From NCBI GenBank assembly GCA_012522505.1, contig JAAYKJ010000092.1, positions 1 through 36,664 on the forward strand: a stretch of DNA of 36,664 nucleotides, written 5' to 3'. This DNA is from Clostridiaceae bacterium (lineage in GTDB: Bacteria > Bacillota > Clostridia > DSM-8532). The notes below the pieces were generated by a model. The model did no database searches. It was not told the origin of the DNA and worked only from the letters and a program-made list of their open reading frames with translations. This document shows positions 1-36,664 of this stretch, piece after piece. Position numbers and translations under genes: made by a program. Numbering within the stretch: position 1 is the stretch's first letter; every line of letters starts with the position of its first letter.

Positions 1-635
1 AGAGGACCAGCACCAATTGATGCCAATGTATTCTCGCCAGTTTGAATAATATCATATACATCCATCACTACCGCTGCCAAGATCGCAGGTATGGATAATA
101 AAAAGGAGAAATCCGCAGCTGTTTTTCGGTCTATTCCAAGAGCCAGAGAGGTCGAAATGGTCATACCTGAACGGGAAACAGCAGGTAGCATGGCAACAGC
201 CTGTGCAGTACCGATTAGCAATGGATCTTTGACCTTCATCTGATCCAGGCTGCGCTCTTTCTTTCCTGCATTTTCTGCCAGTATCAGGATAATTCCAGTA
301 AAGATGAAACCTGCACCAAGCGTTGCTCCGGTTTCAAAAAGGGATTCAACCAAATCTTTGAACAACAAACCCAGGATCCCGATCGGAATGGTTCCCAGAA
401 CAATATATAACGGTAGCTTTGAAAACGGGCGTTTGATAATTTCAACAATTTTCCCCCGGTATATGAAGACCACAGCAACCAGTGTTGCCAGATGCAATGC
501 GATATCGAAGGTAAGTGCACCCTCCCGGATGTTAAAGATCTTTTGTAAAAGCACCAGGTGCCCGGAGCTGCTGATGGGCAGAAATTCTGCAAAACCCTGA
601 ACAATGCCCAATAGTATGGCTTCAAATACCGACAT
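1..635 (-). CDS. uppP: Undecaprenyl-diphosphatase UppP (BacA), 3' end cut off by window
   Basis: Integral membrane phosphatase that recycles undecaprenyl pyrophosphate to the monophosphate carrier lipid used for peptidoglycan and wall polymer synthesis. The N-terminus carries the family signature: Glu17 followed by PISSSGH at residues 20-26. The second signature, with an SRSGMT-like stretch, falls near residue 153 and is followed by hydrophobic segments. About 211 residues are visible. The family usually has 265-290, so the C-terminal part lies outside the window. An AAAGGAAAG SD sits a few bases before the ATG at 635. The gene is last in a same-strand run after the DUF4015 genes, with an 81-base gap. 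Identification is from motifs and is firm. Confidence 0.93.
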   Translation of the reverse strand, partial: MSVFEAILLGIVQGFAEFLPISSSGHLVLLQKIFNIREGALTFDIALHLATLVAVVFIYRGKIVEIIKRPFSKLPLYIVLGTIPIGILGLLFKDLVESLFETGATLGAGFIFTGIILILAENAGKKERSLDQMKVKDPLLIGTAQAVAMLPAVSRSGMTISTSLALGIDRKTAADFSFLLSIPAILAAVVMDVYDIIQTGENTLASIGAGP

Positions 636-716
636 ATCGATCTTTCCTTTCTTTTTTCATGATTGCTCCGTGAAAAAATAGCATAACCCATAGCTATCTA
701 ACGGTTCAGCTTATCA

Positions 717-2051
717 CTACTCTTCTTCTGGGAGAAAAGCCTCTTCTACATAATCGTTCGGTGCATTCCAGAAAATCCATTCGTCATAACCAGCATCATA
801 TACTGCCTGAATCTGTGCCCGATATTCCTCAACACCATAATTTATATAATAACCTTCACCCAGGTATGATGCGGTAAAGCCCTGAATAAATGGCCTGCAT
901 TTCAAATTATAGCCTTCCACAGATTCAATACGCTTTTTCCCAACGAGTAACGTATTATATACGACCTCATATGGGTGAATGTCTGGCTTCTCAAATCTTA
1001 TGCCATTGATGTTCTGACCGTTCTTGTCAAAATGTGATGGATAGACCATTGGCGAAATATAATCCAGGTTCCATCCGATTGATTCAACGGTCTGCCCGAT
1101 TTCTCCCGAGTCTCTGGTAGCAATCAGTGGCCAACCAAAGATGTCAGCGGACAGAATGGTTCCCTCAGGGACAATCTCACGAATATATTCTATAAAGCCC
1201 TCAATATAGTCACGTCGCGTTTTTCCTTCCTCCAGGTTGTTCAGTTCATACGTGTATAGAGAAGTTTCTGGGAAACGGATATAATCGAACTGTATTTCAT
1301 CAAAACCAAAATTGACAGCCTCTTTAACGATGGAACCGATATATTCCCAGGATTCGCGGACGGTCGGATCAAGCCATTGTGCCTCGGACTTGTCTGGCGC
1401 TACGAATATCTTTCCATTGTGTTTTATGGCAAGCGATGGGTTATGGCTGGTCATGACATTATCCTTAAAAGCAACGATCCGGCCGATAACACGAATATTA
1501 TTGTCGTGCAGCTTTTGGATGACTGTATGGATGTTAAAGTCGTCACATGCGTTTGCTGCGATTACATCCGGGATGTTCGACTTATAATAAATTCTCCCGT
1601 AATCCCCTTTTATATCTATTACATATGCATTTATTTCAGTACTGTTTGCCAGATCAATATAATGCTGAAGCCTGTCAGCATTCTTGAATGATCCCGGTTT
1701 TAAGTAAAGTGCCTTTACGGGTTCAAAAGGAAGCTTGGGCACAGGTGTAACCGAAGGAGCTATAGATGGCGCCGAAGTTGGTACTGGCACTTCAGTCGGT
1801 TCGGGATCAGATGTTGCGGTTGGTTGAGGTGTTACCGTCTGTTCGGGTTCAGGTGAAGGTGTGATTGTATTCTGAGCAATCGGAGAAGGTGAAACCGCGT
1901 TTTTGCCGGGGTCATCCTCCGCCCGGTTTTTCCAGACATAGAGCCCGAGCAATACAAGCGATAATACTATGGCTATTGTTAAGAATATCAGCACCCAGGG
2001 AAGCTGTTGTTTTTTCGGATTGGCTTGTCCGTTGTTCTTTCTGTTTTTCAT
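717..2051 (-). CDS. Membrane-anchored DUF4015 (putative glycoside hydrolase) protein, copy A
   Basis: Predicted extracellular protein of 444 residues. Residues 18-41 form a single membrane anchor. Residues 50-108 are a Pro/Thr/Ser-rich linker. The rest matches the DUF4015 putative glycosyl hydrolase family, expected to be TIM-barrel-like. Family-type motifs are VIDIKGDYG near 144-152, an RIVAFKD strand near 191-197 and GFDEIQFDYIRFPE near 249-262. The start at 2051 (MKNRKN) is preferred over an upstream in-frame ATG at 2069 because a clean GAGAGGAG SD lies just before it. It is a paralogue of the next gene upstream, with the same architecture. Substrate is unknown. A role in wall or exopolysaccharide turnover is inferred from the anchor and the neighbouring uppP. 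Confidence 0.85.
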   Translation of the reverse strand: MKNRKNNGQANPKKQQLPWVLIFLTIAIVLSLVLLGLYVWKNRAEDDPGKNAVSPSPIAQNTITPSPEPEQTVTPQPTATSDPEPTEVPVPTSAPSIAPSVTPVPKLPFEPVKALYLKPGSFKNADRLQHYIDLANSTEINAYVIDIKGDYGRIYYKSNIPDVIAANACDDFNIHTVIQKLHDNNIRVIGRIVAFKDNVMTSHNPSLAIKHNGKIFVAPDKSEAQWLDPTVRESWEYIGSIVKEAVNFGFDEIQFDYIRFPETSLYTYELNNLEEGKTRRDYIEGFIEYIREIVPEGTILSADIFGWPLIATRDSGEIGQTVESIGWNLDYISPMVYPSHFDKNGQNINGIRFEKPDIHPYEVVYNTLLVGKKRIESVEGYNLKCRPFIQGFTASYLGEGYYINYGVEEYRAQIQAVYDAGYDEWIFWNAPNDYVEEAFLPEEE

Positions 2052-2105
2052 AAGAGCTCCTCTCAACATGTTACTTCTTTTTTCATTTGTGAAACCTCAA
2101 AGGAG

Positions 2106-2134
2106 ATCATATCACAGGTTTTTCAGAGAAACAA
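2106..2134 (-). promoter_or_regulatory. Candidate sigma-A promoter for DUF4015 copy A
   Basis: Reading on the minus strand, TTGTTT (2134-2129) and TATGAT (2111-2106) are separated by 17 bases, about 55 bases before the start codon at 2051. The -10 box matches the consensus at 5 of 6 bases and the -35 box at 3 of 6. The 202-base gap between the two DUF4015 genes therefore probably carries an independent promoter, in addition to any read-through. Confidence 0.5.
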
Positions 2135-2253
2135 CTATGAAAAAACAGGTAACGCACCGCATGCAAGGTGTGAAGCATCACCGCGGAAGCCTGCTGTAGA
2201 ATATATTCTTTTCACCTTTTATCTACCCTATAATCTACACCAGGCTTTAAACA

Positions 2254-3531
2254 TTATTCTGGCAAAAATGCATCCTCAACATAAGTATTCCTTGCATTCC
2301 AAAATATCCACTCGGAGTACCCAGCATCATACACCGCCTGAATTTGATCTCTGTATTGCTGTGGTCCATATGGAATGTAATACCCTTCTGGCACATAGTT
2401 GTCCGCGGTAAACCCCTGCAGATATGGCCTGACCTTTGTTGAAGAACCGGCCTTCTCCAGCCTGCTCTTTGTGATCAACAGGCTGTTGTATATCACGTTG
2501 TAAGGTTCCTTGTCGGGTTTTGGATACAACACCCCGTTGATGTTTGTACCCGTACCGTTTCCTGACCAGTGCTGGGTGCTGTCGTTGGCGAAATGAGACG
2601 GGTAAATCATCGGTGATATATAGTGAAACTTTTCACTGATGGTTTCCAAAGTCTGACCTATTCCTCCAGCATCGCTCCTTTGAAGACAGATGCTGCCGAA
2701 AATGTCTGCTGACAGGGTTATGCCGGGCAGCTGCTCCCGGGCAGCAAGAACAAAGTCATTGATATAGTCGCTCTTTTCCCGCTCAAGATAGCTCATATCA
2801 TATTTGAAGTTTGTGGTTTCTGGAAATCGAATATAATCGTATTGGAGCTCATCAAAGCCAAGGGATGCTGCCTCCTTCGAGATGTCGATCAGGTACTGCC
2901 ATGCATCTGGATTTGAGGGATCCAACCATGCCAGATGGGAATTATCGAGCGGAACCTTGAACACACTACCGCTGGCATTTTTTAAAGACAGATCGGGTTC
3001 TTTCAAGGGCATCAGTGGATCACTGAAGCAAACAATGCGGCCAATAACCTTGATATTATTTTCATGAAAGGTGTTGATGACCGCATGGACATCGTATTTC
3101 TTCTTCCAGGCCCCATGCTTAACAGCCAGTGGAACCTGCGTTTCATAGCAGATTTCCCCATAATCATCCTTGATATCAATCACATAAGCATTAATTTCGG
3201 TCTTATTGGCAAGATCCACATAATGCTGAAGCTTGGACGGTGTTCCTACCGTACCTGTTGTCAGATACAAACCCTTTACCTCAATGGATGCTGTTGGTGG
3301 CACCGGTATCGGAGTAGGCGTAGGGGTTGGGGTTTGAGTTGGAGTAACTGTCAGCGCAGATGTTGGCGTATGTGTCGCTTCGTGCTGAGCCGCACCTTCG
3401 GTTGCAGCCCCGATAGGTTCCCCATTATCATTGCGACTGTCTCTGATCATACGAGCAACAAGTAATGTAATCCCGGAGGCTGCAATTAAAATAATTAGAA
3501 TACCGACGAATGGGTTCATCCTTCTTCTCAT
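2254..3531 (-). CDS. Membrane-anchored DUF4015 (putative glycoside hydrolase) protein, copy B
   Basis: Predicted surface protein of 425 residues, a paralogue of the downstream gene. Residues 8-28 are a membrane anchor. Residues 50-81 are a low-complexity Thr-Pro linker with repeated TPTP units. The catalytic-like region begins near 84, with VIDIKDDYG near 117-125, a GRIVCFSD strand, and GFDELQYDYIRFPE. The two copies align along the whole domain, including the C-terminal VYDAGYSEWIFWNA-type ending. The start at 3531 (MRRRMNPF) follows AGAGGTG. The longer frame to 3573 would overlap the peptidase gene, whose stop is at 3542. The 10-base gap to that gene indicates an operon. Substrate is unknown. 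Confidence 0.85.
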   Translation of the reverse strand: MRRRMNPFVGILIILIAASGITLLVARMIRDSRNDNGEPIGAATEGAAQHEATHTPTSALTVTPTQTPTPTPTPIPVPPTASIEVKGLYLTTGTVGTPSKLQHYVDLANKTEINAYVIDIKDDYGEICYETQVPLAVKHGAWKKKYDVHAVINTFHENNIKVIGRIVCFSDPLMPLKEPDLSLKNASGSVFKVPLDNSHLAWLDPSNPDAWQYLIDISKEAASLGFDELQYDYIRFPETTNFKYDMSYLEREKSDYINDFVLAAREQLPGITLSADIFGSICLQRSDAGGIGQTLETISEKFHYISPMIYPSHFANDSTQHWSGNGTGTNINGVLYPKPDKEPYNVIYNSLLITKSRLEKAGSSTKVRPYLQGFTADNYVPEGYYIPYGPQQYRDQIQAVYDAGYSEWIFWNARNTYVEDAFLPE

Positions 3532-3541
3532 ACAACACCTC

Positions 3542-4747
3542 TTAATCACTTTTTCTACATTCCAACATTTCAAAAAGAAAAGAAGACATGGCTTTTACTC
3601 CAAATGCCAGACACCGCTCATCCATATCAAATGTTGGCGTATGGTTGCAGGCTTTTATGCCTCTTTCCAGATCTGCTGAACCCAAAAAGAAAAATAAACC
3701 CGATACATCATTTTGAAAACGAGAAAAATCATCTGATCCATGTATAGGTACTTCATGAATGGGTATCACAGAATCACCGATAAGCTTCTTTAAAATCATT
3801 TCAGCCTCTTTGCATTGCTTTTCATCATTGTATACCGGCGGAAGAGAATCTTCGTAATTGACTTTCACTTCAACATTAGGTTGCGCTGCATATTCATTGA
3901 TTATTTTTTCCAACTCTTGTCTGATATCATCCCGGTATTGTTGCATGGCGTATCTGAATAAAGCTTTAATGTGAATTTCTCCGGTTTCGTCATTGCCTTC
4001 TTTCTTAAGTATTTGCAGCTCTACCAAATTATCGGAATCTTTTGTGCCATGTTGATTGATACAACGGTTGACTTTGCTTAGTTTATTGAGAAAAATCTCC
4101 TGCTCTGCCCATGCGTTGAATCTTTCACGCTTAACCTTGATATCAACGGTGAATCTGTCCCAGCCATAAAGAGCCGTACCATAAATAATACTCAGCTCTC
4201 CTGCCTCCATATAACTTTGGTTCGCACCAAGGCTCCCTTGGTGCAGGCCATAGATCGCTGATGGGCGGGGATTGTCCAAAACACCCTCATCGATCATCCT
4301 CTGTGCACCTTTTGAACCCTCTTCAAACGGCTGAAATATAAACTTGATCGTTCCACTTATATCATCCCTGAGAGAGGATAAAACCCGGGCTATGCCCAAT
4401 CCAATCGCTGTATGCGCATCATGCCCACATGCATGCATAACACCGTCAATTTTTGACTTATATGGAATATCCGTTTCTTCCTTTATCGCACATGCATCCA
4501 TGTCTGCACGCCAAGCTAATGTAGCACCCGGTTTGGCACCTTTCAATATGCCGACAACACCATAGCCACCAACATCAGTCTTAACTTCCATTCCCAATGC
4601 AGCAAGTTTCTCGGCAACAAAACGACTTGTTTCTTTTTCTTCACCTGGTAGTTCGGGATACATGTGCAAATGCCTTCTTATATTGATGATGTCGTTCTCT
4701 ATTTCCTTCGTCTTTCGTGAAATTTGCTCATGTGTGTTTTTATTCAT
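3542..4747 (-). CDS. M20-family metallopeptidase / amidohydrolase (AbgA/AbgB-like)
   Basis: Cytoplasmic di-metal hydrolase that cleaves an amide or peptide bond, of 401 residues from the chosen start. Zinc-ligand motifs of the M20D type are visible. They are RHLHMYPELPGEE near 25-37, MHACGHDAHT with Cys107, His109 and His112, PFEEG with Glu142-Glu143, GLH near 169, and a C-terminal GSDDFS plus NHTPTFDMDE. Sequence style resembles aminobenzoyl-glutamate or N-acyl amino acid hydrolases, but the substrate cannot be read from sequence. The ATG at 4747 follows AAGGA at good spacing. A longer frame from 4798 would add a cysteine-rich extension without an SD and is disfavoured. It is the first gene of the run toward uppP. 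Confidence 0.85.
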   Translation of the reverse strand: MNKNTHEQISRKTKEIENDIINIRRHLHMYPELPGEEKETSRFVAEKLAALGMEVKTDVGGYGVVGILKGAKPGATLAWRADMDACAIKEETDIPYKSKIDGVMHACGHDAHTAIGLGIARVLSSLRDDISGTIKFIFQPFEEGSKGAQRMIDEGVLDNPRPSAIYGLHQGSLGANQSYMEAGELSIIYGTALYGWDRFTVDIKVKRERFNAWAEQEIFLNKLSKVNRCINQHGTKDSDNLVELQILKKEGNDETGEIHIKALFRYAMQQYRDDIRQELEKIINEYAAQPNVEVKVNYEDSLPPVYNDEKQCKEAEMILKKLIGDSVIPIHEVPIHGSDDFSRFQNDVSGLFFFLGSADLERGIKACNHTPTFDMDERCLAFGVKAMSSFLFEMLECRKSD

Positions 4748-4866
4748 TTCTTCATGTTCCTTATAACAACTTTTCGCACAATTCGCGCAAAATCTCATTG
4801 AATGATAATTTCAATATGCCTTATCGTGCAAAATATCCATATTTAGCCTGTTCACGTCCAAATGCA

Positions 4867-4895
4867 ATTATATAACATGTTATTATAAGGTACAA
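4867..4895 (-). promoter_or_regulatory. Sigma-A promoter for the M20-DUF4015 operon
   Basis: On the minus strand TTGTAC (4895-4890), a 17-base spacer and a perfect TATAAT (4872-4867) lie about 120 bases before the peptidase start. The surrounding 4748-5099 stretch is AT-rich and I see no gene in it. No convincing terminator is visible after spoVAE. Confidence 0.6.
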
Positions 4896-4910
4896 TATCT
4901 TTTTCAAAAC

Positions 4911-4931
4911 AACTGTTCGGTGATAACTGTT
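4911..4931. repeat. Two direct AACTGTT repeats just upstream of the promoter
   Basis: AACTGTT occurs at 4911-4917 and again at 4925-4931, start to start 14 bases apart. They lie upstream of the -35 box of the M20 operon promoter, a position suited to an activator or repressor. The regulator is unknown, and the match could be chance in this AT-rich DNA. Confidence 0.25.
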
Positions 4932-5099
4932 ATAATATCTGCTTGTTCCATTTTCCTGGCTTGGTTGTATAAGGTTCAGGCAGATAAATTACATCAAGGA
5001 AACATTCGAAATATATTTAAGTCTGCATGTCGATTCGTATCAATTTTATTTAATATTATTCCAATACCTGTCTTTTGTCATGGAACTATCGATCGAACA

Positions 5100-5483
5100 T
5101 CAGGATTTGCTTTTTGTCTTTGGTTTGGATACGATTGCCATAATATAGCCAAAAAACACTGCCGCAGATATTCCCACCGCTCCGGCACGTACGCCTCCGC
5201 TGAATGCACCCATCAACCCTTTTTTTTCTACATCCTCAATAACTCCTTTTGCAAGAACGTTACCGAATCCGATAATTGGAACGGTTGCACCCGCACCCGC
5301 CCAATTGACCAAAACCGGGTATATTCCCAACATCCCCAGTACCACTCCTGCCACAACAAATATAACCATAATTCTTGCAGGCGTGATCTTTGTTAGGTCA
5401 ATCAGTATTTGCCCGATCACACAAATGCATCCGCCAACAATAAATGCTCTGATATAATCCAATTTATCCACCTCATCATTCAT
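5100..5483 (-). CDS. spoVAE: Stage V sporulation protein AE (SpoVAEb-type)
   Basis: Small polytopic membrane protein of the SpoVA channel, which moves Ca-dipicolinic acid into the developing spore and out on germination. The family signature YIRAFIVGGCICVIGQIL is near the N-terminus, and AGAGATVPIIGFGNVLAKGV is in the middle. The ATG at 5483 has AGGAAG seven bases upstream and gives 127 residues. An alternative TTG at 5462, with GAGGTGG six bases upstream, would give the family's usual MDYIRAF start and 120 residues; the choice is open. It is third of three adjacent spoVA genes, 35 bases after spoVAD. Confidence 0.93.
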   Translation of the reverse strand: MNDEVDKLDYIRAFIVGGCICVIGQILIDLTKITPARIMVIFVVAGVVLGMLGIYPVLVNWAGAGATVPIIGFGNVLAKGVIEDVEKKGLMGAFSGGVRAGAVGISAAVFFGYIMAIVSKPKTKSKS

Positions 5484-5518
5484 CCAATATCTTCCTGTAA
5501 CGAACTTATTTACCTTGA

Positions 5519-6529
5519 TTAGAACATCTCGATACCAACTGCGTGAGCAATGGCAGGAATGCTTTCTCCCTGGAGAATACTTGTCGGGCTGTGCAGCGCA
5601 CCCGTTGACACAAAAAGAATCCTGGTCAATTCTTTTTTCGATATTTTATCAAGCAGATATCCACCCAAAACTACCGCTGAGCATGCACATCCACTGCCTC
5701 CGCAGTCGGTTTGCTGCTTTTCCCTGTCAAAAATCATTACACCGCAGTCATCGTAGATCTCCTGCACATTAATACCATTCTCCTCCAGTAATTGCGCGCA
5801 TAGGTTTTTCCCATGATGCCCCAGATCGCCGGTCACGATAAGATCATAATGATTCTGTGGAAGGGCGGTTTCGGTAAAATGTGCTGTTATTGTGTCGCAT
5901 GCGGCTGGAGCCATTGCCGAGCCCATGTCATTTGCATCGCTAATTCCCATGTCCACAATTTTCCCGGTTGTGATATGAATGATTCTTGGCCCGTCCCCTG
6001 TTTTCCCAAGCAGCACTCCGCCTGAACCGGTAACAGTCCACTGTGACGTAGGCGGCCGTTGACTTCCAAATTCCAGCGGAAAGCGGAATTGTTTTTCAGC
6101 AGAACAGAAGTGGCTGGACGTAATACATAACACTCTTTCTGCAAAACCACCCTCAATCATCATGCTTCCAAGGCTCATTGACTCGGCCATGGTTGAACAT
6201 GCTCCGTACAGCCCGTAAAACGGGATTTCCGTTTCCCGGATACCATAACTAACAGCAATGCATTGGTTCAGTAGATCACCACCAAAAATATATTGAATAT
6301 CTTCGGGCGATACCTTCCCTTTCATCATAATTTTCGCGAAGGTTTCTCTTATAAACTTGCTTTCAGCTTTTTCGAAGCTTCTCTCACCAAAATATTCATC
6401 TTCCACGATATCGTCAAAATACCGCGCGAGCGGTCCCTGCCCTTCTTTAGCACCAGCAATTGACGCCCATGCCTGAATTACTGGTTTTTGATCCAGGCGA
6501 ATTGTCTGTTTCCCTAACCTTGTACCCAT
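5519..6529 (-). CDS. spoVAD: Stage V sporulation protein AD
   Basis: Soluble SpoVA subunit with a thiolase-like fold, known in Bacillus to bind dipicolinic acid and to sit at the inner spore membrane. Recognisable stretches are RLGKQTI at the N-terminus, YGLYGACSTMAESM with the thiolase-type Cys, ITSSHFCSAEKQFRFPLE, and VTGDLGHHG. The start at 6529 gives 336 residues, close to family length, and follows a strong GGAGGGG SD. The longer frame from 6559 lacks a good SD. It lies between spoVAC (54-base gap) and spoVAE. Confidence 0.95.
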   Translation of the reverse strand: MGTRLGKQTIRLDQKPVIQAWASIAGAKEGQGPLARYFDDIVEDEYFGERSFEKAESKFIRETFAKIMMKGKVSPEDIQYIFGGDLLNQCIAVSYGIRETEIPFYGLYGACSTMAESMSLGSMMIEGGFAERVLCITSSHFCSAEKQFRFPLEFGSQRPPTSQWTVTGSGGVLLGKTGDGPRIIHITTGKIVDMGISDANDMGSAMAPAACDTITAHFTETALPQNHYDLIVTGDLGHHGKNLCAQLLEENGINVQEIYDDCGVMIFDREKQQTDCGGSGCACSAVVLGGYLLDKISKKELTRILFVSTGALHSPTSILQGESIPAIAHAVGIEMF

Positions 6530-6583
6530 AATCCCCTCCGAACTCGTCATCATGTCCAAGCATATCGGTTCACTTTACGACCT

Positions 6584-7027
6584 TTAGGTTAGCAGATAGT
6601 AAATGATTCCTGCTATGATGCTTGTAACAATTCCGTACACCAAAACCGGCCCTGCAATCAGAAACATTTTCGCTCCGACACCCATAACATAGCCTTCTTT
6701 TTTATATTCCATTGCTGGTGAAACAATGGAGTTGGCAAAACCTGTTACCGGAATTGCTGCACCTGCTCCGCCTGCCTTTCCTATGTTATCGTAAACATTT
6801 ATTCCAGTTAGAAAAGCGCCAAGAAAGATCATGCACAATGTAGTCACCGAGCTGGCATCATCTTTTGTCATGCCTGCAACAATCAGAAGGTTTAAAATGA
6901 TTTGTCCGATGGAACAGATAACTCCTCCAACCAAAAAGGCCAAAATAAGATTTCTGGCCTTTTTGGTTCTTGGGGCCGTTTCCTGTGACCATTGTTTGTA
7001 TTCCTGCTTTGTTCTCTTTTCCTCCAT
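6584..7027 (-). CDS. spoVAC: Stage V sporulation protein AC
   Basis: Membrane protein of the SpoVA dipicolinate channel, of 147 residues. In Bacillus SpoVAC behaves as a mechanosensitive channel. A charged N-terminus is followed by NLILAFLVGGVICSIGQIIL, then GGAGAAIPVTGFANSIVSPAMEYKKEG, the hallmark loop shared with SpoVAE, and a C-terminal hydrophobic helix. A GGAGGA SD is six bases before the ATG. No clear sigma-G box could be identified upstream. Confidence 0.95.
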   Translation of the reverse strand: MEEKRTKQEYKQWSQETAPRTKKARNLILAFLVGGVICSIGQIILNLLIVAGMTKDDASSVTTLCMIFLGAFLTGINVYDNIGKAGGAGAAIPVTGFANSIVSPAMEYKKEGYVMGVGAKMFLIAGPVLVYGIVTSIIAGIIYYLLT

Positions 7028-7121
7028 CAGTATTCCTCCACCATATATTCAGTTGGGTCATTCCATACAACAATATACTGAAAAGCCTTCACTATTCCGT
7101 ATATTGCATCAGACATTCCCT

Positions 7122-7289
7122 TTACTGTCGGGGAGTTCTTGTATCCATTACAAACACTCCCTTTTGAGGGATGTGGGTCTTATTCTGAGAGGTTAGCACC
7201 AATAATGCAGCAATGATTCCCAGTAAAATAACTGCTGAAACAATCATGATCCACAAATTTCGCGTTCTGTTCATAATTCTGCCTATCAT
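7122..7289 (-). CDS. Small single-pass membrane protein upstream of spoVAC
   Basis: Predicted protein of 55 residues with a basic N-terminus (MIGRIMNRTRN), one strongly hydrophobic helix near residues 12-33 and a short polar tail. The ATG at 7289 has a good GGGAGG SD. A longer frame from 7310 is possible but would place the SD inside the gene. I do not recognise the family. It is on the same strand, 94 bases ahead of spoVAC and after the Clp terminator, so co-expression in sporulation is an inference from position only. Confidence 0.55.
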   Translation of the reverse strand: MIGRIMNRTRNLWIMIVSAVILLGIIAALLVLTSQNKTHIPQKGVFVMDTRTPRQ

Positions 7290-7462
7290 AAATCCATCCT
7301 CCCTGTTCATTTATCAAAGGCTCCCAAGACCCCTGCCTGATGTGGCGCAAGCGCTCATTGAGTCGAATTCGAGTTTATTTTTTGATAGATCGTGCAAAAA
7401 TATTCCCTGAAAAGCACAGAGAAATATTCCATAGAAATTCATGTGACACAAAATCAGTATTC

Positions 7463-7509
7463 AAAAAAACCAATTGCCGGGCCAAATCGCTACGACAATT
7501 GGTTTTTTT
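7463..7509. terminator. Intrinsic terminator after the Clp ATPase gene
   Basis: A perfect 14-base inverted repeat at 7463-7476 and 7496-7509 has a 19-base loop. Its arms combine CCAATTG with flanking A and T tracts, so it can work in either direction. It lies 30 bases beyond the stop of the minus-strand Clp gene and isolates it from the spoVA cluster. The rest of 7290-7540 shows no gene. Confidence 0.85.
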
Positions 7510-7539
7510 AATTCTCATTATTTAGCGCAAATGAAATTG

Positions 7540-9867
7540 CTAATGCATGGATTCAGGTTCGGGAAGCTGTATGGGTGGACCTTCGATTGTAAACACAAAT
7601 TTACCGTCATCTTCATCAACATGGATCAAACAACCATTGGTCAACTCTCCCCGGAGGTATCTTTCGGCAAGCTCATCTTCAATATAATGCTGAATTTTCT
7701 TCCTTAATGGCCTTGCCCCAAATTTCGGGCTGTAGCCTTTTTCCACCAGAAGATCTTTTGCTGCCTGGCTGACAGTAATCTGGATTCCTTTATCAGCTGT
7801 ATTCAGCCTTACTTCATCAAGCATCAGCTCGACAATACTGTTCAACTGATTTTTCGTTAATACTTCAAAGACGATTACTTCATCCACCCTGTTCAGAAAT
7901 TCGGGACGGAAGGTTTCCTTCACCGCATCCAAAACCTGTTTTTCCAGTACCGTGTGGTTCTCATTGTTGAACCCGATACCGAAGCTTCTGTTACTGGTGC
8001 CGGCATTGGATGTCATAATAATGATGGTGTTTTCGAACCCTACAGTACGCCCCTGGCTATCCGTCAACCTTCCATCTTCCATAATCTGCAGAAGCATGTT
8101 GAAAACATCGGGGTGCGCTTTTTCAATTTCATCCAACAATATTACGGCGTAAGGCCTTCTTCGCACTTTTTCAGTTAGCTGTCCACCCTGATCAAACCCA
8201 ACGTATCCGGGAGGTGCCCCTATCAGCTTGGATACGGTATGCTTCTCCATGTATTCGGACATATCCAGCCGTATCATCGCATCCTCATGGCCAAACAATT
8301 CCTGTGCAACAGCCCTTGCCAGTTCGGTCTTCCCTACCCCCGTGGGTCCGACAAAGATAAAGGAATTGGGTTTGCGTTTTTTTCGGAAATCCGAGCGGTT
8401 ACGCCGGATAGCCCTGGAAAGGCTTTCAATAGCCCTGTTTTGGCCAACAACCCTGTTGTGGAGCCTTTCTTCCAAAGCCATCAGTTTCTGCGCCTCGGCT
8501 TCTGTTATCCTTCTTACCGGGACTTTCGTCCACGACTCTATAACAAATGCAATATCCTCTGTTGTAACATCATTAATTCCGCATGTTTGGGACAACTGAT
8601 TAACTTTTTCCTGCAGACGACACTCTTCCATCTTATAATCCGCAGCTTTCCGGTAATCATCCTGCAATGCAGAGAGTTCCTTGGCCTCCTGAACCTTTTT
8701 CAGTTCCAGTTTCAGTGCTTCCAGTTCGGCCATCCCCTGGTTCAACAAATTCACGCGCGATCCAGCTTCATCAATAACATCAATCGCTTTATCCGGAAGG
8801 AATCTGTCATGAATGTATCGGTCGGATAATTTTACTGCCGCTTCAATTACATCATCCGATATTCTGACCTGGTGATAGTCTTCATAATAATTCCTGATGC
8901 CCTTTAAGATCTCAATGGATTCCGCAACGGAGGGTTCGTCCACCATAACCGGCTGGAACCTTCTTTCCAGTGCAGCATCCTTTTCGATATGCTTTCTGTA
9001 TTCATCAAGCGTTGTGGCACCAATAACCTGCACTTCGCCCCTGGCCAGTGCTGGCTTTAAAATATTGGCTGCATTCATTGCGCCACCTTCGGCATCACCT
9101 GCACCAACAATATTGTGCAGCTCATCAATCACAAGAATAATATTTCCGCTTTCCTGTGCTTCCTTTAAAATGGATTTCATTCTGGCTTCAAATTGACCCC
9201 TGAACTGGGTTCCCGCAACAATTGCCGCCAAATCCAGCAGATAGATTTCGGTTTGAAAGAACCTAACAGGCACCTGACGATTGGCGATCCTTACCGCAAG
9301 GCCTTCTGCAATAGCTGTTTTTCCAACGCCGGGTTCACCAATTAACACTGGGTTATTTTTTGCTCTGCGGTTAAGAATTTGAATAACCCTGTCTATCTCT
9401 TGCTGACGTCCGATAATCCTATCTATTTCTCCTTTTTCTGCCCTTTCGGTAAGGTTTGTTCCATATAGATCAAGAAATTTACGTTTGGAAGCCTGCTTTC
9501 TGGATTTCACCCTTACCCCATCGTGATTCCTTGGGTTACTGCCTTCCTCCTGGTTATTATTATTGTTGTCGGTTATGTTATTTCCCAGTGAACGAAGAAG
9601 CTGGTTTCCTATGTTTTCATCCCCCTCCGAGAGGGCCTCATTTAAGGTGTCCATATCCATGTTTTCAAACATATTGACCATCTGGTTGTTCAGGTTTTCG
9701 AAATCCTGCTGTGTCATTCCTGTCTGCTTTATGATTTGGTCAAGGGGTGCCATCCCCTGCTTTTGTGCACAGGAAAGACAAAGCCCCATGGGCTGTTGTT
9801 TGCCGTTTATTACTTTGGTTATAAAGATAACTGCAACATTTACTTTGCAGATCGAACATTTCATCAT
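7540..9867 (-). CDS. Clp/Hsp100 AAA+ ATPase with N-terminal zinc finger (ClpE-like)
   Basis: ATP-driven unfoldase that probably feeds substrates to ClpP. Four cysteines at 4, 7, 30 and 33 form a CxxC...CxxC zinc finger in place of the usual Clp_N repeats, as in ClpE. An Asn-rich linker covers about 95-110. The first AAA domain has GEPGVGKT near 177-184 and VIDELHN near 246-252. A short UVR-like coiled coil is near 400-422. The second AAA domain has GPTGVGKT near 507-514. An IGF tripeptide after SNAGTSNRS fits the ClpP-docking loop. The protein has 775 or 776 residues. Two ATGs at 9867 and 9864 share the GGAG/GAGG SD, and a TTG at 9876 is too close to the SD. Confidence 0.93.
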
Positions 9868-9937
9868 GATCCTCAACTCCGTTTCTATTAGCTGTGCAGG
9901 GAAGCAACAGCAAGGCCGATCATCTCCACCTATAATT

Positions 9938-9966
9938 ATTTTATCACATCTTTTTTCATTTGACCA
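9938..9966 (-). promoter_or_regulatory. Candidate sigma-A promoter for the Clp ATPase
   Basis: On the minus strand TGGTCA (9966-9961) and TAAAAT (9943-9938) are 17 bases apart, about 70 bases upstream of the start. The -35 overlaps a GGTCAAA heptad identical to a CtsR half-site. The second heptad needed for a CtsR operator is not present, so CtsR control is not supported. Confidence 0.5.
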
Positions 9967-10019
9967 GAATTGGTTTGTCCTTCCCTAACCTTTACAATGG
10001 TTTTCGACCCTACGATAGA

Positions 10020-10053
10020 TATATTTCTTTACGCGCTCCAGAAAAGAAATATA
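10020..10053. repeat. AT-rich inverted repeat directly after the HATPase gene
   Basis: Arms at 10020-10030 and 10043-10053 (11 bases each, TATATTTCTTT and its complement) flank a 12-base loop. The repeat abuts the stop at 10054. There is no T-run after it on the minus strand, so it may be a weak terminator or an mRNA-stabilising hairpin. Confidence 0.4.
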
Positions 10054-10503
10054 CTAAACCAATTTTTTACATACAGTAATGCAATTTCCTTTTGTGTTGA
10101 AAATCATATCATCGCATAGACTTTTAACAATGAAAAGACCTCTTCCGCCTTCTGTCAGATCTGCTTTCCCGCACATATGCAGGCTTTGTTCTTCTTTGAT
10201 CACTTTTAAGGCATCGAACCCATTTCCAGGATCCTGCACCGTTATGCTCAGCATATCATTATCCTTGAGCCGAACACTCATATACACCTTCTGATGTTTA
10301 TCGGCAGCACTGCCATGCCGGATAGCATTTTGAACCAGCTCGCTGATGATGACCCGCACATCAAATGATTGATCACTGTTTATGCCTGTAGCATCTTCAA
10401 TGCCTGCAACGATCATTCTCACCTTTTCGCAGGCAAGATGCGCATCATTCTTTATAAACCCGTTATATATCATTATATCATCCTGATCAACCATCAATTT
10501 CAC
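10054..10503 (-). CDS. RsbW-type HATPase serine kinase / anti-sigma factor (intact ATP site)
   Basis: GHKL-fold ATPase of 149 residues. In this family such proteins bind sigma factors and phosphorylate STAS antagonists. The Bergerat ATP site is complete: N-box with Glu55, Asn59 and His63 (ISELVQNAIRHG), G1 box DPGNGF at 91-96, and G2 box GGRGLFIVKSL at 119-129. The start is a GTG at 10503, seven bases after GGAG. It lies 122 bases downstream of the sigma gene on the same strand. Its completeness contrasts with the degenerate RsbW-position protein on the other side of the sigma gene. Its target is inferred, not shown. Confidence 0.85.
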   Translation of the reverse strand: MKLMVDQDDIMIYNGFIKNDAHLACEKVRMIVAGIEDATGINSDQSFDVRVIISELVQNAIRHGSAADKHQKVYMSVRLKDNDMLSITVQDPGNGFDALKVIKEEQSLHMCGKADLTEGGRGLFIVKSLCDDMIFNTKGNCITVCKKLV

Positions 10504-10625
10504 GCTTTTACTCCTTTTGAGAAAATGGTTCCGATAGCACTAAGCAAATGCAATTATGCCTTGAACACACAATTGCCCATAGTGTTATTATCTGAACTCT
10601 GATTGATATATACCCACATTTCCCG

Positions 10626-11378
10626 TCATCTTCTCAAAATTTTTCGGAATTTCTCCAATGTTTTTTTCTCCATCCTGGATATATACATCTGAGATACATT
10701 AAAATGTGCAGCAATTTCCTTTTGTGTCTTGTTTTCGAAATAGCGAAGCTGGATAAAGGTTCTTTCAGTTTCATCGAAGTGCTTCAGTGATTTTTCCAGA
10801 TAGTCTCTATTATTAATGCGTTCAAAGGTTTCATCATAATCCCCCACCGTTTCATGGAGTTCCAGATCATCTTCTTCAAACAAAGTCTGATCAAAAGACT
10901 GCATCTTATATACATTCCAGGATTCAATGATTTCCAGAACGGTTTCTTCCCGCAGATTCAGGTAATCCGCGATCTCTTCCACCAGAGGTGCTCTTTTGTT
11001 CCGCTGCATTAAAAAGTCTCTGGCCTGATTCACCTTCTGGTATACTTCATAGATTCGTCTGGGAATACGGATTACCGATGCTTTGTCTCTGAAATATCGC
11101 TTAATCTCACCAATGATCGTAGGCGTAGCAAAGCTGACAAACTTAACATCCGCGTTTGTATCAAAGCGTTCAACAGCGTTAATCAATGCAATGCAAGCAA
11201 CCTGATAGATATCATCATAATCCACACCGCGGTTGATAAATTTCTTGGACAGAATTTCTGCCAGATATATATACCGGGAAACAATCTCATTGCGGATATT
11301 CGTATCTTTTGATGCTTGGTATTTTAGAAATAATTCCATGTCAGACTCAGCACGTTGCTTTTCCTGCCCGTTAACCAT
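10626..11378 (-). CDS. SigB/SigF/SigG-family RNA polymerase sigma factor, SigB-like
   Basis: Alternative sigma factor of 250 residues. Region 2 includes DDIYQVACIALINAVERFD and FATPTIIGEIKRYFRDK. The FATPTIIGEIKR wording is closer to SigB than to SigF, which reads YAVPMIIGEIQRF. Region 3 follows with RAPLVEEIADYLNL. Region 4 has the helix-turn-helix QKEIAAHFNVSQMYISRMEKKT. The ATG at 11378 begins four bases after the stop of the upstream RsbW-like gene, with a GGGGGA SD inside that gene's end, so the genes are co-translated. Gene order (STAS, HATPase, sigma) matches rsbV-rsbW-sigB. A general stress role is inferred from this. Confidence 0.9.
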   Translation of the reverse strand: MVNGQEKQRAESDMELFLKYQASKDTNIRNEIVSRYIYLAEILSKKFINRGVDYDDIYQVACIALINAVERFDTNADVKFVSFATPTIIGEIKRYFRDKASVIRIPRRIYEVYQKVNQARDFLMQRNKRAPLVEEIADYLNLREETVLEIIESWNVYKMQSFDQTLFEEDDLELHETVGDYDETFERINNRDYLEKSLKHFDETERTFIQLRYFENKTQKEIAAHFNVSQMYISRMEKKTLEKFRKILRR

Positions 11379-11382
11379 TCAC

Positions 11383-11772
11383 TCAGTCCCCCAGATTTTT
11401 AACCATCGTTATCACGCAGTCCCCGTTACAAGTAATCTCAAAGCTATCCATCAATGAAGAAATGATGGCCTTTGCGAATTCTCCCGATTCTCCTTCAAAC
11501 AGCTGCCGCCTGAGCGCATTATTAACGGTGAACATGGCTTTAAAACCCGTTTCAAATAAATGGAATGTAATGTCATAATTAAATTCACCATCATCTGGTT
11601 TGATGGAAATGATTCTGTTGCAAACCTCGGACACCGCAACCTTAATATCTTCTATCGTATCGATATCAAAACCCAGCTTGGAAGCAATACCGGAGACAGA
11701 CAGCCGAATCAAACTTACATAATCTGCTTTTTGGGGAAGATGAATCTTTATTTCATCATACGCTCTGTTCAT
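11383..11772 (-). CDS. RsbW-like anti-sigma factor with degenerate ATP-binding site
   Basis: Protein of 129 residues aligning with RsbW from end to end: DYVSLIRLSVSGIASKLGF and IEDIKVAVSEVC match the RsbW N-terminal half. The ATP site is eroded. The N-box reads SEVCNRII, with the Asn shifted by one position. The G1 region, normally DxGxGF, reads VNNALRRQ near 83-90. No GGxGL G2 box is present. It should still fold and may bind the sigma factor, but kinase activity looks unlikely. Its ATG overlaps the STAS gene stop as ATGA, with GGAGGA upstream, indicating translational coupling. Family assignment is firm and loss of activity is inferred. Confidence 0.85.
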   Translation of the reverse strand: MNRAYDEIKIHLPQKADYVSLIRLSVSGIASKLGFDIDTIEDIKVAVSEVCNRIISIKPDDGEFNYDITFHLFETGFKAMFTVNNALRRQLFEGESGEFAKAIISSLMDSFEITCNGDCVITMVKNLGD

Positions 11773-12089
11773 ACCGGTTCCTCCAGAATAAATACTCTGT
11801 CAAGACCTGTGATGTGGAATAATTTACGGATATTTTCTCGAAGCTGGTAGATATATACGTTTTTTTGATGACTCTTTACCCGCTTCAAAGCACCAACCAG
11901 GATCCCGAGCCCGGTACTATCGATATAGGAGAGATCACTGCAGTATAATGCGATGTCTTTCTGTCCGTCACCTACCATTTCGTATAATTCTGCTTTGAAT
12001 TCAGGTGCGGATGAAATATCAATCTCACCCTGCAAGGTAATAACAATTCTTTCGGCTTGTGCGTTGTTATCCATCATCATCTTAAACAT
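11769..12089 (-). CDS. STAS-domain anti-sigma factor antagonist (RsbV-like)
   Basis: Single STAS domain of 106 residues. The family works by partner switching: the dephosphorylated form takes the anti-sigma factor off sigma. The phosphorylatable serine is Ser58 in DSTGLG, with the preceding strand IALYCSDLSYI and the following LVGALKRVKS helix typical of RsbV/SpoIIAA. GAGGAGG precedes the ATG. It is first in the three-gene sigma module and overlaps the next gene by four bases. The intact Ser58 needs a kinase. In this window the only intact candidate is the HATPase at 10054-10503. Confidence 0.92.
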   Translation of the reverse strand: MFKMMMDNNAQAERIVITLQGEIDISSAPEFKAELYEMVGDGQKDIALYCSDLSYIDSTGLGILVGALKRVKSHQKNVYIYQLRENIRKLFHITGLDRVFILEEPV

Positions 12090-12180
12090 ATCAGTTCCTC
12101 CTCATCCCTTCGCTTTTGGGCGAACATCCCCCATTCTATTTTTTCTTTTATAAAGGTAAGCCTGACCCCTTGTTACACAG

Positions 12181-13056
12181 TTACCATTCTATCTGCTGGA
12201 GGTAGGATAATGCCTTGTCCATATTCGTGCTATTTACAACGATGGCCGCAATAATGCTGTCCCCGCGAAGGTTGTTCTCTTTTACATAACTGCTTCCGGA
12301 AATATTAACACCGCATACCTTCGGTGGACCCATAACAGGCTGGCCCGCTTCGTTTTCTCCAATGACTTCTGATCCTTTTACATAGGCTTCTTCCGGAAAT
12401 GGTAATATTCCCTTTTGTTCTTCCAAATCCACCAATGCCCCCTGTGAAGCCATCTTTTCAAACTCCGCCCGATCCATAATAAGAATATCGATTTCGTGAG
12501 CGGACAACATCGCTATCAGTTTCATCTGCATAGCGTATTCGTATTGCGGGTCGGCACTGCCAGTCGTCATGATATGCACCTGCGGTGCCATTAATTCGGG
12601 AACTTTCTGTTTGATATCGTTTTCCAGGGTGGTTTCATCCTCTGTATAAACCAGTCCGGTCAGAACCATCGTAAAATCTGCAGGAACCTGATTGATGCAG
12701 CTTCTTACCGAAAAGAAGACCACAAGAATAAGCACAATTCCAACCAGAATATGTATCTTATAATAGTGAAAAAAGTTTTCCAATTTTACAGGATCCGTTT
12801 TCAGAATTCTGGCCACCAGCGGAGGATGCTCTCTTAGCTTCTTCTGTCTCTCCTCTTCCCTTTTATCGGTGAAAGTGATACCCATCAACAGGTTATAAGC
12901 ATTGGTTATATCTTCAACGGTATATCCATTCCCATCTTTTTTGATTGTACGGAATTTTCGCATCAAAATGCCATATCGTCTTGAGATGTCTTCCTTGGTG
13001 GCATCCGGGTTTAAGTCCATCATCTGTAAAGCTTTTTGTTCATCCAACCTGTTCAT
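12181..13056 (-). CDS. J-domain-like membrane protein of unknown function
   Basis: Predicted protein of 291 residues. Residues 5-60 look like a J domain, with helices and a YGILMRKFRTI stretch, but lack the HPD tripeptide required to stimulate DnaK. Residues 100-119 are a transmembrane helix. Residues 121-291 would be outside the membrane. They show alternating strand and helix character, with a LSAHEIDILIMDRAEFEKMASQGAL stretch recalling binding-protein folds. The ATG at 13056 follows AAAGGGGGG, and the longer frame from 13077 is disfavoured. It sits 31 bases after lysS, so it may be co-transcribed. I do not recognise a characterised homologue. Confidence 0.75.
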   Translation of the reverse strand: MNRLDEQKALQMMDLNPDATKEDISRRYGILMRKFRTIKKDGNGYTVEDITNAYNLLMGITFTDKREEERQKKLREHPPLVARILKTDPVKLENFFHYYKIHILVGIVLILVVFFSVRSCINQVPADFTMVLTGLVYTEDETTLENDIKQKVPELMAPQVHIMTTGSADPQYEYAMQMKLIAMLSAHEIDILIMDRAEFEKMASQGALVDLEEQKGILPFPEEAYVKGSEVIGENEAGQPVMGPPKVCGVNISGSSYVKENNLRGDSIIAAIVVNSTNMDKALSYLQQIEW

Positions 13057-13087
13057 ACCGAACCCCCCTTTACTCACGCTACAGGCT

Positions 13088-14584
13088 TTACTCCTTTGGT
13101 TTCATAGTGGGAAACAGCAGGACATCACGGATGGAGAAAGAATTGGTAAACAGCATGACCAGCCTGTCGATGCCGATCCCCATACCTCCCGTCGGCGGAA
13201 GCCCGTGCTCCAGCGCAACAATATAGTCATCATCCATCATGTTTGCTTCCTCATCTCCCTGTTCGCGTTTTTTTACCTGTTCCAGGAAACGTTCTTTTTG
13301 ATCGAGGGGATCATTCAATTCTGAATAAGCATTCCCAAATTCACGGCCAGTGATGAAAATTTCAAACCTTTCAGTCAACTCTGGTCTATCCGGCTTTCTT
13401 TTGGTTAACGGTGAAACCTCTACCGGGTAATCCATAATAAACGTAGGCTGCACCAGGTTGCTTTCAGCACGTTCTTCGAAAAACAGGTTTAAAACCTCTC
13501 CTTTAGTTTTCACCTTATCGGTATCCAGCCCCTTTTCTTTCGCGATTTTCAAAGCTTCTTCATCGGATGTGATGGTATCAAAATCTACATCCGCATATTT
13601 CTTCACAGCCTCGATCATCGTCATTCTCGTCCATGGAGCGGATAGATCGATTTTCTCACCCTGATAATCGATTTGTCTTGTGCCTAAAACTTCATCGGCA
13701 AGAGTTATGCACAGTTCCTCAGCCAAGTCCATCATCCCTTTATAATCGGTATAGGCCTGGTAGATTTCCATCATGGTAAATTCAGGATTGTGCTTGATGC
13801 TCATGCCTTCATTTCGGAACATACGACCGATTTCATATACCTTTTCCAAACCGCCTACAATTAACCGTTTCAGATACAGCTCTGGTGCTATCCTCAAGAA
13901 CAGATCCATATCAAGCGTATTGTGATGGGTTATGAATGGCCGTGCCGTAGCTCCTCCGTGAATGGTGTTCAATATCGGCGTTTCTACCTCAAGAAAGCCC
14001 TTGTTGTCAAGAAAACGCCTAACGGCAGAGATGATTTTGCTGCGGACGATAAAGGTCCTCTTTACCTCTGGATTGACAATCAGATCCAGGTATCTTTGGC
14101 GATATCGGGTATCGGTATCCTTCAGCCCGTGGAATTTTTCAGGAAGAGGCCTCAGGGATTTGGACAGCAGTAAATATTCAGAAACCTTGACTGAGATCTC
14201 TCCCATCCTGGTTTTAAAAACCGTACCAGTTACTCCGATGATATCTCCGATATCAAGCTTTTTAAACGCTTCATACTGCTCTTCACCCAGATCATTGATA
14301 CGGAAGAATAATTGTATCTTCCCTTCCCTGTCTGCGAGGTCACAAAAGCTGGACTTTCCCATACCCCTTTTTGCCATCAACCTTCCGGCGATGGAAACAC
14401 TTTCTCCTTCCATTTTATCGAAATCAGTATGGATATCCTTGGTGGAATGGGTAGTCTCATAGCGAACGATATGGAAAGGATCCTGTCCCTTCTGTTGCAA
14501 TTCTAATAATTTTTGCCTTCTCACCTTGAGTATCTCGTTCAGATCCTCATTCGCTTCAGACGTTATTTCGGTATAGTCCGGCAT
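13088..14584 (-). CDS. lysS: Lysyl-tRNA synthetase, class II
   Basis: Charges tRNA-Lys in the cytoplasm. The protein has 498 residues, normal for the bacterial class II enzyme. An OB-fold anticodon-binding domain (about 55-170, with [18 protein letters not shown]) precedes the catalytic domain. Motif 1 includes [10 protein letters not shown], motif 2 [22 protein letters not shown], and motif 3 [17 protein letters not shown]-like and [19 protein letters not shown] stretches are typical. An AGGAGG SD is eight bases before the ATG. It has its own promoter immediately after greA. Confidence 0.98.
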
Positions 14585-14798
14585 ATCATAACCTCCTGGT
14601 GTTTATATAGTATTATTATTTTAATTCATTCTTTTTTCCGGTTACATATCATATATCAAAAAGACACCCTGCATGGAAAAATCTTATTGTAGACAATGGA
14701 TGATAATTCCCCATTAGGCTTTGGAAAAAAGAAAGAAATATTCCATTCAAACGCAAAAACAGCTTACATTTTCATGTAAACCGTTCTGCTATCTAAAT

Positions 14799-14827
14799 AT
14801 TATACTCCATGAACCCGGTGTTCACAA
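14799..14827 (-). promoter_or_regulatory. Sigma-A promoter for lysS
   Basis: On the minus strand TTGTGA (14827-14822), a 17-base spacer and a perfect TATAAT (14804-14799) lie directly beyond the greA stop. This leaves a leader of about 200 bases before lysS at 14584. A small hairpin TTACAT/ATGTAA at 14764-14779 lies in it. No T-box consensus was found there. Confidence 0.65.
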
Positions 14828-14840
14828 TACCCTGCCAGTT

Positions 14841-15317
14841 TTATTTGTAAATTTCAAGAACTTTTAGCTTTACCGTACCGTCTGGCACTGCAATCTCCAC
14901 AACATCTCCGACTTTCTTTCCAATAAGCGCGCGCCCGACAGGTGAATCGTTGGAAATTTTCATCATGGACGGATCTGCTTCCGTTGACCCAACAATGTGG
15001 TAATCCTCGTCCTGCTCGTATTCATAGTCGTAAACCTTAACACGCGTTCCAAGTCGTACCGAGTCTGTATTCACCTCATCTTCATCGATGACTGTAGCAT
15101 ATTTCAGCATGTTTTCCAACTGCACGATTCTCATTTCATTTTGGGCCTGATCCGTTTTTGCTTCATCATATTCTGAATTTTCAGAGATATCCCCAAAAGC
15201 AAGTGCTTGCCTAATCCGTTCTGCTATTTCCTTTCTTTTTTCCCCTTTCAGCTGTTCCAGTTCTTCTTCCAGTTTTCGAAGACCTTCATACGTTAAAAAT
15301 ATCTCTTTTCCACTCAT
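14841..15317 (-). CDS. greA: Transcription elongation factor GreA
   Basis: Rescues backtracked RNA polymerase by stimulating transcript cleavage. The protein has 158 residues, the usual length. The N-terminal coiled coil (about 8-75) carries the acidic tip region [17 protein letters not shown] with the key Asp and Glu pair. The C-terminal FKBP-like domain has IVGSTEADP and [24 protein letters not shown] precedes the ATG. The greA-lysS order is common in Firmicutes. Confidence 0.97.
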
Positions 15318-15518
15318 ACGCTGCTACTCCTTTTTCTTTTCTCTCTGTATCCCCCTTATCAACTTACCATAGAGTTTTAATAATTTATGTGTTTCTGGCT
15401 ATTTTATTCTTATTAAATATTCATTCGGATATGGCAAGTATTTGGAAGGAGTACCTGATACTGAATTTTCTATTCATTCTATGGGAATTTTGTATCCCCT
15501 TTTTTTACATTAGCTAAC

Positions 15519-15547
15519 ATTATAAATCACCCATACATGAAAGTCAA
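15519..15547 (-). promoter_or_regulatory. Strong sigma-A promoter for greA
   Basis: On the minus strand TTGACT (15547-15542), a 17-base spacer and perfect TATAAT (15524-15519) stand about 200 bases before greA. The 15318-15666 gap contains this promoter and an untranslated leader. I see no gene in it and no clear terminator for uvrC. Confidence 0.75.
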
Positions 15548-15666
15548 TAATCATTCCCGCCCAGCATAGGCACGTACCACTTGTTCACACCCCATATACT
15601 TGAGATGTAGCTGTGCATATCGGAAACTACACCTTGCATCCATCTGCCTGGAGCGAGTTCCGGGCT

Positions 15667-17511
15667 TCACTGACTGCCGAGCGAGTCTTTGATTCTTTGA
15701 GCCAGCTGGCTGCTAATCCCATTCACCGTGCACAAATCCTCCACTGTGGCTTCCCGTATCTTCTTTACAGAACCGAATGCTTTCAGCAGAGCCTTCTTTT
15801 TCTTTGGCCCAATACCTTCTATTTCATCCAAAGCAGATTTTCTTTGGGCCTTTAGCTTTTTACTTCTGTGAAAACCAATTGCGAACCGGTGGACCTCCTC
15901 CTGTATTGCAGCAATTAGCGGCATCAGCGATGGCTCTGATTTCAGGGATATAGAGATATTATCGTTTATCAGGGCTGAGGTCCGGTGCCTGTCATCCTTA
16001 ACCATCCCTACCACGGGCAGCTCCAGTTCCAGCTCCTTCAAAACCTCTGTGGCAGCATGAACATGTCCTATACCCCCATCGACAAGAATTAAATCGGGCC
16101 TTTCCCTGAAGCTTTCATCCTCAGAGCCCTCCTTTAGTCGTTTCAACCTTCTGAATAGTGCTTCTTGCATACTGGCATAATCATTCTGTAACGTCAGACT
16201 CTTGATTGTAAATTTTCTGTAATGGTTTTTTTCCATGCGGCCATCCAGAAAAACAACCATTCCTGCAACGATCTCTTCCCTTCCCATATTGGAGATATCA
16301 TATGCCTCAATCCTGTTGGGCCAACCATGAAGATTCAACGTTTCCTGCAGTTTTTCAAGGGCTCGCTGAATATTCTCCTGGTCGCCCATATAAGTAATCC
16401 GGTATTTTTCAAATTCCTCCCCGGCATTTTTCATCGCCAAATTAATTTGACTTTTTTTATCCCCCCGAATCGGTTTATGCAGGTTAACACTCTTCCCACG
16501 CAATTGCCGCAACCACTGTTCCAAAATATCCATGTTGGATGGAGCATGGGATATGAGTACCTCTGGTGGAATTTCCCGCCCATTGCCATAAAACTGGGTG
16601 ATAAAGGCTTCGATAACATCCCCGTCCTCCAGGTCATATGTGTTTTCCAGAAGGTTGACATTCTTCCCCATGAGTTTACCACCACGGACAAATAAAACAA
16701 CCACCATACTGTTGACTTTATCGCGGATTAGGACACATAAATCCCTGTCTTCCATTTTTGTAGATAAAACCAACTGTTTTGCTGTAATATTCCGGATGCT
16801 TCTTAATTTGTCCCGTACAGCGGCGGCTTTTTCATATTCCATGTTTTCGGCGTATTCCTGCATTTCCCTTTCCAAGTCCTCAAGGATTTCATGTTGTTTC
16901 CCCTCTAGAAATCTGCATGCCCCCCTTACAATTTCATGATAGCTCCCCGAATCGATCTTCCCAGCACAGGGTGCCGAGCAAAGCCCTATATGATAAAACA
17001 GGCAGGGGCGCTGCGGTACATTGCCGTCAATCCGCCGTTTGCACGTTCTAATCGGAAAAATCCTACGCAGAACCTCAATCGATTTGCGCACGTCAGAAGG
17101 TTTTGTATAGGCACCGAAATATTTAGCGCCATCCTTTTTAATGATGCGGGTAATTTCAATTTTAGGGAACTTCTCCTGAATGGTTATCCGAATATAAGGA
17201 TATGTCTTATCATCCTTAAGAAGAATGTTAAATTTGGGTTTATGCAGTTTAATCAGAGTATTCTCGAGGATGAGCGCTTCGGCCTCTGTTTTTGTTACGA
17301 TGGTCTCGATATAATGAATTCGGGACACAAGTGTTTTTGTTTTTGTGTCCCTCTCTTCCGTGTTTTGGAAATACTGTCGGACGCGGTTTTTTAACACCTT
17401 AGCCTTTCCGACATATATGATTCGCGCGGATTTGTCCTTCATTAAATAAACTCCCGGAGAATCCGGGAGATTTTTTAAAGTTTCATGTATTTGTTCCATC
17501 CTATCAGACAT
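15667..17511 (-). CDS. uvrC: UvrABC excinuclease subunit C
   Basis: Makes the two incisions of nucleotide excision repair with UvrB. The protein has 614 residues, full length. An N-terminal GIY-YIG nuclease (about 12-95) begins LPDSPGVYLMKDKSARIIYVGKAKVLKNRVRQYF. A UVR motif (EYAENMEYEKAAAVRDKL) is near 215. The RNase-H-like second nuclease includes EAYDISNMGREEIVAGMVVF and DLILVDGGIGHV. C-terminal helix-hairpin-helix motifs include IEGIGPKKKKALL. AGGTGA precedes the ATG at 17511, and a second in-frame ATG is at 17499. It starts seven bases after the HPr-like gene stop, so the two are one operon. Confidence 0.97.
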   Translation of the reverse strand: MSDRMEQIHETLKNLPDSPGVYLMKDKSARIIYVGKAKVLKNRVRQYFQNTEERDTKTKTLVSRIHYIETIVTKTEAEALILENTLIKLHKPKFNILLKDDKTYPYIRITIQEKFPKIEITRIIKKDGAKYFGAYTKPSDVRKSIEVLRRIFPIRTCKRRIDGNVPQRPCLFYHIGLCSAPCAGKIDSGSYHEIVRGACRFLEGKQHEILEDLEREMQEYAENMEYEKAAAVRDKLRSIRNITAKQLVLSTKMEDRDLCVLIRDKVNSMVVVLFVRGGKLMGKNVNLLENTYDLEDGDVIEAFITQFYGNGREIPPEVLISHAPSNMDILEQWLRQLRGKSVNLHKPIRGDKKSQINLAMKNAGEEFEKYRITYMGDQENIQRALEKLQETLNLHGWPNRIEAYDISNMGREEIVAGMVVFLDGRMEKNHYRKFTIKSLTLQNDYASMQEALFRRLKRLKEGSEDESFRERPDLILVDGGIGHVHAATEVLKELELELPVVGMVKDDRHRTSALINDNISISLKSEPSLMPLIAAIQEEVHRFAIGFHRSKKLKAQRKSALDEIEGIGPKKKKALLKAFGSVKKIREATVEDLCTVNGISSQLAQRIKDSLGSQ

Positions 17512-17518
17512 ATTTCAC

Positions 17519-17785
17519 CTACTGATCGGTCATTCCTCTGTTCGTAAACAATTCAAGCTCTTGCAGGGCCTGCTCTTCGTCTGCACCATCCGCAATCAGA
17601 AGAACCCTTTCCCCTTTGCTGATGCTCAAAGACAAAATACCCAGCAAGCTCTTAGCGTTTGCCCTTCTGCTTTCTTTTTCTATCCATATACTGGCTTTGT
17701 AGCTGGAAGCTTTTTGTATAAGCCTTGCAGCGATCTTCGATTCCAGCCCCGATTCATTCTGAATCACAATTTCCTTACTAACCAT
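17519..17785 (-). CDS. HPr-family protein lacking the active-site histidine (Crh-like)
   Basis: Small HPr-fold protein of 88 residues. In the numbering from MVSKEIV, the PTS phosphorylation site His15 is replaced by Glu15, because GLHARPA reads GLESKIA. Arg17 is Lys17. Ser46 in NAKSLLGIL is kept at its exact position. It therefore cannot carry PEP-derived phosphate on His15 but could be phosphorylated on Ser46 by HPr kinase, as for Bacillus Crh, which has Gln15. The start at 17785 follows AGGGGG, while the longer frame from 17827 has no SD. It is the first gene of an operon with uvrC. A regulatory rather than sugar-transport role is inferred. Confidence 0.88.
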   Translation of the reverse strand: MVSKEIVIQNESGLESKIAARLIQKASSYKASIWIEKESRRANAKSLLGILSLSISKGERVLLIADGADEEQALQELELFTNRGMTDQ

Positions 17786-17859
17786 TATGTTTCCCCCTGC
17801 CAACCATTGAATTGTCTTGTTGTCCATCTTAATAGGTGCCTTCTTTATTAGACATACCT

Positions 17860-17888
17860 ATTATACAATGATAGTAAAGGGTTTTCAA
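17860..17888 (-). promoter_or_regulatory. Strong sigma-A promoter for the HPr-like/uvrC operon
   Basis: On the minus strand TTGAAA (17888-17883), a 17-base spacer and perfect TATAAT (17865-17860) lie about 75 bases before the HPr-like start. No cre-like palindrome was obvious around it. Confidence 0.75.
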
Positions 17889-17951
17889 ATGAAATGTTAA
17901 ATGTTTTATTACAGTAACCAACACACCCCTGTTTCGTAGCCGATGCTATGT

Positions 17952-17982
17952 CCGGTTTTGCAGGGCCGGCCATTTAAACCGG
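17952..17982. repeat. Hairpin between the anti-sigma gene and the HPr-like gene
   Basis: CCGGTTT (17952-17958) pairs with AAACCGG (17976-17982). The loop contains the palindrome GGCCGGCC. It lies 28 bases beyond the anti-sigma stop on the minus strand. No T-run follows in either direction, so it may be a weak or factor-assisted terminator. Confidence 0.35.
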
Positions 17983-18009
17983 TAACTTGTTTGGCAATAC
18001 AGGCAAGTT

Positions 18010-18540
18010 TTATGCTGCTTTGTGCATCCTCTTTCCAAAGGATAAATACGATCCCCCGGCAATCAGTGTTATACCAGCAAGGAGTGGAAAAAGCCATCCT
18101 GTCAGTTCCTCAGCTTGAATAAAAGAAATAATGTTCACCACATACCACTTCACTTCATTGAACAATCCAAGGCTCTTATTAAACAAAAGGTTTGCAGCAT
18201 ACTGTACCGATCGGCCTGCAAAATCGGTTACTGGTCTGATAAACAGACTGGTGATAAACAGGAACAGCAGCACATATGCCATGTTCGATACCAGAACCCA
18301 AGGCCTTGATAGAGCAGGCCTCCGTTCTTCCTTCCGTATCCTTTGAAGAACTTTTTCTTCCATATCATCAAGCTTGAAATCAAATTCCAGCAATCCTATC
18401 GTATCATACAGGCTGCTCCATTCATTCAATTTCCGGCTGCATTCCCTGCACCCCGTAAGGTGCTGTTCCAGCTTGCTCTTTGCTTTGTCTGACAGGGAAT
18501 TATCCAAATATGCACAAAAGTCATTGTCACTGATATGCAT
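18010..18540 (-). CDS. Zinc-finger (zf-HC2) membrane anti-sigma factor
   Basis: Protein of 176 residues that should sequester the ECF sigma factor encoded just upstream. A ZAS-type zinc motif is visible, His27-x3-Cys31-x2-Cys34 (HLTGCREC), in the cytoplasmic N-terminus. Two membrane helices lie near 82-101 and 148-168. There is no large extracellular sensor domain, only about 45 residues between the helices, so signal sensing may occur in or near the membrane. A GGGAGG SD overlaps the end of the sigma gene, with only two bases between the genes. Confidence 0.9.
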   Translation of the reverse strand: MHISDNDFCAYLDNSLSDKAKSKLEQHLTGCRECSRKLNEWSSLYDTIGLLEFDFKLDDMEEKVLQRIRKEERRPALSRPWVLVSNMAYVLLFLFITSLFIRPVTDFAGRSVQYAANLLFNKSLGLFNEVKWYVVNIISFIQAEELTGWLFPLLAGITLIAGGSYLSFGKRMHKAA

Positions 18541-18542
18541 TT

Positions 18543-19085
18543 CTAACCCTCCCTATAGTAATCTGCCATCTTTTCCTTCAACATTTTTCTCGCCCGATAT
18601 ATCCTGTTTTTCACAATACTTAGGGGTACGTTCATACTTCGTGCAATTTCTTCGTAGCTTAATCCGCCCTGGTGAAAAAGCAGTAGCGGTGTTTTGTAGC
18701 CCGGAGCCAGCTGCCTGATCTGCTCTTCAATCCATTGCTTCTTTTCCTTTTTTATAACGATTTCGTCTGCGGAATCATCCGTGTCTTCAATAATCATTTC
18801 ATCACTGGGCACCACCTGATAATTTCTGTTTTTTCGGATGGTATCAATACAAGTATTATGGGTTATCCGCCCTATCCACGACGAAAACTTCATATTGGTG
18901 TCATACAACGCCAGCTTTCTGTACGCCTTGAAAAAAACCTCCTGCGTAATGTCTTCAGCGTGTTGCGGATCTTTGAGGAAGCGAAGGGCAATGGAATACA
19001 CCAGCTTTTTGTAATTCGTGACCAAGTGGCTGAAACAATCAATCTCACCGTTCAGACACCTTTCAACAATTTCTCTATCTTCCAT
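18543..19085 (-). CDS. ECF-type sigma-70 factor (SigW/RpoE-like)
   Basis: Alternative sigma factor of 180 residues. Region 2 includes FLKDPQHAEDITQEVFFKAYRKL and FSSWIGRITHNTCIDTIRK. Region 4 has LSYEEIARSMNVPLSIVKNRIYRARKML as the helix-turn-helix. The ATG at 19085 follows AGGAAT. A TTG at 19100 is possible but places the SD inside the gene. It forms an operon with its zinc anti-sigma factor. No exact TGAAAC-N16-CGTA autoregulatory promoter could be confirmed upstream. Confidence 0.93.
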   Translation of the reverse strand: MEDREIVERCLNGEIDCFSHLVTNYKKLVYSIALRFLKDPQHAEDITQEVFFKAYRKLALYDTNMKFSSWIGRITHNTCIDTIRKNRNYQVVPSDEMIIEDTDDSADEIVIKKEKKQWIEEQIRQLAPGYKTPLLLFHQGGLSYEEIARSMNVPLSIVKNRIYRARKMLKEKMADYYREG

Positions 19086-19176
19086 GAATGATTCCTGCAA
19101 AACCCTTCCTCAACAACCTAACCCGTAACCCTCCAAATAAAGATCCAGCCGCACAAAAAATTTGCACCTGTTTCAT
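19075..19176 (-). CDS. Possible 33-codon upstream ORF overlapping the ECF sigma start
   Basis: An ATG at 19176 with AAGGGG six bases upstream opens a 33-codon frame (MKQVQIFCAAGS...) that ends at a TAG at 19077-19075, eleven bases inside the sigma gene and in another frame. The layout is that of a leader peptide that could couple or limit translation of the sigma factor. The evidence is only SD plus frame, and the peptide has no recognisable family. Confidence 0.25.
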   Translation of the reverse strand: MKQVQIFCAAGSLFGGLRVRLLRKGFAGIIHGR

Positions 19177-19658
19177 TTATGCCCCTTATCTCTATGTTAA
19201 AACAGTCACCTTTATTTTACACTTTCCAGAACAAAAGTGCATTATTCCTGCTAGTAATATTATTACGAAAAATCATGGCAGAAGTCTGAAATGCTTGTTT
19301 TATTTTGCACAAAGTTGGGAAATAAGAAGATAAGAAGCATCGCTGTTACTGTCATACAGTCATTGAATGATATGTTTTCTTATTTGATGTACTGATGTTT
19401 TGCTTACCTGAAATGTTACCGATACATAGATTAGAACGATAGGTTTTTGGAATATACTTACGAACAGTAAATCGCTTCTACTACGCACAGTTGACCTTTG
19501 TTCCTCGAAAATTGGTTCACCATTCTGAAATCTCCGGTTGGTGACGTTTACTTTGATAAACTATCGCAGAAGTCAGTTATCTGTAGAGTTTGAAGAACCA
19601 GTGTTGCTGATTGTCTGCATAATAACATTTAGTAAACATATTCATTGGGGGGAATGAA
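19177..19658. other. Divergent intergenic region, ECF sigma / chemoreceptor
   Basis: About 480 AT-rich bases separate the two divergent units. I find no gene, tRNA or repeat array. A loose TTGATA-N18-TTATCT pair is present about 95 bases before the chemoreceptor start, but the match is poor. A sigma-D type motility promoter (TAAA-N15-CCGATA) could not be identified. Confidence 0.4.
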
Positions 19659-21794
19659 ATGATAAAGAAAAAGGACATTCGAAACAAGAAAACATCTGAC
19701 TTCTTTAAAACTTTGCTGCGTAAAATACGAGAGCATGCAGATGATCGGGCATCGGACAAACAGGTCAGCTTTTTGCGAAAAATTAAAATCCGGCAACGTC
19801 TGATCATTTTCTTTTTGCTGATATCTATTGTTCCGCTTTTGGTTTTGGGTGTTGCTTCGTATCAAAGAGCCAAGTCTGTGTTGACCAATTTGATCAAACA
19901 ATATACAGATCAGGTGGTCGCTCATTTTGGCTCAACTGTATCCATCGAGTTAGGCAATAGTGCCGAATTAGGAGATACTTTTATTTTTTCGGCTATTGTT
20001 CAGGAAAATTTGCAGAAACACGGGGCGATGGAAATGCACGATAAGGTATTAATGCACCGCACGCTTCAGGCCGATATGAACCTAAAAATATCTCAGAACT
20101 CCAATATCAGTGACTTCAGAATATTTCCTCTGGAAGGCGCTCCCATTGTCGTTTCCAATCAGAGCACCGAACTGCCCTATGATGATATGAATGCTGAATT
20201 TACGCAAGTTCCCAATACCTATCGCTGGTCTGCGAGCGAATCCGGTTTCCTTGTCTATGAACGGAAGATCACGGGAATTACTACAGCCAAGAAGCTCGGT
20301 AACATGAGCATTACGATAAGCCCCAATGCCATAAAAAAAATGTTCCTTGATTTGAAAATGGGTAGTTCTGTAGATGTCTTCCTTTTATCCGATCAAGGTC
20401 AGGTAATCTATTCCAACAAAGAAGCGTTTCAGGTAGGATCGATTTTTCCTGATACTTCATTAATGCAATCCATCATATCTCATCAAGATGAACATGGTGT
20501 GAGCACTGGGGCACTGGATATTACTTTTGGGAGGAAAACATATTGCAATTATTATCAACTACATAAAACACCATTCTATATTGTTACACTAACCCCCTAC
20601 TCCTTTTTCAATGCAGCAGGCGATGCGATAGGCATCCTGATTGTTTTTATCGCCATTGCCGGTAGCATGCTGGCTGTATTTCTCGGCTTCTTCATTTCGA
20701 ACAGTATATCAAAGCCTCTTATAAAACTTGTTAACTTGATGCGGAAAGCAAAGCTGGGGGACCTGTCAGAATCAGTAGAAGATAACGGCAAGGATGAAAT
20801 TGGCGAGGTCATCTCCAATTATGGCGAAATGATTTCCAATATTAAAGCCCTCATTCAGAAGGTGAAAGTCTCGGTAGAGGACGTATTGAGCAGTTCCGAC
20901 AAGATTTCAGCCGCCTCTGAGCAAACCTATATCTCATCAGAACAAATTTCAATGACTCTGCAAGAGGTGGCTAAAGGCTCTTCAGATCAAGCCCAGGAGG
21001 TTTCACTTAGCGTTGAATATATGAATAATCTTTCCAACGGTATAAATGAAGTTACCCAAAACTTATCCAACATGTCATCTCTGATATCCAATACAGAGAA
21101 TACCAGTATTGAAGCAATTTCCAAGGTCAAATTGCTCAATGATAAAGCCAGCCAGACAAAGGAGGCATCACAGAGAATCATCGATGAAATCAATAGCCTG
21201 AATGACGATATGAAACAAATCAGAAAGATTGTGAAGCTGATTGTTGGCATTGCAGAGCAAACAAATCTCCTCTCATTAAATGCAGCGATTGAAGCCGCCC
21301 GGGCTGGTGAGGCCGGACGCGGTTTTGCTGTTGTTGCTGATGAGGTGAAAAAGCTTGCAGATCAATCCAAAGAAGCCTCTATCATGATCAATAATATCAT
21401 CAGCGCCATCTACAATAAAACCGAGCATGCGGTATCAGAAGCCAACAATACCAGCATTATCATTGAAGAACAAATGTATGCTGTTGAGCAGACCGACACT
21501 GCGTTCAATACGATTTCAAGTTCCATGAAGGAGATTATCGCCCATAAAGACAATATGGAGGCATCTGTCAGTAATATTCTTGAGTTGAAGGAGAAAACGC
21601 TGACCTCGATGGAAAACATCTCGGCTGTATCGCAGGAAGCTGCGGCCACTTCTCAAGAAGTATCGGCCAGCACCGAAGAGCAAATAGCCAGTGCCGAAAT
21701 CCTAAAAAACCTGTCAAAAGAAATGAATGCAATGGCGAAAGAACTAGAGAACGCTGTTTCCCAGTTCACGATCTCATCTTCAACGAGCGCCTGA
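19659..21794 (+). CDS. Methyl-accepting chemotaxis protein
   Basis: Membrane chemoreceptor of 711 residues that should control the CheA kinase. After a charged N-terminus, membrane helix 1 is near 47-67. A periplasmic-type sensor region covers about 70-318, helix 2 about 320-345 and HAMP about 345-400. The signalling coiled coil has the conserved hairpin tip [35 protein letters not shown] near 533-567. No C-terminal CheR-tethering pentapeptide is present. A TTGGGGGG-type SD precedes the ATG. It is one of only two plus-strand genes, a monocistronic unit with its own terminator. The ligand is unknown. Confidence 0.95.
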
Positions 21795-21816
21795 GCGAAT
21801 TGTGTGCCAAAAAGCG

Positions 21817-21838
21817 GGCGCTGAAAGCGCCTTGTTTT
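21817..21838. terminator. Bidirectional terminator between the chemoreceptor and rnfB
   Basis: GGCGCT-GAA-AGCGCC (21817-21831) is followed by TTGTTTT on the plus strand. On the minus strand it is followed, three bases later, by TTTTT. It can therefore end both convergent transcripts. Confidence 0.75.
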
Positions 21839-21885
21839 ACGGGCCGAGACGTATGGTGCGTTCCAATGCTTTGTTATCCTTTCGG

Positions 21886-21911
21886 GGGAGCGTTCCGGTT
21901 GGTACGCTCCC
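21886..21911. repeat. GC-rich hairpin downstream of rnfB
   Basis: GGGAGCGT (21886-21893) pairs with ACGCTCCC (21904-21911) across a 10-base loop, about 25 bases beyond the rnfB stop. There is no T-run. It may protect the rnf mRNA 3' end. Confidence 0.4.
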
Positions 21912-21936
21912 TGAACGATCTGTTCGGCGGACCATA

Positions 21937-22734
21937 TTAGTGATGAGCTGTATATTTCGATATCGCCTTTGTAGGGCATACTTCAATGCATTTACCACAA
22001 TTTTCACACTTTACCGGATCAATAACTGCACATAGATTATCCATGGTTATCGCTTCAACCGGACAAGTTTTCACACACTTCTGACAACCGATACAGGCAA
22101 CCTGGCAATTTTTTCGTGCAACAGCACCCTTTTCGTGATTGCTGCAAACCACCGAATATTCTGAGCATGCCGGAACAAGCCGAATGATCATTTTGGGGCA
22201 TTCAGCCACGCATTTTCCGCAGGCATTACATTTCGCTTCGTTAATCCGTGCCAGCCCGTTTTCAACAGATATCGCACCAAAAGGACAAACCTTCATGCAG
22301 CTACCCATGCCTACGCAGCCATATATGCATGATGATGGGCCTCCCGCCATGGTAGCGGCCGATCTGCAGTCAATAATACCGTCATAATCAAACTTGATTA
22401 AAACCTTGTCCCAGGTTCCGTTGCACATCACTCTGGCAACCTTTTTTTCACCTGTTGTCGCTTGTACTCCCATAATATCGCTTATTTGCGCGATCGCATC
22501 GGCACCTCCAACCGGGCATTTTGAAATTTCTGCGCCTTCTACAATCGCTTCAGCATATTGTTCACAGCCGCTATATCCGCAGGCACCACAGTTTGCACCC
22601 GGAAGCACCCCGCTAATTTGCTCTATACGCTGATCTGCCTCAACTGCAAACTTCTTTGAGGTATAAGACAGCGCCAGCCCAAAAACCAGCCCCAGGCCAG
22701 ATATAACCGCCACAGGAATAATGATCTGTATCAT
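21937..22734 (-). CDS. rnfB: Rnf complex subunit RnfB (iron-sulfur protein)
   Basis: Electron-entry subunit of Rnf, accepting electrons from reduced ferredoxin. An N-terminal membrane helix covers about 3-22. The 4Fe4S domain has Cys49, Cys52, Cys57 and Cys73. Four ferredoxin-like motifs follow: CIYGCVGMGSCMKVCP, CNACGKCVAECP, CIGCQKCVKTCP and CENCGKCIEVCP. The protein has 265 residues. The start at 22734 follows GAGGTGG, while an in-frame extension to 22788 is not supported. It is the last gene of the operon, after a 108-base gap from rnfA. Confidence 0.96.
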   Translation of the reverse strand: MIQIIIPVAVISGLGLVFGLALSYTSKKFAVEADQRIEQISGVLPGANCGACGYSGCEQYAEAIVEGAEISKCPVGGADAIAQISDIMGVQATTGEKKVARVMCNGTWDKVLIKFDYDGIIDCRSAATMAGGPSSCIYGCVGMGSCMKVCPFGAISVENGLARINEAKCNACGKCVAECPKMIIRLVPACSEYSVVCSNHEKGAVARKNCQVACIGCQKCVKTCPVEAITMDNLCAVIDPVKCENCGKCIEVCPTKAISKYTAHH

Positions 22735-22842
22735 AAAGCCACCTCTTTCCGTTATTTGCCCTATCTTCTGCGGAAACTCCGGATACATGTATATACCGCA
22801 GGCAAATCGTATGATTGTTTCAATGGCATTCGCTTCACGCCG

Positions 22843-23424
22843 CTATATCCCGAACAAGCCTGAGAACCCAACAAACGCAACAGAAACCAGCGCTGCAGCG
22901 ATCAATGTGATGGGAAGACCTTGAAACGCAATTGGAATATCACTTGTCTCCATTCTTTCCCTTACGCCGGAAAACAGAATGAGTGCCAGTGTGAACCCCA
23001 CTGCAGCAGCAAATCCGAACACGGTTGCCTGCACTAAGGTATAATTTCTTTCCATGTTTAAAAGAGCAGCGCCCAACACCGCACAATTTGTAGTTATCAG
23101 CGGCAAATAAATGCCCAGTGCCTTATAGAGCGCAGGCATAAACTTTTTCAGCACAGTTTCGACAAACTGTACCAGCGCAGCTATGACCAGAATAAACGCG
23201 ATAGTCTGCAGATATGCCAAGTCATATGGTTTCAGCAGGTATTCATTAACCGACCAGGTGACAATCGATGACAGGGTCATGACGAATACAACCGCTCCGC
23301 CCATGCCAATGGCTGTCGATGATTTTTTGGATACACCCAGAAATGGGCAGATTCCTAAAAACTTTGTCAAAACGAAATTCTCAACCAGGATCGCTGATAC
23401 AGCTATCAGGATGATTTCTTTCAT
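22843..23424 (-). CDS. rnfA: Rnf complex membrane subunit RnfA
   Basis: Six-helix membrane protein of 193 residues, homologous to RnfE and NqrE. Together they form the central membrane core that holds an iron-sulfur centre between inverted repeats. Typical stretches are ENFVLTKFLGICPFLGVSKK with the conserved Cys, and GIYLPLITTNCAVLGAALL with the second conserved Cys. The ATG overlaps the rnfE stop as ATGA, and GGAGGTGATCC is just upstream. Confidence 0.97.
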   Translation of the reverse strand: MKEIILIAVSAILVENFVLTKFLGICPFLGVSKKSSTAIGMGGAVVFVMTLSSIVTWSVNEYLLKPYDLAYLQTIAFILVIAALVQFVETVLKKFMPALYKALGIYLPLITTNCAVLGAALLNMERNYTLVQATVFGFAAAVGFTLALILFSGVRERMETSDIPIAFQGLPITLIAAALVSVAFVGFSGLFGI

Positions 23425-24110
23425 GATGGATCACCTCCATTAGAACCAGAGGCACTGCAGCCCGGGCAATTCAACCCGCAGCCCGAGGCAATCTCCTTGT
23501 TCCTGATTTTTAACGCAGAGAACTTATTGATGGCTGCTATGATAAAGCCAAAAGCCAGAAACCCTCCAGGAGGAAGGATCATCAACACAGCTGGATCAAA
23601 GATATCCTTCGTCAGTGGCAGCCCAAACCATGTTCCCGCACCAAGAATTTCCCGGATTGAACCCATGATCAGCAGGGCAAGCGTAAAGCCAGCTCCCATG
23701 CCCAGGGCATCCAGAATGGACAATCCCACCGAGTTTTTACAAGCAAACATCTCCGCTCTCGCTAATATGATACAGTTTACAACGATCAACGGAATAAAGA
23801 TGCCCAATTCCCTGTAAATATCCTGCGCGTAAGCATGCAGCAGCATCTGTACAATGGTGGTAAACCCTGCGATTACCGTTATGAATACCGGAATTCTCAC
23901 CTTATTGGGTACAATTTTTCGGATAAGGGAGATCACAATGTTCGAACCCAACAGCACAAAGGTTGCTGCAATGCCCATACCAATCGCGTTTTTCGCCATT
24001 GTCGTAACCGCCAGCGTCGGACATGTCCCCAATACAAGCCTTAAAACAGGATTTTCCTTTATCAGGCCGTTTGTCAGCACCGCGAATGATTTTCCCTTTG
24101 CTTTTGCCAT
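23421..24110 (-). CDS. rnfE: Rnf complex membrane subunit RnfE
   Basis: Membrane subunit paired with RnfA, of 229 residues. The core shows ENPVLRLVLGTCPTLAVTTMAKNA and GIFIPLIVVNCIILARAEMFA with the two conserved cysteines. After the last helix there is a short Cys-rich tail, CGLNCPGCSASG, absent from the RnfA paralogue. The ATG at 24110 follows a G-rich SD (AGGGGGGG) by eight bases. A GTG at 24119 would destroy that spacing. It begins one base after the rnfG stop. Confidence 0.96.
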   Translation of the reverse strand: MAKAKGKSFAVLTNGLIKENPVLRLVLGTCPTLAVTTMAKNAIGMGIAATFVLLGSNIVISLIRKIVPNKVRIPVFITVIAGFTTIVQMLLHAYAQDIYRELGIFIPLIVVNCIILARAEMFACKNSVGLSILDALGMGAGFTLALLIMGSIREILGAGTWFGLPLTKDIFDPAVLMILPPGGFLAFGFIIAAINKFSALKIRNKEIASGCGLNCPGCSASGSNGGDPS

Positions 24111-24111
24111 T

Positions 24112-24690
24112 TCAGTCACCCCCCCTTATGATAGCTGCAGTATCAAGTGCAGCTTGAACACCGTCTGTAATGCTGCGTGAAGAAATGGTTGCTCCGGCAA
24201 CAGCCTGAATTTCATTTGCCTTGTTTGTATTCTGTTTCACCACAACCAACGCATCCTCCATTACCTCCGCCAACTGATTGCCAGCAGACTGGACTAATAA
24301 CTCCTGTCCTGTCGCTTTGGATCCAAGCCCGGGAGTTTCGTTATTCGCTCCGACAACAACACCAGTTATCTGCCCTTCAGAATTGATGCCAACAGTCATA
24401 CTGACATCTCCGCCATACCCCTTCGTTGTGATTTCCATGATGAAACCAATCGATTCGTTTCCGCGAAAGCCCTCATAAACACTGTCAATCGCTTCCGGGA
24501 TTCCTTCCGGTTCAATCTGTAAAAACCTGTCGGCAGCAGTGAGCACCTGCTTGCGAAATCCTTCCTGCTCAAGCCTTGTATTCTCTTCTATGATATCCTT
24601 CGTCATGCCATTGATAAAAGCAAGAGAACCTGAAATCACCAGGCATACGACAAAAAGAACCACTGCTGGTTTTACAATACTATTCCACAT
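24112..24690 (-). CDS. rnfG: Rnf complex flavoprotein subunit RnfG
   Basis: Extracytoplasmic flavoprotein of 192 residues anchored by an N-terminal helix (about 6-27). The FMN-attachment motif is AGATIS at 165-170, with Thr168 the expected site of covalent FMN. NNETPGLGSKATGQ near 117-129 is also conserved in RnfG/NqrC. The start at 24690 has GGAGGTG eight bases upstream. It overlaps the rnfD end by eleven bases. Confidence 0.96.
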   Translation of the reverse strand: MWNSIVKPAVVLFVVCLVISGSLAFINGMTKDIIEENTRLEQEGFRKQVLTAADRFLQIEPEGIPEAIDSVYEGFRGNESIGFIMEITTKGYGGDVSMTVGINSEGQITGVVVGANNETPGLGSKATGQELLVQSAGNQLAEVMEDALVVVKQNTNKANEIQAVAGATISSRSITDGVQAALDTAAIIRGGD

Positions 24691-25627
24691 GACGTTCACC
24701 TCCAAAGCTGACCGGCACTGTATGACGGTCGATTAGCGGTGTTACGATGTTCATCAGAATGATGGCGAAGGAAACCCCCTCAGGCATATTGCCATACAGA
24801 CGGAAAAGCGATGTCAGCACACCACAGCCAATGGCAAAAATGATCCTTCCTTTTCGGGTGATCGGGTTGGTGACATAATCGGTTGCCATGAACACAGCAC
24901 CAAGCATGAGCCCTCCTGCCAGTATATGATATAGCGGATCTCCCGTAAACAAGCCATCCGGACCCAAAACCCAGGTTAGCAAGGCAACGGTTCCCACAAA
25001 AAACACAGGTATTCGCCAGGTTATGACCTTCCTGGCAAGTAGCCAGGCACAACCTAAAAGGATTGCAAAAGCCGAGGTTTCTCCGATACAGCCTGCGATA
25101 TTACCCCAAAAAAGTTCGGAGTAGGAGAAGGACTGAAGCGTTCCTTCCTTCAAAGCTCCCAAAGGTGTGGCTGTTGCCACTGCATCGGTGACAGGATCTG
25201 TCCAGGTTGTCATTCTTCCTGCCCAAGCAACCACAAGCATTACTCTTGCACCCAGTGCTGGATTCATAAAGTTCTGTCCAAGTCCACCAAAAAGCTGCTT
25301 AATTAATGCAATTGCAATGACACTGCCTACGATCGCAATCCATATCGGGATGGACGGAGGCAAGTTCAGTGCCAGCAGCAGTCCTGTTACAACAGCACTA
25401 AGGTCGGAAACAGTCTGTTCTCTTTTCAGACCCAGCCGCATCAGATACTCCGTCAATACGGCTGCAGCAACAGTTACGATGATAACCAGTGCGGCACGCA
25501 TGCCGAAAAACCAAATACCGGCTACTACCGCAGGTAACAGGGCGATGATGACATCCAGCATGATTTTGCGGGTTGACGCATTCTCTCTCAGATGAGGAGA
25601 GGAGCTTACAAACAATCTATTCTCCAA
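24680..25627 (-). CDS. rnfD: Rnf complex membrane flavoprotein subunit RnfD
   Basis: Multi-pass membrane subunit of 315 residues carrying a covalent FMN. It begins with SSSPHLRENASTRKIMLDVI, typical of RnfD. The flavin site region is DAVATATPLG near 148-157, with a threonine at 152 or 154 as the attachment residue. LFGGLGQNFMNPALGARVML and the MATDYVTNPIT stretch are family hallmarks. The start is a TTG at 25627 with AGGTGA seven bases upstream. No closer ATG exists before the first helix. Confidence 0.95.
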   Translation of the reverse strand: MENRLFVSSSPHLRENASTRKIMLDVIIALLPAVVAGIWFFGMRAALVIIVTVAAAVLTEYLMRLGLKREQTVSDLSAVVTGLLLALNLPPSIPIWIAIVGSVIAIALIKQLFGGLGQNFMNPALGARVMLVVAWAGRMTTWTDPVTDAVATATPLGALKEGTLQSFSYSELFWGNIAGCIGETSAFAILLGCAWLLARKVITWRIPVFFVGTVALLTWVLGPDGLFTGDPLYHILAGGLMLGAVFMATDYVTNPITRKGRIIFAIGCGVLTSLFRLYGNMPEGVSFAIILMNIVTPLIDRHTVPVSFGGERHVE

Positions 25628-25702
25628 AGTCAGTTCACCTCAATTCTCTCAATTTCCAGCATTTCGACCACCATCACAAACAACTTCCAGCAAGCTTAAG
25701 AA

Positions 25703-27013
25703 TCATGCTTTCTTTGCATTCTTTCTCACAGCATCCTTGCCGATCCGGATAGACTGGACCAGATACCGTTTCGCAGGACAGACATACGAACAGCTGCCAC
25801 ATTCGATACAATCCAGAATATGGTACGCACCCAGTTCGTCATATTTTCCCGCCATGACCAGCCTGTTCAAGTCGGATGGAATGAGATGCATAGGACAAGC
25901 ATCAACACATCGACCACAACGGATGCAAGCAGATTCCGAAGGCAGATCCCCTTCTTTTTTATCGAATGCCAGAATGGCATTGGTATTCTTGATCACCGAG
26001 GTATCCAGTGAATACTGAGCGATTCCCATCATCGGTCCGCCCATTAATATTTTAAAGGGCTTTTCCTGAAACCCGCCGCAAAAGTCGATAAGATCCCTCA
26101 GCGAAGTGCCAATGGGGACAAGCACATTTTGGGGCCGCTTAATCACAGGCCCGTCCACTGTGACCCGCTTATGGATCAGGGGCATGCCTGTTTCAATATA
26201 GCTCGCAATAAAAGACACACTATTCACATTTAAAACAATACATCCAACATCTGCTGGAAGCTTCCCTCCGGCGGGTACTTTTCTTCCTGTAACGGTGTAA
26301 ATAAGCGTTTTCTCCGCCCCCTGCGGGTAACGTGAATGAAGCGTCTTTACCGAAATCCTGTTATCTGCTGCTGCCTTCTCAGTTAAAAGCTGAATAGCCT
26401 TCGGCTTATTATCTTCAACACCGATAATCGCTTTTGGAATGCCAAGCATGTCCAACACCAATTGAATCCCTTTGATGACTCCATGGGCATTCTCCATCAG
26501 CTCTCTGTAGTCCGAAGTAATGTAAGGTTCACATTCGGCACCGTTGATAATCAGATATTCAATACTCTTGTCCTTCGGTGGGTTCAACTTAACATGAGTG
26601 GGAAACCCGGCGCCGCCAAGACCAACAAGGCCGGAATTGCGAAGTGCCTTCAGAAAATCATCCCTTGAGTGAATCACCGGAGGTTGAATGTTCTCATCGA
26701 CATCCTGATTCCCGTCCGTTTGTATTTCTACAGACATAACCTGTTTGCCACTGGCATAAAGCATCGGCTCAACTCTGGTTACCGTTCCTGATACACTGGC
26801 GTGTACCGGTGCGGAAACATACGCTTCAGAATTCCCAATTACCTGACCAACCTTTACCAGGTCACCTTTTTTCACCGTTGGTGTACAGGGGGCTCCAATA
26901 TGTTGGACCATTGGAATGATGACCCGTGAAGGAATGTCCATCACCAGGGTTTTCGATTCTTCAGTGTTTTTACGGTGTGGTGTGTTAACACCCCCACGAA
27001 ATATCTTTAACAC
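25703..27013 (-). CDS. rnfC: Rnf complex NADH-binding subunit RnfC
   Basis: Peripheral subunit of 436 residues that exchanges electrons with NAD. It begins FRGGVNTPHRKN. The NADH/FMN region contains GLVGLGGAGFPTHVKL and INGAECEPYIT. Two ferredoxin motifs close the protein, CIRCGRCVDACP near 362-373 and CIECGSCSYVCP near 400-411. The start is a GTG at 27013 preceded by GAGGTGATAAG. It is the first gene of rnfCDGEAB, the standard clostridial order, with a promoter about 290 bases upstream. Confidence 0.97.
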   Translation of the reverse strand: MLKIFRGGVNTPHRKNTEESKTLVMDIPSRVIIPMVQHIGAPCTPTVKKGDLVKVGQVIGNSEAYVSAPVHASVSGTVTRVEPMLYASGKQVMSVEIQTDGNQDVDENIQPPVIHSRDDFLKALRNSGLVGLGGAGFPTHVKLNPPKDKSIEYLIINGAECEPYITSDYRELMENAHGVIKGIQLVLDMLGIPKAIIGVEDNKPKAIQLLTEKAAADNRISVKTLHSRYPQGAEKTLIYTVTGRKVPAGGKLPADVGCIVLNVNSVSFIASYIETGMPLIHKRVTVDGPVIKRPQNVLVPIGTSLRDLIDFCGGFQEKPFKILMGGPMMGIAQYSLDTSVIKNTNAILAFDKKEGDLPSESACIRCGRCVDACPMHLIPSDLNRLVMAGKYDELGAYHILDCIECGSCSYVCPAKRYLVQSIRIGKDAVRKNAKKA

Positions 27014-27212
27014 CTTATCACCTCATTTCGCTAGTGCCAATCTATAAATGTACAAATCAAAAAAGCCAAACGTTGTTTCGTATTTCCAAATTTTTATGCA
27101 GATGCAGACTTATATCACATCACCCAGTTGATTTGTTTCTGAGGAAATAAAATACCGTTCAGCTTTGTCGTAAGAATACCGGTAAATTTCAGTATCCGTG
27201 TAAATTCAGGCT

Positions 27213-27256
27213 GAATCGCCTTTTCAGGAAGCGCTCTTTGCAGAGATATCCGATTC
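27213..27256 (-). promoter_or_regulatory. Structured segment in the rnf 5' leader
   Basis: GAATCG/CGATTC (27213-27218 with 27251-27256) encloses two small hairpins, one with CCT/AGG arms and one with CTCT/AGAG arms. It lies in a leader of about 290 bases between the rnf promoter and rnfC. No known riboswitch motif was recognised. Pairing was judged by eye. Confidence 0.3.
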
Positions 27257-27307
27257 AAACCGAATTACTTGGAATGCAAGCATAAACCAGCAAACCTGCT
27301 ACGCATT

Positions 27308-27336
27308 ATCATAACACACAGCGAAGTTTTTGTGAA
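27308..27336 (-). promoter_or_regulatory. Sigma-A promoter for rnfCDGEAB
   Basis: On the minus strand TTCACA (27336-27331), a 17-base spacer and TATGAT (27313-27308) each match the consensus at 5 of 6 bases. It begins just beyond the end of the Ehr-like operon at 27398, so rnf can be expressed separately. A palindrome TTGTATACAA at 27351-27360 lies just upstream. The 27014-27397 gap contains no gene. Confidence 0.7.
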
Positions 27337-27397
27337 TACTGTTTTGTTTATTGTATACAAAATGAAAGCCTGAAAGCATTACTATCAGTATATTTTG

Positions 27398-28756
27398 CTA
27401 TTTTTCCATAGACGATAAGTCCAATTCAAACGTCGATATTACCAATGGTAAATCATGTATTTCTGTACCCTCAAGGCACTGAGGTAAAAAGGGAAAGTTT
27501 AGGGCTGCAGCACTTCTGATTTTCAGCTCCTGTAGCCTGCCCTCATCCTGTCGTACAAGGAGCGCCAGTGTACCGTAGGCTTCGGGTTCACGAACAATAG
27601 CCTCCCCTGAGCCATCCATTCTGCAGGGGCTTTTTACATCGCCATGGGGCATATCCTCTGCGATCTGGTCAATCAGTTCCAGTGACAGCAGCGCATCCTC
27701 CATCATTAGCATGACTCGTGCAAAGCAATTGCTGCCGGCAGCCTGTGGGATGGTATAAGAAAGTTTTGACCACGGTAACACGGAATCTTTTCGAAAATCC
27801 TTCGAAATACCAGCTGCCCTGACAGCCCTCCCGGTCATCAGCCGGGCAGAACGATCGTCAACAATTCCATTCTTTTTCAGTCTTCTTGCGATTGAAGGAG
27901 TACCTTCCCATTGGTCCCGAATATCCTTCAAATCTTCTTCCATTTCCTGTATGATAGCATTTACCGTATACAGCGTCTCTATTGTAATATCACGGCTTAA
28001 GCCACCCGCTTCCAAAACCCCTGAAAACTGAGGGTGTTCACTTATTAAGGCAGCTGCTTCGCAATACAAACCAATAAGCTTAAATATCCGAGCACTGCAG
28101 GCGGCCAAACCCAGACTTTGAGCTGTGTGGCTCAAACTATGCAGGCTGGCATGCAAATAAGTCATTTCCATCAGGAACATCCTAAGCCACCGTGCTTTTT
28201 CCGGCACATCCACCCCATGCATTTTTTCAAGGGCATGCACGAATGCAAGACCCATGCAGAATCCATTCATTGCAGAGGTTCTCTCCAACATTTCCAATAC
28301 TTCCTCAGCTTTTCGCCCTGCACAGGATTCTTCCAGACCACGGTAATTATACCCGGTTTCTATACAGGTGCTTTCAATCACTTCGTCTTTCAATCCCAAC
28401 CTGAATTTAACCGGTTCTGGAAGCAACGGATGGAACGGCCCCCATTCAATCACAGAACTGTCGGGGTGTTTCGTCATTCGGGGAAAAAAAGAAATGGGAT
28501 ACCGTTGTGTGATTTCATGCTGCATTTGTTCTCCCTGAGGGAATACCTCAACAACCGAGGGGATCTCATAATTGGGCGGAACACTGGCTTTAACAATTTC
28601 TATATCTCCTTCTTTTTCAAGGATATATTCCAGTATAATCTTGTTTTCGGCCTGAGTGGCATTTATCATCAGCAGGTTATATCCCCTGGATTTAAAGGTA
28701 AACCATTTCCCTGCCAGAGAACTACTTTGTTTTTCGCTCCAACTTTTTCTCATCAT
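27398..28756 (-). CDS. Ehr-type large subunit (NuoC-NuoD / hydrogenase large-subunit-like) without NiFe ligands
   Basis: Protein of 452 residues. Residues 28-110 resemble NuoC/30-kDa, with IPSVVEVFPQGEQMQHEITQRYPISF. Residues 110-452 resemble NuoD and group 4 hydrogenase large subunits, with GYNYRGLEESCAGRKAEEVLEMLERT. The NiFe-site cysteines are all replaced: the RxCGIC region reads RTSAMN (Ser161, Asn164), and the C-terminal DPCxxC reads ELDLSS (Asp446, Ser449). The protein therefore should not be a hydrogenase. It matches the pattern described for Ehr, energy-converting hydrogenase-related complexes. The ATG overlaps the small-subunit stop as ATGA. What it oxidises or reduces, if anything, is unknown. 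Confidence 0.85.
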   Translation of the reverse strand: MMRKSWSEKQSSSLAGKWFTFKSRGYNLLMINATQAENKIILEYILEKEGDIEIVKASVPPNYEIPSVVEVFPQGEQMQHEITQRYPISFFPRMTKHPDSSVIEWGPFHPLLPEPVKFRLGLKDEVIESTCIETGYNYRGLEESCAGRKAEEVLEMLERTSAMNGFCMGLAFVHALEKMHGVDVPEKARWLRMFLMEMTYLHASLHSLSHTAQSLGLAACSARIFKLIGLYCEAAALISEHPQFSGVLEAGGLSRDITIETLYTVNAIIQEMEEDLKDIRDQWEGTPSIARRLKKNGIVDDRSARLMTGRAVRAAGISKDFRKDSVLPWSKLSYTIPQAAGSNCFARVMLMMEDALLSLELIDQIAEDMPHGDVKSPCRMDGSGEAIVREPEAYGTLALLVRQDEGRLQELKIRSAAALNFPFLPQCLEGTEIHDLPLVISTFELDLSSMEK

Positions 28757-29187
28757 ATTTTCCTGCTTCCTTCTTTCTCAAGGCTGGCTCCGATTGCTCG
28801 GACCACAGCTTCGAGCATTTCGTGCATATCCGGCGTACAGCCCCGAATCCAGGCATCCACTGGCAAAATATCTTCTGTCGTATATAAGTTGTTTTCGGAT
28901 GTGCGGAACAGGCTTCCTGAACAGGAACAGGCCCCTGCAGCAATTACAGCCTTAGGTTCTGGCATCTGTTCATACAGCTGCAAGATGGCTTCCCTGGATT
29001 TTTCATTAATGCACCCAGTAACAAGCAGCGCGTCCGCATGTTTTGGGTTTCCTGTAACACTAATGCCTTTGATTTCGTTTTCCAAAGACATGCCCATAGA
29101 AAACTGCAGCGCACAACCTCTGCACCCACCAGCCTGGACAACCAATATCGATATGGAGCGCAACCCATTATTTAAAAGCCAACTCAT
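28753..29187 (-). CDS. Ehr-type small subunit (NuoB / hydrogenase small-subunit-like)
   Basis: Protein of 144 residues homologous to NuoB and group 4 hydrogenase small subunits. Cys22 and Cys25 (GGCRGC), Cys87 (GAC; Cys89 is an alternative) and Cys117 (RGCTP) can bind one [4Fe-4S] cluster equivalent to N2 of complex I. The ligand set is intact, unlike the NiFe site in its partner. AAGGAG precedes the ATG. It is translationally coupled to the large subunit gene. It should sit at the junction of the cytoplasmic and membrane arms. Confidence 0.88.
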   Translation of the reverse strand: MSWLLNNGLRSISILVVQAGGCRGCALQFSMGMSLENEIKGISVTGNPKHADALLVTGCINEKSREAILQLYEQMPEPKAVIAAGACSCSGSLFRTSENNLYTTEDILPVDAWIRGCTPDMHEMLEAVVRAIGASLEKEGSRKI

Positions 29188-29283
29188 GTTCTCTCTCCTT
29201 CTCCTTCTAGGTCTTTCCTTAGGGAAACCCTATTTCTTAATTCCTGCCCGGTACGTACAAGGAGGTGCCTTCAAACAGAAATG

Positions 29284-30129
29284 CTAAAACAAGTACAACC
29301 AGATAAAGTTCATCACAGACATTCCTCCGCCCCAGAGAAACGCATTCCTGGCAACCTTCTTCCACCGTGCTTTTGGGATAAAACCGTCTGTCAGCAGAAA
29401 TGCAAGATAGCAAATCGCTAATACTGTGAAAGAGAACCACGGTTTCCATGGCAAAAACACCGATATCAGTTTTAGCCATACCCCTATTTCCACCCATCGG
29501 GTGATCTGTGTGATACCAAGACTCCAACCACTATAAGGTGTATACAGAGCAGAATCAAGAATATTCAATGCTTTACCGGTGATATTGAAATCGAAGAAAA
29601 GCAGACTTCCCCGTATCAGCAGAACCACTATCATGGCAAGGAAAGCCAGTGGAAGTTTCAACAATAGATAATGCATCCAGGAATATGCCATCATCTCCTT
29701 AAGGCTGAGTGTACCCGTAACTTGATACAAGGAAGCAGCGGATACCATGAAGGTAAATGCACAGATAAAAAACCTTGCAATTCCTCTTTGAGCCGCCATG
29801 GAGCCAAACGGTTCCCGAGCATTCCATGACCCTGCCAGTATAAAAAGCTCCATCATGACGAGGGATGTAAAGATAAAAAGAATATTCTCTCCCCTGACGG
29901 TGAAAAACAACGCACAGATTGCAAACCAACAGGAGACGATGGAAAACCAGTGAGCGGGATCGTTGGTTTTCATCCCCCTTTTCCCAAACAATTTCATCAG
30001 CCTGTAGATGGGTTGCAACAGGTATGACTTATTATACCCTGGCATCATGGAACGGATAAAGTTTTCTATAAGATAAAGCACCGGAACAACGATCATGATG
30101 ACCAAAAACCATATTAAGCTTTGAAGCAT
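29284..30129 (-). CDS. Ehr-type membrane subunit (NuoH / EchB / HycD-like)
   Basis: Polytopic membrane protein of 281 residues. LLQPIYRLMKLFGKRG near the N-terminus is the NuoH/HycD-type amphipathic loop. YSGWSLGITQITRWVEIGVWLKLISVFLPW matches the C-terminal part. By eye the glutamates usual in this family are missing. The segment corresponding to QxxxYE reads RFFICAF, and the THLELxxxHEAMxLEYSG region reads KALNILDSALYTPYSG. The start at 30129 follows GGGGGTGG and overlaps the upstream gene by 16 bases. The longer frame from 30186 is disfavoured. Family placement is good and functional loss is inferred. Confidence 0.82.
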   Translation of the reverse strand: MLQSLIWFLVIMIVVPVLYLIENFIRSMMPGYNKSYLLQPIYRLMKLFGKRGMKTNDPAHWFSIVSCWFAICALFFTVRGENILFIFTSLVMMELFILAGSWNAREPFGSMAAQRGIARFFICAFTFMVSAASLYQVTGTLSLKEMMAYSWMHYLLLKLPLAFLAMIVVLLIRGSLLFFDFNITGKALNILDSALYTPYSGWSLGITQITRWVEIGVWLKLISVFLPWKPWFSFTVLAICYLAFLLTDGFIPKARWKKVARNAFLWGGGMSVMNFIWLYLF

Positions 30130-31955
30130 GATAATGCCACCCCCACAAGAAGCATCATGGTGGCTATCCATCCTGCACGTATCCAAAAAAAGATACGGTT
30201 ATTGGAAGGAAGCCATGCGGTCAGAGAATAAGCTTTGAAAGGCTGCACTTCCTCTGCAGTCTTTTGGACTTTCTCCCTGCCGTATATTTCGTATACGATG
30301 AAAACGGCACCCATGATAATTATACTGATAACAAGAAAGATAACACCTGTGCCAAATTTATTCAAATGTACGATTCCCGGTAAAGACGCATATTTCTCAA
30401 TATCTGCAGCAGGCCAAACACCCATTGGCAAAGACTGACTTTGAAGGTAACGGTAAATCGTGCCGGATAACAGATTGACCGCAACCGTTATTACGAAAAG
30501 AAACATCAGTTCACACTTCAAAAAAACCGATAGTTTTCGCGCATCTGGGTTCTGCGTGATCCCTTCACGGAGCAAATCCAGAAGCCACCGTAAAACTACA
30601 GTAGTCATGAAAACAAGCCCTGCAACAGCCAACAGCATAGCAAGGGGATATTGGGCCATAAGCTGTACAACAACCAGTTTGAGCAATGATGAAGAAAATG
30701 GAGCAAACAGGAACATCAGCAGCACAAAGGCCTTAAACAGGGACAGCTGCTTTACCATACCCTTTCGCTTACCCGATTGATCCGGTTCTTCCAGGTCATC
30801 CTTAACCGTAACACACGCGAAAAGGAAAGGAAGGGATGCTGCGGTGGCAATGACATAACAGAAGGTAAAGAATATCCCTTCCAGACCCGTAAAAACAGCT
30901 GCAAAGGCCCAGCCGGAAACAAACAGCACCATGTGAGAAAGAATCTCTTCCTTATGCTGAGATACTCCTGCATAGTAAGCGTTGGCCGCCATCAGAATGC
31001 CTCCGAGGAAGACAGCAGACGCGGCCAGTTTATTGTCGAGGTTGATGAACAACGGACGGAATTTTAATAGAACAGAGAAAGGAATGAGCAGGGAGTACAT
31101 TATCACAGATAGCCCTTTGATCGATGTCGGATATGAAGAATACTGCCTCGCCATAACTTTTTCCGGGATCATTCTGCCCATTACAAGAACCATAAAAAGC
31201 ACAAGAATCATAACCAGCCCTGTGGCAGACCCGAACCCTGATAAATCCTCCATGGCAAGAGAGCCTGCCGTCTGGTTCAGATATACCGATGCACCAATCC
31301 AAATGGTCAGCATGCTTTGTTGAAGTATCAGAACAAATTTCGCATTTTGCCGGTTCTGATCGAATGCTTTTTGAAAATAGTTATCTGCAAGAACCCCCCA
31401 CTGGCCGAACAAAAACAAGCCTGTGATGCTTCTTGCCGAAAGAATTCCGGCAAAAGCAGCCATCAGCAAAAATATTCCGGTGAAAAATGCTCTGTTCCGG
31501 GTGGGTGATTTCGACAAACTGGATGATCTATGTAAATGTGAAAGAATTCCTGGAAGTAACGCCATCAGCGCAAACGCACCTGAAACCAGTAACAACCCTC
31601 CTTCATACTGAAACTGTAGAAAAACTGTCGGTTCGTCAGGGGATAATAATGTTTCAGCCAGGATAAGTGTAACAGACTGAACAAAGATGAGGGATGAAAC
31701 GATAAACTGCTTGTCCCGCATCGTTGTAACAAAAAGAACAGCAACGGTTGCCAGGGTTATTAACTTCCAGAGAACCTGCGGTATATAAACGCGAATTGCA
31801 TCCATCGGTACAATCAGTTGATAAAGCGCTGTCAGGAAAAATAAAACTGCAAAACCGATCAATAAACCCTGCCGCCCTTTTCCCCTGAGAACAAATACCG
31901 CTACAAACAACAGGAGTAATGGACCCAACACAAACCCGACTACAGTTACTGGCAT
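30114..31955 (-). CDS. Ehr-type antiporter-like membrane subunit (NuoL/M/N, MrpD-like)
   Basis: Large membrane protein of 613 residues with about 14-16 hydrophobic segments. It is distantly like NuoL/N, EchA and MrpD. A recognisable TM8 region is SQHKEEILSHMVLFVSGWAF, with Lys335. TM12-like APFSSSLLKLVVV keeps Lys426. The usual TM5 Glu appears as Gln185 in FLFGQWGVLADNYF. The TM7 Lys position reads Leu253, and the PFHSWLP motif is reduced to GRMIPEK. Proton channelling through the first half is therefore doubtful. The start at 31955 follows AAAGGAA. It is the first gene of the four-gene operon, with a promoter about 110 bases upstream. Confidence 0.8.
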   Translation of the reverse strand: MPVTVVGFVLGPLLLLFVAVFVLRGKGRQGLLIGFAVLFFLTALYQLIVPMDAIRVYIPQVLWKLITLATVAVLFVTTMRDKQFIVSSLIFVQSVTLILAETLLSPDEPTVFLQFQYEGGLLLVSGAFALMALLPGILSHLHRSSSLSKSPTRNRAFFTGIFLLMAAFAGILSARSITGLFLFGQWGVLADNYFQKAFDQNRQNAKFVLILQQSMLTIWIGASVYLNQTAGSLAMEDLSGFGSATGLVMILVLFMVLVMGRMIPEKVMARQYSSYPTSIKGLSVIMYSLLIPFSVLLKFRPLFINLDNKLAASAVFLGGILMAANAYYAGVSQHKEEILSHMVLFVSGWAFAAVFTGLEGIFFTFCYVIATAASLPFLFACVTVKDDLEEPDQSGKRKGMVKQLSLFKAFVLLMFLFAPFSSSLLKLVVVQLMAQYPLAMLLAVAGLVFMTTVVLRWLLDLLREGITQNPDARKLSVFLKCELMFLFVITVAVNLLSGTIYRYLQSQSLPMGVWPAADIEKYASLPGIVHLNKFGTGVIFLVISIIIMGAVFIVYEIYGREKVQKTAEEVQPFKAYSLTAWLPSNNRIFFWIRAGWIATMMLLVGVALSCFKA

Positions 31956-32062
31956 ACTTTGTGTTCCTTTCAGCAATATATGGTTGCCGACCCGGGTAAA
32001 ACCGGATAAAACGGTTTACAATCCTGTTCTTTTTCTTCCCCGGGAACCAAAAACCCAAATCA

Positions 32063-32091
32063 AGTATATCTCTTTTTATGTCAATCCTCAA
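32063..32091 (-). promoter_or_regulatory. Sigma-A promoter for the Ehr-like operon
   Basis: On the minus strand TTGAGG (32091-32086), a 17-base spacer and TATACT (32068-32063) are present. The -10 matches at 5 of 6 and the -35 at 4 of 6 positions. The overlapping TTGACA inside the spacer is too close to serve as -35 for this -10. A leader of about 100 bases follows. Confidence 0.6.
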
Positions 32092-32132
32092 GACTTTTAT
32101 GAGATAGCTCCCTGATCCGTTCGGACTTCTTT

Positions 32133-32254
32133 ACTGTTCACACGAGGGTAACTCACGCCATCCGCAGGCTCCAGTCATGCGGATCGAGGCTTGTGGTGCG
32201 TTCCAGTTCTGAAATCACCCGGGCCACCGCTAGCTTTTATTGGGTGTGAACAGT
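32133..32254. repeat. Inverted repeat enclosing a structured 100-base segment
   Basis: ACTGTTCACAC (32133-32143) and its exact complement GTGTGAACAGT (32244-32254) enclose 100 bases. These contain an internal 7-base stem, ATCCGCA/TGCGGAT (32160-32166 with 32178-32184). The block is more GC-rich than the flanking DNA and lies between the rlmB stop and the Ehr promoter. No T-run follows, so it is not a simple terminator. It could be a noncoding RNA domain, a 3' UTR element or a small mobile repeat. I recognise no known family. Confidence 0.5.
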
Positions 32255-32263
32255 CACCAGACC

Positions 32264-33067
32264 TCAACAAAGCTTTTCACGCTTCCGCGCAGCCTGAAAA
32301 GCGATTAGGCCACAGGCTACAGCAGCATTCAAGGAGTTAATTTCGCCATACATGGGGATCCTTAGTAAAGTATCACAACTCTCCCGCACCAGTCGGCTGA
32401 TTCCCTCTCCTTCGCTGCCGATAACGATAGCCAGAGCGCCTTGGTAATCATGTTCATCATAGGGTGTATCTGCCTGAATTTCCGTTCCGACAATCCAAAC
32501 CCCGGCTTTTTTCAGTTCTTCTATGGTTCTTGTAAGGTTTGTGACCCTGGCGATTGGCATATACTCCGCTGCTCCAGCCGCAACCTTGGCGACGACAGGA
32601 GAAAGGCTTGCAGCGCGACGCTTCGGCAGGATGATGCCATGAACACCCGCACATTCCGCTGTCCGAATGATTGAACCCAGATTGTTTGGATCGGTGATCC
32701 CGTCAAGAATGATGATAAAAGGCGGTTGCCCCTTATCCTGGGCTCTCATAAGGATATCCTGTACATCAACATAGGCATAGGGTGAAACATCTGCAATTAC
32801 ACCCTGGTGGTTTCTTGTCATGGACATCTGGTCCAGTTTTGACCTTTCTAAAAAAGAAACAATGATTCCCTGTTTTCTTGCGGTTGCATAAATCCTTCCG
32901 ATAACCATATCCTTCGAGTCTTTCTCCAGATAAAGTCTGTTCACTGGACGGTTTGCCTTTAACGCTTCAAGAATTGTATTTTTCCCTTCCAATCTCCCTG
33001 TTTCTTCGGCTTGTGTCTGCTGAAGATCTCTGTTGTCATGAGCTTTTCTATCCCTTTTTTGAGCCAT
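32264..33067 (-). CDS. rlmB: 23S rRNA (guanosine-2'-O-)-methyltransferase RlmB / TrmH-family SPOUT enzyme
   Basis: SAM-dependent rRNA 2'-O-methyltransferase of 267 residues. A substrate-binding N-terminal domain begins GRLEGKNTILEALKAN. The SPOUT knot motifs are clear: LDGITDPNNLGSIIRTAECAGV, IVIGSEGEGISRLV, and IPMYGEINSLNAAVACGLIAF. The ATG at 33067 follows a GGGAGAGGG SD and overlaps the mrnC end by 20 bases. The target nucleotide is assumed from the family. Confidence 0.93.
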   Translation of the reverse strand: MAQKRDRKAHDNRDLQQTQAEETGRLEGKNTILEALKANRPVNRLYLEKDSKDMVIGRIYATARKQGIIVSFLERSKLDQMSMTRNHQGVIADVSPYAYVDVQDILMRAQDKGQPPFIIILDGITDPNNLGSIIRTAECAGVHGIILPKRRAASLSPVVAKVAAGAAEYMPIARVTNLTRTIEELKKAGVWIVGTEIQADTPYDEHDYQGALAIVIGSEGEGISRLVRESCDTLLRIPMYGEINSLNAAVACGLIAFQAARKREKLC

Positions 33068-33485
33068 TACTGCCCTCTCCCTCCAATTCAATGACTTCTG
33101 CTGCCATCTTCAGCAGCTCTACGAGTCGTTCGTTTCTTCCCAACAGATACAAATAGCCTAAAACAGCCTCAAACCCAGTGGCGCGGTGGTAATCCATGAT
33201 ATTCGCGTTCTTTGGCATGGTTGAGGATTTCGCATTTCTGCCTCTGCGGAAAACTGCCTTTTCTTCTTCATCCAGATTGTCCTGAAGTGCAGTGGCAATT
33301 TTGCTTTGAGCAGCTGCTTTAACATAGCGTGTGGCTTTCATGTGCAATTGGTGAGCAGATTCTTTCTTTCTCGTGGCCAGCCGGCCTCTGATAAACAGGT
33401 CAAATACCGAATCCCCAACAAAAGCCAATGCCAACGCAGACATCTGATTGACCTGCATAGAAAAACCATTTTCTAAAAAATCCAT
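33048..33485 (-). CDS. mrnC: Mini-ribonuclease III (MrnC)
   Basis: RNase III catalytic domain without a double-stranded RNA-binding domain, of 145 residues. It matures 23S rRNA in Firmicutes. ALALAFVGDSVFDLFIRGRL contains the catalytic Asp25, and RATGFEAVLGYLYLLG contains Glu106. RGRNAKSSTMPKNAN is also typical. AAAAGGA precedes the ATG. In many Firmicutes cysS lies just upstream, but here there is a gene-poor stretch instead. It overlaps rlmB and is co-transcribed with it. Confidence 0.93.
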   Translation of the reverse strand: MDFLENGFSMQVNQMSALALAFVGDSVFDLFIRGRLATRKKESAHQLHMKATRYVKAAAQSKIATALQDNLDEEEKAVFRRGRNAKSSTMPKNANIMDYHRATGFEAVLGYLYLLGRNERLVELLKMAAEVIELEGEGSNGSKKG

Positions 33486-33593
33486 TTCTTCATCCTTTTC
33501 CTGATGGAAGGATAAACAGTATCATTTCAGATTCTATTATTCCCTGCCACCGTAAATTCAATAAGCCGACATACGGCTCGTGTGTTTTGCCCT

Positions 33594-33677
33594 CCCCAAT
33601 TAGTAACTTACTGATGCAAAACATCAATAAAAAATAAGAAATTTCTTGTTTTGCATCTGTGAGTTCCTTTATTGGGG
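33594..33677. repeat. 84-base imperfect palindrome
   Basis: The left arm 33594-33623 and right arm 33647-33677 pair along about 30 positions with roughly six mismatches or gaps. Perfect blocks are CCCCAAT/ATTGGGG at the base and ATGCAAAACA/TGTTTTGCAT near the loop. The 23-base loop is AT-rich. GCC/GGC pairing may extend it further outward. Such a hairpin could be a small MITE-like element, or the 3' end of the small minus-strand ORF upstream. Confidence 0.55.
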
Positions 33678-33718
33678 TGTGGCGAAGCCCACTTTAGATT
33701 TTACAGGAAGAAGCTTCA

Positions 33719-33946
33719 TCAATCAATAATCAAAGGTAGCCTCCCTGATAGCATAACCAGCTTTTCTTGCAGAGTCACCTGCAGGAAGCTGCAACAAAAC
33801 CTAACCCTACCCAAGAAAATCTGTCGTCCAGCAAAAAAATACACAAACATCGTACCTACCCATGTCATAATTATGTTTATTTTGTCACTTGTGCAGCATG
33901 GGCAAAAAATCTTATAATATGCATGTACACTGATACTTTTTAACAT
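33719..33946 (-). CDS. Possible small hydrophobic protein (75 residues)
   Basis: A near-perfect SD (AAAGGAGG, seven bases from the ATG) opens a 75-codon frame beginning MLKSISVHAYYKIFCPCC. A hydrophobic stretch lies near residues 24-46, and the cysteines are clustered. No family is recognised and the C-terminal half looks unstructured. A real gene, a decayed gene fragment or a chance frame are all possible. The SD argues for translation. A candidate plus-strand RNA would be antisense to the SD and start. Confidence 0.4.
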   Translation of the reverse strand: MLKSISVHAYYKIFCPCCTSDKINIIMTWVGTMFVYFFAGRQIFLGRVRFCCSFLQVTLQEKLVMLSGRLPLIID

Positions 33947-34018
33947 ACTTTTACCTCCTTTCTTTTATGACTATAAAAGATTTTCTAATGCGCGGAGCTG
34001 ACAGCTCCGTATTTTTTT
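33925..34018 (+). ncRNA. Candidate short plus-strand RNA antisense to the small ORF start
   Basis: A TATAAT at 33913-33918, with a weak TTGTGC 18 bases before it, would start an RNA near 33925. The strong terminator at 33993-34018 would end it, giving about 94 bases. It would pair with the SD and first codons of the minus-strand 75-codon ORF. The promoter is only partly convincing. Confidence 0.22.
33993..34018 (+). terminator. Intrinsic terminator with no obvious upstream gene
   Basis: CGGAGCT-GAC-AGCTCCG (33993-34009) is followed by TA and seven T. It is a canonical plus-strand terminator. The nearest plus-strand gene ends at 21794, so it must end a short RNA, act as a leader attenuator, or insulate the csaB fusion. 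Confidence 0.75.
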
Positions 34019-34084
34019 CAAAAAATGTCATTCCCTTTATTTTATGAATCCGGGGCTGCTGCTCTGGTTAATATTATTCTGTAC

Positions 34085-34113
34085 TTTATTCTTGCAATGA
34101 AATACGTTATAAT
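34085..34113 (+). promoter_or_regulatory. Candidate sigma-A promoter for the GT4-CsaB gene
   Basis: A perfect TATAAT at 34108-34113 lies 17 bases after TTTATT (34085-34090, weak -35), about 85 bases before the start codon. It is downstream of the 33993-34018 terminator, so the fusion gene would be transcribed independently of it. Confidence 0.5.
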
Positions 34114-34197
34114 TGATTATTGCAATTGGGTTCTGTAGCGAACCTTTAGCAGGGTAAATAATACCGGGGATAACTTTTCCGGACTCAGGAGTTACAA

Positions 34198-36438
34198 ATG
34201 AAGGTATTGCATTTAATAGGCGGCGGTGATGTAGGTGGCGCAAAAACCCATGTTCTGTCGCTGGTAAAACAACTTGAAAACCATATCCGCGTGAAATTGA
34301 TCTGTCTGCGCTCTGGCCCCTTTGCCGATGACGCCGAAGAAATGGGAATTGACGTGGAGGTCGTCCGATCCGGAAATATTTTTAAGGATATTCGTACAAT
34401 CCAAAACATCGTATTCACCGGTGAGTATAATATTCTTCACACCCATGGCGCCAAAGCAAATATGATCGGTGTCTTTGTTAAAAAGAAAACAGGTATTCCG
34501 GTTGTTTCAACCGTACATAGTGATTACCGGCTCGACTATTTGCACAGTGTGCTGAAAATGTACACTTTTGGCCTTATCAATACCATTGCTTTACGGTTGG
34601 TGGATTATTATATCGCGGTTTCACTAAATTTCAAGGATATGCTGATCAAGCGAGGGTTTGCTGCCGATCGGATTCAAACGGTATATAATGGTATTCCCTT
34701 CGATCAACCCATTGATCTAATGCCACGTGCAGAGTTTTGCAGGAAGTACGGAATAACCCTTCAGTCCGGCGATGTTGCCATCGGAATTCTTGCCCGGCTC
34801 CATCCGATCAAGGGCCATTCGGTTTTTCTGGACGCAGCCGCAAAGGTAGTCAAGAAGCACCCTAACGCAAAGTTTCTTATCGGCGGGCCTGATGAAAACA
34901 ACCTGCGCGCAACACTGGAAAAAAGAGTGGACCAGCTGGGCATCCAAAATAATGTGTTTTTCCTCGGCACGGTAGAAGAACCGTTTTCTTTTTTTGAATA
35001 TATAGACATTAACGTACTGGCTTCCTATAGCGAAAGCTTTCCTTATGTCATTCTGGAAGGTGCGCGTATGAAAAAAGCAACTGTTTCCAGCAGAGTGGGC
35101 GGGCTTGAAGATCTTTTCATTCAAGGTGAGAACGGTTACCTGTATCCTCCGGGTGACAGCAATGCCCTGGCTGGGCATTTGTTAACCCTGCTCGACAACC
35201 CTGAAAAAAGAAAAATTATCGGTGAAAACCTTTATCAAACAGCCCGGGACCATTTTTCCCTACAGTCAATGACCGATACCCAGCTGAATATTTACAACAC
35301 CATTCTTGCAAAAGAGAGACAATTTCTAGCGGACGGCAAGGTACATGATATTGCCATCCTAGGGTATTATGGCTATCGCAACAGCGGTGACGACGCGATT
35401 TTGAAGTCCTTTGTCGATCATCTGCAAATTCATCGAAGAGGCCTCTCTACCGTTGTATTATCCAATGACCCGTCAGAAACTCGTACCGTGTACCGTGTTC
35501 AGGCAATCCATCGGTTTAATCTTTTCCGCATCCCTGCACTTTTGTCCAGAACACGGGTTTTTATCGCAGGCGGTGGAACACTGATTCAGGATGATACCAG
35601 CAACCGTTCTTTATGGTACTATCTATATATATTGCACCTGGCCTTAAAGAAGGGTGCTCATGTGGTTCTTCTTGCCAATGGATTAGGGCCATTAACCGGA
35701 AAGATGAACCGCAAGGTCGCTTCCAGTATTTTAAACAGGCTGGACGCAATCACACTTCGAGATCCCAACGCATATGAAGAGCTTAAGTCGCTGGGGGTTA
35801 CCCTCCCTGTTACCAAAATTGCTGCAGATCCGGCACTGGCTCTTTCATCCTGTGATACAAATGTTGGTGCGGAAATACTTAAGATCTGCGGAATCCCGCT
35901 GGAAGAAAAATTATTCGCACTGTGTCTGCGAAAATGGAAGAAAGTAAAGCATTCCGAAAAAATTCTGGCATCCTTTGCGGATCAAATTGTGACAGACTTT
36001 CATGCAGTACCGGTTTTCGTACCGATGCAACACCCTGAAGATGTACGGTACGCTCGCAAAGTCCTTAGAAACATGAAGCAGAAGGGCTATATTCTGTCAA
36101 ACCGGTATACGGTGAACGAAACCCTTTCTATTCTAGCGAATACATCGCTGGTCATCGGCATGCGGCTGCATTCGTTGATTTATGCCATGACCCTGGGTGT
36201 TCCGATGGTCGGCCTGGCCTATGAACCCAAGATTGACTATTTCATGGAATCCATACATCAGCCTTTTGTTGCATGGAATCAAAACTTTTCCATGGAGGAA
36301 CTTATAAAGAAAACACATGAGGTGTGGCGGAACGCACCTGAAATCAAGGTTGAATTGAAAAAAATGAAACCGCAGCTTGAAGAGAAAGTAAAAGAAGCGA
36401 TGGATCTGACCCTGTCATACCTGCCTAAACTTCCATGA
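34198..36438 (+). CDS. Fused GT4 glycosyltransferase and CsaB-type polysaccharide pyruvyl transferase
   Basis: Protein of 746 residues with two catalytic domains. Residues 1-375 are a GT-B, GT4-family glycosyltransferase: LHLIGGGDVGGAKTHVLSL at the N-terminus, GILARLHPIKGHSVFLDA near 197, and the EX7E motif in ESFPYVILE. Residues 385-746 match CsaB, which pyruvylates secondary wall polymer so that SLH-domain proteins can bind: LGYYGYRNSGDDAIL, FIAGGGTLIQD, ANGLGPL, ITLRDPNA, and MRLHSLIYAMTLGVPMVGLAYEPK. An AGGAG SD is six bases before the ATG. No frameshift or linker break is seen, so this is a true fusion. Pyruvylation as its function is inferred from the family. Confidence 0.9.
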   Translation: MKVLHLIGGGDVGGAKTHVLSLVKQLENHIRVKLICLRSGPFADDAEEMGIDVEVVRSGNIFKDIRTIQNIVFTGEYNILHTHGAKANMIGVFVKKKTGIPVVSTVHSDYRLDYLHSVLKMYTFGLINTIALRLVDYYIAVSLNFKDMLIKRGFAADRIQTVYNGIPFDQPIDLMPRAEFCRKYGITLQSGDVAIGILARLHPIKGHSVFLDAAAKVVKKHPNAKFLIGGPDENNLRATLEKRVDQLGIQNNVFFLGTVEEPFSFFEYIDINVLASYSESFPYVILEGARMKKATVSSRVGGLEDLFIQGENGYLYPPGDSNALAGHLLTLLDNPEKRKIIGENLYQTARDHFSLQSMTDTQLNIYNTILAKERQFLADGKVHDIAILGYYGYRNSGDDAILKSFVDHLQIHRRGLSTVVLSNDPSETRTVYRVQAIHRFNLFRIPALLSRTRVFIAGGGTLIQDDTSNRSLWYYLYILHLALKKGAHVVLLANGLGPLTGKMNRKVASSILNRLDAITLRDPNAYEELKSLGVTLPVTKIAADPALALSSCDTNVGAEILKICGIPLEEKLFALCLRKWKKVKHSEKILASFADQIVTDFHAVPVFVPMQHPEDVRYARKVLRNMKQKGYILSNRYTVNETLSILANTSLVIGMRLHSLIYAMTLGVPMVGLAYEPKIDYFMESIHQPFVAWNQNFSMEELIKKTHEVWRNAPEIKVELKKMKPQLEEKVKEAMDLTLSYLPKLP

Positions 36439-36439
36439 T

Positions 36440-36478
36440 GGGCAGGCCCTCGACCGGTTTGGCCAAGGCGCCTGTCCC
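36440..36478. terminator. Possible hairpin between convergent genes
   Basis: GGGCAGGC (36440-36447) pairs with GCCTGTCCC (36470-36478), with one bulged base, immediately after the csaB fusion stop. No clear T-run follows. It lies between two converging genes, where a shared terminator is expected. Confidence 0.35.
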
Positions 36479-36506
36479 GTGGATTTGTTTGACTTGACCG
36501 CATTGT

Positions 36507-36664
36507 CTAGCCTGCCAGTTCTTCCCGCTGGGTATTGCAGCAGCCATAACCCAGATACATCACGATTCCCACAGCCATCCAGAAATACGATGATATCAGC
36601 GGAATTTCAAGCATGTTCTCCGTGAAGTTATATAACACTACACCAACAAGCCCTGCAATGATTC
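36507..36664 (-). CDS. C-terminal end of a probable O-antigen ligase / polymerase-like membrane protein
   Basis: Only the last 51 codons are inside the window. They read IIAGLVGVVLYNFTENML, then ISSYFWMAVGIVMYLGYG and a short polar tail before TAG. Two hydrophobic helices separated by a polar loop with NFTEN are typical of the C-terminus of Wzy/WaaL-type O-antigen ligases. The adjacent wall-glycan gene supports this, but the fragment is too short to be certain. Confidence 0.5.
   Translation of the reverse strand, partial: IIAGLVGVVLYNFTENMLEIPLISSYFWMAVGIVMYLGYGCCNTQREELAG

Follow-up and report, generated by a model that had tools for sequence, protein, structure and literature searches.

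What becomes of an energy-converting hydrogenase once its metal site has been emptied? The question is raised by four minus-strand genes at positions 27398-31955 of the window, the 36,664-nucleotide stretch of Clostridiaceae DNA that was analysed. A sequence-only reading of these genes had described a minimal Ehr complex, with a large subunit devoid of NiFe cysteine ligands and a single iron-sulfur cluster. We have re-examined the four proteins, their relatives and their neighbours, and we propose a different role, which involves the Rnf complex encoded next to them.

Results

Gene layout and the neighbouring rnf operon

The cassette contains four genes on the minus strand, as first described. 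The first encodes an EchA/NuoL-like membrane subunit (L; 30114..31955; 613 aa from a conserved ATG in an ORF that opens at 31976); as this ATG is the conserved Met8, 31955 is the correct end coordinate of the cassette. It is followed by an EchB/NuoH-like membrane subunit (H; 29284..30129; 281 aa; PF00146, 1e-10; MbhM, 8.7e-9), whose ORF opens at 30186 but whose start, judged by conservation, is likely the invariant Met20 (30129). The third gene encodes an EchC/NuoB-like small subunit (B; 28753..29187; 144 aa; PF01058, 8.7e-21; MbhJ, 3.5e-30) and the last a fused EchD+EchE (NuoCD-like) large subunit (CD; 27398..28756; 452 aa; PF00346, 1.9e-20; HycE, 6e-39; MbhL, 3e-38), which likely starts at an invariant Met2. 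The N-terminal 100 aa of the large subunit match EchD ORFs (2e-11), pointing to an EchD-like domain. The gene order is that of the ech operon, echA-B-C-[D+E fused]. No gene for an EchF/NuoI-type two-cluster ferredoxin was found among the ORFs and Pfam matches of the cassette, in agreement with the sequence-only reading.

That reading had not noticed a complete rnfCDGEAB operon, which starts 385 bases downstream of the cassette on the same strand. Its genes, all on the minus strand, are rnfC (25703..27013; TIGR01945, 508.8 bits), rnfD (24680..25627; TIGR01946), rnfG (24112..24705; TIGR01947 at 101.2 bits, just below the cut-off of 102, and FMN_bind PF04205 at 1.2e-19), rnfE (23421..24119; TIGR01948), rnfA (22843..23424; TIGR01943) and rnfB (21937..22788; TIGR01944). 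The order L-H-B-CD-rnfCDGEAB recurred in all 11 genomes with the cassette, which belong to four genera; one contig stops within rnfD. Nineteen genomes of the family have Rnf without the cassette, and where their upstream regions were read they hold unrelated genes. No known Rnf (ferredoxin:NAD+ oxidoreductase) contains Ech-like subunits. The cassette is an addition in one lineage.

The gap between CD and rnfC is about 150-385 bases and contains a possible promoter, and a promoter and terminator scan gave signals no more frequent than chance; the cassette and rnf may not form one transcript. Across the family, the neighbourhood of Rnf keeps part of its gene order with or without the cassette, and the cassette is one lineage; its linkage to Rnf could therefore be inherited. 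Changes in Rnf sequence that track the cassette are minor substitutions only, confounded by phylogeny, and none is striking. A single-protein scan of contigs gave no match; an alignment-based scan returned the same lineage and one Omnitrophota hydrogenase. The cassette was not found beyond the family in samples of 391 genomes from the class and 398 from the phylum, which yielded only hydrogenases of about 25% identity. Within its lineage the cassette apparently includes a known case: in Clostridium stercorarium a ‘dimeric Ni-Fe hydrogenase’ was reported to be co-located with Rnf, and some components of these clusters were seen as peptides (PMC4102724). The annotated hydrogenase is apparently this same ligand-less cassette.

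The large subunit has an emptied NiFe site

When the profile of the large-subunit family was aligned with MbhL and HycE, which set the ligand positions, all four NiFe cysteines proved to have been replaced. Ser161-Ala-Met-Asn164 (28265..28276, minus strand) stands in place of the first CxxC and Asp446-Leu-Ser-Ser449 (27410..27421, minus strand) in place of the last; both were placed by profile alignment and ortholog conservation. None of the 11 orthologs, from four genera, has a cysteine at any of these positions: the first is always Ser, the second Asn or Ser, the third always Asp, and the fourth Ser, Ala or Gly. Group 4 large subunits read for comparison, among them those of Ech and Hyc, keep all four cysteines wherever the match spans both motifs.

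Other conserved residues of the large subunit include His109, Glu142, the invariant Cys145, Arg159 and Asp446, and the protein ends in an invariant MEK. Of Tyr87 and His38, the quinone-ligating residues of Nqo4 in complex I, the His is retained (GPFHP) and the Tyr position is Ala162, which varies among orthologs. In searches that covered the MqnA and MenD quinone routes, the cassette genomes gave no MqnA match and only sub-cut-off MenD matches. A structure model of the large subunit (pLDDT 60) has the fold of the 49 kDa/NuoD protein.

The four replaced positions could be taken to mean that the enzyme is still a hydrogenase in which Ser, Asn and Asp serve as alternative metal ligands, since oxygen ligands occupy precisely these sites. 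We regard this as scarcely credible. The fourth position is variable, and HypD is absent from the genome itself and from 10 of the 11 cassette genomes, one of them complete, so that no NiFe cofactor can be made there; within the family HypD occurs in only five genomes, all of which hold a CxxC group 4 hydrogenase. In addition, [FeFe] hydrogenases were present in each of the six cassette genomes checked.

The small subunit retains the ligands of one cluster

Cys22, Cys25, Cys87 and Cys117 of the small subunit, which the sequence-only reading had assigned to an N2-type cluster, are present and invariant (11/11 orthologs). The CxxC spacing aligns gap-free with MbhJ, and full coordination of the cluster is therefore expected; the complex as a whole is predicted to carry one [4Fe-4S] cluster. 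Two further cysteines, Cys59 and Cys89, are also invariant (11/11). Cys59 (codon 29011..29013, minus strand) aligns with Arg83 of Thermus Nqo6, which adjoins cluster N2 (PMC8042128), and would lie beside the proximal cluster; it is a cysteine in 11/11 orthologs and in no other homolog read. Cys89 was considered as a novelty of the family and rejected, being frequent in Ech small subunits. A six-cysteine cluster of the kind found in O2-tolerant hydrogenases was likewise rejected, as the positions do not match.

These residues invite comparison with MBS/Mbx, the sulfane sulfur reductase of Pyrococcus. Like the cassette, it descends from group 4, retains a proximal cluster and has lost NiFe ligands, which in MBS are two of the four; its proximal cluster serves as the catalyst (PMC7684303). 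By analogy, the cassette could encode a stand-alone reductase, in which the cluster in the emptied NiFe cavity, lined by Cys59, His109, Glu142, Cys145, Arg159 and Asp446, reduces a small molecule such as a sulfur species or a disulfide, and Rnf is a neighbour that shares ferredoxin or NADH. The invariance of Cys59 and Cys145, and the N2-adjacent position of the former, are consistent with this. However, MBS acquired catalysis through a shorter loop by which only three cysteine ligands remain, whereas the cassette has four and the MbhJ-like spacing; MBS also retains the MbsN ferredoxin clusters and intact proton pumps, whereas the cassette has no input clusters and has lost most pump residues. 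As the linkage to Rnf is also left unexplained, we consider a stand-alone reductase doubtful.

The membrane subunits have lost almost all of their ion-path residues

H is recognized as NuoH-like by PF00146, and L as NuoL-like by profile comparison, as had been claimed. L had no Pfam match and no PDB sequence match. In hhalign it scored 98.2% against 38 NuoL/M/N/HycC/Ech antiporters, and unrelated membrane controls scored 0.1-0.5%; a model of L, of low confidence (pLDDT 56), aligned with 8iuf_N5 in VIA-align (Z 14.0, rmsd 5.8, 378 residues aligned). Together, hhalign with its controls and this low-confidence model suggest kinship with NuoL.

The ion-path residues compared were those invariant in the references, and almost all are lost in H and L. 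In a residue table against 38 references, the positions of NuoH Glu157, Glu220, Glu228, Asp63 and Arg46 are all replaced in H. The three glutamates are gone in all 10 H orthologs read, one of which retains a Glu, at the Glu218 position only. In L, Glu144 of TM5 is replaced by Gln192 and Lys229 of TM7 by Met266, and both are lost in 11/11 orthologs; Lys305 of L is invariant within the cassette family. In one genus, truncation leaves L with about 445 aa.

The cassette groups with Ech and is under purifying selection

The sequence-only reading described the complex as an Ehr. In our trees the cassette is instead sister to Ech, with support of 98/91, and of 99/97 when the small subunit is added. 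A joint clade with 4f-type Ehr-like proteins, represented by three sequences, was rejected (p-AU 0.039 for the large subunit, 0.0017 for large and small). The Ehr-like proteins found in this phylum nest within the 4f/Hyf clade, and their small subunit carries an attached ferredoxin domain. Joining the cassette with NuoD gave a p-AU of 0.085 and was not firmly rejected. The Ech locus of a relative (G001) reads A-B-C-D-E-F-hyp, with EchF present, and the cassette reads A-B-C-DE-rnfC. From these sequence comparisons, the cassette probably derives from Ech, the group 4e energy-converting hydrogenase.

The Ehr assignment thus stands in the loose sense of a group 4-related complex without Ni/Fe ligands (PMC6349859, PMC10284858), as described in Sulfobacillus, comammox Nitrospira and Margulisbacteria, but not in the sense of common descent. 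The described Ehr complexes also have several antiporter-like subunits, whereas the cassette has one, which is degenerate. A minimal Ehr, in which ion translocation is coupled to a redox reaction of unknown kind, would fit the complex I superfamily subunit set and the Ehr-like ligand loss (PMC6349859, PMC4378227). With the H and L glutamates and lysine gone, L cut short in one genus and the Ehr clade rejected, this proposal is weakened to the point that we find it quite improbable.

The stem branch of the cassette is long (2.47 changes per column) and its proteins change more rapidly than most subunits of Rnf. This branch, and an in-frame stop within L in one MAG (L027), are what a decaying relic of an ech operon might show. 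Such decay is very unlikely, as the reading frames are otherwise intact in 11 genomes of four genera, all cassette genes are under purifying selection (dN/dS 0.11-0.28 within genera), the cluster ligands are invariant, and the C. stercorarium peptides include some from the co-located clusters.

Discussion

Compared with Ech (EchABCDEF), the cassette shares the gene order A-B-C-D-E, the sister position in trees, the EchD-like N-terminus and the four cluster cysteines. It differs in the loss of the NiFe ligands, of EchF, of the ion-path residues of A and B and, in 10/11 genomes, of HypD, in the fusion of D and E, and in its link to Rnf. The 11-subunit NuoA-N type of complex I resembles it in NuoB, NuoCD, NuoH and NuoL homology, in the lack of NiFe cysteines and in the retained GPxHP His; unlike complex I, the cassette has no Tyr at the quinone position and only one, degenerate, antiporter-like subunit.

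That the cassette is kept intact in 11 related fermenters, always directly before rnf, points to a hydrogenase that has been remade to work with Rnf; of all clues to the partner, this fixed position is the strongest. Our preferred, though tentative, explanation is that a former ech operon has become an accessory module of Rnf that has one cluster and does not pump; we hold this at somewhat less than an even chance. We propose that the four proteins would assemble as in Ech, with B on CD and with H and L as a membrane anchor. Judging from the gene linkage, the complex may dock to Rnf in the membrane, where its single [4Fe-4S] cluster would exchange electrons with RnfB or RnfC, replacing the missing EchF. 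The complex would then serve Rnf as a redox side-branch, a gate or a stabilizer, making no H2 and pumping no ions itself.

A more specific form of this proposal is that the ligand-less, pump-less Ech module sits permanently on Rnf in a composite ten-subunit respiratory complex, with the cluster and Cys59 forming an extra redox branch or gate. We consider this possible but, on balance, unlikely. It is also conceivable, though we judge it improbable, that the cassette encodes a structural pseudo-enzyme, a scaffold that assembles or stabilizes the membrane part of Rnf and whose cluster serves no redox function. In favour of a scaffold, catalytic, quinone and ion-path residues are gone from three subunits that are nevertheless under purifying selection; against it, six cysteines of the small subunit, the four cluster ligands among them, never vary (11/11), suggesting that the cluster matters.

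As a rule, the complexes of the complex I superfamily are regarded as ion pumps driven by redox reactions. If the accessory-module explanation is true, the cassette would be a clear case of a superfamily complex turned into the non-pumping partner of a second respiratory complex. The cassette also indicates that the NiFe site was lost in a line separate from Ehr and complex I, one that probably goes back to Ech, and it corrects an apparent Ni-Fe hydrogenase annotation in the cultivated Clostridium stercorarium. In addition, it raises a question open to direct experiment, the control of Rnf in thermophiles that ferment lignocellulose.

Results

The four genes of the cassette are real and lie at 31955-27398, as claimed by the sequence-only reading. 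They are on the minus strand: L-like (31955-30114), H-like (30129-29284), B-like (29187-28753, matching Oxidored_q6) and CD-like (28756-27398, matching Complex1_49kDa), called L, H, B and CD below. Among the genomes sampled, the cassette is restricted to one lineage.

The same reading held that the large subunit has lost all four NiFe cysteines, and profile alignment and all 11 orthologs agree. The CD family aligned to HycE (6e-39) and MbhL (3e-38), with the four cysteines falling exactly on Ser161/Asn164 and Asp446/Ser449. The 11 orthologs come from genera g1, g3, g4 and g6 and share 45-63% identity with the protein in the window. In them, ligand position 1 is always Ser and position 3 always Asp, while position 2 is Asn or Ser and position 4 Ser, Ala or Gly; because all 11 show such residues, a sequencing slip is excluded. 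The protein terminates with an invariant Met-Glu-Lys immediately after the last ligand position. In the CxxC hydrogenases read from this class and phylum, none of the four cysteines is lost where the match spans both motifs.

HypD is required for making the Fe(CN)2CO unit. Of 32 family genomes, 5 have it (G001, G009, G020, G021 and G022), exactly those that hold a CxxC group 4 hydrogenase. It is missing from 10 of the 11 cassette genomes, among them G026, a single contig, and the genome from which the window comes, which is 99% complete. Genome G020 holds both the cassette and a normal hydrogenase. [FeFe] hydrogenases occur in all six cassette genomes checked and can explain hydrogen metabolism there.

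The small subunit was said to keep Cys22, Cys25, Cys87 and Cys117, and these are invariant, with MBH-like spacing. Cys59 is also invariant in the cassette family, is never Cys in the other homologs read, and in a gap-free alignment takes the position of Arg83 in Thermus Nqo6, a residue with its side chain at cluster N2 (PMC8042128). Cys89 is common to many Ech.

The membrane subunits have changed as well. In H, Arg46, Asp63, Glu157, Glu220 and Glu228, invariant or nearly so in 38 NuoH/HycD/EchB references, are gone in 10/10 orthologs read; the Glu36 and Asp213 positions are kept in part. L is remotely homologous to antiporters: hhalign against 38 of them gave 98.2% (E 3.5e-14), and the controls RnfA, RnfD, RnfE and NuoH gave 0.1-0.5%. 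Its low-confidence model aligned with a NuoL-type chain (VIA-align Z 14.0, rmsd 5.8, 378 aligned), and all 50 matches listed for that model belong to the NuoL/ND5/Mrp family. The Glu144 position (Glu in 38/38 references) is Gln in 11/11 orthologs, and the Lys229 position (Lys in 37/38) is Met, Leu, Ile, Ser or Cys; Lys305 is one lysine invariant across the family. As these ion-path residues of H and L are lost, canonical ion pumping by this membrane arm is improbable. In genus g6 (L021, L022, L023 and L026), L has only ~445 residues and lacks internal and C-terminal helices of the other genera. The L-like gene of genome G018 (L027:9243-11075) contains one in-frame stop, either an assembly error or a disrupted gene.

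Gene order in the cassette is that of ech A-B-C-D-E, and CD residues 1-100 match EchD ORFs (2e-11); thus, D and E are fused. In the relative G001, echF and hyp genes follow echE; both are missing from the cassette, where rnfC occupies the place of echF. In the trees the cassette forms a single clade (100/100). Its stem is long, at 2.47 changes per column, and Ech is its sister group (98/91; 99/97 after adding the small subunit). Ligand-less Ehr-like sequences (L033, L149 and L151) fall within the 4f clade, and a joint clade with the cassette was rejected (p-AU 0.039, large subunit; 0.0017, large and small). The earlier Ehr label holds only in its loose sense. Since grouping with NuoD fits more poorly at p 0.085, above firm rejection, and the trees contained only three Ehr-like references, an Ech origin is likely, but short of proof. 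The protein at L033:1990-3522 (identical in L016), from genome G021, is another ligand-less group 4 relative (ETIAGDST...SFNLSYCG); it groups with the Ehr-like 4f proteins, comes from the same bacterial family and is unrelated to the cassette.

The cassette is followed, after 385 bases and in the same orientation, by rnfCDGEAB. The order rlmB, L-H-B-CD, rnfCDGEAB is kept in 11/11 genomes, with one contig stopping inside rnfD. In 19 family genomes with Rnf and no cassette, unrelated genes, such as glutamine synthetase, lie upstream of rnfC where read. All cassette and Rnf genes are under purifying selection, which is looser on the cassette, as within-genus dN/dS is 0.11-0.28 compared with 0.05-0.16 for Rnf. 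The search for a quinone route turned up none: MqnA was absent, and MenD gave matches only below the cut-off. An MCP/chemoreceptor-like gene (19659-21794, plus strand) is convergent with rnfB.

Elsewhere in the window, a 746-aa ORF (34198-36438, plus strand), read by eye as glycosyltransferase-like with a CsaB-like polysaccharide pyruvyl transferase domain, is kept near mrnC in several relatives. Two similar tandem ORFs (717-2069 and 2254-3573, minus strand), by appearance putative secreted glycoside hydrolases, are apparently a local duplication.

Discussion

A 'dimeric Ni-Fe hydrogenase' has been listed as co-located with Rnf in Clostridium stercorarium DSM 8532, and peptides cover some components of its hydrogenase/Rnf clusters (PMC4102724). 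The entry is probably G026:C1:2625554-2626918. As G026 is probably C. stercorarium, and the ligands and HypD are missing, the annotation looks wrong and due for revision.

We propose, as the most economical reading, that an ech operon was stripped of its catalytic metal, ferredoxin subunit and pump, and that the remaining one-cluster module, anchored in the membrane, now serves Rnf. The module would accept or give electrons, probably via RnfB/RnfC; we infer both this path and the association with Rnf. The main rival is that the cassette may be a stand-alone cluster-based reductase resembling MBS. MBS, however, relies on a three-cysteine cluster and retains ferredoxin input and pumps (PMC7684303), whereas B has four invariant cluster ligands and neither of the other features is seen in the cassette. 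The dismantled membrane arm and the link to Rnf add to the interest of the cassette.
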